In this document: positions 1 to 64,000 of the stretch, piece after piece
Layout of the letters: every line of letters starts with the position of its first letter
Position numbering within the stretch: the first letter of the stretch is position 1
Assembly (NCBI GenBank): GCA_012838865.1
Contig: DUOK01000026.1
Location: forward strand, 1 to 64,000
DNA length: 64,000 nt
DNA from: Bacteroidales bacterium
GTDB lineage: Bacteria; Bacteroidota; Bacteroidia; Bacteroidales; Marinilabiliaceae
Reading direction: 5' to 3'
Notes under the pieces: model-generated
Databases searched by the model: none
Seen by the model: the letters and a program-made list of their open reading frames with translations, nothing else
What the model was told of the DNA's origin: nothing
Translations under genes and position numbers: made by a program

Positions 1-201
1 CAGGTCGAACTCCACCCACGACTGGCCCTACGCGGGGCACTGTCCGGCACCCCCTTACGCCTTTCGCTGGGCACACAATTTCAAGTGCAGGCTTTTTACA
101 TCCACCTTCAACTGCAACACCATCAAGTCCTGGGCTGGTCGTCGGTGGTGGGACTGGCCTGGCGCTTGCCACATAAACCCCAACAAACGACCAGCAGCTA
201 A
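1..201 (+). CDS. C-terminal fragment of a CDS truncated by the window edge (possible outer-membrane/beta-strand protein)
   Basis: Frame 1 is open from base 1 to TAA at 199-201 (QVELHPRLALRGALSG...LGWSSVVGLAWRLPHKPQQTTSS*). Confidence 0.55.
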   Translation, partial: QVELHPRLALRGALSGTPLRLSLGTQFQVQAFYIHLQLQHHQVLGWSSVVGLAWRLPHKPQQTTSS

Positions 202-239
202 TACCTGCTTTCACCCCTATACCAAACAGAACCTTCGCC

Positions 240-2291
240 ATGAAAAAACAGTCTGCCCTCCTCTATTTTTTGCTTTTTGCACACAATCTGTGGACCCAAA
301 ACCTGCCGTCTGAACCGCAGCCCGACCAAGAACTCCTGAACGAATGGGCCGAAGTCCTGGCGGCCGAAATGGAAGAAGGTGCCGAAGACGCACAACAGAT
401 CCTGATGGAACAGCTCCTCCAGCTTTACCAAAACCCCATCAACATCAATACCGCCACACGGGAGGATCTGCAAAAAATATTCTTTCTGAGCGACTTGCAA
501 ATCGAAGCCTTATTGTTTCAGCGCTTTCAGAACAAGGCTTTTTACTCTATTTACGAAATGCAGGCCATCGAAGGCATGGATGCGGCAAGCCTCAAAATGC
601 TGGCGCCCCTGCTGCGTTTCGACTGGGAAGTCCAAACCTCCAAAAGGACGTTTCGACCGCAGGCCGACCTCTTTATCAGGGGACAATCGCAACTGCAAAC
701 CCAAAATGGTTATCGGGCGCGCCCCGACGGCAGCATTCCCTTTCAAGGCTCGCCCATCAAGGCTTATACGCGACTGGAAATAAAGGCGCTGAAGCAAGTC
801 TCCCTGGGCCTCGTGGCCGAAAAAGACCAGGGCGAACCCCTCTTCACCGCCCAACAACCTGGTCCCGATTACCTTTCGGGCTATCTCCAGTTTCAGACCG
901 ACCACACTCTCCGAAAAGTAATCGTGGGCAGCTACAAACTGAGCAGCGGTCAGGGCCTGGCCCTGCAAACCGGTCATGCCACGCTCAAAAGCAGTGCCAC
1001 CACCTCCATCCGCAACCGCCAAGCATCTTACGCACCCTCCCTATCGGTCAACGAAGGGGGCGGATGCTCTGGCGTGCTGGTCGATCTGGGTGGGGAAGCC
1101 TGGCAGCTGCTGCCCTTTTTCTCCCGGGTACAGCGCGACGGGAGACTCGACACCCTGGAACAAGACGGGGTGGTGCTGCGCAGCTTAAAGTCCGACGGCT
1201 ACCACCGTACGGAGACTGAGCGGGCCCAAAGAAAGAATACGGAGGAGTGGGTGGTGGGACTGACCGGCAAATACCTGCTGCCCCGGATGACACTGGAAGC
1301 AGGTCTGTTGCACTACCAACTGGAACACCCGCTACAGGCACTGCCCACGACCTACAACCAACATTACTGGCAGGGCAGAAGCACGCACAACTTTTGGCTG
1401 GCCGGTTCGGGCAGCGTGGCCAACATGCATTGGTTTGCAGAAACAGCCTTCAACGAAAGTGCGCATCCCGCCCTGTGGGCCGGCCTGCAAAGTCTCCTGA
1501 AACAAACGGCAGAGCTGGCACTGGGATTTCGACACTTTCCGCTCGATTATTATGCCCCCCTGGGTGGGGCCCTGAGCGAGGCCTCCGTCCCCGCCGGCGA
1601 AACCGGATTCTACGTCGGTCTCGAACTGCCGCTGCCCGCTGCTTTAACCGCTTCGGGCTACCTCGATGCTTACAGCCATAGGGCAGCCCGCTATGGGGTA
1701 AGTGGACCGGCAAAAGGCTTTGACCTGCTGCTGACACTGCACCACCAGACGAGCAGCGACTGGGAGAACACGCTGCGTTTCAGACACCGCACAAAGGGAG
1801 TGGATCGGGAAAGTGAGGAGCCGGAAACGGTCCTGGGGGAACAGAATCAAAATCAGCTGCGCTGGCAGAGTCGCTTTACACCGGGCAAAAACTGGATGCT
1901 GACCCTGAGGGGCGACTGGCAAACGGTGCAGAAAAGTGGCGGAGAGCGATCGAGTCCCGGCTTCTTTCTGTCGCAGGACCTGCGCTATACCTCGAACAGC
2001 AAAAAGTGGAATGTTACGCTGCGCTATGCCGTCTTTGATGCGGAAGAGTACGCCACCCGCATTTTTGCCTATGAGCCCGACGTGCTTTACAGCATGAGTA
2101 CGCCTGCCCATTACGGCAAGGGCAATCGTTTGGTCGTTCTGGGAAAATGGACCCCGCTAAAGGGGCTCGACCTTTGGCTGCGTTTCAGCCGTTGGCACTA
2201 TCCCGGACGCGAAAGCATCGGCAGCGGCTACGCCGAAATCCGGGGCGACAAAAACAGAGAAATAAAGCTGCAGCTGCGCAAGCGCTTTTGA
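240..2291 (+). CDS. Helix-hairpin-helix domain protein with predicted beta-rich (porin-like) C-terminal region
   Basis: 683 aa ORF; N-terminal signal-like segment; NPININTATREDLQKIFFLSDLQIEALL HhH motif; long aromatic alternating C-terminal part. Confidence 0.75.
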   Translation: MKKQSALLYFLLFAHNLWTQNLPSEPQPDQELLNEWAEVLAAEMEEGAEDAQQILMEQLLQLYQNPININTATREDLQKIFFLSDLQIEALLFQRFQNKAFYSIYEMQAIEGMDAASLKMLAPLLRFDWEVQTSKRTFRPQADLFIRGQSQLQTQNGYRARPDGSIPFQGSPIKAYTRLEIKALKQVSLGLVAEKDQGEPLFTAQQPGPDYLSGYLQFQTDHTLRKVIVGSYKLSSGQGLALQTGHATLKSSATTSIRNRQASYAPSLSVNEGGGCSGVLVDLGGEAWQLLPFFSRVQRDGRLDTLEQDGVVLRSLKSDGYHRTETERAQRKNTEEWVVGLTGKYLLPRMTLEAGLLHYQLEHPLQALPTTYNQHYWQGRSTHNFWLAGSGSVANMHWFAETAFNESAHPALWAGLQSLLKQTAELALGFRHFPLDYYAPLGGALSEASVPAGETGFYVGLELPLPAALTASGYLDAYSHRAARYGVSGPAKGFDLLLTLHHQTSSDWENTLRFRHRTKGVDRESEEPETVLGEQNQNQLRWQSRFTPGKNWMLTLRGDWQTVQKSGGERSSPGFFLSQDLRYTSNSKKWNVTLRYAVFDAEEYATRIFAYEPDVLYSMSTPAHYGKGNRLVVLGKWTPLKGLDLWLRFSRWHYPGRESIGSGYAEIRGDKNREIKLQLRKRF

Positions 2292-4472
2292 TCAGTTGCC
2301 CACCTCAGAAATGAATTTTATGCGCACCATGCGCACATCCTCCTCAGCGTACTCGTCCTCACCCAACTCCTCCAGAGCGGTGGCTATATCGTCGGTCTCG
2401 GCGTCCTCCTTGAAATAAAGGAAGATATCGTCGCGGTGGTCCTCATCCATCACCTGATCAATATGGTAATCGATGTTTACACGCGTCCCGCTGTAAACGA
2501 TGGACTCCAGCTCCTTCAGCAAATCGTTCATCTCTATGCCTTTGCTTTCGGCAATGTCGTCGAGCGGCACCTTGCGGTCGATGCTCTGTATGATGGAGAT
2601 CTTCAACTTCGATTTATTGGCCACCGATTTCACCACCAAATCAATGGGGCGATCCAGCTCATTGTCGGACACATGCTGCTCTATCAGCTTCAGAAACTCG
2701 GCACCAAAACGCTTGGCCTTTCCGGCCCCCACACCCGGCATATTCTGCAACTCATCCATTGTAACCGGATAGTAAGTCGACATGGCCTCGAGCGAAGGAT
2801 CCTGAAAAATAATGAAAGGCGGCAGGTTCATCTTTTTGGCAATCTTCCTGCGTAAATCCTTCAGCATCGTAAAGAGCTGGGGATCGACAGCCGCCGTAGT
2901 GGCTCCGGAGCGATTCTCCTCCTCCAGCTCATCGTAATCGTGATTGCGGGTCAACCAAATGGGATAGGGGTCCTTTTGATAGGCCTGTCCCTTTTCACTG
3001 ATGCGCAGCAAACCGTAGTTCTCAATTTCTTTGATGATGAGTCCCTCTACCAGACTGTGACGGATAACGGCATTCCAATACTTGGCATCCTCGTCCTTAC
3101 CCACCCCAAACACATCGAGCTCTTCGTGGGTGTAGGACTTCACCGAAGTAGTGGCTTTGCCCACCAGCACATCCACCACATGGTCGGCCTTAAATTTCTC
3201 CTTAATGGCCGCAACAACCTGCAACATTTTCACAATCGCTTCCTGTCCCTCAAATTGCTCCTTAGGGTGCAGACAGTTGTCACACGAGTCGCAGTTGTCT
3301 TCCTTAAACTGTTCCCCAAAATAGTGCAAGAGCAGTTTGCGTCGACAAAGGGAGGTTTCGGCATAAGCGACCGTCTCGAACAGCAGCTGGCGACCAATCT
3401 CCTGCTCGGCCAGGGGCTTGCCCTGCATAAACTTTTCGAGCTTCTGAATGTCTTTGTAACTGTAAAAAGCGATGCAGCGTCCCTCGCCGCCATCGCGACC
3501 GGCGCGACCGGTTTCCTGGTAATAGCCTTCGAGACTCTTGGGAATGTCGTAGTGCATCACAATGCGAACATCGGGTTTATCTATGCCCATCCCAAAGGCT
3601 ATGGTGGCCACAATAACATCTACCTCCTCATGCAAAAATTTATCCTGATTGCCCGAACGGGTGGAAGCATCCATGCCGGCATGGTAGGCCAGGGCCTTGA
3701 TGCCGTTCACCACAAGCATTTCGGCCAACTCCTCCACCTTTTTGCGACTCAGACAGTAAATAATGGCCGACTTGCCGGGACTGTCCTTTAAAATGCGAAT
3801 GATTTCTCGCGAAGCATTGACCTTGGGCCGCACTTCGTAATAAAGATTGGGCCGGTTAAAAGACGACTTAAAAACGTAGGACTGCAACATGCCCAGAGTC
3901 TTTTGAATGTCGTGCTGCACCTTGGGCGTAGCCGTTGCGGTAAGCGCAATGACGGGGGCCTCCCCAATCTCGTTGATAATGGGCCGTATGCGCCGGTACT
4001 CGGGACGAAAATCATGCCCCCACTCCGAAATACAGTGGGCCTCATCTACGGCATAAAAGGATATTTTAACCTGTTTCAGAAACTGAACATTGTCCTCCTT
4101 AGTCAAGGATTCCGGTGCTACATACAAAAGGCGGGTCTTGCCCGACAGCACATCCTCCTTCACCTGGGTAACAGCGGCTTTGGTCAGCGAAGAATTCAGG
4201 AAATGGGCCACGCCCTCCTCTTCGCTAAAAGCCCGCATGGCATCCACCTGGTTCTTCATCAGGGCAATCAGCGGCGAAATAACAATGGCCGTACCCTCTA
4301 AGATAAGGGCCGGCAACTGGTAGCAAAGCGATTTCCCCCCACCGGTCGGCATAAGGACAAAAGTATCGTTACCCGCCAATACATTGCGGATAATGTCTTC
4401 CTGATTGCCCTTAAAGGCATCAAAACCAAAGTGCCGTTTCAGATACGCATTTAAATCAATGTGCTTTGTCAT
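2292..4472 (-). CDS. recQ: ATP-dependent DNA helicase RecQ
   Basis: MPTGGGKSLCYQLPA Walker A, DEAHCISEWGHDFRPEY, QETGRAGRDG, RQC zinc cysteines, HRDC-like C-terminus. Confidence 0.95.
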   Translation of the reverse strand: MTKHIDLNAYLKRHFGFDAFKGNQEDIIRNVLAGNDTFVLMPTGGGKSLCYQLPALILEGTAIVISPLIALMKNQVDAMRAFSEEEGVAHFLNSSLTKAAVTQVKEDVLSGKTRLLYVAPESLTKEDNVQFLKQVKISFYAVDEAHCISEWGHDFRPEYRRIRPIINEIGEAPVIALTATATPKVQHDIQKTLGMLQSYVFKSSFNRPNLYYEVRPKVNASREIIRILKDSPGKSAIIYCLSRKKVEELAEMLVVNGIKALAYHAGMDASTRSGNQDKFLHEEVDVIVATIAFGMGIDKPDVRIVMHYDIPKSLEGYYQETGRAGRDGGEGRCIAFYSYKDIQKLEKFMQGKPLAEQEIGRQLLFETVAYAETSLCRRKLLLHYFGEQFKEDNCDSCDNCLHPKEQFEGQEAIVKMLQVVAAIKEKFKADHVVDVLVGKATTSVKSYTHEELDVFGVGKDEDAKYWNAVIRHSLVEGLIIKEIENYGLLRISEKGQAYQKDPYPIWLTRNHDYDELEEENRSGATTAAVDPQLFTMLKDLRRKIAKKMNLPPFIIFQDPSLEAMSTYYPVTMDELQNMPGVGAGKAKRFGAEFLKLIEQHVSDNELDRPIDLVVKSVANKSKLKISIIQSIDRKVPLDDIAESKGIEMNDLLKELESIVYSGTRVNIDYHIDQVMDEDHRDDIFLYFKEDAETDDIATALEELGEDEYAEEDVRMVRIKFISEVGN

Positions 4473-4723
4473 AACAGAACTTGCGTTGTTCCCAAATTAT
4501 TAGCTCTTGCTCGCGCCATACACCATGGCATCGGACCGGAATAAACAAACAAAGATAGCAGAATTATGCATTTTTGTAAGCCCTGGATAACAATTCACCC
4601 ATCCCGGCAGTTGTAACAGATAAATATGAAGTTAGAAAAACTTTTAAGTAATCACAACAAGGCGACTGCTAAAAAAACTTTATTTTAGCCTCCGGCTAAT
4701 GCTGCACCGACAAATAACATGAC

Positions 4724-5212
4724 GTGGATTTAGATCGTTTCAAGGAACAGGCAAAAAATCAGGCCAGGGAAAACAAGCAGTTTTTAGAGAAACTGCGCAA
4801 ACGCAAACCGGCCGATCTCGACCAGGTAACGCTGGACCTGCATCACGAGGCCTTTGCGCACATCGACTGCCTGACCTGTGCCAACTGCTGCAAAACAACC
4901 AGTCCCCTGCTCATCGACCGCGACATCGACCGCTTGGCCAGGCGCTTAAAGATGAAACCCTCACAGGTGGTGGAGACCTATTTAAAAGTGGACGAGGAAG
5001 GGGATTACGTTTTCAGGGAAAGCCCCTGCCCCTTTTTAATGGGCGACAATTATTGCATGGTGTACGAAGACCGTCCGCGGGCTTGCAGGGAGTACCCGCA
5101 TACCGACCGCAAACGCTTCCATCAGCTCTTAAAACTGAGCTACAAAAACACCCTGGTTTGTCCCGCTGTACTGGAGGTGGTGGAGGGACTGAAGCAACAT
5201 TACCGCCAATAA
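4724..5212 (+). CDS. YkgJ-family cysteine cluster protein
   Basis: HIDCLTCANCCKTTSPLL...CPFL..NYCMVYEDRPRACREYPH cysteine pattern; GTG start. Confidence 0.8.
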   Translation: MDLDRFKEQAKNQARENKQFLEKLRKRKPADLDQVTLDLHHEAFAHIDCLTCANCCKTTSPLLIDRDIDRLARRLKMKPSQVVETYLKVDEEGDYVFRESPCPFLMGDNYCMVYEDRPRACREYPHTDRKRFHQLLKLSYKNTLVCPAVLEVVEGLKQHYRQ

Positions 5213-5284
5213 AACCGTAGAGACTATGGTCGAATGACAAGGAAAGCTTATTTTTGACCTTTAAATATCATCAAGAAAAAAGGC

Positions 5285-6316
5285 GTGGGGAGACTCTCAA
5301 AAAAATACGGCTGGTTGCTGATGCTCCTTTTTATGAGTCAGTGGATTTCGGCGCAAAGAGGCGGAGAAAGTCTGTACGGACTGCTCCACCTGACGCAATC
5401 GGCCAGGGTCACTGCTCTGGGCGGCTCGCAGGCCGGTCTGCACGATCGCAATCTGAGCATTCTGCAGCACAATCCTGCCGTACTCGACTCCGTGCATACC
5501 CGCCAAGTCTCCCTTAGCTACGTCAACTACATGGCCGGAATCAACTATGGCTTTGGCGGCCTTGCCTGGCACTTTGAAGGACTTGGCACCATGGCCCTGG
5601 GCTTTCAGCACACCGCTTACGGCGACTTTATTGCGGCTGAGATCGACGGGACCCGCACGGGCTATTTCAATGCCGGGGAGACCGTAATTCAGGCGACTTA
5701 CAGTCGCCCCCTAAGTACGCGGTGGACCGCAGGACTGTCGCTTAAACCGGTATTCAGTCGACTGGAAGCCTATAAGTCGTGGGGACTGGCTGCAGATGCC
5801 GGCTTGTTTTATCGCAGCGACGATGGCTTGTTTAACGGGGGACTGGTTTACCGGAATTTTGGTCGTCAGTTTAGCTCCTACAGCTCGGCCCCCACCGAAT
5901 CCCTACCCGGCTATATACAACTGGGTATCTCGCAAAAACTGGCCCACGCCCCCTTTCGTGTTTCCCTTACGGCCCAGGACCTCTTTTCCGGCTCACTCAG
6001 CTATACCCTGCCCGAGTCGTCCGAAAGTGGCACCACCATCCACCAGGAAGAAGAGAGCGGTTTTGACAAAGTAATCAAACACTTTGTGCTGGGCCTGGAG
6101 TTTGTGCCGTCCGACAACTTTTATGTAGCCGGAGGTTTTAATCCACGGCGCCGCTCCGAACTCAAAATGAACAACAAGGCCTCCACTACTGGACTGTCCT
6201 GGGGTTTTGGTTTTCGCATTGCCCACTTTCATTTTGCCTACGGTTCGGCCCGCTACCATTTGGGCGGCACCTCCAATCATTTTTCCATTACCACCAACCT
6301 GCATTCGTACCGCTGA
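5285..6316 (+). CDS. porQ: Type IX secretion system protein PorQ
   Basis: GGESLYGLLHLTQSARVTALGGSQAGLHDRNLSILQHNPAVLDS; PorQ-like barrel; upstream of cmk as in other Bacteroidota. Confidence 0.8.
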   Translation: MGRLSKKYGWLLMLLFMSQWISAQRGGESLYGLLHLTQSARVTALGGSQAGLHDRNLSILQHNPAVLDSVHTRQVSLSYVNYMAGINYGFGGLAWHFEGLGTMALGFQHTAYGDFIAAEIDGTRTGYFNAGETVIQATYSRPLSTRWTAGLSLKPVFSRLEAYKSWGLAADAGLFYRSDDGLFNGGLVYRNFGRQFSSYSSAPTESLPGYIQLGISQKLAHAPFRVSLTAQDLFSGSLSYTLPESSESGTTIHQEEESGFDKVIKHFVLGLEFVPSDNFYVAGGFNPRRRSELKMNNKASTTGLSWGFGFRIAHFHFAYGSARYHLGGTSNHFSITTNLHSYR

Positions 6317-6321
6317 TCATT

Positions 6322-7026
6322 ATGCCAAAAGACTTACAAAAAATTACCATAGCCATTGACGGTCACTCTTCCTGTGGCAAAAGCACTGTCGCCAAAGATC
6401 TGGCCCAGGCTTTCGGACTGACCTACATCGATACCGGTGCCATGTACCGTGCCGTAACGCTCTACGCCATTGAACAGGGCCTCTACAGTCCCCATGGCCT
6501 GCTGGTTGCCGAACTCGAAAAAGCACTGCCCCATATACAAATCGCCTTGCGCAAAAACAAGGAAAGCGGACAGGTAGAAACCTGGCTCAACCAGGAATTG
6601 GTCGAAGACCGCATCCGCAGTCTGGAAGTCAGCACTAAAGTCAGCGAGGTCAGTGCCCTGGCCTTTGTTCGAAAACGCATGGTGGAACTGCAACAGGAGA
6701 TGGGAAAAAATGGCGGGGTGGTACTCGACGGCCGCGATATTGGCACCGTGGTTTTTCCGCAGGCCGACTTGAAGTTGTTCATGACCGCCTCCCCCGAAAT
6801 TCGCGCACAACGGCGCTACGACGAAATGCAGGCCAAGGGCGAAAAAGTCAGTTTCGAAGCCGTACTCGAAAATGTAAAGTCTCGCGACCACATCGACAGC
6901 ACCCGTGCCGAAAGCCCTCTGCGCAAAGCCGACGACGCGCTGGTGCTCGACAACAGTCGGCTCGACCGCCAGGCACAATTGGCCTGGGTAATGCAACAGT
7001 TGAAAGACAGATCTTGGGCCGTATGA
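6322..7026 (+). CDS. cmk: (d)CMP kinase
   Basis: ITIAIDGHSSCGKSTVAKDLA, YIDTGAMYRA, VVLDGRDIGTVVFP. Confidence 0.95.
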   Translation: MPKDLQKITIAIDGHSSCGKSTVAKDLAQAFGLTYIDTGAMYRAVTLYAIEQGLYSPHGLLVAELEKALPHIQIALRKNKESGQVETWLNQELVEDRIRSLEVSTKVSEVSALAFVRKRMVELQQEMGKNGGVVLDGRDIGTVVFPQADLKLFMTASPEIRAQRRYDEMQAKGEKVSFEAVLENVKSRDHIDSTRAESPLRKADDALVLDNSRLDRQAQLAWVMQQLKDRSWAV

Positions 7027-7916
7027 CCACTGCACAAGGCCCCCATATCGAAATTGACCAAAAATCGGGTTTTTGTTTTGGCGTTTCTCGCGCCGTAAAA
7101 CTGGCCGAGGAACATCTGGAACAGGGAGCTACACTCACCAGTATTGGCGCCATCGTACACAACGAGGAAGAATTTAAGCGCCTAAAACGCCTGGGGCTCC
7201 ATTCGGCCCAACTCGACAAGCTGCCGGAGGACAAAGAACAAACCCTGCTTTTCAGAGCCCATGGAGAACCGCCTTCCTCCTACCAACAAGTAAAACAGGA
7301 AGGAAGAAAACTCATTGATGCCACCTGTCCCGTTGTACGCAAGCTCCAGGAAAGAGTACATAAAGCCTGGGAAGAAATGAAGGCCGAAGGAGGTCAGGTG
7401 CTCATTTTCGGAAAAAAGGGGCATGCCGAAGTGGCAGGCCTGCTTGGGCAAACCAACAACGAAGCACTGGTGCTTCAGTTTCCCGAGGAGGTGAAGGCGG
7501 TGGACCGGCATAAAAAAACCGTCCTGTTTTCGCAAACCACCATGAGTCGTTCAGGACTGGAGCAAATAGAAGCGGCTTTGCGCGAGCACCTGGAGCATCC
7601 GGACTTGCTGAAGAGTCACCGAACCATCTGCGCCCAGGTGGGGAATCGTGTTCCACATTTAAAAAAATTTGCAAATAAGCACGATCTGCTTATTTTTGTA
7701 GCCGGGAAAGAAAGCAGCAACGGCAAGGTTCTTTTCGAAGTCTGCCGTGCAAACAATCCCAGAACCTTCTTCATTTCGTCACCTGAAGAACTGCAAAAGC
7801 CCTGGTTTGAGCCACTTCCGGCTTCCATAGGGATTTGTGGTGCTACCTCTACGCCCCAGTGGCTGATGGAACAGGTAGCTGCCGCCACGGCAGCTCTTTT
7901 TACCCGCTTTCCGTAA
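7023..7916 (+). CDS. ispH: 4-hydroxy-3-methylbut-2-enyl diphosphate reductase
   Basis: GFCFGVSRAVKLAEE, IDATCPVVRKLQ; ATG at 7023 overlaps the cmk stop (ATGA). Confidence 0.93.
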   Translation: MTTAQGPHIEIDQKSGFCFGVSRAVKLAEEHLEQGATLTSIGAIVHNEEEFKRLKRLGLHSAQLDKLPEDKEQTLLFRAHGEPPSSYQQVKQEGRKLIDATCPVVRKLQERVHKAWEEMKAEGGQVLIFGKKGHAEVAGLLGQTNNEALVLQFPEEVKAVDRHKKTVLFSQTTMSRSGLEQIEAALREHLEHPDLLKSHRTICAQVGNRVPHLKKFANKHDLLIFVAGKESSNGKVLFEVCRANNPRTFFISSPEELQKPWFEPLPASIGICGATSTPQWLMEQVAAATAALFTRFP

Positions 7917-7966
7917 CACAAACAGGGATTGTTTGTTGATTCAGCAAACAACTTAAATTTTATACC

Positions 7967-8950
7967 ATGAGTCCAATAAAGAAAATTGCGATTCTGACTT
8001 CGGGCGGCGATGCCCCTGGGATGAATGCAGCCATACGGGCAGCCGTTCGCGGCGCCATCTTCAACAAACTCGAAGTTATGGGCAGCATCAGAGGCTACCA
8101 GGGACTGATTGACAACAATCTGGTACCTATGGATTCGCAGTCGGTCAGCAACATCATTCAACAAGGCGGCACCATTTTAAAGTCGGCCCGCAGCAAGCAA
8201 TTTCTCACCCCGGAAGGGCGACAAATAGCCTACGACAACCTCCAAAAGAATAAAATTGACGCCCTGGTGGTTATCGGGGGAGACGGCACCTTTACCGGAG
8301 CCAGGGTTTTCAGTGGCGAGCACAACATCCCCATTGTGGGCATTCCGGGAACCATCGACAACGACCTTTATGGCACCGACTACACCATTGGCTACGACAC
8401 GGCTTTAAACACCGTGGTGGAGGCCGTAGATAAAATCCGTGACACCGCCAGTGCCCACAGCCGCCTCTTTTTTATCGAGGTAATGGGTCGCGATGCCGGC
8501 TTTCTGGCCCTAAGCAGTGCCATTGCCTCAGGAGCCGAAACCGTTTTGGTCCCGGAAATCAACACCGGCTATAAAAAGCTCGACGAATTTCTCAAAAACA
8601 GCTTCAAGAAGCAAAAATCGTCAAGTATTGTGCTGGTGGCCGAGGGCGACAAACTCAGCGGCGGCGCTATTAAAATTGCGGAGCGGGTCAATAAGGAGCA
8701 TCCCGATTACGACGCCCGGGTAACCATACTGGGACACATCCAAAGGGGCGGCTCGCCCAGCGGTATGGACCGGGTAATGGCTTCTCGTATGGGCGTATCG
8801 GCCATTGACGCCTTACTCGACGACCAAAAGAGCGTAATGATTGGAATGGTGAACGGAGAAATTGTTTACGTGCCCTTTAATCAAGCCTTGAAGAACAAAA
8901 AACCGCTGCCACCCAAGCAATTAGAGCTTATAGATATCCTCTCCATTTAG
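7967..8950 (+). CDS. pfkA: ATP-dependent 6-phosphofructokinase
   Basis: [52 protein letters not shown]. Confidence 0.96.
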
Positions 8951-8981
8951 CCCGGAATATTCATAAATGGTCTGTTACGAA

Positions 8982-9026
8982 GACCTGAGGAATAAAGCAG
9001 GCTGGGCGCCTCTTTATCCTCAGGTC
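8982..9026. terminator. Long hairpin downstream of pfkA
   Basis: GACCTGAGGAATAAAG...CTTTATCCTCAGGTC inverted repeat with a 1-nt bulge, then CTATTTTATT. Confidence 0.6.
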
Positions 9027-9037
9027 CTATTTTATTC

Positions 9038-9068
9038 AAGGCCCTCCTGTCTCTGGCAGGGGGGCTTT
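9038..9068. terminator. Second hairpin downstream of pfkA
   Basis: AAGGCCCTCCTG...CAGGGGGGCTTT stem with G-U pairs. Confidence 0.5.
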
Positions 9069-9102
9069 GCTGTTTTACAACATAAAAATCGCACTCTCCG
9101 TG

Positions 9103-9114
9103 TTCGTTAACGAA
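9103..9114. promoter_or_regulatory. Candidate LacI-type operator palindrome upstream of uxaB
   Basis: TTCGTTAACGAA perfect 12-bp palindrome with central CG-TTAA-CG symmetry. Confidence 0.4.
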
Positions 9115-9231
9115 ACGCACTTCACCGAACAAAGACCTATTCTTCAGCTATATAGCAAAAACTCAATATTTAAAAATCATTAAAGCACAAAAAACACACG
9201 GATAAAGCTTCCATTATCCATAAATCCACCC

Positions 9232-9239
9232 TATCTTTG
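9232..9239 (+). promoter_or_regulatory. Putative -7 element (TAnnTTTG) of uxaB
   Basis: TATCTTTG matches the Bacteroidetes -7 consensus. Confidence 0.5.
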
Positions 9240-9386
9240 CAGCGACGAAATGAAGTACAGAAAGCACTCAACCAAAGCCTTGTACCCCAAAGCACAAACA
9301 AACAAAGAAAACCGTTTTCGGTAACGGTAAAATACACGGCATTCAAAACACCACAGCAATCAGCTCAACCACAAACCACAAGAACC

Positions 9387-10865
9387 ATGAAACTGAACCG
9401 CGAGACAGCCAGCCAGGCCAAATCCTACCCCAGCAGAATCCTGCAATTTGGAGAGGGCAATTTTCTACGCGCCTTTACCGACTGGATTGTGAATAAGATG
9501 AACCAGGAGATCGACTTCAACAGCGGAATCGATGTGGTTCAACCCCTGCCCACTGGCATGGTAGACATGCTTAACGACCAGGATGGCCTTTACCATGTTT
9601 ACCTCAAGGGCATTAAGGATGGCGAGCCCATACAGGAATACAGTCTCATCGACTGCATCAACAAAGGGATCAATCCTTACACCCACTACGAACAATACCA
9701 AAATGCCATTCTCAATCCCGAGCTGCGCTTTGTGGTTTCCAACACCACCGAGGCGGGCATATCGTGGGACGAGAACGACCGCCTGGACATGAAGCCCCAA
9801 AACTCTTTTCCGGGAAAAGTAGCGGCCCTCTTGCATCAACGCTATAAGGCTTTCCAGGGCGACCCTTCCAAGGGCCTGATTTTCTTCCCCTGCGAACTCA
9901 TCGACCGCAACGGGGACATTCTGAAGAAATACGTGCTGCAGCATGCGCGCAAATGGGAACTGGAAGCAGACTTCTTCGATTGGATTGAAAACGCCTGCTG
10001 CTTTTGCAACACGCTGGTCGACCGCATTGTACCGGGCTTCCCCAAAGACGACATCCAGGCCATTCAGGAAGAATTGGGCTTTGAAGACAAGCTGGTCGTA
10101 GTAGGGGAATACTTCCACTTTTGGGTAATCGAAGCCCCCGAGTGGGTCGAAAAAGAGTTTCCGGCGAAAAAAGCGGGACTGGATGTTAAGTTTGTAAAGG
10201 ACATGACCCGCTACCGCGAGCAAAAGGTGCAGGTACTCAACGGCTGTCACACCGGAAGCTATGCCGTTTCCTTTTTGAGCGGCATAGATACCGTTCGCGA
10301 AGCCTTTGAGAACCTGGAGACCGGAGAATTTATGCGCGACCTGGTTTACGATGAGGTGCTGCCGGTATTGGACGGACCGGACAAGGAGCTGAAGTCCTTT
10401 GCCAAGAAAATTCTGGAGCGCTTCCGCAATCCCTACATCCGTCACCAATGGCAAAGCATTGCACTCAACGCCATGAGTAAATGGGAAACCCGCAACCTGC
10501 CCAGTCTGCTCCACTACTACGAAAACAACGGCATGCTGCCACAAAAACTGGTTTTTTCGCTGGCGGCTATGATTGCCTATTTTAAAGGAGAGGCCAACGG
10601 CCAGCATTACCAGATACAGGACGATAAATGGATCATGGATTTCTATAAAGAAGCCTGGGCCGAATGCGACGGTCGCCCCATTTCAATTTACCAGCTGGTA
10701 GAGAAAGTGCTGCGCCTCGAAAAGGTATGGAAACGCGACCTCAATGAAGTGCCCAACCTCACCATTTCGGTCAGCCATTACCTCTTCCTTATTCAGCAAG
10801 TGGGCATGCGCAAGGCAGTAAAAGCAGTCCTGCATAAGAACAACCCATTGATGCAAATGTCGTAA
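9387..10865 (+). CDS. uxaB: Tagaturonate reductase (altronate oxidoreductase)
   Basis: Mannitol dehydrogenase-family polypeptide MKLNRETASQAKSYPSRILQFGEGNFLRAFTDWIVNKMN; adjacent to uxaA; track ORF start at 9237 lies on the -7 box so ATG 9387 preferred. Confidence 0.9.
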   Translation: MKLNRETASQAKSYPSRILQFGEGNFLRAFTDWIVNKMNQEIDFNSGIDVVQPLPTGMVDMLNDQDGLYHVYLKGIKDGEPIQEYSLIDCINKGINPYTHYEQYQNAILNPELRFVVSNTTEAGISWDENDRLDMKPQNSFPGKVAALLHQRYKAFQGDPSKGLIFFPCELIDRNGDILKKYVLQHARKWELEADFFDWIENACCFCNTLVDRIVPGFPKDDIQAIQEELGFEDKLVVVGEYFHFWVIEAPEWVEKEFPAKKAGLDVKFVKDMTRYREQKVQVLNGCHTGSYAVSFLSGIDTVREAFENLETGEFMRDLVYDEVLPVLDGPDKELKSFAKKILERFRNPYIRHQWQSIALNAMSKWETRNLPSLLHYYENNGMLPQKLVFSLAAMIAYFKGEANGQHYQIQDDKWIMDFYKEAWAECDGRPISIYQLVEKVLRLEKVWKRDLNEVPNLTISVSHYLFLIQQVGMRKAVKAVLHKNNPLMQMS

Positions 10866-10885
10866 CACCCCATAAACACAATACC

Positions 10886-12373
10886 ATGTCAAAATTTTTA
10901 TTGATTCACCCCGACGACAATGTGGCGGTCTGCCTCGAAGCCGCCAAAGCTGGCCAGCAAGTGGAAGTGGGCCCCTTGAGTTTGCAGCTGTTGAACGACG
11001 TGCCGGTGGGCCACAAAGTGGCGCTCAGGGACCTCAAAGCAGGGGAAAACATCATAAAATACGGCGCAGCCATTGGCCATGCGCTGAGCGACATAGCAAC
11101 AGGCAGTCACGTACATACCCACAACCTGAAGACGAATCTGCACGACAACCTGTCCTACACTTTTGAGCAAAAGCTGCATGCCCCTCGCTTCGAAAAGCGG
11201 GACCTGACTTTTCAGGGTTACCGCCGCAGCAACGGTAAAACCGGCATTCGCAACGAGCTCTGGATCGTTCCTACCGTGGGTTGCGTCAACGGGCAGGCCC
11301 AGCAAATTGTCGATCGGTTTAAGCTGGAAATGCAGCCCGACGATATCGATGCCGTAGAAGTATTCAAGCACAGTTACGGCTGCTCACAGCTGGGCGACGA
11401 CCATGTGAATACCCAAAAAGCACTGGCCGACCTCATCAACCACCCCAACGCCGGCGGCGTACTGGTCATCGGCCTGGGCTGCGAAAACAACCAGATTGCC
11501 CACCTCAAAAAGTTCATTGGTTCGTACGACGAGCAACGCATCCGTTACCTGGTGGCTCAGGACGTAGAAGACGAGGTGGAAGCGGGTCTGGCCATGCTGA
11601 AGGAAATTTATGCCCTGATGCGTAACGACCGGCGCGAAGCGCTGCCGCTTTCGGAGTTAAAAGTGGGACTCAAGTGTGGCGGCTCGGATGGCTTCTCGGG
11701 CATCACAGCCAATCCCCTGGTGGGCGTGTTCTCCGACTTTTTGGTGGCCCAGGGGGGCACCACCATCCTGACTGAGGTGCCGGAAATGTTTGGTGCAGAA
11801 ACCCGCCTAATGGAACGGGCACAAAATCAGGAAGTATTTGAAAAAACGGTGCACCTGATCAACGACTTCAAGGACTACTACAACAGGCATCAGTTGCCCA
11901 TCTACGAGAATCCTTCACCGGGAAATAAGGACGGGGGCATTTCCACTTTGGAGGACAAATCGCTGGGATGTACCCAAAAGGGGGGCACAGCTACGGTGGT
12001 AGATGTACTGCAATACGCCGAGCCCTTGAAAAAGAACGGCCTGAACCTGCTTTCTGCGCCGGGCAACGACCTGGTGGCAGCATCGGCCCTGGGCTTCAGC
12101 GGCTGTCAGCTGGTCCTCTTTACCACCGGAAGGGGCACACCCTTCGGAAGCTTTGTGCCGACCATGAAAATATCTACCAACAGTCAGCTGTTCAACAAAA
12201 AGCGCAATTGGATCGATTTCAATGCCGGTGAGTTGCTGGAAGGGAAAGATATGGACGCACTGCTCGAAGAATTCATCGCCTTTGTATGTGCTGTAGCCAG
12301 TGGAGAAAAACTGCAGCACGAGAAAAGCGGCTTCAAAGAAATTGCGATATTTAAAACAGGGGTTACCCTGTAA
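10886..12373 (+). CDS. uxaA: Altronate dehydratase
   Basis: SAF-like N-terminus; GYRRSNGKTGIRNELWIVPTVGCVNGQAQ; GLKCGGSDGFSGITANPLVG. Confidence 0.93.
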   Translation: MSKFLLIHPDDNVAVCLEAAKAGQQVEVGPLSLQLLNDVPVGHKVALRDLKAGENIIKYGAAIGHALSDIATGSHVHTHNLKTNLHDNLSYTFEQKLHAPRFEKRDLTFQGYRRSNGKTGIRNELWIVPTVGCVNGQAQQIVDRFKLEMQPDDIDAVEVFKHSYGCSQLGDDHVNTQKALADLINHPNAGGVLVIGLGCENNQIAHLKKFIGSYDEQRIRYLVAQDVEDEVEAGLAMLKEIYALMRNDRREALPLSELKVGLKCGGSDGFSGITANPLVGVFSDFLVAQGGTTILTEVPEMFGAETRLMERAQNQEVFEKTVHLINDFKDYYNRHQLPIYENPSPGNKDGGISTLEDKSLGCTQKGGTATVVDVLQYAEPLKKNGLNLLSAPGNDLVAASALGFSGCQLVLFTTGRGTPFGSFVPTMKISTNSQLFNKKRNWIDFNAGELLEGKDMDALLEEFIAFVCAVASGEKLQHEKSGFKEIAIFKTGVTL

Positions 12374-12404
12374 GAGGATAAAAATTGAGAGAGAGAGTCG
12401 AGTG

Positions 12405-12444
12405 AACCGGTCGCTTCCTTTTTTGGGAGCGACTGGTTTTTTTT
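12405..12444 (+). terminator. Rho-independent terminator of uxaA
   Basis: AACCGGTCGCTTCC-tttttt-GGGAGCGACTGGTT followed by T8. Confidence 0.85.
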
Positions 12445-12459
12445 GTACATTCAGGACTT

Positions 12460-13068
12460 ATGAACTATCTGGCGCACTTATACCTGTCGGGCCCTAACGA
12501 AGAAGTCAGGGTGGGCAATTTCATTGGCGACCATGTTAAGGGGCGCCGCTACCAGCGCTATGCTCCGGATGTACAGAAAGGCATTTTGCTGCACCGCCAA
12601 ATCGACAGCTTTATGGATGCCCACCCGCTGACCAGGGAGAGTGCAAGCCTTTTTAAGCCCTACTACGGCCGCTATGCAGGCGTGGTGATCGACATTGTGT
12701 ACGACCATTTGCTGGCCTTGAACTGGAGCCGCCATGCCACCCAATCGCTGCATCGCTTTGTATCGGCAGCGCACCGCACCTTGTTGCAGCACTACTTTAT
12801 TTTGCCGCGCCCCGTAAAACAATTTCTGCCCTTCCTCATTAAGAGTCGCCGTATGGAACACTACCGCAGTCTCCATGGCGTGGAACGCACCCTCCAAATT
12901 ATGGCACACTATTCTTCCCTGCCCGACCATGCCGGCTGGGCCGTGGTGCAAATCCAGGACCATTACGAAATCCTCACGCAACAATTCGAAAGTTTTTTTG
13001 AGGAGGTGCAGCACATGAGCAGCAGCTTCCTGGAGAACGACCAGGCCCCCAGCCAAAAGGCGATTTAA
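12460..13068 (+). CDS. Acyl carrier protein phosphodiesterase (DUF479/AcpH family)
   Basis: MNYLAHLYLSGPNEEVRVGNFIGDHVKG...GILLHRQIDSFMDAHP. Confidence 0.85.
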   Translation: MNYLAHLYLSGPNEEVRVGNFIGDHVKGRRYQRYAPDVQKGILLHRQIDSFMDAHPLTRESASLFKPYYGRYAGVVIDIVYDHLLALNWSRHATQSLHRFVSAAHRTLLQHYFILPRPVKQFLPFLIKSRRMEHYRSLHGVERTLQIMAHYSSLPDHAGWAVVQIQDHYEILTQQFESFFEEVQHMSSSFLENDQAPSQKAI

Positions 13069-13072
13069 GTAC

Positions 13073-13921
13073 TCAGGGTTTCTGCGCCCGAAGCATCCGG
13101 TCGCGGCCCGACAGGTCCTTCCGCAGACTCACGTCAACAAAACCCATACTTGTAAGCAGGGCTGTTGTCTCGGCACCATAGGCCTCATTAATTTCGAAGT
13201 AAAGGCGACCTCCAGGCACCAGCTCCTGCAGCGCCACCTGCGCTATGCAGCGGTAAAACAAGAGCGGATCGTGATCGGCCACAAAAAGTGCCAAATGCGG
13301 CTCATACTGCAGCACATTGGCAGCCATCAAAGCGGCCTCCTTGTGGGTCACATAAGGAGGATTGCTCACCACCACCTCCCAACGCGCTTTCTCGGCCTGA
13401 TAAGTCAACACATCCTGCATTTGAAAAGTCACCTCCACATTGTTTTTCCGGGCATTCCCGCGGGCCTGCTCAATGGCGATTTCCGACACGTCCCAGGCGA
13501 CGACTTCCCACCGGGGCATTGCGTGCTTCAACGCGATGGGAATACAGCCACTGCCTGTCCCCACCTCCAAAAGCCGCAGCCTTCGTTCGTCTTGTTCCTC
13601 CAAAATCCACTGTACCAACTCCTCGGTTTCGGGACGGGGAATCAGCACCCCGGGACCCACGTCCAGTTGAAGTCCCAGAAACTCCGTGCTTCCCAGCACA
13701 TACTGCAGCGGCTCGTGCCGCTGCAGGCGCGCCACGACCTCTTCCACAAAGGCGCATTCTTCCGGCTGCAGCGGCTCCTCTCCCTTCAGCAGGAGCTCGG
13801 TCCAACTGTAGCCGCGCAGGTGTTCAAAAATCAGGCGGACAAATTGCTGCACCTCCTGCTCACCCACCACAGGGGTCAATCGCTCTCTGATGTACGCACG
13901 CCCACTCTTTACCGTATCCAT
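13073..13921 (-). CDS. prmC: Peptide chain release factor N5-glutamine methyltransferase
   Basis: VLIPRPETEELVQWI, LEVGTGSGCIPIALK, VSNPPYVTHKE. Confidence 0.92.
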   Translation of the reverse strand: MDTVKSGRAYIRERLTPVVGEQEVQQFVRLIFEHLRGYSWTELLLKGEEPLQPEECAFVEEVVARLQRHEPLQYVLGSTEFLGLQLDVGPGVLIPRPETEELVQWILEEQDERRLRLLEVGTGSGCIPIALKHAMPRWEVVAWDVSEIAIEQARGNARKNNVEVTFQMQDVLTYQAEKARWEVVVSNPPYVTHKEAALMAANVLQYEPHLALFVADHDPLLFYRCIAQVALQELVPGGRLYFEINEAYGAETTALLTSMGFVDVSLRKDLSGRDRMLRAQKP

Positions 13922-14004
13922 AAAATAGTCGCTGAGGGAAAAAAGAAAAATGTAGCCACAAAAATAAACATTATCTTAGCAACCACACAAGGACCAAAGG
14001 CATC

Positions 14005-15060
14005 ATGAGTACAGTAAGCATAAGTCATGAACACTGGATGCGTCGCTGCCTGGAACTGGCACAGAGCGCTGAGGGACTCACCTACCCCAACCCCATGGTG
14101 GGTTCGGTGATTGTGCACCAGGGAAAAATCATCGGCGAAGGCTACCACAGGCAGGCGGGCGGCCCCCATGCCGAAGTCCACGCCATCAACGCCGTTAAAA
14201 ACCAGGACCTGCTGCGCGAAGCGACCCTCTATGTAAATCTGGAGCCCTGCGCTCATTTTGGCAAAACCCCGCCCTGCTCCCTGCTCATCAGTCAAAAGAA
14301 AATTCCACGCGTAGTGGTAGGCTGCGTCGACAGCTTTTCAGAGGTGGCCGGCAAGGGCATTGCGCATCTCAGGAGCACGGGCACCGAAGTCATCTCAGGT
14401 GTTCTGGAAAAAGAAAGTCGCGAACTCAACCGCCGCTTTTTCACCTTTCACGAGAAAAAACGCCCCTACATTCTGCTCAAGTGGGCCCAGACCACCGATG
14501 GCTTTATCGACATCGACCGGGAAGCACAAAAAGGCGGGCGCCCCACCTGGATCACCAACGCGCATGCCCGCCGCGCCGTACACCTTTGGCGCAGTCGCGA
14601 ACAAGCCATTTTAGTGGGTTCCGAAACGGCCCTTAAAGACAACCCCTCGCTGACGGTGCGCGACTGGCATGGCCCCCATCCCCTGCGCCTGGTGCTGGAC
14701 CGTGGCGGGAGACTGCCCGACTACCTCGACCTCTTCGACGGGACTTGTCCCACCCTGCTCTATACGCAAAAGGAACAGCGCGACAACAAGCAGGCCGAAC
14801 GCATACTTTTACAAGCCGGGGCAGAGCCGCTGAGCGAGCTGCTTAAGGACCTCCATCAAAGAGACATCCTGTCCCTCATCGTGGAAGGCGGAGCCCGCTT
14901 GCTCCAGGCCTTTATTGATGCGGGCCTCTGGGATGAAGCCCGGGTGTTTACCGGCAAGACCTGGTTTCAAAAAGGCGTGCGCGCACCCCAATTGCAAGGT
15001 TTTCCAACCCAACAACAGGATTTTGGCAACAGCACCCTCTACTACTTTCGGAATATTTAG
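14005..15060 (+). CDS. ribD: Bifunctional riboflavin biosynthesis deaminase/reductase
   Basis: TYPNPMVGSVIVHQGKIIGEGYH, GGPHAEVHAI, LEPCAHFGKTPPCS. Confidence 0.94.
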   Translation: MSTVSISHEHWMRRCLELAQSAEGLTYPNPMVGSVIVHQGKIIGEGYHRQAGGPHAEVHAINAVKNQDLLREATLYVNLEPCAHFGKTPPCSLLISQKKIPRVVVGCVDSFSEVAGKGIAHLRSTGTEVISGVLEKESRELNRRFFTFHEKKRPYILLKWAQTTDGFIDIDREAQKGGRPTWITNAHARRAVHLWRSREQAILVGSETALKDNPSLTVRDWHGPHPLRLVLDRGGRLPDYLDLFDGTCPTLLYTQKEQRDNKQAERILLQAGAEPLSELLKDLHQRDILSLIVEGGARLLQAFIDAGLWDEARVFTGKTWFQKGVRAPQLQGFPTQQQDFGNSTLYYFRNI

Positions 15061-15093
15061 TACCTTAATGCCACAAAGCCTTCAGATCTGCCC

Positions 15094-16557
15094 ATGGATA
15101 GCCTGCAAGCCATAATCGACGTTGTCAACCCCCTGTTGTTGGTCGCCTACATCATCAGCATTCTGGTGGTGGTGGTTTTCACCGTGCTCGAAAACCGCAA
15201 TCCGCTGAAAACCATATCCTGGGTCCTGGTGCTCCTGATGCTGCCGGTACTCGGCTTCGTCTTTTTCATCTTCTTCGGACAAAATTTTCGCAAGGAAAAA
15301 ATCATTGCCCGCAAGGGGCTCCGCAATGTGGACCTGCTCTCCAATCTGGCCCACGCCCAGATTCACCGTCTGTCGGAGGGCCATATGTTCGACAATCAGG
15401 CTCTGGAAGAAAAGCGGACCCTCATCCAGCTGCTGCTCAACAACAGCAATGCCGTAGTTACCGTAGGCAACCAGCTTCAAATCCTCCAGAACGGGGGCCC
15501 CACTTTTGAGGCCATACTGGAAGCACTCGAGGCTGCCGAGAAGTTCATCCACCTCGAATACTACATCTTTGCCGACGACGAAATCGGCGGAAAAATAAAA
15601 GCCATGCTCAAGCGCAAAGCTGCTCAGGGCGTGGAGGTTCGTCTGATTGTAGACGACGTAGGCAGCTGGGAGCTGAAAAAGCCCTTTTTCCGCGAAATGT
15701 GGAACGCCGGCATCCAGGCCTATTCCTTTTTGCAAGTCCGCTTCCCCAACCTCACCAGCAAGGTCAACTACCGCAACCACCGAAAGATTGTAATCATCGA
15801 CGGACATACCGGTTTCTTAGGCGGCATCAACATTGCCGACCGCTACGAAAAAGGAAGCAAGGACTACGGCATCTGGCGCGACACCCACATGCGCATCAGC
15901 GGTGATGCCGTAAAGACCCTCCAGACCGTATTCTTAACCGACTGGTTTTTTGTGAGTCAGCACGAGCTGCACGACCGCAAATACTTCCCCACTATGGAAG
16001 CACAAGGTCAAAAAATGGTGCAAATCGTAGCCAGCGGACCCGATTCCGATTGGCCCGGCATTATGATGGGCATATTTCACGCCATCGTTGCAGCCCGTCG
16101 CTATGTTTACATCGCCACCCCCTATTTTATGCCCAGCGAGAGCGTATTGATGGCACTGAAGACAGCCGCGCTGGGCGGAGTAGATGTGCGCATCCTCATT
16201 CCAGAACGCAGCGACGCCCACATCACCCTGCTCTCCTCCCGCTCCTTCATCCGCGAAATGCTCGATGCCCAGGTGCGCTTCTACTTTTACCAAAAAGGCT
16301 TCCTGCACTCCAAGGTCATGGTGGTCGACGACCAGGTAGGCATCGTTGGCTCTGCCAACATGGACTTCCGCAGTTTTGAACAAAACTACGAAACAACCGC
16401 CTTTATTTTTGATGAAGAAACCGCTCAGGACTTGCAAAGCACCTTCCTCAACGACCTCAAAGACTCCCGGGAAATCACCCTCTACGACTGGCCCCAACGC
16501 CCCAAAACCGAAAAAATCAAAGAATCCTTCGCCCGCCTCGTCAGTCCCCTGCTATAA
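15094..16557 (+). CDS. cls: Cardiolipin synthase (PLD family)
   Basis: Two HxK motifs: NHRKIVIIDGHTGFLGGINIADRY and HSKVMVVDDQVGIVGSANMDFRS; N-terminal TM helices. Confidence 0.93.
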   Translation: MDSLQAIIDVVNPLLLVAYIISILVVVVFTVLENRNPLKTISWVLVLLMLPVLGFVFFIFFGQNFRKEKIIARKGLRNVDLLSNLAHAQIHRLSEGHMFDNQALEEKRTLIQLLLNNSNAVVTVGNQLQILQNGGPTFEAILEALEAAEKFIHLEYYIFADDEIGGKIKAMLKRKAAQGVEVRLIVDDVGSWELKKPFFREMWNAGIQAYSFLQVRFPNLTSKVNYRNHRKIVIIDGHTGFLGGINIADRYEKGSKDYGIWRDTHMRISGDAVKTLQTVFLTDWFFVSQHELHDRKYFPTMEAQGQKMVQIVASGPDSDWPGIMMGIFHAIVAARRYVYIATPYFMPSESVLMALKTAALGGVDVRILIPERSDAHITLLSSRSFIREMLDAQVRFYFYQKGFLHSKVMVVDDQVGIVGSANMDFRSFEQNYETTAFIFDEETAQDLQSTFLNDLKDSREITLYDWPQRPKTEKIKESFARLVSPLL

Positions 16558-16561
16558 AACA

Positions 16562-16713
16562 GTTACGGGGCACAGGTGCCCCGTAACCGCGGACTTCAGT
16601 CCGCTTTATAGAACAGGCGCTCCGCGCCTGACCACTTCCTCCCAATCATAACCCAGGGTTTCAACCCTGGGAGCAGCGTAGGGAGCAGCGTGCGCCACAG
16701 CGTAGCGCCGCAC
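16562..16713. repeat. Cluster of heterogeneous perfect mini-palindromes
   Basis: Stem pairs at 16562-16587, 16589-16604, 16614-16630, 16652-16671 plus weaker 16690-16713; different stem sequences, 2-3 nt loops. Confidence 0.85.
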
Positions 16714-16722
16714 ACCCCAGCC

Positions 16723-18915
16723 CTAAAACAAGTGATACGACACCGCAACGCCCACCGTCACGACCGAAGCCATCACCATCAGTTTAATCAGAATGTTCAA
16801 GCTCGGACCGGAAGTATCCTTAAATGGATCGCCCACAGTATCGCCAATAACCGTAGCTTTGTGTGTTTCGGAACCCTTGCCACCATGGTGACCTTCCTCC
16901 ACGTACTTCTTGGCATTGTCCCAGGCGCCACCCGCATTGGCCATAAAAATAGCCAGGGCAAAACCACTGGTAATGGTACCCAAAAGCAGACCGGCAATAC
17001 CCGGAACGCCAAATACCACGCCCACCACGACAGGGATCAACAGCGCCAACAAAGAAGGGGTCATCATTTCGCGCTGCGCCCCTTTGGTAGAGATCTCCAC
17101 ACAACGGGCATAATCGGGCTCAGAAGTACCTTCCATAATGCCGGGAATCGACTTAAACTGGCGACGCACCTCATCCACCATCTTCTGCGCTGCACGTCCC
17201 ACCGCATTCATGGTCATGCCACTAAAAAGAAAGACCGACATCACACCCAAAAACATGCCCACAATCACCATGGGGTTCATCAGATGGATTTCGTAATGCT
17301 GTACAAAGTCGTAAAACGAAGCCTCAATAGCCGGCACATTATTGATCAATGTTTCCGGGGCATCCAAAATCTTCACAAACATCATGCGCACTTCCTCAAA
17401 GTAAGAAGCCAAAAGCGCCAGGGCTGTCAAAGCCGCACTACCAATGGCAAAGCCCTTACCGGTAGCGGCAGTCGTGTTCCCCAAAGAATCGAGCGCATCG
17501 GTACGTTGACGCACCTCGGCACCCAGACCACTCATCTCGGCATTTCCGCCGGCATTGTCGGCAATGGGGCCGTAAGCATCGGTGGCCAAGGTAATCCCCA
17601 GAGTGGAAAGCATACCCACTGCAGCAATACCAATCCCATAGAGACCAATATTGAGACTACCCATATCGAATTTAAAACCGGTAGCGAAAGCAAAGGAAAG
17701 CGTAATGGCCACCACTATAATAACCAGAGGAACAGCAGCCGAAATCAAGCCCGTACCCACACCACTAATGATAACGGTAGCGGGACCTGTCTCACCGGAA
17801 CGCGCAATGTTCTGGGTGGGCTTGTAAGCCGAAGCCGTAAAATACTCCGTAGACTGGCCAATACCAATACCCGCAAGCAGTCCCACCACAATTGAGCCCC
17901 AAATACCAACATAATTGGGCAGACCCAGATATTTTAGAATAAAGAAGGAAGCAACAACAATAAGCAGGGCACTTACATTAACCCCAAGGCCGAGTGATTT
18001 CAACAATTGCTTTTGCGTGGCCCCCTCCCGGGTGCGCACCATAAACACTCCGGCAATCGAAAGGAGGGTACCCACAGCCGCAATAAGCATGGGTGCCAGC
18101 ACGGCATTCAACTGCAGCTCTTCCATACTCATAAAGGCCGCAGCACCCAGCAGGGCAGAAGCCAGAATCGACGCAGCAAAAGACTCAAACAAGTCGGCCC
18201 CCATCCCGGCCACATCACCTACATTGTCGCCCACATTATCGGCAATGGTTGCCGGATTGCGCGGATCGTCCTCAGGAATCCCCGCTTCAACCTTACCCAC
18301 CAGGTCGGCCCCCACATCGGCAGCCTTGGTATAGATCCCCCCGCCCACACGAGCAAACAAGGCCTGGGTAGAAGCGCCCATCCCAAAGGTCAGCATAATG
18401 GCTGTGATGGTCATCAACTTATAGCCCCCGGCCATATCTTCAATAAAATGATTCAGAATCAGGAACCAAATGGAAATATCCATAAGCACCAGACCCACAA
18501 CCACCAGGCCCATCACCGCACCGCTGCGGAAAGCCAGCTTGAGTCCCCCATTAAGAGAGGTGCGACAAGCATGGGCCACCCGTGCCGAGGCAAAGGTTGC
18601 CGCCTTCATACCAAAGAAACCGGCCAGTCCCGAAAAGGCACCCCCGGTAATAAAGGCAAAGGGGACCCACTTATTCTGCACCCCCAGACCGTAAGCCAAA
18701 ATCGAAAAGATGATGGTAATGACAATAAAGACAACAATAACAATTTTGTATTGCTGACGCAAATAGGCACCGGCACCCGTACGCACATGTTGGGCTATCC
18801 GCTTCATGGTATCGGTACCTTCCGAACTTTTCATCATCTGCCTGAAAAAAACATAGGCAAAGGTCAACGCCAATAGCGATATCAGAGGAACAATCGCAAA
18901 AATCGAGTTAAGCAT
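16723..18915 (-). CDS. hppA: Membrane-bound ion-translocating pyrophosphatase
   Basis: [65 protein letters not shown]. Confidence 0.95.
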
Positions 18916-18978
18916 AAGAATTGAATTTAGGTTATTTTAGTCTATTTTCTCAAAAATTCAATTTTAAAAATAGCAAAA

Positions 18979-19016
18979 AAATAACGGCCGCTCCAAAGAA
19001 GCGACCGTTATTTGCT
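18979..19016 (-). terminator. Terminator of clpX
   Basis: AAATAACGGCCGCTCC-aaag-AAGCGACCGTTATTT stem, A/T tracts on both sides. Confidence 0.7.
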
Positions 19017-19064
19017 TTTTATTGTTTGTTTATAGCCATTCCAGAAAAGAAGAAGGCCTTGCCA

Positions 19065-20276
19065 TCAACCTGCCTTCAGCAGTCCAATATTGGCCTTTTC
19101 CAACTTTCCCTTGGCCAGATCCAGCGTAATTTCCAGTTTTCCCTTATGCTTACCGGGACTTTCAAACATATAGTCCATCATAATGGTCTCGCAAATGGAA
19201 CGCAGTCCACGTGCACCCAGCTTAAACTCTACCGCCTTATCCACGATGTACTCCAAAACCTCCTCGGTAAAGGTCAGCTCAATTTTATCCATTTCGAAGA
19301 GCTTTTTGTACTGTCGCACAATGGAGTTCTTAGGCTCGGTAAGAATCAAACGCAAGGTCGACCGATCCAGCGGATTCAGATAAGTCAGGATGGGCAAACG
19401 ACCAATGATCTCGGGAATGAGTCCGAACGATTTCAAATCCTGGGGGGAGATGTACTGCAACAAGTTGGTGGGATCCACCGCATCGCGTTGCTGAGAGGCC
19501 GAGTAACCCACCACACGGGTGTTCAAACGCTGACCAATCTTACGCTCAATACCATCAAAAGCACCACCGCAAATAAACAGCACATTCTTGGTGTCCACAG
19601 CAATCATCTTCTGATCGGGATGCTTTCGTCCACCCTGCGGGGGCACATTTACCACCGCGCCTTCAAGCAGCTTAAGTAAGCCCTGCTGAACCCCTTCGCC
19701 CGACACATCACGGGTAATGGAAGGATTGTCGCCTTTACGTGCAATCTTATCAATTTCATCAATAAAAACGATCCCCTTTTGAGCCGCCTCCACATTGTAA
19801 TCGGCTGCCTGCAAAAGACGCGTCAGGATGCTTTCAATATCCTCGCCCACATAGCCGGCTTCGGTAAGCACCGTAGCGTCCACAATGGTAAAAGGGACGT
19901 GCAACATACGGGCAATGGTACGGGCCAACAAGGTTTTGCCGGTACCGGTCTCGCCCACAAGAACAATGTTCGATTTTTCGATCTCCACCTCATCGGCGGA
20001 GGGCTGAGTCAGCCTTTTGTAGTGGTTGTAAACCGCTACCGAAAGATACTTCTTAGCCTGATCCTGACCAATCACGTACTGATCCAGAAACTTCTTGATC
20101 TCGGCAGGCTTAAGCAGCTTCACCTCCTTCATATCGAAAGAAGACTTCTTCTTAAACTCCTCCTCCAAAATGCCGTGGGCCTGCTCAATGCAACTGTCAC
20201 AGATGTGACCAGAAACACCGGCAATCAGCAAATTGGTATCCTTGCGACTTCTTCCGCAAAACGAACATTTATCCAT
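19065..20276 (-). CDS. clpX: ATP-dependent Clp protease ATP-binding subunit ClpX
   Basis: [17 protein letters not shown] zinc domain; [27 protein letters not shown]. Confidence 0.97.
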
Positions 20277-20297
20277 ATACAGCTTCCTCTATCCTTC

Positions 20298-20978
20298 CTA
20301 CTTTTTCTTCTCGCGCACCAAAACCTCATCGATCATTCCGTAGGCCTTGGCCTCTTCGGCAGTCATCCAGAAGTCCCGGTCCGAGTCCTTTTCCACCTTC
20401 TTAAAGGTATTGCCCGAATGGTCGGCAATAATGGTGTACAACTCCTTACGCAACTTAACAATTTCGCGCGTGGTGATTTCAATATCGACCGACTGGCCCT
20501 GGGCACCGCCCATGGGCTGGTGAATCATTACCCTTGAATGACGCAGAGCCGATCGCTTGCCTTTGGCACCGGCCGTCAACAACACAGCACCCATAGAAGC
20601 AGCCATACCGGTACAAATGGTGGCCACATCGGAAGTGATGTACTGCATGGTATCGTATATCCCCAAACCGGCATAAACCGAACCCCCAGGGGTATTGAAA
20701 TAAATCGAAATATCCTTGGAGGGATCGGTAGAATCGAGGTAAAGCAGCTGCGCCTGAATGATGTTGGCCACATAATCGTCGATGGGCAAGCCCAAAAAGA
20801 TGATGCGGTCCATCATCAAACGGGAAAACACATCCATACTGGCAATGTTCAACTGGCGCTCCTCAATAATTGTCGGCGAAATGTAACTGTTGGCAACAGA
20901 CATGTACTTATCCATTACCATACTGTTGATGCCTACGTGCTTGGTAGCGTATTTGTAAAAATCCTTGGGATCACTCAT
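20298..20978 (-). CDS. clpP: ATP-dependent Clp protease proteolytic subunit
   Basis: NTPGGSVYAGLGIYDTMQ, GMAASMGAVLLTAG, SRVMIHQPMGGAQG. Confidence 0.96.
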   Translation of the reverse strand: MSDPKDFYKYATKHVGINSMVMDKYMSVANSYISPTIIEERQLNIASMDVFSRLMMDRIIFLGLPIDDYVANIIQAQLLYLDSTDPSKDISIYFNTPGGSVYAGLGIYDTMQYITSDVATICTGMAASMGAVLLTAGAKGKRSALRHSRVMIHQPMGGAQGQSVDIEITTREIVKLRKELYTIIADHSGNTFKKVEKDSDRDFWMTAEEAKAYGMIDEVLVREKKK

Positions 20979-21047
20979 TTTTTCTATGTTTAAAAATTAG
21001 CAACCCTAAATTTAAGAAATAATCCGGGTTACAAAAGAGGGCCTTGC

Positions 21048-22409
21048 TTAATTATTCTCAAACATCTTGTTGAATTCCTCTCGGCTCACCTCTTTCTCTT
21101 CCACCTTAACGGCTTCCTTAATAAAGGCCATCACCTTTTCAGAAACAGCTGCCTCGGCCATACGACGACCCTGGTCCTCGTTCTTCAACATGTCCATAGC
21201 GTAACCTTCGATGTGCTCATCGGGCAGATTGGTCAAGCCATACTGCATAAACTGCATGCGGGCCGATTTTTTAGCATAGTTGACCACATCTTCCTGTTCG
21301 ATCTTGAGCTCATTGGCACGTACCACCTCATTTTTAATGAGCTGCCACTTCAAGTCTTCCAAAAACTTAGGCAAATCGTTCTCGATTTGCTCATCGGTCA
21401 TTTTCTCTTCGCCCCGATCCGTCGCCTTGAGCCAACGCTTCAAAAAATCCTCAGGCAAGTTCACATCCAGTTTCGACACCAGCTTCTCACGCGCATCCAC
21501 TGAGAATTTGTATTCCGACTCCATTTCGAAATTGCGCGCCAGGTCTTCTTTCACCTTGGCCTTCATTTCCTCTTCCGACTGCACTACGCCGGCACCAAAT
21601 AACTGGTCGAACAGCTCCTGAGTCAACTCAGGATCGATGAACTCGGTGATTTCCTGAATGGTGAAACGGAAGGCACCTTTAACGGCAGCCGCTTCTTCCT
21701 TGGAGATCTTCAGAATGTAAGAAATTTCGGTGTCGTTGGGGAAGGCCTTCTTCAAATCGAAATCAACGGTTTCGCCCACTTTCTTACCCAAAAGCTTCTT
21801 CTTTTCCTTTTCATCTTTAACAATGGCCAGAGACATAACGGTGTCTTCGGCACTGATGCCGCCTTCTACCACATTGCCCGACTTATCAATCTGCACCACC
21901 GAACCTTTGGCCAGCGACTTATCGGTCACTGCTTCCACCGTTTCGTTTTTGCCAAAGCGTCCGGTCAGGTTACGGATTTGTCCGTCCACCATATCGTCGC
22001 TCACAGCAATTTTATAATAGTTCAGCTTTTCACGCTTGGTCAGCTTTACCTCCACCTCAGGCGCCAGGGCGATGTCAAAAGCAAATTCAAAACTGTCCTG
22101 GGTATCAAAATCAATGGTTTGCTGCTGCTCGCTGGGCAGCGGCTCTCCCAAAATATTCAGCTTATTTTCGGTCAGGTAATTCGATAGGTTCTCAGAAACC
22201 AATTTGTTTATCTCATCGGCCATCACCGCCTTGCCATACATCTTTTTAACGAGACCGGCAGGCACTTTTCCGGGACGAAAACCGGGCATATTGGCTTTCT
22301 TTTGGTAGGATTTAAGGACCTCAGCCACTTTAGGCTCATAATCCTCCTTGGCAATGGTCAACTTAATGACTGCATTCAATTCGTCGTTGTTTTCCCTTGT
22401 GATGTTCAT
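21048..22409 (-). CDS. tig: Trigger factor
   Basis: MNITRENNDELNAVIKLTIAKEDYEPKVAEVLKSYQKKANMPGFRPGKVP; start chosen at MNITREN, not the upstream in-frame ATG. Confidence 0.92.
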   Translation of the reverse strand: MNITRENNDELNAVIKLTIAKEDYEPKVAEVLKSYQKKANMPGFRPGKVPAGLVKKMYGKAVMADEINKLVSENLSNYLTENKLNILGEPLPSEQQQTIDFDTQDSFEFAFDIALAPEVEVKLTKREKLNYYKIAVSDDMVDGQIRNLTGRFGKNETVEAVTDKSLAKGSVVQIDKSGNVVEGGISAEDTVMSLAIVKDEKEKKKLLGKKVGETVDFDLKKAFPNDTEISYILKISKEEAAAVKGAFRFTIQEITEFIDPELTQELFDQLFGAGVVQSEEEMKAKVKEDLARNFEMESEYKFSVDAREKLVSKLDVNLPEDFLKRWLKATDRGEEKMTDEQIENDLPKFLEDLKWQLIKNEVVRANELKIEQEDVVNYAKKSARMQFMQYGLTNLPDEHIEGYAMDMLKNEDQGRRMAEAAVSEKVMAFIKEAVKVEEKEVSREEFNKMFENN

Positions 22410-22518
22410 CAGCGTTCTGTTAAATAATAAATGAAATAAGAGAGCGCAAAGATAATGAAGCATTTAGAATGTAACAACATCCCGCGCTGCATTCTTTCCA
22501 TCGGCGCCTCCAATACTT

Positions 22519-22563
22519 AAAAACCGCCTACTCGCGATCAAAATCGTTAGCAAGGCGGTTTTT
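22519..22563 (-). terminator. Terminator downstream of tRNA-Leu
   Basis: AAAACCGCC...GGCGGTTTTT inverted repeat. Confidence 0.7.
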
Positions 22564-22577
22564 CCTTCTTTTTTTAG

Positions 22578-22659
22578 TGCGGACGAAGGGACTCGAACCC
22601 CCACGCCTTTCGGCACCAGATCCTAAGTCTGGCGCGGCTACCAATTACGCCACGTCCGC
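22578..22659 (-). tRNA. tRNA-Leu (anticodon TAG)
   Basis: Minus-strand GCGGACGTGGCGTAATTGGTAG..CCAGA-CTTAGGA-TCTGG..GGGGGTTCGAGTCCC..CGTCCGCA; long variable arm. Confidence 0.92.
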
Positions 22660-22783
22660 GGAAATGCGGGGCAAAATTAAGCATAAAAATATTCCCCTGC
22701 AACAAAAATCAAAGGGAAGGCAGCAAATATTTCGCTCCCTTCCCTTGAAGAACTTCCTATCCTTTAGTTTTTGCTCAGAAGGC

Positions 22784-24943
22784 CTAGGCCTCACGCATTT
22801 GCAGTAAAAGATTCAGAATATCAACAGCTGCCTGAGCTACAGAGGTACCGGGACCAAAAATGCCCACCACGCCGGCATCGTACAGGAACTGGTAATCCTG
22901 GTGAGGAATAACCCCTCCGGCAATCACCATGATGTCTTCGCGTCCCAGCTTCTTAAGCTCAGCAATCACCTGGGGAACCAGGGTCTTGTGACCTGCAGCC
23001 AGGGAAGAAACACCCAATACGTGCACATCGTTTTCCACAGCCTGCTTGGCTGCTTCGGCAGGGGTTTGGAACAAGGGACCCATGTCCACGTCGAAACCAA
23101 TGTCGGCATAACCTGTAGCCACCACCTTGGCACCGCGGTCGTGTCCGTCCTGGCCCATCTTGGCCACCATAATGCGGGGCTGACGGCCCTCTGCTTCGGC
23201 AAATTTGCGCGCCAGTGCCTGAGCTTGCTCAAACACATTGTCGTCTCCTGCCTCCGAGGAGTAAACACCATTGATAGATCGTATCACAGCCTTGTATCTT
23301 CCTACTTCTTTTTCACATGCATAAGAAATCTCACCCAAAGAGGCACGCTTTTGAGCGGCATCCACAGCCAGCTCCAGGAGGTTGCCTTTACCGGTTTTCA
23401 CACACTCGGTAATGGCTTCCAGAGCAGCCTGCACGTCTGCCTCATTGCGTTCAGCACGCAATTTCTTCAAACGCTCAATCTGAGATTTACGCACTGCAGC
23501 GTTGTCCACATCCAAAATATCGATGGGGTCTTCCTTTTCCAGACGGTAACGGTTGGTACCCACGATAATTTGCTTGCCACTGTCGATCTTCGCCTGAGTA
23601 CGGGCAGCCGCCTCTTCGATACGCATTTTGGGCAGACCGGTCTCTATGGCCTTGGCCATTCCACCCATTTCTTCGACTTCCTGAATCAAAGCCCAGGCCT
23701 TATCGGCCAGTTCCTTGGTCAACGACTCCACATAATAAGAGCCGGCCCAGGGATCAATAGCCTTACAAATCTGGGTTTCCTCCTGAATGTAAATCTGGGT
23801 ATTACGGGCAATACGCGCAGAGAAATCGGTAGGCAAAGCAATCGCCTCATCGAGGGCATTGGTGTGCAGCGACTGGGTGTGTCCCAGGGCAGCGGCCATC
23901 GCCTCAATACAGGTACGCCCTACGTTGTTGAAAGGATCCTGCTCGGTCAGCGACCAGCCCGAAGTCTGCGAGTGCGTACGCAAAGCCAGCGACTTGGGAT
24001 TTTTGGGACCAAACTGCTTCACAATCTTGGCCCACAGCATACGGGCAGCGCGCATCTTGGCAATTTCCATAAAGTGGTTCATGCCCACGGCCCAGAAAAA
24101 GGACAGGCGCGGTGCAAAAGCATCCACATTCATACCGGCATTAACACCGGCACGCAGGTACTCCAAACCGTCGGCCAGGGTATAAGCCAACTCAATGTCG
24201 GCAGTAGCTCCGGCCTCCTGCATGTGGTAACCCGAAATAGAGATGCTGTTGAACTTCGGCATATTCTTAGAGGTGTACTCAAAAATATCGGCGATGATCT
24301 TCATGGAGAACTCCGGAGGATAGATGTAGGTGTTCCGCACCATAAACTCCTTCAGAATGTCGTTCTGAATGGTTCCGGCCATATCTTCCAACTTACAACC
24401 CTGCTCCAATCCGGCCACAATGTAAAAAGCCATTACGGGCAACACAGCGCCGTTCATGGTCATGGATACCGACATTTTGTCGAGGGGAATACCGTCGAAG
24501 AGCACCTTCATATCGAGGATGGAGTCGATGGCCACACCGGCCTTACCCACATCACCCACTACCCGCTCGTGGTCAGAGTCGTAGCCCCGGTGTGTAGCCA
24601 GGTCAAAAGCCACTGAAAGGCCTTTTTGACCCGCTGCCAGGTTGCGCCGGTAAAAGGCGTTCGACTCTTCAGCCGTTGAAAAGCCGGCATACTGACGGAT
24701 GGTCCAGGGACGCATGGCGTACATGCCCGAATAGGGACCACGCAGGAAGGGGGGCAGACCGGCAGCATAGTTCAAATGCTCCATGCCGGCCAAATCTTCC
24801 TTGGTATAAACAGGCTTAACGGGAATCTGTTCGGGGGTTACCCAATCCTTCTTAATCCCGTTTTTCTTGGCCCAGTCGCCCGCCGAAGCAGCACAGGGCT
24901 CTTTTTTGAAAGTTATTTTTGAAAAATCCGGTTTCATAATCAT
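22784..24943 (-). CDS. Methylmalonyl-CoA mutase, large (B12-binding) subunit
   Basis: [69 protein letters not shown]. Confidence 0.95.
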
Positions 24944-24951
24944 TTGTGTTT

Positions 24952-26811
24952 TTAGATTCCCAGTGCCTTGTTAAATCCCTGCAAAGTCTCCAGCACATTG
25001 CTGCGCACATGAATGAAGTGCTCAATGCCCTTAGCTTTGAGTTCCTCCATGCAGGCGGGAGCACCGGCCACCACCAGGTGGGCTTTACCTTTAAGCGCTT
25101 CGTAGGCTTCGGGAGCTGCAGTGCTGTATTCCTCGTCCGAGGAGCACAAGACCACAATATCGGCACCGGCTTTCAGTGCGGCATCCGTTCCTTCTTTAAC
25201 CGCAGCAAAACCAAGGTTGTCGATAATTTCGTAACCGGCACAGCCAAAGAAGTTGCCCGAAAACTGCGAACGGGCCAGACGCATGGCCAGATTGCCGTAG
25301 GTGAGCATGAATACCTTGGGACGCTTGGCGGCCTTCTCGGTAGCCATACGCAAGTCCTCAAAAGCCTCAGCTCCCCGGAACAAACGCAGGGGTTCTACCT
25401 CCCCGGCTTCAGGTGCTTTGGACCTCATTACCGCAGCATCCACCGAGTCGGCCATGCTGTCCGAAGCATTGGGATACTGGTTGGTCCCCAGGAAAATCTC
25501 CTTGCGAGCGGCCACCGCTTTGGCGCGCTGTTCCGCCGAAGCCTTAACCTCACCTTGAATGAATCCGGCTTGCAAAGCCTTCAAATAACCACCCTTTTCT
25601 TCTACAGCCAGGAAGAGCTTCCAGGCCTCAGAAGCAATGCTGTCGGTCAGGTTTTCGATGTAATAGCTGCCCGCACCCGGATCAACAATCATACTCAGAT
25701 ACGATTCTTCCTTCAACAGCAATTGCTGGTTGCGGGCGATGCGCTCGCTGAACTCATTGGGGGTGCGGAACACCTTATCGAAGGGCTGCACCGTAAGCGA
25801 ATGACAGGCGCCAATGACGGCCGACATGGCTTCTGTTTGGGTACGCAGCATATTTACATAAGGATCGTAAACCGTCTTATTGAACTCGGAAGTCTCACAA
25901 TGCACCAACATTTTGGCGGCCTCATTACCGGCAGGCTTAAAAGCGCTTACGATACTGGACCACAACAAACGACCGGCGCGAAGCTTGGCAATTTCCATAA
26001 AGTAATTGGACCCTACGCTTAAAGTGAAACGCAGACTCTTAGCGGCTTCGTTGACCGTCAATCCACGCTCGGTCAGTTGCGAAAGGTATTCGCTGCCGGC
26101 CGATAAGGCAAAGGCCAACTCCTGCACAATGGTAGCACCGGCGTTGCCAAAATGCTTACCATTAACGTTCACCACCTGAAAGGCGGGAAGTACTTTGGCT
26201 TCCTTCACCAGGTCAGCCACAAAGTCCATGGTTTTCTCGCTGCTTTCGCAAAGGCGCCCGTCGATGGTCAAAGCACCCAGCGGATCCACGTCGAATGAGC
26301 CCTGAACGGCAGCCAGGTCGCGATTCTGTGCCTTAAATGCAGCCACAACAGCTTTTAACAGCTTATCGTTGCCGTGCGCAGCGGAAAAATTCAGCTCCAC
26401 CTCGTTCGACAGAATATTCTTCAGCAAAACTTGAAGATTGGCTTCGCTTATCAGCGCCTCGTCCTCGAAGCGAAAACCCAGTGAAGTCACGCCTTTGGTC
26501 AGCAAGGTCAGCGCCTTCTCATTGGCAACAGCCACATCGCTCACCACAAGGTCCTGACGAACCAGCCATTTGTTCGAAGTTTTGGTTCCCCGCACATAAG
26601 GATACTCACCCGGAAGTGTATCCAGGTACTTCACCTGCTCCAGGTCTTCCTCACGGTAAAAAGGACGTACGCTGAACCCTTCGTTGGTTCTCCAAACGAG
26701 CTTCTTTTCAAAATCGGCCCCTTTGAGATCCGCTGTTATCTTGTCCATCCACTCCTGCGTTGTTACGGGAGCAAAATCGCTGAACAGCGGTTGATTTGAT
26801 TTATCTGCCAT
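24952..26811 (-). CDS. Methylmalonyl-CoA mutase, small subunit
   Basis: Mutase barrel-like N-terminus adjacent to large subunit; C-terminal domain without DxHxxG. Confidence 0.9.
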
Positions 26812-26885
26812 AATGTAACTGTTTTATAATACAATTTACAGCCGGCAAAAGTACGGCTTTTGTTCCACATTAACAGCATCTTATT

Positions 26886-26942
26886 AGGTGTTTAAAAGCA
26901 GAGTACACAAGGAAAGCACCCGCCTGTGTACAACAAACACCT
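26886..26942. repeat. Nested inverted repeat upstream of the mutase genes
   Basis: AGGTGTTT..GTACACAAGG..CCTGTGTAC..AAACACCT. Confidence 0.6.
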
Positions 26943-27060
26943 TGCTGTAATACAAACACTTAACAAGATAAGCTGCTCACCCAGTGAAATCAAGCGCTTT
27001 GTGAAATTTTATTAAATCCCCGCAGGGTGCCGGAACATTTTTTGCTTCGAAATTAGGCCT

Positions 27061-27068
27061 TATCTTTG
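27061..27068 (+). promoter_or_regulatory. Putative -7 element of tatC
   Basis: TATCTTTG (TAnnTTTG) with TTTG at 27041-27044. Confidence 0.5.
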
Positions 27069-27111
27069 CACATTCACTATTTTAGCAAGGTTTTCCAACT
27101 CTGCAGCCGGT

Positions 27112-27927
27112 ATGCCAGCGAACACCAACTCAGACATGTCCTTTCTCGACCACCTCGAAGAACTCCGGTGGCACCTCATCCGCTCCTTTATGGCGGTACT
27201 CGTCTTGGCGGTGCTGGCCTTTGTATTCAAGGGCCTGGTGTTCGACACGGTACTTCTGGGACCCAGTCGCCCCGACTTCCTGACCAACCGCTTACTTTGT
27301 CGCGTGGCCGATTGGGCGCAAATGCCGGTGCTCTGCATCAACCCGGTGCAGTTGTCCTTTCAAAACATCCAGCTGGCCGGTCAGTTTACCATGCACATTT
27401 GGGTGGCCTTTATAGCGGGTGCGACCCTGGCCTTCCCCTACATCTTCTACGAATTCTGGCGTTTCATCCGTCCGGCCCTCTACGAGAATGAGGTACGCCA
27501 CAGCCGCGGCGCCATCCTGGCCGCCAGTCTGCTGTTTTCGGTGGGCATACTCTTTGCCTATTTCGTCATTGCCCCCCTGTCGGTTTACTTCCTGGGCAGC
27601 TACCAGGTGAGTGCCCGTGTCGAAAACATCATTAACTTTGGCTCCTACGTTTCTACCGTAAGTTCCATTGTGCTGGCCACCGGCTTTATGTTTGAACTGC
27701 CGGTGTTCATTTATTTTTTGAGTAAGGTGGGACTCGTCAGCACCGGCTTCCTAAAAAAATACCGGCGGCACGCCATCGTGTTGACCCTGGTCCTGGCAGC
27801 CATTATTACGCCACCGGATGTCATCAGTCAGCTGCTGGTTAGCCTGCCCCTCCTGTTGCTGTACGAAGGTGGTATTATTATTGCAGCAAGAGTGGAACGT
27901 AAAAGAGCCAAAGAAAGCAACGCATAA
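27112..27927 (+). CDS. tatC: Sec-independent protein translocase TatC
   Basis: [22 protein letters not shown]; multiple TM helices; [26 protein letters not shown]. Confidence 0.93.
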
Positions 27928-27937
27928 CACATATAAA

Positions 27938-28708
27938 ATGGAGAAAGAAGAGGGTTTGCTGCTGCACACCAAAAACCTGGTAAAGCGATACAAAAACCGC
28001 ACGGTGGTTAAAGGCGTGTCGGTAGAGGTGCGACAAGGAGAAATTGTGGGACTGCTGGGTCCCAACGGAGCGGGTAAAACCACGACTTTTTATATGATGG
28101 TGGGACTCATAGCACCCAACGAGGGGGAGATTTACCTGAACGACCAGGTGATAACCAACGAACCGGTGTACCGGCGGGCCCAGAAAGGAGTCGGCTATCT
28201 GGCCCAGGAAGCCAGTGTTTTCCGTAACCTGAGCGTGGAAGACAACATTAAGGCGGTGTTGGAAATGACCAAGTACCCCAAAGAATACCAAAAAAGGCGG
28301 ACCGAAGAGCTGCTCGAAGAGTTCAGTCTCACGCACATCCGCAAGAGCAAGGGCATCCAGCTGTCCGGGGGAGAGCGCCGGCGCACCGAAATTGCCCGTG
28401 CCCTGGCCATCAACCCCAAATTCATTTTGCTCGATGAACCCTTTGCCGGGGTAGATCCCATTGCGGTACGCGACATCCAGGAAATCGTTGCCAAACTCAA
28501 ATACAAGAACATCGGCATATTGATTACCGATCACAACGTACACGAAACCCTGTCGATTACCGACCGCGCCTACCTCCTGTTCGAGGGCAACATCATGAAA
28601 GCGGGCAGTGCCGAGGAATTGGCCGAGGATCCGGATGTGCGACGGGTGTATCTGGGCGACGACTTTATTCTCCGCCGCAGAACCTTTGATGTGGGCCAGA
28701 ACGATTAA
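27938..28708 (+). CDS. lptB: LPS export ABC transporter ATP-binding protein
   Basis: [54 protein letters not shown] at 27938 preferred over track start. Confidence 0.93.
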
Positions 28709-28726
28709 CAAACAAAGAGACAAAAA

Positions 28727-28752
28727 CAGCGCCAGGCAAAGCCTGGCGCTGC
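28727..28752. terminator. Hairpin between convergent lptB and araB
   Basis: CAGCGCCAGGC-aaa-GCCTGGCGCTG perfect stem. Confidence 0.7.
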
Positions 28753-28798
28753 TGGTAACAAAAAATTCGCTCAAAAGGCTTCGCCTCCTGAAAACAAA

Positions 28799-30472
28799 CT
28801 ACAATTTTTCCTGCTCGGTAAAAGCACCCAGCTTGGCGTACTTTTCATAAATGGCGGCATAAGCCTTTACACGCTCAGGATTGGGGGTATATTCCTTTTC
28901 AAATCCCTGCCCCATCGCCTTTTGGGCATCCTCTACGCGCTGATGCACACCGGCAGCCACCGAAGCAAACATAGCGGCACCAAAGGCACAGGTCTCCACG
29001 GTGCGCGCCACCTTAATGGGCATGTTCAACACATCGGCCAGGGTCTGCATGACAAAAGGCGACTTCTTGGCCACCCCACCCAGACCAATGATGCCATCGA
29101 GACGAACCCCTTCACGGGCAAAACGATCTACAATGGCTTTGGAACCGAAGGCAGTGGCCTCCACCAGCGCTCTGAAAATACGCGGCGCATCGGTACCCAG
29201 TTTGAGTCCCGCAATGGTTCCGGTCACTTCCTGACTGGCATCCGGGGTACGGCGACCATTCATCCAGTCGACCGCAAGAACGGTCGATTCTTCCATCGGA
29301 ATCTGCATGGCAGCCTCCGAGAGCAGGGGAATAATTTGTGCTTCCGTTTCTTCAATCAACCTGGCACGCGTTTCCGCATCCACCAGAGTCGTGTTGGCCA
29401 AAATATTATCCAAAGGCCAGGCGATCACCCGCTTGAACCAGGCATATAAGTCGCCAAAAGCCGACTGGCCAGCCTCCAGACCCACGTAGCCGGGAATAAC
29501 CGAACCATCTACCTGACCACAAATACCGGCAATCAGCTTATCGCCAATCTGCTCATAAGGAGCAATCATGATGTCGCAGGTGGAGGTACCAATGGCACGT
29601 GCCAAAACGTTGGGGCTTACTTCGCCCCCTACGGCTCCCATGTGACAGTCGAAAGCACCAACACCCACAGCCACCTCAGTGCTCAGGCCCAGGCGCCCGG
29701 CCCATTCCTCAGTAAGGTGGCCCACCTTAACGTCGCTGGTATAAGTATCCTTATACAAACGGTCGCGATAGCCCTTCAACAAAGGATCCAAGGTCGTTAA
29801 AAACTCCTCCTCGGGCAAACCACCCCAGGCCTCCAGCCACATGGCTTTGTGTCCGGCGGCACAGCGACTGCGCACCACATCAGCAGGCTTTTGCGTCCCG
29901 GTAATCAAGGCGGGCATCCAGTCGCAATGCTCTATCCACGAATAAGCAGCCTTTCGTACCGCCTCGTCGCTGCGCAATACGTGTAAGGCTTTGGCCCACA
30001 CCCATTCCGAAGAATAAATGCCGCCCTCGTACTGGGTGTAGTCAATTTTATACTTCCTTGCCAATTCATTGATCTCAGCAGCTTCTTTTACCGCAGTATG
30101 GTCCTTCCACAACACAAACATCGCGTTGGGATTCTCGGCAAACTCAGGCAACATGGCCAGGGGCACCCCGTCTTCATTCACAAAAACAGGGGTACTGCCC
30201 GTGGTGTCGAAAGACATGCCCACCACATTTTTAGCCACCTCTGGTCCGGCCTGCGCCAGCGACTCCTTAATGATGTACTCCATCACATCGATGTAGTCCT
30301 GCGGATGTTGCCGGTACTGGTCCCTGGCAGGCACACAATACTTCCCCTCCATCCAACGGGGATAATGCTTTACTGCCGAGCCAAGCTCTTCGCCCGTAAG
30401 GGCGTCTACGATAACGGCCCGGGCAGAATCTGAGCCATAATCGAGTCCGATTACATATTTTTTTTCCGACAT
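28799..30472 (-). CDS. araB: Ribulokinase
   Basis: YVIGLDYGSDSARAVIVDALTGEELGS; GVGAFDCHMGAVGG; clustered with araD and araA. Confidence 0.93.
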   Translation of the reverse strand: MSEKKYVIGLDYGSDSARAVIVDALTGEELGSAVKHYPRWMEGKYCVPARDQYRQHPQDYIDVMEYIIKESLAQAGPEVAKNVVGMSFDTTGSTPVFVNEDGVPLAMLPEFAENPNAMFVLWKDHTAVKEAAEINELARKYKIDYTQYEGGIYSSEWVWAKALHVLRSDEAVRKAAYSWIEHCDWMPALITGTQKPADVVRSRCAAGHKAMWLEAWGGLPEEEFLTTLDPLLKGYRDRLYKDTYTSDVKVGHLTEEWAGRLGLSTEVAVGVGAFDCHMGAVGGEVSPNVLARAIGTSTCDIMIAPYEQIGDKLIAGICGQVDGSVIPGYVGLEAGQSAFGDLYAWFKRVIAWPLDNILANTTLVDAETRARLIEETEAQIIPLLSEAAMQIPMEESTVLAVDWMNGRRTPDASQEVTGTIAGLKLGTDAPRIFRALVEATAFGSKAIVDRFAREGVRLDGIIGLGGVAKKSPFVMQTLADVLNMPIKVARTVETCAFGAAMFASVAAGVHQRVEDAQKAMGQGFEKEYTPNPERVKAYAAIYEKYAKLGAFTEQEKL

Positions 30473-30532
30473 GGTATTTTATTTATGGGGACAGACATGG
30501 CCCCAGGTTAGTTTAATACACCCAAAGGGCGC

Positions 30533-31216
30533 TTACTGTCCATAATAAGCATTGGCCCCATGCTTCCGCTCAAAATGCTTGGTAGTCAGGTGAGCATTCA
30601 TGTCCATACCCGGATTCAACATTTTGCCGATATAGGCCATTTTAGCCACCTGCTCCAACACCACACTGTTGTGCACAGCATCGTGGGCATCCTTACCCCA
30701 GGTAAAGGGGGCATGATTCTTCACCAGCACACCAGGAATATGGTTGGGATTTAAGTCCTTGAAGCGCTCAATAATGACCGTACCGGTCTCTTTTTCATAG
30801 GCACCCTTCACCTCTTCTTCTGTCATATCGCGGGTACAGGGAATGTCGCTCGCAAAATAATCGGCATGGGTGGTGCCCACTATGGGCAAGTCCATCCCCG
30901 CCTGTGCCCAGGCCGTACCATAGGTTGAGTGCGTATGTACCACGCCCCCGATTTCAGGAAAGGCTTTGTAAAGCGCCACATGAGTAGGCATATCGGACGA
31001 AGGTTTCAACTTGCCTTCCACCACCTTGCCCTCGAGATCCACCACCACCATTTGCCCGGCATGCATGCCGTCGTAGGCCACCCCGCTGGGTTTAATCACC
31101 ACCAGACCGGAAGCCCGGTCGATGGCACTCACATTGCCCCAGGTAAAGATGACGAGTCCGTGTTTCACCAGGTCCAGATTGGCCTGGCAAACTTCTGCTT
31201 TTAATGATTCTAACAT
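30533..31216 (-). CDS. araD: L-ribulose-5-phosphate 4-epimerase
   Basis: [42 protein letters not shown]. Confidence 0.94.
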
Positions 31217-31262
31217 AACTTAACCAGCTAAATATTTTAACACCATAAAACAGACCGAAAAT

Positions 31263-31301
31263 GAAAAAGGGTGCTGCCGACCACGGGGCCGACAGCACCC
31301 C
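31263..31301 (-). terminator. Hairpin downstream of the SLC5 symporter gene
   Basis: GGGTGCTGCCG...CGACAGCACCC followed on minus strand by T-run. Confidence 0.65.
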
Positions 31302-31314
31302 CCATTTTTCAGGC

Positions 31315-33174
31315 CTACCAGAAATAGGCGTAAAGCGCTACAATAATTATTACAATACCCATGGCACCGACTGCAAACTTGCCGTCGGTAGCAAAAATTT
31401 CGGGTTGAAAATCATAAGCCTTATCGTCCTGCTTATCGCTGTTGGCATTCGTATACAAAATAATAGACAGGAAGGTCAACAAAGCCGAGAACATGAAGAT
31501 GGAATCGAAACCAAGGTTCAACAAATTAAAATCGAACAAGGGCGTACCCCAAATCAAACCGGCCACAAAAGTCACGCCAGCCAAAACTGCGAAGAAGAGA
31601 CCGCCACGTTGCTGCATCTTACGATTGGCATCGGACAGGGGCTTGGCCGGCACCTTGTGCTTATCGGTCAGCACCAAAATAATGGCCAGGGCGATCAGTA
31701 CAATACAAACATAGCCCATGCGGATAATGAAAGGCAGATCGGGCAAGGCAATCTTCATAATGATGCCGGCCGGAATGGTTGCGATGGTGGTCCACAAGGC
31801 CGCACGATTGGTCGCCCGCTTCCACAACAGACCCATACCAAAGACCACAACCACACCCGGATAAATAAAGCCGGTGTATTCCTGAATGTACTGGAAGGCC
31901 TGATCGAGGCCACCCAACAGGGGCTTAGCCGTAATAATGGCAATAACCAAAGCCACAAAAGCAGTGATACGACCCACCTTCACCAGTTGCCTTTCTGAGG
32001 CATTCTTATTCATCATATCCTTATAGATATCAAGAGTGAAAATGGTTGAAGTGGAGTTCAACATAGAAGCCAAAGAGGAAACCACTGCAGCAACCAGGGC
32101 AGCAAAGGCCAGACCACGGATACCGGCCGGAGCAAAGTTTCTAAGCAACCAAGGGTAGGCATCATCGGCCACCTGAATGGTACCATGGAGTCCGCTCACC
32201 GTATGCTGCAAGTCGGGATGGTTGAACAACACATAGGCAGTAATCCCGGGAATGATAACAATGATGGGGATCAAAATCTTCAGATAAGCACCAAAGATCA
32301 ATCCCTTCTTGGCTTCCTTCAGGTTCTTAGCGGCCAGTCCCTTTTGAATGATGTATTGGTTAAAGCCCCAGTAACCCAGGTTGGTCAACCACATGGCACC
32401 AAAAATAACCGCCAGTCCCGGCAGGTCCTTAAACACAGTTTCGTTGAGGTCACGATCAATGATCATGTTAAAATGCAAATCCTCAGGCACCTCACGCACC
32501 TTTTGCAAAATGGTCACAAAGCCCTGAATGGCTCCGCCAGCATCGCCACCCACAGCATCCAGCGCAAACCATGCCGTGATGAGTCCGCCACCTACCAGGA
32601 AAACCACCTGAATCACATCGGTCCAGGCTACCGCCTTCAAACCGCCGTAGATGGAGTAAACGCCGGAGAAAAGAAGCAGGGCCGGCACGCCGTATTCTTT
32701 GGGAAAACCAAGAATCTGTTCCATGGCCAAAGCACCCAGCCAGGCCACAGAGGTCAGGTTTACAAAGACATAAACCAAGAGCCAGAAAAAAGAAAAGAAG
32801 AAACTCACCCCCTTGCCGTAACGTTCTTTGGCGAACTGAGGCATGGTGTAAATCTTTTTATCGATCATCTGCGGCAACAAATACTTGGCTACCAGTATCA
32901 GGGTAATGGCTGCAATCCACTCATAAGCAGCAATACCTAATCCAATACGGAAGCCGGAACCCGACATACCGATGAAGTGTTCGGCCGAAATATTCGCGGC
33001 AATAAGAGAAGCACCGATGGCCCACCAAGCAAGCTTACCACCAGCCAAAAAGTAATCCTTAGAGTTCTTTTCCTCTCCCTTTTTTGTTCTCGAAAGCCAC
33101 AACCCCAGGGACATGATGACCAGGGCATAAGCCACAAAGATCATATAGTCGAGGGTCGTAAATCCTGCATTCAT
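31315..33174 (-). CDS. Sodium:solute symporter (SLC5/SSF family), putative arabinose transporter
   Basis: DYFLAGGKLAWWAIGASLIAANISAEHFIGMSGSGF; 12+ TM; inside ara cluster. Confidence 0.9.
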   Translation of the reverse strand: MNAGFTTLDYMIFVAYALVIMSLGLWLSRTKKGEEKNSKDYFLAGGKLAWWAIGASLIAANISAEHFIGMSGSGFRIGLGIAAYEWIAAITLILVAKYLLPQMIDKKIYTMPQFAKERYGKGVSFFFSFFWLLVYVFVNLTSVAWLGALAMEQILGFPKEYGVPALLLFSGVYSIYGGLKAVAWTDVIQVVFLVGGGLITAWFALDAVGGDAGGAIQGFVTILQKVREVPEDLHFNMIIDRDLNETVFKDLPGLAVIFGAMWLTNLGYWGFNQYIIQKGLAAKNLKEAKKGLIFGAYLKILIPIIVIIPGITAYVLFNHPDLQHTVSGLHGTIQVADDAYPWLLRNFAPAGIRGLAFAALVAAVVSSLASMLNSTSTIFTLDIYKDMMNKNASERQLVKVGRITAFVALVIAIITAKPLLGGLDQAFQYIQEYTGFIYPGVVVVFGMGLLWKRATNRAALWTTIATIPAGIIMKIALPDLPFIIRMGYVCIVLIALAIILVLTDKHKVPAKPLSDANRKMQQRGGLFFAVLAGVTFVAGLIWGTPLFDFNLLNLGFDSIFMFSALLTFLSIILYTNANSDKQDDKAYDFQPEIFATDGKFAVGAMGIVIIIVALYAYFW

Positions 33175-33205
33175 AGTTTAATGTTTAGTGGTGAATATTA
33201 AAACA

Positions 33206-33243
33206 AAAGGCAAGCAGTTAGTTACAACCGCCTGCCTTTTTAT
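33206..33243 (-). terminator. Hairpin downstream of araA
   Basis: AAAAGGCAAGC...GCCTGCCTTTTT inverted repeat. Confidence 0.65.
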
Positions 33244-33248
33244 AAATT

Positions 33249-34745
33249 TTAGAAGCCTTTATTTAAATGGTAGTACACATCGTTGAAGCGGAGTTCCTTT
33301 TTAAACTCCGGAATGGTGGTCTTCTCGTCAATCAACAAGAACTCAATTCCTGCCATCTCCGCAAAGTCCTCCAGATACTCTGCCGTGAGGTCGTAAGAGA
33401 AGCTGGTATGGTGCGTTCCACCGGCCAGAATCCATGCCGCAGCCCCCACTTCAAAATTAGGCTGCGGAATCCACAGCGCACTGGCCACCGGCAACTTGGG
33501 CAGCGGCTTGGAGTCGATGCAATCCACAACGTTGACAATCATGCGGAAGCGACTGCCCATGTCCACCACGGTGGCTGCAACACCCTGTCCGGGCTTACTG
33601 GTAAATACCAAACGCGCGGGATCGTTTTTGCCACCAATACCCAGGGGATGCACCTCCAGGCGGGGTTTCTCAGCGGCGATAAGGGGACAAACCTCCAACA
33701 TGTGCGCTTGCAAAATTGCGCTCTTCTCTCCATCGAAGTGCAGCGTATAATCTTCTAAGAAACTACAACCCTTGGGCATACCGTAACCCATTACCCACAT
33801 GGCACGGTAAAGCGCCGCGGTCTTCCAGTCGCCTTCGGCACCAAAACCGTAACCATCGGCCATCAGGCGCTGCGAAGCGAGACCGGGCAACTGGTCCACA
33901 CCGGCCAGGTCGTCAAAATTGGTGGTAAAGGCCTTGGCGCCTTTTTCCTCCAGGAAGCGACGCAGGGCAATTTCAATACGTGCAGCATGCTCTACCTGTC
34001 CACGGAAAGCACCACCTGCCTTACAATTGTCTGCAAAATCGTAGTCCGACTCATATTGCTTGACCAAAGCAGCCACCTCGTCAGCGCTCACTTTATCCTG
34101 AACGGCTACCAAATCGGCAATGGGAAAATAATCTACGTGGTAACCCAGCTGCAACTCGGCATCTACCTTGTCGCCATCGGTTACAGCCACATTGTTCATT
34201 TGGTCACCAAAGCGAATGATGCGCAAATCCTGAGCATCTGCCCAGGCAGCTGCCACGCGCATCCATACAGAGATGCGCTCCTGCGCTTTGGGATCCTGCC
34301 AATGCCCTACCACCACTTTGCGCGGGCGACGCATACGGGCGGTGATGTGACCAAATTCACGGTCGCCATGTGCACTTTGATTCAGGTTCATGAAATCCAT
34401 ATCGATCTCATTCCAGGGAATCTCCTTGTTGAACTGGGTATGGAAATGCATCAAAGGCTTACGGAGTTCCTGCAGACCATGAATCCACATTTTTGCAGGC
34501 GAAAAAGTATGCATCCAGGTAATGATGCCGATACATTTGTCGTCGTTGTTGGCCGCCTTCATCGTAGCGGTAACTTCCTTGGCCGAATTAACCGTACCTT
34601 TATAAACCACTTTAACCGGAAGATTTCCGGAGGCATTCAAGCCGGCCACCATTTCATTGGAATGACCATCTACTGCAACCACTGCGTCGCCACCATAAAG
34701 TAGCTGAGCACCGGTAACAAACCAAACTTCATAATTTTCAAACAT
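33249..34745 (-). CDS. araA: L-arabinose isomerase
   Basis: EVWFVTGAQLLYG; GIITWMHTFSPAKMWI; HFHTQFNKEIPW. Confidence 0.97.
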   Translation of the reverse strand: MFENYEVWFVTGAQLLYGGDAVVAVDGHSNEMVAGLNASGNLPVKVVYKGTVNSAKEVTATMKAANNDDKCIGIITWMHTFSPAKMWIHGLQELRKPLMHFHTQFNKEIPWNEIDMDFMNLNQSAHGDREFGHITARMRRPRKVVVGHWQDPKAQERISVWMRVAAAWADAQDLRIIRFGDQMNNVAVTDGDKVDAELQLGYHVDYFPIADLVAVQDKVSADEVAALVKQYESDYDFADNCKAGGAFRGQVEHAARIEIALRRFLEEKGAKAFTTNFDDLAGVDQLPGLASQRLMADGYGFGAEGDWKTAALYRAMWVMGYGMPKGCSFLEDYTLHFDGEKSAILQAHMLEVCPLIAAEKPRLEVHPLGIGGKNDPARLVFTSKPGQGVAATVVDMGSRFRMIVNVVDCIDSKPLPKLPVASALWIPQPNFEVGAAAWILAGGTHHTSFSYDLTAEYLEDFAEMAGIEFLLIDEKTTIPEFKKELRFNDVYYHLNKGF

Positions 34746-34870
34746 AATGCTAAATTTTTAAGGGGCTCAAACCGAGCAACTCACACCCATTAAAGGCCGC
34801 CCGGCGTCTGCAAATTTCAAACTATCGTTGGTGTATAAAATCAATATTCCTTTCTTTGGGAAGAGGGCCA

Positions 34871-34893
34871 TAAAAGTACTGATTACTTTTATT
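34871..34893. promoter_or_regulatory. Candidate operator palindrome in araA leader
   Basis: ATAAAAGTA-CTGAT-TACTTTTAT perfect 9-bp arms just downstream of the putative araA promoter. Confidence 0.5.
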
Positions 34894-34905
34894 AAAACAA
34901 AAATC

Positions 34906-34913
34906 AAAGTTAA
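34906..34913 (-). promoter_or_regulatory. Putative -7 element of araA
   Basis: Minus strand TAACTTTG (TAnnTTTG) with TTTG about 16 nt upstream. Confidence 0.45.
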
Positions 34914-35278
34914 AAAACGAATGTAAAACAAAAAACAATACGGCCTGATAAATAACATCTGCAAAGGAAATATTAATCCTCAGCAAACAAAGCGCTTAGG
35001 CGGCACCATTCCCAACCGGTACGTCCCCTGCACGAAGGACAAAGCAACAAGCACCTGTTTCTCAAAAGTACAATATAAAAACCGGGCAAAGGGGGATTCT
35101 TCGTTAAAAATGGCGGATTATTAACTCCCTTTCAACCCTAACAAGCCGGTGTTTTAAAGGCCCTTAACAGGACTGTTCATAAATCAATTATTTTCGTTTT
35201 GTGCTTTTCGCTATATTTGGGAGGTTTTTCTAAAACCGCCTCCCACCCACACAACAACGGCAACAATTGTAGCGAACT

Positions 35279-37111
35279 ATGATTCAGAACTATTCAGAAG
35301 ACTCCATTCAAACGCTCGACTGGAAAGAGCACATTCGCAGGCGCCCCGGTATGTACATTGGTAAATTGGGCGACGGCACCTACGGCGACGACGGCATCTA
35401 TGTCCTTTTAAAGGAGGTCATGGACAACTCGATCGACGAATACATGATGGGCTTCGGAAAAAAAATTGAAGTCCGTATAGACGAAAACCGGGTGAGTGTG
35501 CGCGATTATGGCCGTGGTATTCCGCTGGGCAAGGTGGTGGATGTGGTCTCCAAAATGAACACGGGCGCCAAGTACGACAGTAAGGCTTTTAAAAAATCGG
35601 TGGGACTCAATGGTGTTGGGGTGAAGGCGGTAAATGCCTTGTCGGTCAACTTTAAGGTGCAGGCCTTTCGCGAAGGGGAAACCAAGCTGGTGAGCTTTTC
35701 GCGCGGGGAGCTGGTGGCCGAAAACCCGATAGAATCGACCCAGGCCCCCAACGGCACCCTCATCGAGTTTTGGCCCGACGACACCATCTTCGATGCCTTT
35801 ACCTTTAAGGACGAATTCATTGAGGACCTGCTTAAGAATTACACCTACCTGAATGCCGGTCTGGCCATCCATTTCAACGGCCGCGTTTTTCAATCGAAGC
35901 GGGGACTGCTCGATTTGCTGGAGGAGAACATGACCGAGCCGGGTCTTTATGCGCCCATTCAACTCAAGGACGACGATTTGGAGATTGCCTTGACCCACAC
36001 CAACCAGTACGGCGAGGAGTACTATACCTTTGTCAACGGCCAGCACACTACCCAGGGCGGCACGCACCTGATTGCTTTTCGCGAATCGGTGGTCAGGACC
36101 ATCCGCGAGTTTTACAACAAAAACTTTGATGTGGCCGATATTCGTCAGGGCATTGTGGCCGCCGTCAGCATCAAAATTGAGGAGCCGGTATTTGAATCAC
36201 AGACCAAAACCAAGCTGGGCTCTAAGGACATGGGGCCCGACGGCACTTCGGTGCGCAATTACATCGGCGATTTTTTAAAACAACAACTCGACAATTATCT
36301 GCACCGCCATGCCGAAATTGCGGAGATAATGCACAAGAAAATTCTGGAGTCGGAAAAGGAACGCAAAGCCATTTCGGGCATTCAGAAACTGGCCCGGGAA
36401 AGGGCCAAAAAGGTGAGTCTGCACAACAAAAAGTTGCGCGACTGCCGGGTGCATTACAACTCCAATGCCGAGCGCAAAATGGAAACCATGATTTTCATTA
36501 CCGAGGGCGACTCGGCCAGCGGTTCCATCACCAAGGCCAGGGATGTGGCGACCCAGGCGGTATTCTCACTCAAGGGAAAGCCCCTGAACTCTTACGGCCT
36601 GAGCCGTAAGATTGTATATGAAAACGAGGAATTCAATCTCTTGCAGGCGGCCCTCAATATTGAAGAGGGCATCGAAGCCCTGCGCTACAACCACGTCATC
36701 ATAGCCACCGATGCCGACGTGGACGGCATGCACATCCGCCTGCTGCTGATCACCTTCTTTTTGCAGTTTTTTCCGGAACTGATCAAAAACGGACACCTCT
36801 ACATTTTGCAAACGCCCTTATTTAGGGTACGCAACAAAAAGGAGACCCGTTATTGCTACTCAGAGGAGGAGCGTCTGCAGGCCCTGAAAGCCCTGGGAGC
36901 CAATCCGGAGATCACCCGATTTAAGGGTTTGGGAGAGATTTCTCCCGATGAGTTCAGCGCCTTTATCAACAAGGACATCCGGCTGGACCGGGTGCGGATG
37001 AAGAAGGACGATGCGGCCAAAGAATTGCTCGACTTTTACATGGGCAAGAACACCCCCGACCGCCAGAACTTCATCATCGACAACCTGATTGTGGACGAAG
37101 AAATGTTGTAG
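35279..37111 (+). CDS. parE: DNA topoisomerase IV subunit B
   Basis: GHKL motifs (RRPGMYIG..., [16 protein letters not shown]), [20 protein letters not shown]; followed by parC. Confidence 0.92.
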
Positions 37112-37133
37112 GCGAAAAAAGGAAAAGAGACTT

Positions 37134-39746
37134 ATGGACAAAGACGATATGCTGGACGAAAACAAGGCCTTACAACCCAAGCCGGACGAAGGGTCGTCCC
37201 CCGAAGATGCGCCGGTGATTACCCCGCTGCAGGGGATGTACCGCGAGTGGTTTCTCGACTATGCTTCCTATGTGATACTGGAGCGGGCCGTACCCCACAT
37301 CAACGACGGACTGAAACCGGTGCAGCGCAGGATTTTGCACGCCATGAAGCGGCTCGACGACGGCCGCTACAATAAAGTGGCCAACATCATTGGTCACACC
37401 ATGCAGTTTCACCCCCACGGTGACGCCTCCATCGGAGATGCCCTGGTGCAGCTGGGACAAAAAGATCTGCTGATCGACACCCAGGGAAACTGGGGAAACA
37501 TCTTTACGGGCGATGGCAGTGCGGCGCCCCGTTACATAGAGGCACGCCTGACCAAGTTTGCCCAGGAGGTCGTTTTCAATCCCAAAACCACGGAGTGGAA
37601 ACCCTCGTACGACGGCCGCAACAAGGAACCCATTACCCTGCCGGTAAAATTCCCCCTGCTGCTGGCTCAAGGCGTGGAGGGGATTGCGGTGGGACTGGCT
37701 TCCAAGATTTTGCCGCACAACATTCAGGAGTTGATCGATGCCTCCATTGCCCACCTTAAGGGCGAAGGCTTTGAATTGTATCCCGACTTCCCCACCGGAG
37801 GCATGTTGGATGTTTCGCGTTACAACGACGGCCTGCGGGGGGGACAGATAAAAGTACGGGCCAAAATCTCCAAGCTGGATGCCCGCACCCTGGTGATATC
37901 CGACATCCCCTTCAGCAAAAACACCACCTCGCTGATTGAGTCCATACTCAAGGCCGTAGAGAAGGGGAAGATCAAAATCCGAAAAATAGACGACAACACG
38001 GCCCAGAATGTAGAGATTCAGGTGCATTTGCCGGCTGGAGCTTCGCCCGACAAGACCATAGACGCCCTCTACGCCTTTACCGACTGTGAGTTGTCGCTGT
38101 CGCCCAACGCCTGCGTGATTCGCGACAACAAGCCTTGCTTTATAGGTGTTTCGGAGATTTTAAGGGCCAACACCGATCATACGGTGCACCTGCTCACCCG
38201 CGAGCTGGAAATCCGTCGCGATGAGCTGGAAGAGGCCTGGCACTACGCCTCCCTGGAGAAAATATTCATCGAGAATAAGATTTACCAGCGCATTGAAGAA
38301 TGTGAGACTTTTGAAGCCATTATTCAGACGATTGATCACGGACTGGAGCCCTTTAAGCCGAAATTGAAGCGGGAGGTAACCCGCGACGACATCATCCGGC
38401 TCACCGAAATCAAAATCAAGCGGATTTCGCGTTTCGATGCCAAAAAGGCCGATGAATACATGGCGGCCATCGAGGAAGAACTGGAGCAGGTAGCCTACAA
38501 CCTGGAGCACATCATCCCCTACTCCATCGACTATTTTAAGCGCTTAAAGAAGGGCTACGCCAGTAGGTTTCCGCGTAAAACAGAACTGCGCAGCTTCGAA
38601 AGCATTGAAGCCAGCAAGGTGGTGGTCAAAAACGAGAAACTGTACATCAACCGCGAGGAAGGCTTCATCGGGACGGCCCTGCGCAAGGACGAGTACCTTT
38701 GCGACTGTTCCGACATCGACGACCTCATCCTCTTTTATAAGGACGGGCGCTACATCATTACCCGCGTTCAGGAAAAAGCCTTTGTGGGTAAGGACATCAT
38801 CCATGCCGCCGTATTTAAGAGAAACGACGAGCGCACCATTTACAATGTGGCTTACAGGGACGGGAAGCACGGCGCGGCCTATGTGAAGCGTTTTGCCGTT
38901 ACCGGCATAACGCGCGACAAGGAATACAACCTGACCAAAGGAACCGAGGGCTCACAAATCCTGTATTTCAGTGCCAACCCCAATGGGGAAGCGGAAATCG
39001 TAAAAGTAACCCTTCGCCCCAGAGCAAGAATCCGCAATCCGATTTTCGATTTCGACATGGGCCAGTTGCTGGTAAAAGGTCGCGGTGCCCAGGGCAATAT
39101 CCTCTCTAAGCACGAAGTCCAAAAGGTGGTGCTCAAGCGCAAAGGCGAATCGACCCTGGGCGGCCGAAAAATCTGGTTCGAACCCGAAACCCTCCGCCTC
39201 AACGTGGACGGGCGTGGCAACTATCTGGGCGAATTTCATGGCGACGAGCAAATCCTGGTGATGACGCGCGACGGGCAGTTTTACCAAACCAGTTTCGACT
39301 TAAGCAACCACTACGAAGACCACATTCTGGTGATCGAAAAATACCGGCCCGACACCGTTTGGTCGGCCGTTTATTACGACGCCGAGCAAAAGTTCTACTA
39401 CATCAAACGCTTCCAGGTCGAACCGGTACGCCAGGCCCAGCGTTTCATCGGCGGCCATCCCAAATCGCACCTGGTACGTCTGACCAAGGTGGACTATCCC
39501 CGCCTCGAAATCAAATTTGGGGGAGAGGATAAGGAAAGGGAAAAGGAAATTGTAGAGGTGGCCGAGTTTATTGGTGTTAAAGGATTCAAAGCCAGAGGTA
39601 AGCGCCTGACCACCTACCAGGTTTCAAAGGTCAATGAACTGGAGCCGCTGATTCAGCCCGAACCAAGCAGGGAGGAAGAGCAGGAAAATGGGAACGACCC
39701 GGAGGACGGAGAAGCAAACGATGGCCAGATGTCCATTTTTGATTAA
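37134..39746 (+). CDS. parC: DNA topoisomerase IV subunit A
   Basis: SYVILERAVPHINDGLKPVQRRILHAM; HGDASIGDALVQ; APRYIEARLTKFA. Confidence 0.93.
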   Translation: MDKDDMLDENKALQPKPDEGSSPEDAPVITPLQGMYREWFLDYASYVILERAVPHINDGLKPVQRRILHAMKRLDDGRYNKVANIIGHTMQFHPHGDASIGDALVQLGQKDLLIDTQGNWGNIFTGDGSAAPRYIEARLTKFAQEVVFNPKTTEWKPSYDGRNKEPITLPVKFPLLLAQGVEGIAVGLASKILPHNIQELIDASIAHLKGEGFELYPDFPTGGMLDVSRYNDGLRGGQIKVRAKISKLDARTLVISDIPFSKNTTSLIESILKAVEKGKIKIRKIDDNTAQNVEIQVHLPAGASPDKTIDALYAFTDCELSLSPNACVIRDNKPCFIGVSEILRANTDHTVHLLTRELEIRRDELEEAWHYASLEKIFIENKIYQRIEECETFEAIIQTIDHGLEPFKPKLKREVTRDDIIRLTEIKIKRISRFDAKKADEYMAAIEEELEQVAYNLEHIIPYSIDYFKRLKKGYASRFPRKTELRSFESIEASKVVVKNEKLYINREEGFIGTALRKDEYLCDCSDIDDLILFYKDGRYIITRVQEKAFVGKDIIHAAVFKRNDERTIYNVAYRDGKHGAAYVKRFAVTGITRDKEYNLTKGTEGSQILYFSANPNGEAEIVKVTLRPRARIRNPIFDFDMGQLLVKGRGAQGNILSKHEVQKVVLKRKGESTLGGRKIWFEPETLRLNVDGRGNYLGEFHGDEQILVMTRDGQFYQTSFDLSNHYEDHILVIEKYRPDTVWSAVYYDAEQKFYYIKRFQVEPVRQAQRFIGGHPKSHLVRLTKVDYPRLEIKFGGEDKEREKEIVEVAEFIGVKGFKARGKRLTTYQVSKVNELEPLIQPEPSREEEQENGNDPEDGEANDGQMSIFD

Positions 39747-39755
39747 GTGCAGCGG

Positions 39756-40280
39756 ATGGTAAACAGCGTATTTTTAACCGGATTCATGGGCAGTGGAAAA
39801 ACCACGGTGGGACAAATGCTGGCGCGTGCGCTCCAGTGGCGCTTCATCGACCTGGACCACTATATTGAACAAAGCCAGGGCAAATCAATAACTGCCCTCT
39901 TTGACGAGATAGGGGAAGCCGGTTTTCGCTTGCTGGAGCACGAAGCCCTGAAGGAAGTCGCAGCACTCAAGCGGGTGGTTGTCTCCACCGGAGGCGGGGC
40001 ACCCTGTTTCCACAAAAACATGCAACTTATGCGCAGCAAAGGCCTCACCATCTACCTTCAACTGAGTCCCGAAGTGCTTTACGAACGCCTGCTGCCTGCC
40101 CGCAAAAGCCGCCCCCTGCTGGCCGGGAAGTCGGACGAGGAATTACTCGATTTTATCCGCCAAAAACTGGCCGAACGGGAGGATTACTACAAACAAGCCG
40201 CCGTTCATGCCGATGCTACGGCCGTTGGAGTAGCCCCCTACCTCAACATCATTGAACGCTACAACCAATTGGAAGGATGA
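39756..40280 (+). CDS. aroK: Shikimate kinase
   Basis: VFLTGFMGSGKTTVGQMLARAL; FIDLDHYIEQ; VVSTGGGAPC. Confidence 0.93.
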   Translation: MVNSVFLTGFMGSGKTTVGQMLARALQWRFIDLDHYIEQSQGKSITALFDEIGEAGFRLLEHEALKEVAALKRVVVSTGGGAPCFHKNMQLMRSKGLTIYLQLSPEVLYERLLPARKSRPLLAGKSDEELLDFIRQKLAEREDYYKQAAVHADATAVGVAPYLNIIERYNQLEG

Positions 40281-40293
40281 GCTGCTCCGGAAG

Positions 40294-40335
40294 CAAGCAA
40301 AAAGCCGGAGGCCCCTGCCCCCGGCTTTTTGCTTG
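40294..40335. terminator. Bidirectional terminator between aroK and the downstream minus-strand gene
   Basis: CAAGCAAAAAGCCGG...CCGGCTTTTTGCTTG perfect 15-bp stem. Confidence 0.85.
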
Positions 40336-40360
40336 TTGCGCTGCCAGTCTATCCCAATCT

Positions 40361-40960
40361 CTAAAAATTCAACACAATATTAAAAGCGGCGCGCGGACGA
40401 GCTGGCGCCGGCACCATCACATAACCATACTCCACCGGCAGGAAAAAATAACCGTTGTAATAAGGGTAACGATGCCCGTTGTACACCCTGACCTGATAGC
40501 GAGCCGGCAAATAGCGTACACGCGTATAAGGCGCGTCGACCACTACATAGCCTCTGCCCGGATGGTAACGGTAAAAGCGGTGGTTGGCATGGTAATAATC
40601 GTGCCCCCTGTGGTGAAAGCGATTCACTCTTTGAGTGGGCAGGTGCCGATGGTAGACCGGAGACCTGTGGTGCTGCGCAGGAGCATGATGGACCCTTGCC
40701 TTGTTCTGTGGACGCTGATGTTGTGGACCTTGATACTCCCGACGCTGATGTTGTGGTCGCTGATGATCCCGACGTTGATGCTCCGGTCTGCGGGCCTGGG
40801 GACGGTTATCCGGCTTACTGTGCCTTACGGCAGGCTGTTCTTTCTTGTTTTCCGGTCGCTGATGGCGGTCGCGCTGTGTAGCTTGGCCATAAGCCGTCGC
40901 ACCAATCAATAAAACAATAACCAGGGCGACAAAGCTGCGAATATAGGCTGAAGTTTTCAT
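40361..40960 (-). CDS. Secreted His/Arg/Gln-rich repeat protein of unknown function
   Basis: Signal-like N-terminus (SFVALVIVLLIGATAYGQA); RPEHQRRDHQRPQHQRREYQGPQHQRPQNK repeats; aromatic/Tyr-rich C-terminus. Confidence 0.7.
   Translation of the reverse strand: MKTSAYIRSFVALVIVLLIGATAYGQATQRDRHQRPENKKEQPAVRHSKPDNRPQARRPEHQRRDHQRPQHQRREYQGPQHQRPQNKARVHHAPAQHHRSPVYHRHLPTQRVNRFHHRGHDYYHANHRFYRYHPGRGYVVVDAPYTRVRYLPARYQVRVYNGHRYPYYNGYFFLPVEYGYVMVPAPARPRAAFNIVLNF
40696..40800. repeat. 15-bp (30-bp higher-order) tandem repeat inside the His-rich protein gene
   Basis: gacgctgatgttgtg/gaccttgatactccc/gacgctgatgttgtg/gtcgctgatgatccc/gacgttgatgctccg. Confidence 0.85.
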
Positions 40961-41112
40961 GGCTTTTCAGTTTTGGTAAAACACTCCGTGAACAAAACCG
41001 GTTTGAACGATACAATCCAAAACACGTGCCATAAATTTAAAGCGGCTGTTATGCCTTATTTTTAAAAGCTTTCACTATTTTTAAAGCGCCCAAGAAAAAG
41101 CAAAACAATAAG

Positions 41113-41817
41113 ATGCATCAGACACCCGACCAGCACAAAAGCGAAGTTACCCGCATACGTGCCTATGAAAAAGAAATTGCCCGCCTCAAGGCGGTCTCTG
41201 CGCGTCAATCGCAAAAATACAGTCGCCTCAAGAAATTCAGTTTCTTTCTATTGATTTTCTTCCTGGTCCTTCTGGTCATGATGGCCTTCTACGGCCTGCT
41301 CAGCTGGCCCTCCGGGGGGCAGCAGACAGCCGACCCCGTCCTGACTGCACCAAAAGCCGACAGCCTCACCTTGCCCGCCGACACAACCGACACCTCTGGC
41401 GAAAGCCATCTCTCGCACCTTCACGATGAAGAATGGCTGGCCTTTCCCATCCCCGAAAACGGCATTCTTTTCCAGGTTCAGATAGGCGCTTTCACAGGCA
41501 TAGACCTGCAACCCTTTGCCCTCAACATGCTTTCCCTTCGACAATATCATTACGAAAACATCAATCAATTTACAGCAGGCCTTTTTGTGGACTTCGAAAG
41601 CGCAAGAAGTTTCAGGGACCTATTGCAACAAATGGGCTTTACAGATGCCTATGTAACAGCCACCCTCCATGGCAAGCGCATTGCCGCCCATGAGGCCCGC
41701 AAGCTTAAAGCAGCTGCTCCGGAAAACACCCCCAAACCTGAAGCACTGCAGTCCCCCCAGGCCACGGAACAGCAGGCAACCGACAGCGTCTTCATGCAGG
41801 AAGTCTCCCTGCCCTAG
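41113..41817 (+). CDS. Single-TM coiled-coil protein with SPOR-like C-terminal domain
   Basis: Coiled-coil + TM (FFLLIFFLVLLVMMAFYGLL) + GILFQVQIGAFTGIDL...ARSFRDLLQQMGFTDAYV. Confidence 0.65.
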   Translation: MHQTPDQHKSEVTRIRAYEKEIARLKAVSARQSQKYSRLKKFSFFLLIFFLVLLVMMAFYGLLSWPSGGQQTADPVLTAPKADSLTLPADTTDTSGESHLSHLHDEEWLAFPIPENGILFQVQIGAFTGIDLQPFALNMLSLRQYHYENINQFTAGLFVDFESARSFRDLLQQMGFTDAYVTATLHGKRIAAHEARKLKAAAPENTPKPEALQSPQATEQQATDSVFMQEVSLP

Positions 41818-42914
41818 GCAAAGCCGTCGGTAAGCTTTTTAACCACCCTGTATTTGTAAAAGAATTCACGGGCAATGACCCGTACGATGGTGTAAACCGG
41901 AATCGCCAGAAACATCCCCAGTATGCCCGACAGGTAGCCCGACATCAAAATCACGATAAAAATCTCCAGCGGGTGCGCCCGTACGCTGGTAGAGAAAATC
42001 AGCGGTTGAAAAAGCAGGTTATCCATCAGCTGAACAACTACGTAAATAAGTAGTGCAAAACCCAGATAGGAGAGAAAGGCCAACTCAAAAGACAGCTGCA
42101 GATAAATCACCGAAGCGGTCAAAACACCAAAAGCCCCGCCCAATACCGGACCTACGTAGGGAATTACATTAAACAAGCCACTTACAAAACCGATGGTAAG
42201 GGCATGCTCAAACTCTAAGCCCAACAACAAAAAGCCCAGGGTAACAAAAAAGCAAATCAGAAAAATCTGTATCAATATGCCGATAAAATAGCGGCGCAAC
42301 AGAATCTTCACCGAATGCAGTACATGCCGCACCCCGTTTTCGTGCTCATCCGGAATAAGGACCATCAGCAGCCGCACAAAGAGACCCTCTTCCTTCAGAA
42401 AAAAGAAAGTGATGAAGGTTACAGAAAAAGCCGTCACAGCCAGACTCCCCAAAAAACCAAGCATCCCTGAAAATGCGCCTTTCAGGCGGGAAACATCCAA
42501 TAATCCACCCACAGCCAGAGTCAAATGCTTTTCCAGCTGTTCAAAAAAATCAGCATCTATTCGATGGAGCGGCGCCAGCACCTCCTGCAGCAGCAGCTGC
42601 GCCTGGTCAAACAAGGCAGGATAGTCCACCTCCGACAAATAGCGCAACTCTCCTCCCAATAAGGGCAGCGTAAAACGAAAGAAGAGCACGATAAACACCC
42701 AAATCACCAAAACGGTCAGCAAAGCCGCCACACCGTTTCCCGGTCGCACCCGCCCCAGGTGCAGTTTTTTAAAAACATCGAAAAGCGGACGCGTAATGAG
42801 CGAGAGCACTCCGGACAGGGCAATAAAAACAAATACCGAGCGAAAGTACCAGAGAAGAAACAGGCCCACCAGCGCCAGAGCGCTCCACAGCAGGTAACGA
42901 ACGAAACTTTGCAT
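41814..42914 (-). CDS. AI-2E family transporter / permease
   Basis: Multi-TM protein, PYVGPVLGG, LMDNLLFQPLIFSTSVRAHPLEIFIVILMSGYLSGILGMFLAIPVYTI. Confidence 0.88.
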   Translation of the reverse strand: MQSFVRYLLWSALALVGLFLLWYFRSVFVFIALSGVLSLITRPLFDVFKKLHLGRVRPGNGVAALLTVLVIWVFIVLFFRFTLPLLGGELRYLSEVDYPALFDQAQLLLQEVLAPLHRIDADFFEQLEKHLTLAVGGLLDVSRLKGAFSGMLGFLGSLAVTAFSVTFITFFFLKEEGLFVRLLMVLIPDEHENGVRHVLHSVKILLRRYFIGILIQIFLICFFVTLGFLLLGLEFEHALTIGFVSGLFNVIPYVGPVLGGAFGVLTASVIYLQLSFELAFLSYLGFALLIYVVVQLMDNLLFQPLIFSTSVRAHPLEIFIVILMSGYLSGILGMFLAIPVYTIVRVIAREFFYKYRVVKKLTDGFA

Positions 42915-43099
42915 AGTTGTACCATTCAATTTTCCACTAAATATAGCAAAAAGGCACACAAAATCCATCAAGCTACCCCTCCTTACCTTTTCCAATCGGC
43001 CCAAAAGTCAAGACCTTTCATCAAAAACAGCCGGATAAAAATTTGTTTTTATGCCAAAAACTTAGAACTTCGTCCCCCAAGCGGAAACAATTATATGGT

Positions 43100-43888
43100 A
43101 TGAAGGGAGCAATTATCGGCGACATCATCGGCTCGTCTTTTGTCCACGAGCAAGTCGACTCAGTGGACTTTCAGTTATTTAAACCGACTTCAGCATTCAC
43201 CGACGACACGGTACTGACGCTGGCCACAGCCGATTCCATTTTGCATCAGAAGCCCTATAAAGACAGCCTGATTGAATGGACCACCCGCTTCCCTAAGGCC
43301 GGTTACCGGAGCGATTTCCTGACTTGGGCGCAAAATGGCGGGAAAGGCAGCTACATAAGCGATGGAGACGGCGCCGCACGTCGAATCAGCCCCATTGGTT
43401 TTGCCGCGGCTTCCATCGAGGAAGCTTTGGAGGAAGCCCGCCGCTCAGCCCTCATCACCCACAATGTACCTGTTCGCCTGGAAGCAGCCCGCGCCACTGC
43501 AGTAGCGGTGCACATGGCTAAAAACGGCGCCACCCGCAAGGAAATAAAAGCCTTTGTTTCGGTACATTTCGCCTACGACCTCAATCTAAAGACCGAACAC
43601 TGGAAAGCACACATCCAGGCCGGCAAACCCTTGCCCACGCCGGTGCCTCCGGCCATTGCCGCCTTTCTCGAAGCGTCTGATTTTGAGGAAGCCATCCGTT
43701 TGGCCATTTATATGGGCGGACCGGCCAACACCATTGCCTCCATTGCAGGGGCCCTGGCCGAAGCTTATTTCAAGCACATTCCCAAAGCCTTTATCAAAAG
43801 AGCCCTGGCACGCCTGACACCCGATATGGAACAGCTGATGGATACTTTTGAAGCACACTACTTCAGTGAGCGTGTCACCAAGGCCTGA
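43100..43888 (+). CDS. ADP-ribosylglycohydrolase family protein
   Basis: MKGAIIGDIIGSSFV; FTDDTVLTLATAD; GDGAARRISPIGFA; YMGGPANTIASIAGALAEAY. Confidence 0.9.
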   Translation: MKGAIIGDIIGSSFVHEQVDSVDFQLFKPTSAFTDDTVLTLATADSILHQKPYKDSLIEWTTRFPKAGYRSDFLTWAQNGGKGSYISDGDGAARRISPIGFAAASIEEALEEARRSALITHNVPVRLEAARATAVAVHMAKNGATRKEIKAFVSVHFAYDLNLKTEHWKAHIQAGKPLPTPVPPAIAAFLEASDFEEAIRLAIYMGGPANTIASIAGALAEAYFKHIPKAFIKRALARLTPDMEQLMDTFEAHYFSERVTKA

Positions 43889-43892
43889 ACAA

Positions 43893-46319
43893 TCAGGCCT
43901 TGGGCATTAGTGCCAGATCCAGCACCTCCAAAACATTCTCCACAAAATGAAAGCTCAGGCCCTCCAGGTAAAGGGACTTGATTTCCTCCACATCTTTGCG
44001 ATTCTCTTTAGAAAGAATGATGTCCACAATGCCGGCACGCTTGGCAGCCAGAATCTTCTCCTTGATGCCCCCCACCGGAAGCACTTTCCCGCGCAGGGTC
44101 AACTCACCCGTCATAGCCAACTGCGGCTTAACCGAGCGCTTCATCAACAGCGAAGCCATAGAAGTAACCATCGTAATACCAGCCGAGGGCCCGTCCTTAG
44201 GAATGGCCCCTTCGGGAACATGCACGTGTATGTTGTGCTCTTCCATCCAATCTGCATCCAATTCCAACTCGGCAGCATGCGATTTCAGGTACTCCAAAGC
44301 CAACACTGCCGATTCTTTCATCACTTCTCCAAGATTCCCGGTCAGGGTCAGGTTGCCCTTTCCCTTGCTGAGACTGCTCTCTACAAACAGAATCTCCCCG
44401 CCCACTGCGGTCCAGGCCAGGCCGGTAACCACCCCGGGCTCGGTAAGCTTCTCCGAGCTTTCCTTGCTGAAACGTTCCACGCCAAGCAAGCCGCGGACAT
44501 CCGACACAGAAAGGTTCTTTTTAACCGCTTCCTCGGAGGCCAACTTCAAGGCTATCTTCCTGAAAATCTGGGCCAGCACCTTGTCCAGTTTCCGAACGCC
44601 CGACTCGCGTGTATAACTTTCTATGATATAGGCCAACACCTTCTTCGAAAGGCTAACCGTACCTTTGGGAACACCATGCAGGTCCATTTGACGCGGCAAT
44701 AAATGACGCCGGGCAATTTCTATCTTCTCATCCAATATATAGCCACTGACATCGATCAATTCCATGCGATCGAGCAAGGGCGCGGAAATGTTGCTCAGGG
44801 TATTGGCGGTAGCCACAAACATCACCTTCGACAGATCAAAATCCACCTCCAGAAAATTATCATGAAAAGTGCTGTTCTGCTCCGGATCCAATACCTCCAA
44901 TAAGGCAGATGCAGGATCGCCGTGAAAACTGTTGCCAATCTTATCCAGTTCGTCGAGTACAAACACCGGATTGGCCGCCCCGGCTTTTTTTATACTTTGA
45001 ATGATGCGACCGGGCATAGCACCGATGTAAGTTTTTCGGTGCCCGCGGATTTCTGCCTCATCGTGCAAGCCGCCCAGCGAAACCCTGACATATTGACGGC
45101 CGAGTGCTTCGGCCACCGACTTACCCAGAGATGTTTTGCCCACTCCGGGAGGGCCATATAAGCACAAAATGGGCGATTTCAAATCACCTTTCAGTTTCAA
45201 TACGGCCAAATGCTCCAGGATACGTTCCTTTACATTATCCAAACCATAATGATCCCGGTCCAGAATTCTCCGTGCCCGCTTCATATCAAAATTATCCCGG
45301 GTATAAACATTCCAGGGCAAATCAAGCATGGTCTGCAAATAGTTGTGCTGAATGGAATACTCACCCGAGGCAGGATTAAGGCGCCTTAACTTATCCACCT
45401 CCTTTTTGAAGACTCCGGCCACCTCCTTACTCCACTTCTTTTGGGCAGCAGCCTGCTCCATTTCTTTTATTTCCTGCTCTACGGGACTGGCTCCCAGCTC
45501 ATTCTGAATGGTCTTGATTTGCTGATGCAAAAAATACTCCCGCTGCTGTTGGTCGATATCCATCTTCACCTTCGATTGGATGTCGTTCTTGATTTCAAGC
45601 AGCTGCACAGCCTGCACCAAATGCTCCACAAGCGCCATCCCTCTTTCCTTCAAGCCCGCGGTCTCCAGCAACTTCTGCTTCTCATTCACCTTCAGTTCGG
45701 TGTTGGAAGCGATATAATTGATTAAAAAAGAGGCGCTGCTGATGTTCTTCAGGGCAAAGGAGGCTTCCTGGGGAATGTTCGAAGACCCCTTTATCAGCCT
45801 TATTGACAAATCCTTAAGCGAACTCACTACAGCCTCAAACTCCCTTTTATCATCTCCCTCAGGCAGCTGTTCCTCCAACAGCTGATAACGGGCCTTAAAG
45901 TAAGGCTCCTCCTCCACAATATCCAGGCGCCTAAAACGAGTACGACCTTGAATAATGACGGTGGTTGAACCATCGGGCATCTCCAGTATTTTCAGCACCC
46001 GCGCAAGGGTTCCGACAGTGTACAAATCCGTCGTTGCAGGATCTTCAATACCATCGTCAGTCTGCGCCAAAGCACCCAGGTAGCCTTTCTGCTTTTGCAC
46101 GTCACGTACCAACTTGAGCGACTTCTCCCGCCCCACGGAGATGGGCACAATTACGCCTGGAAAGAGCACCATGTTGCGCAAGGGCAAAAGCGGCAAGACC
46201 TCCGGTAAATCGGCATCGTCCTTTCCCAGTTGAAAATCCTCTTCCTCCACAATCGGTATAAATTCTCCTTCTCCCTCCATAATATCACTCAGACCAATGG
46301 TCACTTTAACATTATCCAT
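43893..46319 (-). CDS. lon: Endopeptidase La (Lon protease)
   Basis: LCLYGPPGVGKTSLGKSVAEALGR; PKDGPSAGITMVTSMASLL; 808 aa. Confidence 0.97.
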   Translation of the reverse strand: MDNVKVTIGLSDIMEGEGEFIPIVEEEDFQLGKDDADLPEVLPLLPLRNMVLFPGVIVPISVGREKSLKLVRDVQKQKGYLGALAQTDDGIEDPATTDLYTVGTLARVLKILEMPDGSTTVIIQGRTRFRRLDIVEEEPYFKARYQLLEEQLPEGDDKREFEAVVSSLKDLSIRLIKGSSNIPQEASFALKNISSASFLINYIASNTELKVNEKQKLLETAGLKERGMALVEHLVQAVQLLEIKNDIQSKVKMDIDQQQREYFLHQQIKTIQNELGASPVEQEIKEMEQAAAQKKWSKEVAGVFKKEVDKLRRLNPASGEYSIQHNYLQTMLDLPWNVYTRDNFDMKRARRILDRDHYGLDNVKERILEHLAVLKLKGDLKSPILCLYGPPGVGKTSLGKSVAEALGRQYVRVSLGGLHDEAEIRGHRKTYIGAMPGRIIQSIKKAGAANPVFVLDELDKIGNSFHGDPASALLEVLDPEQNSTFHDNFLEVDFDLSKVMFVATANTLSNISAPLLDRMELIDVSGYILDEKIEIARRHLLPRQMDLHGVPKGTVSLSKKVLAYIIESYTRESGVRKLDKVLAQIFRKIALKLASEEAVKKNLSVSDVRGLLGVERFSKESSEKLTEPGVVTGLAWTAVGGEILFVESSLSKGKGNLTLTGNLGEVMKESAVLALEYLKSHAAELELDADWMEEHNIHVHVPEGAIPKDGPSAGITMVTSMASLLMKRSVKPQLAMTGELTLRGKVLPVGGIKEKILAAKRAGIVDIILSKENRKDVEEIKSLYLEGLSFHFVENVLEVLDLALMPKA

Positions 46320-46448
46320 AATTCATCCTTCCTTTCTCTGCCAATATGTCGCATTACAGACTCCAATATTTGCAAACCAGGAGCCGGTCTTAAGTAGTCA
46401 ATACCCGTGCCAAGTGTGCCCATGCCGCAAATATGTCGGTATAAATCA

Positions 46449-46480
46449 AAAAAAAAGCTCCGGAATCCCGAAGCTTTCTA
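46449..46480 (-). terminator. Terminator of rpmE
   Basis: Minus-strand AGCTTCGG-gatt-CCGGAGCT followed by T9. Confidence 0.75.
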
Positions 46481-46507
46481 TCTCTAAACCTAAAGCACAA
46501 CCAAGAA

Positions 46508-46771
46508 TTACTTCTTTCTGTTGTCGAAATGCTTTTGGTATCTGTTCATAAACTTATCCACACGTCCTGCAGTATCCACCAGCTTCATTTTACCGGTGTA
46601 AAACGGGTGTGAAGAGCTTGAAATTTCAAGCTTTACCAATGGATACTCTACGCCGTCGATTACTTCAGTCTCGCGGGTATTGGCGGTTGAACGGGTAATG
46701 AAGGTATCGCCGTTAGACATGTCCTTAAAAGCGACCATACGATAATTATCCGGATGAATTCCCTGTTTCAT
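46508..46771 (-). CDS. rpmE2: 50S ribosomal protein L31 type B
   Basis: [29 protein letters not shown]...[26 protein letters not shown]; no CxxC zinc ligands. Confidence 0.95.
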
Positions 46772-46874
46772 TGTACTTATGATTAATTTTTTATGTCTCC
46801 GGGCACCCTACTTTAAGGGCGTTTCGGAAACGCTACAGTTAATTACACTCTCTTTTATTCCCTAAAACGGTTTG

Positions 46875-46882
46875 CAAAGGTA
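46875..46882 (-). promoter_or_regulatory. Putative -7 element of rpmE2
   Basis: Minus strand TACCTTTG. Confidence 0.45.
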
Positions 46883-46979
46883 GAGATAAAGTCCAAAAAC
46901 TCAAAGAAATTACTTCTTTTTTATTCCTGAAAAACTTTTGGCCCGCCCCCCTTCCAAGGAAGCAGCCCAAGCGGCGCGA

Positions 46980-48167
46980 CTACTCGGCCTTATACTTAGT
47001 ATCCACCGGAATACTTCCGGCACGCTGCTCTGCACGCTTGGTTGCATCAAAAATAAAGCGATAAGTAATGTGTCGTTTGCCCAGGTCGGCCCCCATCGAT
47101 TCGTGCAGAGCCCGCATCTTGGGATTAAAATCGCCCACCCACGAGAGCTCCAGTTCCTTGTACCAGGGCTTACGGGCCACCACCTCCCGAAGGTGATAAA
47201 AAATACCGGATTCGATACCCAGGCGCTGATAACGCGGCTTCACCCCCATGATCACCACCCTGGCCCGGGTCATTTCATGACGCCATTTGTAATATACAAA
47301 GCGCAACTTATTAAAGAAGTTCATCTTCCCTCTGAAGTGGCGTACGATCTGATTAACATCGGGGAACATCACAAAAAAAGCAATGGGCTCCTCCTTGTGA
47401 TAGGCATACCAAATAAACTCTTCATCCATAAAGGGTGCTGCCTCCTTCAACGACTTGCGCAGCGTGTCGGGATCCATGGGTGTAAAATTCTCGTGGTACT
47501 GCCAGGCATCGTTGTACACCTCCACAAAATCGGCCACATACTTCTCGGTTTCCTTTAAAGTAAAATGCTTAAAGGAATAGTCGGGGCGACTCACCACGCG
47601 ACTGGCAATGGTCCAGAAGCGCTCCGGAAAGGGCTTGGCCAAATCCAGATGATTGGTCACCTGCTCAAAATACTTATGAAAGCCATAGTCCTCAAAAAAA
47701 CCCTGATAATAGGGCGGGTTGTACTGCATACCAAAAGCGGGACTGGTAAAACCCTCAATAAGCAGCCCCCAGAAATTATCGTTTTCACCAAAGTTAATGG
47801 GTCCATCCATCGCCTCCATACCCTCGCCCTTCAGCCATTCTTTGGCCGCATCGAACAGGAGAAAAGCCGCATCACGATTATCTATGCACTCAAAAAAACC
47901 CATCCCGCCGGTAGGCTGGGCAAAACCATAGGCCTTCTTTTCGTTTACGAAAGCGGCCACCCGGCCCAGGCTTGTCCCGGTTTCGTCCTGAAGCAGAAAG
48001 CGTTTGGCCCGACCATGCTTGAAAAAATCATTGCTTGCGGGATCAAAAACAGCCTCTACCTGAACGTCCAGGGGACGAATGTAATGCGGGTCCATGGCAT
48101 AGATACGTTCCACCACATCTAAAAACGCCCGCTTATCCTTGTTGCTTTTAACAGGTACAATATTCAC
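46980..48167 (-). CDS. GNAT-like N-acetyltransferase / conserved hypothetical protein
   Basis: MNIVPVKSNKDKRAFLDVVERIY..HYIRPLD; C-terminal GNAT-like region (VVIMGVKPRYQRLGIESGIFYHL). Confidence 0.65.
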   Translation of the reverse strand: MNIVPVKSNKDKRAFLDVVERIYAMDPHYIRPLDVQVEAVFDPASNDFFKHGRAKRFLLQDETGTSLGRVAAFVNEKKAYGFAQPTGGMGFFECIDNRDAAFLLFDAAKEWLKGEGMEAMDGPINFGENDNFWGLLIEGFTSPAFGMQYNPPYYQGFFEDYGFHKYFEQVTNHLDLAKPFPERFWTIASRVVSRPDYSFKHFTLKETEKYVADFVEVYNDAWQYHENFTPMDPDTLRKSLKEAAPFMDEEFIWYAYHKEEPIAFFVMFPDVNQIVRHFRGKMNFFNKLRFVYYKWRHEMTRARVVIMGVKPRYQRLGIESGIFYHLREVVARKPWYKELELSWVGDFNPKMRALHESMGADLGKRHITYRFIFDATKRAEQRAGSIPVDTKYKAE

Positions 48168-48209
48168 GGAATGTTCTATTTATAGTACAAAAAAAATGAC
48201 TGCACAAAG

Positions 48210-48890
48210 TTAACTTTTCCCCAACTCGAACAAAATTTCAGTCCCGGCTTCCTGCAGCACCGGATCGGACCCATCCTGCCATTTACGGGCCAGGACCTCC
48301 ACGGGCTCTGCCAGGTCAGCGGAAAAACGCCCCCCCATTTTTAAACAATGTACCACGGCACGGCGCACACCACCGTCTGCAGCAAGTGCCTCAATGGTAC
48401 TCAGGTTGCTCTTAAAGACCGGCACCACCTCCATCCCCACAAAGCGCAATTGCCACCCCAGGGCCATCAACGAACAATAGCGGACATACTGCCCGGGATG
48501 CAACAACCACTCCTCCAACAGAGCGCCGGAACCCGGCCGCTTTCCCAGAAAATTAAAAGCCAGCTGCTCAGCCAGTTCAAGATGCTGCACCCCGTCGGCC
48601 CATTGTGCCAGCAAAGCATCCGGAAAATCCTCTTTTGGGGCTACCATGGTCGCCAAAATCATGGTTTCCCTAATATTACGGTGCCACAACCGATCGGCCA
48701 GATCCTTTCCCGCTTTAAGTTCCTGCGAAAACTGTCGCAGGTGCACCAGAGAAACACCATAGAGTTTGGCGTAGTCCATTCCGGCCGCCCTCAGCTGTGC
48801 AGCAATCTCACCGTTCATCAACTTTCTGATGCGTCGCTGCACCATTTTCAACTGCTCATCCAGCCCGGCATCAAAGGCAAAAATCTTCAT
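48210..48890 (-). CDS. DNA alkylation repair (AlkD/HEAT-repeat-like) family protein
   Basis: HEAT-like helices, LADRLWHRNIRETMILATMVAP; resembles AlkD-like family. Confidence 0.55.
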   Translation of the reverse strand: MKIFAFDAGLDEQLKMVQRRIRKLMNGEIAAQLRAAGMDYAKLYGVSLVHLRQFSQELKAGKDLADRLWHRNIRETMILATMVAPKEDFPDALLAQWADGVQHLELAEQLAFNFLGKRPGSGALLEEWLLHPGQYVRYCSLMALGWQLRFVGMEVVPVFKSNLSTIEALAADGGVRRAVVHCLKMGGRFSADLAEPVEVLARKWQDGSDPVLQEAGTEILFELGKS

Positions 48891-48981
48891 TCGAAAAGTT
48901 TAAATGATTCATCCACAAAAATATCACAATAAAAGAAAGATCCTTTTCAAAATTCACTTGCAAATTTAGAATAAAAACCCT

Positions 48982-48989
48982 TATATTTG
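48982..48989 (+). promoter_or_regulatory. Putative -7 element of tRNA-His
   Basis: TATATTTG. Confidence 0.5.
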
Positions 48990-49004
48990 CACCGCTTTAA
49001 AAAT

Positions 49005-49079
49005 GGTGATTGTAGCTCAGTCGGTTAGAGCGCCAGATTGTGGCTCTGGAGGTCGCCGGTTCGAATCCGGTCTTTCACC
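49005..49079 (+). tRNA. tRNA-His (anticodon GTG)
   Basis: GTGATTGTAGCTCAGTCGGTTAGAGCGCCAGA-TTGTGGC-TCTGGAGGTCGCCGGTTCGAATCCGGTCTTTCACCC. Confidence 0.93.
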
Positions 49080-49093
49080 CCAGCAAAACAGAT

Positions 49094-49126
49094 GAAACCC
49101 GATGGCCTGCCATCGGGTTTTTCTTT
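49094..49126 (+). terminator. Terminator of tRNA-His
   Basis: AAACCCGATGGC-ct-GCCATCGGGTTTTT. Confidence 0.9.
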
Positions 49127-49229
49127 TACACCTCCACGACCCTCCGCCATCTACTCCACAGACACATCCGTCAAATAAGTCGGCACAGCGCAACTGTTTT
49201 CCCTAATTTTAGGCTATTAACCCGTTTTC

Positions 49230-50702
49230 ATGCAAGGTAAAAACAGTTTCTTTTACGTGTTTCTGCTCCTGTGGAGCCTCCTGTTCGGCTCCCCCTTGGT
49301 GGCCCAAACCAATCTTTTGCAAGAAATTTCCAAAGCAGAATCGGCCACTTTCAGTCTCACCGCCCACAACAAACAGGAGCTGCCTACCGACACGGCAAGA
49401 GGCTTCTTTATTGGCGCCAACGGACTGGCCCTCACCTCGACCGCGCTGCTGCGCAATGCCGACACGCTGGTGGTAAGCGATCACCGCAACAAAAACCTCG
49501 CCCTCGATCGGGTTATCGCCATTCACCCCTACGCCAACCTGGCGTTGGTGCGGCTCGCGGGCTACCGCAACCGCGACGATGGCTTTTTAACCCCGGAGCG
49601 AAGACCCTACAATCCCTGGGGAGAAGTCCTCCATATTGCTCCCCGCGACGACCAACAACACAGGTCCCGCATTACTGCAATTACACAAATGCTTCAGGTT
49701 TTTGGGTTGGGCAGAAGCGCCGTACTGTCCCTGCGGGCAAGTTCCGGAGAGCGTTGCGCTCCCCTACTCAACGAAAGCGGCCACTTTATCGGCATCAGCC
49801 ATCGTTTGCATTTCGACGCGCAGTGGGTAATGCTGCCCGTTTATTTGTTGGGCGATAAAAATTGGCAAAATGTAGACCAGGATTGGTCCTCCTTTAAGAA
49901 GAGAAGCGACCGCCTGCAACTTTGCGACCCCAACTGCTGTGAGGGACTGCTCCTGCAGGCCATGGAAAAATGGACCGAATCGGCACGTGCCTTCAGCACA
50001 GCCCTGCGCATCCAGCCCGGACATCCCCAAATCCTGGCCTGGCGGGCACTCAGTCGCCTCAGTTACGGCAACACCCTGGGCGCGCAGGAAGATCTGGACC
50101 GCTGCAGCCGGGATCCATCAGCCGCAGCGGTGACTGCCTACACCCAAAGCAAGCTCTTGCTGCAAAATGAGCAAGCGGGAAAAGCACAAGAGGTCCTGCT
50201 CGCCGCATTGGGAACCGACGATAATCTGGCCGAAGGCTTTCTTCTTTTGGGGCAGATTCAACAAGGCAGCAAAGAAACCCGCAAGGCCTACGCAAGCCTC
50301 TCGCACGCCCTGGAGCTCGACAGTCTCCTGGCCATGGCCTGGTACGAAAGAGGACGCTTAAGCATGCAATACGCGAGCGACCAACAAGTGGCACTCAGCG
50401 ATCTGGAAACTGCGGCACGTCTGAACCCCTTTCTCCCCGGCATCTATACCCTTATTGGAAGCATTCATTTTCAGCGCAACGATTATCTGAAGGCCATTGG
50501 GGACTTCGATCGTGCATTAAGGATCAATCCTGCCGACGATCATGCCCTGATGCAGCGGGGGATGGCCCGTTTCAATACAGGTCTCAAAGAAGGCGCCTGC
50601 AGCGACTGGAGTGCAGCCGGACGCCTGGGCAACACTCAGGCATTCAGGCTCATATCAAGACACTGCAACAATGTAAAAAACAAGACTTTACAGGCTTTCT
50701 AA
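49230..50702 (+). CDS. TPR-repeat protein with degenerate trypsin-like domain
   Basis: Signal peptide; trypsin-like fold landmarks (RGFFIGANGLALTSTALL, HPYANLALVRL, GERCAPLLNESGHFIGIS) then several TPRs. Confidence 0.7.
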   Translation: MQGKNSFFYVFLLLWSLLFGSPLVAQTNLLQEISKAESATFSLTAHNKQELPTDTARGFFIGANGLALTSTALLRNADTLVVSDHRNKNLALDRVIAIHPYANLALVRLAGYRNRDDGFLTPERRPYNPWGEVLHIAPRDDQQHRSRITAITQMLQVFGLGRSAVLSLRASSGERCAPLLNESGHFIGISHRLHFDAQWVMLPVYLLGDKNWQNVDQDWSSFKKRSDRLQLCDPNCCEGLLLQAMEKWTESARAFSTALRIQPGHPQILAWRALSRLSYGNTLGAQEDLDRCSRDPSAAAVTAYTQSKLLLQNEQAGKAQEVLLAALGTDDNLAEGFLLLGQIQQGSKETRKAYASLSHALELDSLLAMAWYERGRLSMQYASDQQVALSDLETAARLNPFLPGIYTLIGSIHFQRNDYLKAIGDFDRALRINPADDHALMQRGMARFNTGLKEGACSDWSAAGRLGNTQAFRLISRHCNNVKNKTLQAF

Positions 50703-50735
50703 AGCCCCCTCCCCGCAGGTACGATATTTTTTCGT

Positions 50736-50743
50736 ACTTTTGC
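50736..50743 (+). promoter_or_regulatory. Putative -7 element of prfB
   Basis: TACTTTTG. Confidence 0.5.
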
Positions 50744-50762
50744 GGCTTAAAAACAAATCTCT

Positions 50763-51873
50763 ATGGTAACACCAGAGCAAATTAAAGACTTAAGTGTTCG
50801 CGAAGCGGCGCTGAGGAGGTATCTTTGACATCGATCGTAAAAAGATTGAGATAGAAGAAGAAGAATTGCGCTCCCAGGCCCCGGATTTTTGGGAAGATGC
50901 CAAAAAGGCCGAAGAGCAGATGAAAAAATTAAAAGAGCTCAAGAGCTGGGTTAATGCTTACGAGGCCATAAAAACAGCAACAGCCGATCTGCAGGTATTG
51001 TACGATTTCTTTAAAGAAGGCGAAGCGGAGGAGGCGGACGTTCAGGAAGCTTATAAGCAGGCCCTCAGGCAGACAGAAGACCTCGAGTTGCGCAATATGC
51101 TGCAGAAGGAGGAGGATAAGCTGGGCGCCCTACTCAAAATCAATGCCGGCGCCGGCGGCACCGAAAGCCAGGATTGGGCAGAAATGCTGATGCGTATGTA
51201 TGTGCGCTGGGGCGAACAAAACAAGTACAAAGTCTCGGTAAATCACATACTGGAAGGTGAAGAAGCGGGTATAAAAACCGTCACGCTGCAATTCGAGGGC
51301 GACTACGCCTACGGCTACCTGAAAGGCGAAAACGGCGTACACCGCCTGGTGCGCCTCTCCCCCTTCAACTCGGCCAACAAACGCATGACCTCCTTCACCT
51401 CCGTCTATGTAATTCCCCTCATCGACGACTCCATCGAAGTCGACATCAATCCCGCCGACATCACCTGGGAAACCTTCCGCTCGAGCGGCGCAGGAGGCCA
51501 GAATGTAAACAAAGTGGAAACCGGAGTACGTTTGCGTCACGCCCCAACGGGCATCGTGATTGAAAACACCGAATCGCGCTCGCAGGGTGGCAACAAGGAA
51601 AACGCCCTGCGCAACCTCAAGTCGCAACTCTACGAAATGGAATTGCAAAAGCGTCTGGAGGAGCAAAACAAAATTGAATCCCAGAAGAAAAAGATCGAAT
51701 GGGGCTCCCAAATCCGCTCCTACGTCCTGCAGCCCTACAAATTGGTAAAAGATGTGCGCACCGGTCACGAGACCAGCAACGTGCAGGCGGTGCTCGACGG
51801 GGAACTGGAGGGCTTTATCAAAGCCTGGTTGATGGAGTACGGCGCCAACGACGTATTTGAAAAAGAGGCCTAA
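50763..51873 (+). CDS. prfB: Peptide chain release factor 2, expressed via programmed +1 frameshift (join 50763..50825, 50827..51873)
   Basis: ATGGTAACACCAGAGCAAATT...AGGAGGTATCTTTGACATC frameshift signal with in-frame TGA at 50826; downstream [18 protein letters not shown] and [13 protein letters not shown]. Confidence 0.95.
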
Positions 51874-51888
51874 AACAGAGGAAAGCGC

Positions 51889-52833
51889 ATGCAGATACAC
51901 CCTTCCATCGAAACCTACAGCGGCCCCCCGCCCGTGCTCACCATGGGCACCTTTGACGGCGTGCATCCCGGGCACCTCGCTCTCCTTCGGGAGCTGGTGC
52001 GCCTGGCCAAAGCGCTGAACACCGTTTCGCTTGTACTCACATTCTGGCCGCACCCACGTCTGGTATTGGGACACGATCCGGAAAAGTTGCGCCTGCTCAA
52101 CACCCTGGAAGAAAAAACCCGCATCCTCAGCGAGACCGGCGTCGATCACCTGGTTGTATTGCCGTTTACCACTGAGTTGGCCCGACTTTCAGCAAGCGAA
52201 TTCACCACCCGCATCCTGGCTGAACAACTTAAAACCCGCCATCTTCTGGTAGGTTTCAACCACCGTTTTGGCAAGGACGGCGTTCGATCGGAAGAGCTCG
52301 ATGCCCTGGCCACCAGGCTCGGTTTCGGACTCAGTCGCTACCAGGCGGTGGAAATAGACGGCCAAAGACCCAGCTCTACCCGCATAAGGCAACTGCTGCT
52401 GGAAGGCAGGATTCCCGAAGCCAATGCGCTGCTGGGCTATGCCTACAGCATAACGGGACGCGTAGTGGGGGGACAACAACTGGGCCGACGTCTTTCCTAT
52501 CCCACCGCCAATTTACAGGTGAACGAAAGGGCCAAACTCCTGCCGCCCGACGGCGTATACGCCTGCCGGGTGCGCATCACCGGAAAGACTTTTGGAGGGA
52601 TGGTGAATATTGGCGTTAAACCAACTGTAAACACCCAAATGGATCATCGCTCCGTAGAAGTACACATCCTGGATTTTAAGGAGGACATCTATTCCGAAGA
52701 AATAAGCCTGGAATTCTTGCACAAAACACGGGAAGAAATGAAATTTGAGGGACTGGAGGCACTGAAAACACAATTGGGAAAAGACGAAACAGAGATCAGG
52801 AAGCTCCTGCAAAAGCATGGACTTCCCACCTGA
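51889..52833 (+). CDS. ribF: Bifunctional riboflavin kinase / FAD synthetase
   Basis: LTMGTFDGVHPGHLALLREL; SSTRIRQLLLEG; GRRLSYPTANLQV. Confidence 0.95.
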   Translation: MQIHPSIETYSGPPPVLTMGTFDGVHPGHLALLRELVRLAKALNTVSLVLTFWPHPRLVLGHDPEKLRLLNTLEEKTRILSETGVDHLVVLPFTTELARLSASEFTTRILAEQLKTRHLLVGFNHRFGKDGVRSEELDALATRLGFGLSRYQAVEIDGQRPSSTRIRQLLLEGRIPEANALLGYAYSITGRVVGGQQLGRRLSYPTANLQVNERAKLLPPDGVYACRVRITGKTFGGMVNIGVKPTVNTQMDHRSVEVHILDFKEDIYSEEISLEFLHKTREEMKFEGLEALKTQLGKDETEIRKLLQKHGLPT

Positions 52834-52866
52834 TAAATCAAAGCACTATAATTTAAAAACAGCACC

Positions 52867-54282
<1,416 letters not shown>

Positions 54283-54306
54283 TAAAGGAGCAACAAAGGG
54301 ACACAA

Positions 54307-54343
54307 GAAGAGGGGGTGGCACAAGCCGGAAGCCCCCTTTTCT
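54307..54343 (+). terminator. Terminator of ahcY
   Basis: GAAGAGGGGG...CCCCCTTTTC then CTTTTT. Confidence 0.6.
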
Positions 54344-54392
54344 TTTTACTTTACCCCGGAAAACCCATCAAGTAATCTCCTTACATTTAGCC

Positions 54393-54821
54393 CTAGTTGT
54401 AGATGATCAAAGTGGAACCATCCACCCGCGTCTTATAGCGCTTCAGGGAATACGCAGAAGGACCCTCCACCACGTTCCCGATTCCGGACAACAATAAAAA
54501 CCGGGAGCCACAGCAAGGACAAACCGCCAGAGTGGGATCTTCCTTGTCAACAGCCACCCTGCATTGCGGATCCTTGTCGTGGGGACAGTAGCATTCAAAG
54601 GCGTAATACTCATCCATGGGGTCGCGATAAACAATGACACCAGCCACGCCCACCCGGGCACCATAAGTATCTGTGCGCAAGGTAAAGACCTGCTTGTTGT
54701 AATCGGGCAAGCCCAGATTAACATAGGCGCTAAAGCGGTAGTTGGGCACCGGATGTTCTTCTTTTTTGCAACCAAAAAGAAGAAGCAACGTACAAGCGAC
54801 CAAGAGCGAATATTTCAGCAT
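54393..54821 (-). CDS. Rieske-like putative lipoprotein
   Basis: Lipobox LLLLFGC at N-terminus; CYCPHD...CPCCGSRFLL. Confidence 0.65.
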   Translation of the reverse strand: MLKYSLLVACTLLLLFGCKKEEHPVPNYRFSAYVNLGLPDYNKQVFTLRTDTYGARVGVAGVIVYRDPMDEYYAFECYCPHDKDPQCRVAVDKEDPTLAVCPCCGSRFLLLSGIGNVVEGPSAYSLKRYKTRVDGSTLIIYN

Positions 54822-54964
54822 AGCAAAAAGTAGGTTCAAGATAAAACAAAACAGCAGCACGACTGTTTAACCTGCAGACTATCAGCGACCGGACATTTTT
54901 TCGGGTCGCTTTGTTTGTTTATTTGTTTTGTTCGGGCTAAATTAGCTATTATTTATTTACCGCA

Positions 54965-55432
54965 ATGGGAGATTTCGGAGACATATTATACATCCTCGTA
55001 ATGATCGGAGCCCTGGTTTTGAGCGTACTCAAAAAATCCAGGAGCAAAGAGCAGCAAGGAGATGGTATGCCCGAAAACGAAGCCAGTCCCTTCCCTGAAG
55101 AAGCCTTTCCGCCCTTTGGGGAGTGGCTGGAAGACGAAAGGCGCCCACAAGCCCAACCCACAAACACCAGTGAGGCCATCCCACAGCCCATGAAGGCAGA
55201 GAAACTGGAACCTCAAAAGCTGAACTACAAAAAACCGGACTACCAGAGCATCAAAAGGTCGGACAGCCTGAAACGAGCGGAGCAAATCACAAGGATTACC
55301 CGAAGGCCGGAGACCAAAATTCTGGAAGACGAAGACGACAGCTACAACACGTCTTCCTGGTTGCAAGAGGAGCGCTATGATTGGCGCAAGGCAGTAATTT
55401 ACTCAGAAGTACTGAAAAGGCCAATCATTTAA
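54965..55432 (+). CDS. Hypothetical single-TM protein
   Basis: MGDFGDILYILVMIGALVLSVLKKSRSKEQQ; N-terminal TM, acidic then basic tail. Confidence 0.6.
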   Translation: MGDFGDILYILVMIGALVLSVLKKSRSKEQQGDGMPENEASPFPEEAFPPFGEWLEDERRPQAQPTNTSEAIPQPMKAEKLEPQKLNYKKPDYQSIKRSDSLKRAEQITRITRRPETKILEDEDDSYNTSSWLQEERYDWRKAVIYSEVLKRPII

Positions 55433-55505
55433 TCCCTTACAACCCCTTTACAAACCAACGAAATTTTACTCAACGCACTTATGCTGTCCCGATTAGGACA
55501 GCTAA

Positions 55506-55528
55506 GAGTCCCGAAACATTCGGGATTC
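55506..55528 (+). terminator. Hairpin between the hypothetical gene and greA
   Basis: GAGTCCCGAA-aca-TTCGGGATTC followed by TGTATTTTATT. Confidence 0.5.
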
Positions 55529-55573
55529 TGTATTTTATTAAACGTATCTATAACGAATAAGGAGGAAATGAAC

Positions 55574-56047
55574 ATGTCAAAAGTGAGCTACATCACAGAA
55601 GAGGGCCTGAAAAAACTGCGAGAAGAACTGGCTCATCTCGAATCGGTGGAAAGACCGAACATCTCGAAGCAAATTGCTGAGGCACGCGACAAGGGCGACC
55701 TCTCGGAAAATGCCGAATACGATGCGGCCAAAGAGGCACAAGGTATGCTGGAAATGAAAATTGCCAAGCTGAAAGAAACCATTGCCAGCAGCCGCATCAT
55801 CGACGAGTCCAAACTGGACACCTCCAAGGTGCAGATCATGAATAAGGTAAAGATCAAAAACCTCAAAAACAATGCGGTAATGACCTACACCCTGGTTTCG
55901 GAAAGTGAAGCCGACCTCAAAGCCGGCAAACTGTCCATTTCTACCCCCATTGCCAAAGGCCTGCTGGGACATAAGGTGGGCGACAAAGTCGACATTCAGG
56001 TTCCCTCGGGCATCATCCCCTTTGAAGTGCTCGAAATATCCCTGTAA
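55574..56047 (+). CDS. greA: Transcription elongation factor GreA
   Basis: MSKVSYITEEGLKKLREELAHLE...RDKGDLSENAEYDAAKEAQG; alternative ATG at 55568. Confidence 0.95.
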   Translation: MSKVSYITEEGLKKLREELAHLESVERPNISKQIAEARDKGDLSENAEYDAAKEAQGMLEMKIAKLKETIASSRIIDESKLDTSKVQIMNKVKIKNLKNNAVMTYTLVSESEADLKAGKLSISTPIAKGLLGHKVGDKVDIQVPSGIIPFEVLEISL

Positions 56048-56062
56048 ACTCTTCTTTGACAA

Positions 56063-56102
56063 GCACACAAGGGGTTGTTCTGTGGAGCAACCCCTTGTGT
56101 GC
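56063..56102. terminator. Near-perfect 18-bp hairpin downstream of greA without a T-tract
   Basis: GCACACAAGGGGTTGTTC-TGTG-GAGCAACCCCTTGTGTGC. Confidence 0.5.
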
Positions 56103-56179
56103 ATTCTGCCCCGGACCAAAATAAATAGTGGCAAAAAATTTTTATCTTTGGTGGTACTGCAACATAAACACGCAAAAAT

Positions 56180-56572
56180 ATGGCAAGCATCTTTTCAAAA
56201 ATAATAGCCGGAGAAATCCCCTGCTACAAAATTGCAGAAGACGAGCACTTCTTTGCCTTTCTCGACATCAATCCACTGGCCAAGGGGCATACCCTGGTGG
56301 TGCCCAAACAGGAGACAGACTATGTTTTTGATTTGGACGATGAGCTGCTGGGGGGACTTAGTGTCTTTGCCAAGAAGGTGGCCAGAGCCATTGAGAAAGT
56401 CGTCCCCTGCAAACGCATTGGGGTGGCGGTTTTGGGACTCGAAGTTCCTCATGCTCATGTGCATTTGGTGCCCCTGCAAAGCGAAGCCGACATCAGTTTT
56501 GCCAAGCCTAAGCTGCAACTCGCGAAGGAAGAAATGGAAGCTGTGGCCGAAGCCATCAGAGCTCAACTCTAG
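56180..56572 (+). CDS. HIT family protein
   Basis: MASIFSKIIAGEIPCYKIAEDEHFFAFLDINPLAKGHTLVVPK...HAHVHLVP. Confidence 0.95.
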   Translation: MASIFSKIIAGEIPCYKIAEDEHFFAFLDINPLAKGHTLVVPKQETDYVFDLDDELLGGLSVFAKKVARAIEKVVPCKRIGVAVLGLEVPHAHVHLVPLQSEADISFAKPKLQLAKEEMEAVAEAIRAQL

Positions 56573-56579
56573 AACAAAG

Positions 56580-57152
56580 CTATTTGGCCTTACGCACCCG
56601 ATCGGGATTTTGCGACATAAAAGCCTTCCAACTTTTTGCCCCGCCACCTGCATCGGGTCTGTTGGCCTGAAAATAATGGCAAACTGCTGCGGCCAGTCCG
56701 TCGGTAGCATCCAAATATTTGTGCTCTTCTTTCAGGTTCAAATACTGCTTTAAAAACAAGGCCACCTGCTCCTTACTGGCAGAGCCGCGCCCGGTAATGG
56801 CCTGCTTAATGCGCAAGGGGGCATATTCAAAAATGGGCAGGGAACGCGACAAGGCTGCGGCCATAGCCACACCCTGCGCCCGTCCCAACTTAAGCATCGA
56901 CTGCACATTTTTCCCAAAAAAAGGCGCTTCAATGGCCAATTCATCCGGGTGATAAGTATCAATGAGCTGCACCACCCGCTCAAATATCCGCTTTAATTTC
57001 AGGTAGTGATCGCTGTACTTCTTCAGTTCCAGCACCCCCATAGCTACCATGGAGGGCTTAGAGCCCACCACGCGTAAAACCCCGTAACCCATGACTGTAG
57101 TGCCCGGGTCGATACCCAAAATAATCCGTTCCTTAGGGGCTTGTATCATCAC
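56580..57152 (-). CDS. ruvC: Crossover junction endodeoxyribonuclease RuvC
   Basis: [39 protein letters not shown]. Confidence 0.95.
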
Positions 57153-57451
57153 CAGCTTTTCATAAGGGTACTGAAGTGCGTAGCCTTTTGTCCAAACTTT
57201 AAGCTACACTGCTCCAGTTGAGGCACCAATACCTCATCGAGTTGTGCCACCTGCTCGTCGCTGCCGCAACGCCACTGTACCGAAAAAATACGACTCTCGG
57301 CGTCGGGCACCGCAGAAACCACCTCAAAGACTTCCGCAACCTGCGACCAGCCGCCGGCAGCCAAAGCGGGCAGCATTTGCTGCTCTACCCATTGCCGCCA
57401 TAAGCTGAACACGGCGTCCTGCACGTAAAAAGATGTATTAAAAACAAACAT
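57149..57451 (-). CDS. DUF4286 family protein
   Basis: Small [31 protein letters not shown]; overlaps ruvC start by 4 bp. Confidence 0.7.
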
Positions 57452-57455
57452 AGAC

Positions 57456-58727
57456 TTAAGAAATCATATCGAAACCACAGAAGGGGACCAGCACCTCGGG
57501 CACCTTAATACCCGCTTCGGACTGGTTGTTCTCCAGCAAGGCCGCCATAATCCGGGGCAGAGCCAGGGCACTGCCATTCAGGGTATGCGCCAGTTGGGTT
57601 TTCTTTTCCCCCTCCTCCTTAAAACGCAGTTTCAGACGGTTGGCCTGAAAGCTCTCAAAATTGCTGACCGAGCTCACCTCCAACCAGCGCTCCTGGGCGG
57701 CAGAATAGACTTCAAAATCGAAAGTCAGGGCCGAAGTAAAACTCATGTCGCCCCCACACAAGCGCAGGATGCGCCAGGGCAGTCCCAGTTTTTCGATCAG
57801 TGATTGCACATGAGCCACCATGGTGTCGAGCACCTTGTACGAAGCATCGGGGTGGGCCACCTGAACAATTTCCACCTTGTCGAACTGATGCAGACGATTG
57901 AGTCCCCGTACATCCTTGCCATAGGAACCGGCCTCACGGCGAAAACAGGCCGAATAAGCACAGTTGCGTTTGGGCAGCTGCGCTGCATTTAAAATGACAT
58001 CACGATAAATATTGGTCACCGGCACTTCGGCGGTGGGAATAAGGTAGAGATTGTCCACCCCCACATGGTACATCTGTCCCTCCTTATCGGGCAACTGTCC
58101 CGTACCAAAACCGGAATCCTCATTAACCAACAGCGGCGGCAGCACTTCTTCATAGCCCGCCTTGGTGGCCTCGTCCAAAAAGAAGTTGATCAGGGCACGC
58201 TGCAGTCGGGCACCCTTCCCCTTATACACGGGAAATCCGGCTCCGGTGAGCTTCACCCCCAGTTCAAAGTCGATCAAATCGTACTTTCTGGCCAACTCCC
58301 AATGCGGCAGGGCCTCCTTTAATTGTGGCAAATCCCCGCCCGAACGTACTTCCTCATTGTCCTCCGCGCCCTTTCCGGCAGGCACCGAGGCATGGGGCAG
58401 ATTGGGTAACTGCACCAAGAGTTGCTGCAGCGCCTGTTCTGTTTCTTCCAGACCGGTGGTGAGGACTTTGATCTGCTCCTTCATCCCGCCGGTTTTTTCC
58501 TTGGCGGCATTGGCCTCCTCGGCCTTGCCTTCCTTAAACAATTGGCCTATGGCCCTCGAAAGCGCATTCATCTCGGCCTGCAGGCCGTCTGCCTCCGCCT
58601 GCTGCGCCTTTCGACGCTGGTCCAAGCCAATAATTTCATCCACCAAAGCGGTGGCATCAAAGTTTTTGATGCGGAGGCGCTCTATAACCCCTGCCTTATT
58701 CTCTTGAATTTGTCTGAGTGTGAGCAT
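57456..58727 (-). CDS. serS: Serine--tRNA ligase
   Basis: MLTLRQIQENKAGVIERLRIKNFDA; CFRREAGSYGKDVRGLNRLHQFDKVEIV. Confidence 0.97.
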   Translation of the reverse strand: MLTLRQIQENKAGVIERLRIKNFDATALVDEIIGLDQRRKAQQAEADGLQAEMNALSRAIGQLFKEGKAEEANAAKEKTGGMKEQIKVLTTGLEETEQALQQLLVQLPNLPHASVPAGKGAEDNEEVRSGGDLPQLKEALPHWELARKYDLIDFELGVKLTGAGFPVYKGKGARLQRALINFFLDEATKAGYEEVLPPLLVNEDSGFGTGQLPDKEGQMYHVGVDNLYLIPTAEVPVTNIYRDVILNAAQLPKRNCAYSACFRREAGSYGKDVRGLNRLHQFDKVEIVQVAHPDASYKVLDTMVAHVQSLIEKLGLPWRILRLCGGDMSFTSALTFDFEVYSAAQERWLEVSSVSNFESFQANRLKLRFKEEGEKKTQLAHTLNGSALALPRIMAALLENNQSEAGIKVPEVLVPFCGFDMIS

Positions 58728-58742
58728 AACGTAGGTATACTA

Positions 58743-58791
58743 AAAAGTCTTCTGAATTTGCTACGAAAGTAACAAAATCAGAAGACTTTTG
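58743..58791 (-). terminator. Terminator of rpmA
   Basis: AAAAGTCTTCTGA...TCAGAAGACTTTT 13-bp stem. Confidence 0.65.
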
Positions 58792-58810
58792 GTCTTTTTT
58801 CAGTGCTTAC

Positions 58811-59074
58811 TTATTCCGCAGCTACAGGCTCAACCGAAACAAAAGAACGATTGTCCTTACGCTTGCGAAATACCACGTTGCCATCGGTCAGTGCAAAAAG
58901 GGTATGGTCTTTACCCACACCTACATTGTCACCGGGATGGTGCTGTGTACCACGCTGACGCACGATAATGTTTCCTGCTTTAGCGAACTGACCGCCAAAG
59001 ATTTTCACTCCAAGCCGCTTACTTTCTGATTCACGACCGTTTTTGGAACTACCTACACCTTTCTTATGTGCCAT
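58811..59074 (-). CDS. rpmA: 50S ribosomal protein L27
   Basis: [48 protein letters not shown]. Confidence 0.97.
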
Positions 59075-59093
59075 ATCACTTAAATATTTTTAA

Positions 59094-59408
59094 TTAACCA
59101 ATAACGATGTCCTCAATTTGAATCTGGCTCAGGTACTGACGGTGTCCGTTCTTCTTCTTGTAGCCCTTGCGCCGCTTCTTCTTGAAAACAATTACCTTAT
59201 CGCCCTTAAGGTGCGACAAAACTTTGGCAGTTACTTTGGCTCCGGACAAAACAGGGGCACCTACTTTAATGCCACTCTCGTCCTCTACCAAAAGAACTTC
59301 ATCAAACTCCACAGAGGCACCTTCTTCTGCCCCCAGACGGTGAACAAAAACCTTACGGTCTTTTTCTACCTTAAATTGCTGACCTGCAATAGTTACAATT
59401 GCGTACAT
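59094..59408 (-). CDS. rplU: 50S ribosomal protein L21
   Basis: MYAIVTIAGQQFKVEKDRKVFVHRL...KKKNGHRQYLSQIQIEDI; internal start of the longer track ORF. Confidence 0.95.
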   Translation of the reverse strand: MYAIVTIAGQQFKVEKDRKVFVHRLGAEEGASVEFDEVLLVEDESGIKVGAPVLSGAKVTAKVLSHLKGDKVIVFKKKRRKGYKKKNGHRQYLSQIQIEDIVIG

Positions 59409-59493
59409 GCTGTCTTTATTTACTGTTTCTTTCCGGAGGTGGACAAAACCACTGCGTCTGTCGCTTCTGACCCCACGAAATTGATTTGGACTG

Positions 59494-59501
59494 CAAAAGT
59501 A
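59494..59501 (-). promoter_or_regulatory. Putative -7 element of rplU-rpmA
   Basis: Minus strand TACTTTTG. Confidence 0.5.
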
Positions 59502-59674
59502 GAGAAAATTTTCAGGTTCACCAACAAAGCACTGCAAAATTTTGTGCAATAAAGCCTTCTCCTTTACTGAAAGCAAGCACTTTCCGTAAACAGTCGGCCA
59601 CTGTTCAAAAAGCGACCAAACAAGAAGAAGGCCCAAACAAAAACAGTCATTAATTTAAAACAATTCTAAATACG

Positions 59675-59690
59675 TTTGGTCGCGACCAAA
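59675..59690. promoter_or_regulatory. Perfect 16-bp palindrome overlapping the zur -33 TTTG
   Basis: TTTGGTCGCGACCAAA. Confidence 0.5.
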
Positions 59691-59698
59691 AAAGCAGT

Positions 59699-59706
59699 TA
59701 TTTTTG
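59699..59706 (+). promoter_or_regulatory. Putative -7 element of zur
   Basis: TATTTTTG with TTTG at 59675-59678, 20-nt spacer. Confidence 0.6.
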
Positions 59707-59723
59707 CAACATGGTTGCAAAAA
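59701..59723. promoter_or_regulatory. Candidate Zur-box spanning the start codon
   Basis: TTTTTGCAAC-ATG-GTTGCAAAAA perfect 10-bp arms. Confidence 0.6.
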
Positions 59724-60163
59724 ACGACACCGTCATCCAGTTGCTGCGCAGCAAAAGACTGAATGTTACCGACATTCGCCTGCAGTTGTTGCAGCTACTG
59801 CTGGAGCCGGGGACGGCGCTCAGCCAAAAAGAACTGGAAGAGCGCCTGAGCTCCGAAGGCCACAGTGTGGACCGGGTGACCCTCTACCGGAGCATACGCA
59901 CCCTGCTCGACAAACAGGTGATTCACCCCATAACCATTGATGCACAAACCGTTAAATACAAACTGGCCGGGGACCACAAAAAAAGTGATCATCCCCACTT
60001 CCTGTGCTCCCATTGTCAACGCATGATTTGCATGCCCCAACTGAGTCCCTCTACCGAGGATCTGCCTGAGGGCTTCACCCTGCAATCGGCGCAACTCTTA
60101 CTGGAGGGCCTCTGTCCCCACTGCTCCCTTACCACCAAACAAAAAGATTCCGAAGGCGAATAA
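59711..60163 (+). CDS. zur: Fur-family transcriptional regulator, probable Zur
   Basis: VTDIRLQLLQLLLEPGTALSQKELEERLSSEGHSVDRVTLYRSIRTL; HPHFLCSHCQRMICM; followed by zinc ABC genes. Confidence 0.85.
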   Translation: MVAKNDTVIQLLRSKRLNVTDIRLQLLQLLLEPGTALSQKELEERLSSEGHSVDRVTLYRSIRTLLDKQVIHPITIDAQTVKYKLAGDHKKSDHPHFLCSHCQRMICMPQLSPSTEDLPEGFTLQSAQLLLEGLCPHCSLTTKQKDSEGE

Positions 60164-60205
60164 CGAAGACACACAGTAAACAAAAACCGCTCTTATAAAA
60201 GACTT

Positions 60206-61120
60206 ATGAATACAAGAAAACTTCTTTTACTGCTGCCCCTACTGTATATTTTTTCGGCCTGTGCCGAAAAAAACAGCGACCCCAACCTGGTTTCGGTCAG
60301 CATCCTGCCTCAGAAATACTTTATCGACCAACTCACCGACGAACAGCTCCGGGTCAACGTGATGGTACCCCCCGGCTCCAGTCACGCCACCTATTCGCCC
60401 ACTCCACAGCAATTCCAACAGCTGAGCGCGTCGCCCCTTTACATGGGCATCGGTCACCTGGGCTATGAAACCACCTGGATGTCGCGCCTGGAAGAGCTCA
60501 ATGCCGATATGCAAGTGATGATTTTGTCCGACCACACCAAGCTGATCGAAGGAGCCTGCGCCCACGACGAACACGCGGAGCACGAAGCTCACGGTGCCCC
60601 TGAAGCCCACCACCATGGCGTAGATCCCCACATTTGGATGTCACCAAAGGTTATGCTGGAACTGCTTCCTCACATAAAAACCAATCTCCAGGCAAATTAT
60701 CCCCACCTGGCCGACAGCATCGAAAAGAATTATCCGTCGCTCTTCGAAAAACTCAGCGACACCCACAAGCGCATGCAAGCCCTGGCCGCCTCGCTCGACC
60801 AGCGGCAGTTTTTGATTTTCCACCCGGCACTGACCTACCTGGCACGCGACTACGGCCTCACCCAAATTGCTGTGGAACAAGACGGCAAGGAACCCTCTCC
60901 GGCTTACCTGGCCCGACTTATCGACCGGGCACGTGAAGAAAACATACCGGTGATTTTCATCCAAAAGGAATACGACCTGCGCAACGCCGAAACCATCAGT
61001 CGCGAAGCAGGAATTGCCCTGGTCCAGATCAACCCCATGCGCTACGACTGGGTGGCTGCCATGCACGAACTGATGGCTCAGATAGAGCAACATCTCAAAA
61101 GCACAGCCACACAACCATGA
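60206..61120 (+). CDS. znuA: Zinc ABC transporter substrate-binding protein
   Basis: Lipobox FSACAEK; HDEHAEHEAHGAPEAHHHGVDPHIWMSPK His-rich loop. Confidence 0.9.
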   Translation: MNTRKLLLLLPLLYIFSACAEKNSDPNLVSVSILPQKYFIDQLTDEQLRVNVMVPPGSSHATYSPTPQQFQQLSASPLYMGIGHLGYETTWMSRLEELNADMQVMILSDHTKLIEGACAHDEHAEHEAHGAPEAHHHGVDPHIWMSPKVMLELLPHIKTNLQANYPHLADSIEKNYPSLFEKLSDTHKRMQALAASLDQRQFLIFHPALTYLARDYGLTQIAVEQDGKEPSPAYLARLIDRAREENIPVIFIQKEYDLRNAETISREAGIALVQINPMRYDWVAAMHELMAQIEQHLKSTATQP

Positions 61121-61860
61121 GCAAACTATTGGCCAACATAGAAAGGGTTAGTGCAGGCTACAACGGGGAGACCGTTTTACGCAACATCTCCCTGAAGATA
61201 CACGACCACGACTTCATCGGCGTTATCGGTCCCAACGGCGGCGGAAAAACCACCATGGTAAAGGTCCTGCTGGGCCTCCTCACCCCCTATAAAGGAAAGG
61301 TGAGTCAACCCAGTGGACCCATCCGCATCGGTTACCTGCCCCAGGCCGCTCAAATCGACCGCAGCTTCCCCATTACCGTGCAGGAGCTTGTTGAATCGGG
61401 CCTGCAAGGCAGACGATTTTGGCGACCGGGCCCCGGCAAAGCGCAAAAAAAGCAAATCGCCCAAATCTTGCACGAAACGGGCCTGAGCGCCTATGCCCAC
61501 CGGGCCATTGGAGAACTGTCGGGCGGTCAGCTTCAACGCACGCTTTTGGGACGGGCACTCATCAAAGAACCCAATTTGCTGGTACTCGATGAGCCCAACA
61601 CCTATGTCGATAAAACCTTTGAAGGGGAACTCTACCATTGGCTGCAAGAACTCAACAAAAAAATGGCCATTCTGCTGGTGTCCCACGATGTGGGCACCAT
61701 CTCCTCCATGGTAAAGACCATTGCCTGCGTCAATCAGGAGCTGCACTACCACCCCTCCAACGTACTCAGTGCCGAACTATTGAAAGTGTACAACTGTCCC
61801 ATCGACGTCATTGCCCACGGCCCGGTTCCACACCGCGTACTGGGCGAACACCGTCACTAA
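61117..61860 (+). CDS. znuC: Zinc ABC transporter ATP-binding protein
   Basis: GVIGPNGGGKTTMVKVLLGLL; GELSGGQLQRTLLGRALIKEPNLLVLDEPNTYVD; ATGA overlap with znuA. Confidence 0.92.
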   Translation: MSKLLANIERVSAGYNGETVLRNISLKIHDHDFIGVIGPNGGGKTTMVKVLLGLLTPYKGKVSQPSGPIRIGYLPQAAQIDRSFPITVQELVESGLQGRRFWRPGPGKAQKKQIAQILHETGLSAYAHRAIGELSGGQLQRTLLGRALIKEPNLLVLDEPNTYVDKTFEGELYHWLQELNKKMAILLVSHDVGTISSMVKTIACVNQELHYHPSNVLSAELLKVYNCPIDVIAHGPVPHRVLGEHRH

Positions 61861-61882
61861 TCCACTCCTATAAAACAACAGC

Positions 61883-62719
61883 ATGCCACAGTTTTTCGAC
61901 CTCTTTGCCTACAGCTTTTTTCAGAATGCCTTTGCGGCATCCATCCTCATCAGTCTGCTGTCGGCCCTCATCGGCACCTATATTGTAGCCCGAAAAAACG
62001 TCTTCATCAGCGGAGGCATTACCCACGCCTCTTTTGGTGGCATCGGCCTTGCCTATTACCTGGGTCTGAACCCCTTTTTAGGTGCAGCGGTATTTGCCGT
62101 ACTGACCGGCACCAGCATTGAGTGGATTACCAATAAGGGCAAAATGCGCGAAGACAGTGCCATTGCCATCCTCTGGTCGCTGGGCATGGCCCTGGGCATC
62201 ATTTTCGTTTTCCTGACCCCCGGCTATGCACCCAATTTAATGAGCTTCCTGTTCGGCAGCATTTTGTCGGTGGGGCGCAGCGACGTGCTGCTTATTGGGG
62301 GACTCACCTTGCTGACTGCGCTTTTCTTTTTACTGGCTTACCGCCCCATCATTTACACAGCCTTCGACCCGGAATTTTCGAGCATCAATGGCATCAAAGT
62401 GGCCTTTTATCGCTACAGCATGGCCGTTCTGGTGGCCCTGGCCATCGTGGTCAGCATTCGTGCCATGGGCATCATACTGGTACTGAGCCTTTTTACCATC
62501 CCTCAGACCACCGCCCTGCTCTACACCCACTCCTTTAAAAGAATTGTTGCTTTGGCCGCAATCTTTGCCCTGAGTGGCGCCCTGATTGGTCTCTACGTAG
62601 CCTACGCCATGAACATCCCCTCCGGGGCAGCCATCATTTTTGTACTGACGCTCCAATACCTGCTGTTGAAAGGCATCGACCTCTTGCACCGCCAACGCCG
62701 GCGCAACACGGCAGACTAA
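61883..62719 (+). CDS. znuB: Zinc ABC transporter permease
   Basis: NVFISGGITHASFGGIGLAYYLG; ABC-3 family TM protein. Confidence 0.92.
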   Translation: MPQFFDLFAYSFFQNAFAASILISLLSALIGTYIVARKNVFISGGITHASFGGIGLAYYLGLNPFLGAAVFAVLTGTSIEWITNKGKMREDSAIAILWSLGMALGIIFVFLTPGYAPNLMSFLFGSILSVGRSDVLLIGGLTLLTALFFLLAYRPIIYTAFDPEFSSINGIKVAFYRYSMAVLVALAIVVSIRAMGIILVLSLFTIPQTTALLYTHSFKRIVALAAIFALSGALIGLYVAYAMNIPSGAAIIFVLTLQYLLLKGIDLLHRQRRRNTAD

Positions 62720-62785
62720 GCCCGCACAAAGAAAAATCGACCGCAATTTTAAAAAGGGGGCGATAATTGCTATTTTTGTGGGTTA

Positions 62786-63826
62786 ATGGAACAAAAATCA
62801 GACAAGATGCTCGACAAAATAGCGGCGTTACAAGACGAGGTACGCAACCTTAAAGCAGAAAACGCGGCGCAAGCCGAAGAACTGCGCATCAAATACCTCA
62901 GCAAAAAAGGCTTGGTCTCCCTGCTCTTCGACGAATTTAAACAAGTAGCCCCTGCCGAGAAGAAGGCAGTAGGCATGGCGCTGAATCAACTCAAAAATGA
63001 AGCACAGGTCGCTGTTCAAGCCCTTAAGGAACAATTCGAGAACAGTGCGGGCACTGCAGCACAGGCCGACCTAAGCGCACCGGGCAGCTCCTTTGCCCTG
63101 GGCAGTCGCCACCCCCTCTCGCTGGTACGCAACCAAATTGTCGATATTTTTGCACGACTGGGCTTTACCGTCGCCGAAGGTCCTGAAATTGAGGACGACT
63201 GGCACGTTTTTTCGGCCCTCAACTTTCCGCCCGAACACCCGGCCCGCGACATGCAAGACACCTTCTTTATAAATAAGGATCCGGATGTGCTGCTGCGCAC
63301 CCACACCTCATCGGTGCAGGTACGGGTCATGGAACAACAACAGCCCCCCATCCGGGCCATCTTTCCGGGAAGGGTATTCCGCAACGAAGCCATCTCGGCA
63401 CGGGCGCACTGTATTTTTCACCAGGTAGAAGGACTTTACGTGGCTGAGGACGTGTCCTTTGCCGACCTCAAGCAAACCCTCCTCTATTTTGCCCGCGAGT
63501 TTTTTGGCGAAAACAGCGAAATTCGCCTGCGTCCCTCCTACTTCCCCTTTACCGAGCCTTCGGCAGAGATGGATGTCAGCTGCTCCATTTGCGGCGGAGA
63601 AGGCTGCAACGTTTGCAAGCACACCGGCTGGCTCGAAATCATGGGCTGTGGCATGGTCGACCCCAACGTACTCGATGCCTGTGGCATCGACAGTAAAAAA
63701 TACTCCGGCTTTGCCTTTGGCATGGGCATCGAGCGCATCGCCATGCTCAAATACCAGGTGAAGGACATCCGCCTCTTTTTCGAAAACGACCTACGTTTTC
63801 TGGAACAATTCACCCCAGCCGAATAA
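62786..63826 (+). CDS. pheS: Phenylalanine--tRNA ligase alpha subunit
   Basis: GSRHPLSLVRNQIVDIFARLGFTVAEGPEIEDDWHVFSALNFPPEHPARDMQDTFF; GMGIERIAMLKYQVKDIR. Confidence 0.96.
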   Translation: MEQKSDKMLDKIAALQDEVRNLKAENAAQAEELRIKYLSKKGLVSLLFDEFKQVAPAEKKAVGMALNQLKNEAQVAVQALKEQFENSAGTAAQADLSAPGSSFALGSRHPLSLVRNQIVDIFARLGFTVAEGPEIEDDWHVFSALNFPPEHPARDMQDTFFINKDPDVLLRTHTSSVQVRVMEQQQPPIRAIFPGRVFRNEAISARAHCIFHQVEGLYVAEDVSFADLKQTLLYFAREFFGENSEIRLRPSYFPFTEPSAEMDVSCSICGGEGCNVCKHTGWLEIMGCGMVDPNVLDACGIDSKKYSGFAFGMGIERIAMLKYQVKDIRLFFENDLRFLEQFTPAE

Positions 63827-63846
63827 GCAAAGGGGTATAACTTATC

Positions 63847-63880
63847 AAAAAGAGGAGCGCAGCAGCGCTCCTCTTTTTTT
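63847..63880 (+). terminator. Terminator of pheS
   Basis: AAAAGAGGAGCGC-agca-GCGCTCCTCTTTTTTTT. Confidence 0.92.
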
Positions 63881-63911
63881 TGCAAGGACTTTCCCGGGCA
63901 GCTCCGCCCAC

Positions 63912-63933
63912 CTCCACAGGTCCTGCTGTGGAG
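63912..63933. repeat. Perfect hairpin downstream of pheS
   Basis: CTCCACAG-GTCCTG-CTGTGGAG, preceded by GGGC-agctcc-GCCC. Confidence 0.55.
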
Positions 63934-64000
63934 CTTTTCCCCATCGCCACAGTCGCTGCCTAAAAAACATCCACACCAATAACAACAACAAACATCAGAC

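Follow-up and report, generated by a model that had tools for sequence, protein, structure and literature searches.

The REP and BIME sequences with their RAYT (TnpA-REP) proteins, TnpA-Y1 class 2 (PMC6006769, PMC3116915), comprise short intergenic hairpins present in tens of copies, arranged as inverted pairs and clusters, together with one single-copy Y1 gene that is flanked by its own repeats. The insertion sequences of the IS200/IS605 group (subclass 1.1, including IS608 and ISDra2) also have a protein of the HUH/Y1 family, and small hairpins; by analogy, the hairpins described below might be recognized in single-stranded DNA. TnpA-Y1 subclass 1.2 has been described as having low copy number and no typical IS200 ends, with the entry 'REP: no' (Quentin et al. 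2018, PMC6006769). Finally, the 'atypical secondary structures' of subclass 2.6 and class 3 (PMC6006769) are atypical hairpins without a GT[AG]G foot that have genomic copies elsewhere, in Bacteroidetes in the case of subclass 2.6. In the main text of open papers we found hairpin arrays of Bacteroidetes only in PMC6006769 and PMC3733652, and repeats of subclass 1.2 may have been reported before.

We have analyzed a 64-kb stretch of DNA (the window) from a metagenome-assembled genome of 3.08 Mb in 331 contigs that is 97% complete, here called the source genome (G000). The window contains a hairpin array between two convergent genes. The repeat family to which it belongs has the features of REP/RAYT systems that are listed above, but differs from them in several respects: each unit contains three different covarying hairpins, the GT[AG]G foot is missing, many of the Y1 genes have direct repeats at their flanks, and the protein is of class 1, subclass 1.2. 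This protein shares with the subclass the motif Y---Q--HH, a length of about 150 aa, low copy number and occurrence in Bacteroidetes; yet most of the members sampled here have hairpin arrays at their flanks, in some cases with copies dispersed elsewhere. Unlike IS200/IS605, the protein has the Y---Q--HH motif, the gene is single copy, there are no IS ends, and the ratio of units to gene is about 70:1. The likeness to subclass 2.6 and class 3 is in the hairpins described above, but those proteins are of another class, with a Y motif YIH[QN]NP or YV..EQ. We think it probable that this is a new variant of a REP/RAYT-like system, in which a Y1 protein mobilizes multi-hairpin units and replication slippage reshuffles them. 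Subclass 1.2, an IS200 relative described without IS ends, REPs or a known role, would gain from this candidate substrates and a testable role.

The hairpin array of the cls-hppA spacer

The cls (15094-16557, + strand) and hppA (16723-18915, - strand) genes are convergent, and the array fills the spacer between them (16558-16722). Its features are collected in Table 1. A preliminary description of this DNA had noted four perfect palindromes in the spacer followed by direct repeats and an imperfect GTGCG...CGCAC element. All are present; the direct repeats are GGGAGCAGCGT / AGCAGCGT at 16669-16690, with the GTGCG...CGCAC element, which is weak, after them. There are four perfect hairpins of at least 7 bp within 110 bp and 34 in the entire window, compared with 10-22 in shuffles of the whole window. 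When folded as single-stranded DNA the array has a free energy of -46.8 kcal/mol, against -24.8 +/- 2.7 kcal/mol for dinucleotide shuffles (z = -8.0). None of the array motifs has a second copy elsewhere in the window.

Table 1. Features of the hairpin array in the cls-hppA spacer (window coordinates)
Feature	Position	Strand	Remarks
Spacer hairpin, GTTACGGGGCAC-AG-GTGCCCCGTAAC	16562-16587	+	Core GGGGCACAGGTGCCCC; sits between two inverted units in complete elements
Hairpin A, GCGGACT-TC-AGTCCGC	16589-16604	+	First hairpin of the three-hairpin unit; palindrome has 21 matches in the source genome
Complete unit A-B-C	16589-16671	+	Covariance-model match 1.4e-21, 100.9 bits (G000:C122)
Hairpin B, CAGGCGC-TCC-GCGCCTG	16614-16630	+	Most variable stem of the family
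Linker between B and C, ACCACTTCCTCCCAATCATAA	16631-16651	+	Conserved, unpaired; AATMATRR nearly invariant
Hairpin C, CCCAGGGTT-TC-AACCCTGGG	16652-16671	+	Alternative version in the family: CCCAGGACT-TC-AGTCCTGGG
Tail, short direct repeats (GGGAGCAGCGTA GGGAGCAGCGT...)	16669-16714	+	Ends in imperfect GTGCG...CGCAC

The palindromes had initially been taken as unrelated, and the array as a shuffled mosaic. That description has to be replaced. Hairpins A, B and C form a fixed unit, often found as inverted pairs around a spacer, and the fourth hairpin is that of the spacer. The window copy consists of one unit with the second spacer hairpin in front of it. The outer stem of this hairpin is GTTAC in the window and GAGGC, CTATG or GCATT at other copies, with the variation compensated. 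Most probably, the window array arose by deletion from a non-autonomous repeat element that is dispersed in a Geofilum lineage.

Near the end of the window (63847-63878) there is also a 14-bp perfect stem, AAAAAGAGGAGCGC-AGCA-GCGCTCCTCTTTTT, that is terminator-like in both directions and unrelated to the array.

Anatomy and copies of the three-hairpin unit

The sequence GCGGACTTCAGTCCGC has 21 matches in the source genome, and none for the reversed control. Behind nearly every copy the same elements follow in the same order, i.e. a GC hairpin and then CCCAGG..CCTGGG. Alignment of 33 copies defines a unit of 81-86 bp (about 83 bp). It begins with A = NNGGACT-TC-AGTCCNN, followed by about 9 nt, B with a variable GC stem and a loop of 3-5 nt, the linker ACCACTTCCTCCCAATCATAA, and finally C, which in the aligned copies is CCCAGG(ACT-TC-AGT or GTT-TC-AAC)CCTGGG. 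The sequence GGACTTCAGTCC is common to hairpins A and C in direct orientation. A complete element is about 300 bp in length, with two inverted units, C outermost, around a spacer that contains the hairpins TCGAGGCTCTGCCTCGA and GGGGCACNNGTGCCCC.

With a covariance model, 71 units are detected in the source genome and 74 in Geofilum rhodophaeum. In its many copies the unit resembles REP elements, which are hairpin repeats of 20-65 nt between genes, and the sites examined are intergenic. The preliminary description had made other genomic copies the test of its view, and these have been found, both as the exact matches to hairpin A and as the covariance-model units. Contigs C10, C38, C121, C253 and C24 of the source genome start or finish inside a unit. 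The repeats have probably interrupted the assembly, and 71 is likely to be a lower bound.

The GT[AG]G tetranucleotide of REP elements is not present at the foot of A or C. The foot of A inside the stem is GCGG, GTGG, GGGG or CGGG, and C begins CCCAGG after CATAA or CATGG. The outer side of hairpin C has 7.7 repeated 7-mers per 100 bp, compared with 2.1 on shuffling and 0.64 in the window. The outer flanks of C are therefore rich in short tandem repeats, and the AGCAGCGT repeats of the window fit this general pattern. With genes assigned by a longest-ORF rule, and some sites counted in both genomes, 55 of the 82 gene sides that face unit sites are 3' ends, and the neighboring genes are convergent at 18, tandem at 19 and divergent at 4 sites (n = 41).

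Stem sequences change in step

We have examined base pairing over 110 distinct copies. Standard pairs occupy 95.9% of pair cells compared with 82.2% when shuffled, and two-sided changes are found in 19 of the 22 stem pairs. Cells with double changes number 299, against 75 +/- 11 when shuffled and at most 63 with the partners slid; these figures are inflated by the kinship of the copies, which the slid control retains, and are also biased upward by fitting of the alignment to the structure. Hairpin B exists in 47 versions among 91 copies, and the linker before C is nearly invariant. The structure is preserved and the stem sequence is not, with the stems varying in step while the linker remains fixed. 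Selection for structure more than for sequence, which had been proposed from the window alone, is in keeping with this compensatory variation. The linker between B and C is a candidate guide or cleavage region. Arrays of this kind, perfectly paired and drifting in sequence, offer a means of telling templated repair apart from selection for structure.

Comparison of orthologous sites in two Geofilum genomes

The two close Geofilum genomes provide a natural experiment in the gain, loss and rewriting of hairpin repeats. Their cls and hppA proteins are 99-100% identical. The cls-hppA spacer of G. rhodophaeum contains only CCCAGGACTGAAGTCCTGGGCCATGATTAGGACAGGATGGTGTGCCC, the left (opposite) end of an element, where the source genome has the right half, and in three other genomes (G001, G003 and G011) the site has neither half. 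The two spacers could have arisen from a single ancestral inverted pair by different deletions. A spacer fixed among relatives would have pointed to local terminators, according to the preliminary description; this spacer differs between them.

We compared 16 orthologous sites, with flanks that are mostly 90-99% identical. At these sites modules have been lost, gained, multiplied in tandem or exchanged. The architecture is unchanged at one site, and unchanged except for two extra 247-bp tandem copies at another. The remainder exhibit partial or complete loss, tandem expansion (five units with a 125-bp period, against one), swapped hairpins and nested stems. In the clearest case G. rhodophaeum has a whole unit plus a 20-bp tail, where the source genome has two bases instead, and hairpin A starts precisely at the boundary. 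A neighboring module hairpin persists there, so this is not a virgin site, and none of the sites compared is an empty site free of module remnants. For the most part the differences resemble the products of deletion, slippage or tandem duplication.

Such changes are what might be expected of a structured satellite that needs no more than replication slippage, hairpin-templated template switching and gene conversion to expand and rearrange, with the Y1 gene merely residing in one of the arrays. Most of the site differences are indeed deletions at short direct repeats, tandem multiplication (in G. rhodophaeum 125 bp four times and 247 bp twice) and nested or extended stems, and the abundance of short tandem repeats in the outer tails is also consistent with this. 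But slippage cannot seed tens of unlinked loci. Moreover, as set out below, an orthologous Y1 gene under purifying selection is present exactly where the units are, and hairpin arrays with direct repeats flank many other genes of subclass 1.2. We therefore consider a satellite an unlikely explanation, and return to mobilization by the Y1 protein.

One locus of G. rhodophaeum (L205:10041-10090; G004:C1, about 250 kb) has a perfect stem of 24 bp, CCCAGGACTAACATCAACGGGGTT-TC-AACCCCGTTGATGTTAGTCCTGGG, that covers the final codons of the neighboring gene, including its stop codon; in the source genome the inner part alone is left. The stem may be a hairpin nested within hairpin C, or may have arisen by fold-back copying.

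Distribution of the unit

Among 60 relatives the unit was found in just one, G. rhodophaeum HF401 (G004), which is of the same genus and accounts for the 74 copies. In three more genomes of the genus the covariance model detects no units, and in 56 further genomes it gives nothing above a chance-level likeness to hairpin C. Weak model matches beyond the genus, in G029, G052 and G060, were rejected as other hairpin families in which the last palindrome is similar. A pattern of hairpin C plus the linker was matched only by G. rhodophaeum among 85,462 species, each represented by one genome; the source genome may be outside this set.

A contig of 13.3 kb from a viral collection (IMG/VR UViG 3300027711_000359) has the hairpin arrays at each end, and its tRNA is like the one on contig C253 of the source genome. 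This contig is probably a prophage or a bacterial region, rather than a phage genome with units.

A subclass 1.2 Y1 gene accompanies the units

The source genome has exactly one Y1_Tnp gene (G000:C10:2630-3088), and so does G. rhodophaeum. The two are intact, 92% identical and at the same locus. In the source genome there are units about 270 bp upstream of the Y1 gene, and also downstream of the neighboring oxidoreductase gene. That of G. rhodophaeum adjoins the same oxidoreductase gene, with a unit array on the far side of the latter, and the contig stops shortly upstream of the Y1 gene. The organization is that of a REPtron, i.e. a single-copy Y1 gene flanked by dispersed repeats. No other genome of the 71-member family contains the orthologue. 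G002 and G003 have no Y1 gene, and the Y1 genes of G001 are different ones, with 31-37% identity. The values of dN/dS for the orthologous pair are 0.036/0.45 (NG86) and 0.038/0.34 (YN00), i.e. about 0.08-0.11, from which the gene is judged to be under purifying selection. The repeat is found only in the two genomes that have this Y1 orthologue. The co-occurrence of the exact unit with the gene, which rests on two related genomes, suggests a role for a supposedly partnerless subclass.

The Y1 protein has 153 aa, and the residues H55, H57, W95, Y115, Q119, H122 and H123 are invariant over 16 sequences. In addition to its length, low copy number and Y---Q--HH, it has the W-Q and DH[IV]H motifs of subclass 1.2. 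Its nearest solved structure is that of ISHp608 TnpA (2a6m, E = 5e-17). Compared with NCBIfam models it scores above the cut-off for IS200/IS605 TnpA (62 vs 55) and below that for REP transposases (19.5 vs 80 bits). Both this and the class 1.2 motif separate it from class 2 (RAYT). The link to a Y1/IS200-like transposase that had been suggested for the array is thus upheld in that there is one Y1_Tnp gene flanked by units, but the protein is of subclass 1.2 and is not a classical REP transposase.

The NCBIfam scores might indicate that the repeats are MITE-like, either the ends of a conventional IS200/IS605 insertion sequence or what remains of one, and not a REP-like system. The presence of GGACTTCAGTCC in A and C in direct orientation is likewise as in LE and RE hairpins. 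However, the gene is single copy and vertically placed, being at the same locus in both genomes, and neither multiple identical IS copies nor multiple mobile gene copies with LE/RE ends are found. In addition the units far outnumber the gene, and there are three hairpins per unit rather than one per end. An insertion sequence of this kind is improbable. Least probable of all are transcription terminators or mRNA-stabilizing structures selected between convergent genes, since although the sites lie behind gene 3' ends and the folds are very stable, a T-run follows the stems at chance level (1 match vs 0.9 expected), there is no Rfam family at the gathering score (two sub-threshold matches only), and termination needs neither three different successive hairpins, inverted pairs and a dispersed family, nor their absence from the same spacer in sister species.

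Proposed mechanism

For the REP-like system that we favor, we infer mobilization and cleavage by this Y1 protein, the strand that is used, and the mechanism of correction. The HUH/Y1 protein of subclass 1.2, encoded within the unit array, would recognize the hairpins plus linker in single-stranded DNA, probably that of the lagging strand. By analogy with IS608 and with work on TnpA-REP, it would cut and rejoin the DNA there, so that units could spread to intergenic sites, mainly behind the ends of genes. Modules would then be deleted, multiplied and swapped as replication slips between hairpins and short direct repeats. Judging from the junctions, slippage probably occurs at repeats such as GGACTTCAGTCC of A and C and CTGGGG, making deletions and hybrids. 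The stems might stay perfectly paired through selection for a readable hairpin, through hairpin-templated correction, or both, such that the sequence drifts while the structure persists.

Hairpins beside other subclass 1.2 genes

We extended the analysis to the surroundings of 45 further, distinct genes of subclass 1.2 found in relatives; these genes are the best search matches and not a random sample. The density of perfect GC hairpins is 3.5 per kb within 200 bp of these genes, 1.8 per kb at 200-400 bp and 0.06-0.18 per kb beyond 600 bp, compared with 0.063 per kb in shuffled sequence; the enrichment within 200 bp is about 30-fold. At least one hairpin lies within 600 bp of 30 of the genes, and 15 have none. 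When the two Geofilum genes are included, 23 out of 47 subclass 1.2 genes have direct repeats with 25 or more matched nt on both sides, and there are no inverted repeats of this kind. At 20 control loci of hppA there are 0.09 hairpins per kb, and none has such direct repeats.

The sequences of the hairpins differ from one Y1 lineage to another. The hairpin CCCCAGCCT of G005 has 16 copies, of which 10 are away from the gene, and it is not found in 12 other genomes. Of 34 genomes that have a subclass 1.2 gene, 9 contain hairpins with CGACTCC at sites away from it, compared with 0 of 21 genomes that lack such a gene (one-sided p = 0.008, uncorrected for phylogeny and for a pattern that was chosen beside such genes). 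It is conceivable, and we put it forward tentatively, that the subclass 1.2 HUH/Y1 proteins of Bacteroidota constitute a separate REP-like system, in which structure and not stem sequence is recognized and inherited. Hairpin-templated copying would rewrite the stems in step while the linker and geometry remained fixed, and each Y1 lineage would have its own unit. In G081 the three-hairpin module is confined to the neighborhood of the Y1 gene and has no dispersed copies, which counts against the general claim.

Two further arrangements were observed. Beside the subclass 1.2 Y1 gene of G066:C46 (L115:850-1400) there is a tandem array of units of about 52 bp, in which the stems differ but are perfectly paired (CGACTCC/GGAGTCG, CAACCCC/GGGGTTG and CGACCCC/GGGGTCG). 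On G013:C446 (L097) a Y1 gene is present twice in tandem, and the same set of three different hairpins, directly oriented, flanks each copy.

Follow-up and report, generated by a model that had tools for sequence, protein, structure and literature searches.

Zur autoregulates where zur itself belongs to an operon (PMC6103462), and the autoregulated zur-znu operons reviewed there resemble the present locus in combining a Fur-family repressor, a palindromic box on the core promoter, and zur together with znuABC. They differ from it in the box, which is TTGCAACNNNGTTGCAA here, and in that the centre of the operator coincides here with the predicted +1 and the start codon. No Bacteroidota box is named in the Zur reviews consulted (PMC6103462 and another); most subscription papers and RegPrecise lay outside this search and an earlier description of the motif is possible. 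Repressors translated from an mRNA that starts at their own AUG represent another parallel, as described for CvkR and cited likewise for lambda cI and Tn1721 tetR in the sections of the CvkR report considered here (PMC9938897). In contrast to zur, these are mobile-element or phage genes of other regulator families, and those sections do not describe a start codon centred in the gene's own operator. The locus agrees with the promoters of the Bacteroidota primary sigma factor (TTTG / TANNTTTG) in its -7 element and in the spacing from there to the predicted +1; unlike in these standard promoters, the TTTG of the -7 element doubles here as the outer portion of a repressor half-site, and relatives with twin boxes put the GTTG of a second box at -33. 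In B. thetaiotaomicron, 3.7% of the leaders are under 10 nt, and the leaderless fraction in F. psychrophilum amounts to 5.5%. Bacteroidota do not rely on Shine-Dalgarno signals for initiation. A Shine-Dalgarno-like sequence is nevertheless present in the window (i.e., the whole stretch of 64,000 nucleotides analyzed here) within a prfB-like gene (50763-51873), where it belongs to an apparent programmed frameshift site (AGGAGG TAT CTT TGA C, stop at 50826-50828).

For the zur locus of this window, we favor, at a probability of roughly 0.78, a Zn-Zur operator that lies across the -7 element, the +1, and the start codon, in a zinc-uptake operon that represses itself and is transcribed without a leader. 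All coordinates given in the original prediction, namely TTTG followed after 20 nt by TATTTTTG, the perfect repeat centred on the ATG, the Fur-family gene, and the znu run behind it, were exact. The features are as follows:

59654-59670, plus strand: Fur-box-like element TTTAAAACAATTCTAAA, -57 to -41 from the ATG, in 7/9 closest orthologues
59671-59678, plus strand: alternative -7-like site TACGTTTG (TACTTTTG in the relative G004), which would give a 28-nt leader
59675-59678, plus strand: -33-like TTTG, at the place where relatives with twin boxes have the GTTG of their upstream Zur box
59675-59690, no strand: second perfect palindrome TTTGGTCGCGACCAAA, 16 bp, overlapping the -33 TTTG
59699-59706, plus strand: -7 element TATTTTTG (consensus TAHHTTTG), from sequence and orthologues
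59701-59723, no strand: predicted Zur operator, 10-3-10 inverted repeat with perfect 10-bp arms (left, TTTTTGCAAC, 59701-59710; right, GTTGCAAAAA, 59714-59723) and a 3-nt centre; core TGCAACNNNGTTGCA at 59705-59719
59711-59713, plus strand: ATG start codon, operator centre and predicted +1 (59711)
59711-60163, plus strand: zur, Fur-family regulator, 150 aa
60206-61120, plus strand: znuA, zinc-type ABC solute-binding protein with His-rich loop
61117-61860, plus strand: znuC, ABC ATPase
61883-62719, plus strand: znuB, ABC-3 family permease

The spacer between TTTG and TATTTTTG occupies 59679-59698, the ribosomal-protein gene rplU lies upstream of zur on the opposite strand, and the reading frame of zur offers no start codon 5' of its ATG. 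The source genome (G000) is a draft of 331 contigs that is 97% complete. The regulator matches the Pfam family FUR (3.1e-11, 43.9 bits, cut-off 23.1) and is 95% identical to Zur of Geofilum rhodophaeum HF401. Among the NCBIfam Fur-family models none reaches its curated cut-off; for the PRK11639 Zur model NF008646 the score is 26 bits and the cut-off, a naming rule and not a biological definition, is 167. Since the regulator stays below every curated NCBIfam cut-off, the name zur rests on context; the low scores restrict the name, not the mechanism. The gene is linked to zinc uptake genes, with znuA, znuC, and znuB directly following zur, as is likewise the case in L129 and L130. An alignment of 10 orthologues shows no variation in either CxxC pair of the structural zinc site (C99/C102 and C135/C138). 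Cys107 (C-M/L-P; Cys107-Met-Pro at 60029-60037) is also invariant in the aligned Zur proteins and is possibly a ligand of the sensing site. Within znuA, the lipoprotein signal region carries a perfect 10-4-10 inverted repeat (TTTTTTCGGCCTGTGCCGAAAAAA, 60249-60272) that is kept in G004, was not seen in L007-L013, and is probably a coding coincidence.

For comparison, 32 homologous loci were oriented. In 17 of them (group A, L005-L021; from 7 genera, with proteins as little as 45% identical), nine of which form the window's own clade (L005-L013), the box centre is the start codon without exception, although the orthologues are related and their counts are not independent events. The box TGCAACATGGTTGCA is exact in 14/17, while L014 and L016 each deviate from it at a single position. 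L021, whose copy is degenerate, retains TACTTTTG as its -7 element as well as an upstream box without mismatches. Because an in-frame stop lies almost directly upstream in seven of these loci (open frame from -9), leaving no alternative start in them, and because another in-frame ATG within 14 codons downstream occurs in L019 only, the central ATG is the start. The second codon is GTT for valine in 15/15 and the third GCA for alanine in 16/16 sequences, compared with frequencies of 0.38 and 0.39 elsewhere in the same genes; the naive p values (~5e-7 for GTT, ~2e-7 for GCA) are too optimistic for related sequences. As the wobble positions are frozen, the constraint on codons 2 and 3 acts on the DNA and not on Met-Val-Ala alone. 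The promoter consensus TAHHTTTG of the primary sigma factor occupies -12 to -5 in the window and in 12/17 group A orthologues, with near-matches in the same place in the remainder, and its terminal TTTG also forms the outermost part of the left half-site. A gap of 4-5 nt separates the -7 element from the start in F. johnsoniae, where G occupies -5 (PMC6847099), and this published gap together with the conserved -7 position would place +1 on 59711, the A of the ATG. The view that Zur covers -7, +1, and start codon and that the mRNA is leaderless or nearly so is thus favored by comparative evidence: the relative positions of operator, -7 element, and start codon are retained across genera whose proteins share as little as 45% identity, the wobble positions of codons 2 and 3 are frozen, and the same box recurs at other zinc genes.

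A second set of eight loci (group B: L022, L023, L024, L026, L028, L031, L109, L110) has the -7 element fused to the box in the same register (imperfect -7 in L031) with AAA as the centre, while the ATG follows 12-15 nt past the predicted transcription start. A further box is located 39 bp upstream in L014-L021 and in group B (38 bp in L109; degenerate in L028) and is absent from the window's clade. Within group B, this upstream box is exact in 7/8 and its spacing is exactly 39 bp in six. The GTTG of the upstream box coincides with position -33, separated by 20 nt from the -7 element. Between them, the two boxes thus seem to provide the -33 and the -7 element alike, and this would account for their constant distance. 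The central triplet of the upstream box varies freely (ATG, CAT, ACT, ACG, ACA, GAA), showing that ATG is not a requirement for binding. In both groups, transcription is predicted to start at the first base of the central triplet. This suggests a +1-at-operator-centre register common to the family, the triplet being ATG in group A and AAA in group B. On the tree, ATG-in-box requires a minimum of two changes and a single origin is compatible; either form may be older. The pattern TTGCAACATGGTTGCA was found among 396 genomes of the phylum only in G000 and two others, one match lying within a coding frame and the other ~14 nt 5' of a Zur-like gene with the ATG out of frame. In consequence, the ATG-centred form seems limited to one family.

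Elsewhere in the relatives, the box often adjoins further Zur-type genes with COG0523 GTPases, znuA, and pairs of a His-rich protein and a TonB receptor, and in the more distant genome G290 it stands ~14 nt 5' of a Zur-like gene that has MerC-like and FolE-like neighbours (COG0523, MerC, and FolE being named by eye from sequence). Genes of these kinds are established parts of zinc homeostasis. A few sites inside unrelated coding sequences are probably chance. G000 itself yielded one exact site only; the weaker sites considered in this genome (L002, L003, L039, L040) as additional Zur targets do not precede recognizable zinc genes, and the G000 regulon may comprise the zur-znu operon alone. Gene pairs for a TonB receptor together with a small His-rich protein follow twin boxes in L100 (2546-2601, 41 bp apart) and L098 (2505-2547, 28 bp) and are likely to serve outer-membrane zinc uptake. 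A separate Fur-like subfamily of ~137 aa (L042, L105, L106, L107, and also L044 and L104) has the TGCAACNNNGTTGCA box after the stop codon and preceding membrane/efflux-type genes, a placement opposite to that in zur.

Upstream of the operator, the proposed -33 TTTG is present at its predicted position and missing from most close relatives: within the clade it is restricted to the two Geofilum genomes, being found in the window and G004 and not conserved in L007 and L010-L013. A weak -33 element is also known from F. johnsoniae (PMC6847099). The TTTG lies within the second palindrome and within a TANNTTTG match, both overlooked in the original prediction. The palindrome TTTGGTCGCGACCAAA is private to G000, with one mismatch in G004. 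The candidate site of a second regulator, GGTCGCGACC, was rejected, being exact once in G000 and imperfect in G004, with sites of up to 2 mismatches no commoner than in the reversed control and no sign of a regulon. The Fur-box-like element, likewise overlooked, differs by 2 mismatches from TTTAGAATNATTCTAAA; seven of the nine clade members have 1-2 mismatches to this pattern at -57/-56, whereas among the remaining 25 loci, the orthologues from which the background of the element was judged, even the closest sequences have 3-7. In G004, exact or 1-mismatch TTTAGAATNATTCTAAA sites precede genes for a TonB receptor, a flavodoxin, a solute-binding protein, and NorB, and these targets point to Fur. 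The -57 element is likely a Fur box and is graded no higher because a variant also precedes a His-rich protein and TonB receptor pair that bears a Zur box in relatives. An iron input on the zinc operon is accordingly possible. The fur gene was not found in the draft G000, probably due to an assembly gap.

An inverted repeat across a start codon might arise by chance, and perfect 10-bp inverted repeats are not rare in the window, where we counted eight of the same type (some resembling terminators) versus 0.6 expected; the case consequently rests on conservation in relatives and not on the repeat alone. Given that 17 orthologues share the repeat, that its wobble positions are frozen in them, and that TGCAACNNNGTTGCA has a single exact site in the whole of G000, we regard coincidence as hardly credible. 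Congruently, TTGCAACNNNGTTGCAA matches the window exactly once, with six further sites within 3 mismatches all having exactly 3, and TGCAACNNNGTTGCA occurs 0-5 times per genome among 60 relatives, with three sites in total for the reversed control. The 42 TAHHTTTG sites of the window (20 on the plus and 22 on the minus strand) include only one, that of zur, with an ATG exactly 4 nt on. It is also improbable that the regulator senses another metal (Mn or Fe) or several and that the operon is not for zinc. The scatter of its scores across PerR, Fur, Irr, and Zur models, the overlap of the ZnuA and MntC families, and the element at -57 would fit such a role, but ZnuA carries the His-rich loop HDEHAEHEAHGAPEAHHHG, the same box stands ahead of COG0523 GTPases and His-rich/TonB receptor pairs, and a separate true Fur gene, 86-89% conserved, exists in 8/8 relatives tested. 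A His-rich loop of this kind is a known mark of zinc-type solute-binding proteins.

The principal rival leaves the Zur operator real and lets the main transcript start from TACGTTTG with its ~28-nt leader, making TATTTTTG at the ATG a secondary or inactive promoter. Typical median leaders in the phylum (24-32 nt) and a TANNTTTG match that both Geofilum genomes have at -40, forming a perfect TAHHTTTG in G004, speak for this possibility, and the rarity of leaderless mRNAs in the phylum counts against the favored reading. We nonetheless consider it unlikely, as the site is absent from L007-L013, whereas the element at -12 to -5 is conserved, and as TACGTTTG carries in the window a G that is disfavored (PMC6847099). 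Moreover, a leadered mRNA would put the AUG into the 3-nt loop of a predicted stem of about -8.5 kcal/mol, and the predicted mean access of the start region drops from 0.64 to 0.28 with the leader (0.58 leaderless versus 0.32 with a 28-nt leader for group A; 0.62 versus 0.53 for group B). The same hairpin, stable in prediction with the AUG in its loop if the repeat is wholly transcribed, could alternatively mean that the repeat works in RNA by hiding or presenting the AUG and not as a DNA operator. This appears very improbable, as the repeat has a second copy 5' of the -7 element and occurs at further zinc genes, the upstream copy conserves both arms and not the centre, and with +1 at the AUG only half of the repeat would be in the RNA. 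A role in RNA, another metal, and chance are all less likely than the upstream promoter.

Under the favored reading, a leaderless operon repressed by its own Zn-Zur, the zinc-loaded Zur dimer would sit on TTTTTGCAACATGGTTGCAAAAA when zinc is plentiful, so that -7 element, +1, and start codon would all be covered. RNA polymerase would be blocked from the promoter and zur-znuA-znuC-znuB would be off. On zinc scarcity, Zur would leave, the A of the ATG in the middle of the operator would be the first base transcribed, and translation of the resulting leaderless mRNA would begin at its 5'-terminal AUG. A tentative and rather doubtful extension of this model assigns four jobs to the 23-bp palindrome (repressor site, half of the -7 element, +1, and start codon) and adds a hairpin gate as well as start-codon capture. 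Transcripts started upstream would fold their AUG into the hairpin loop and be poorly translated, so that Zur would be made from zinc-controlled leaderless transcripts only; the central AAA of an older operator would have been turned into an in-frame ATG.

In this compact and rare arrangement, which at least 17 relatives retain, the probable Zur operator lies where zur appears to have both its transcription start and its translation start. The findings provide a concrete candidate Zur box for a part of the Bacteroidota that the Zur reviews leave uncovered, and they present operator, core promoter, predicted transcription start, and start codon as one object under selection. This makes the locus a good place for testing leaderless translation in a phylum without reliance on Shine-Dalgarno sequences, and it indicates that a regulatory site can set the first residues of a protein (Met-Val-Ala).
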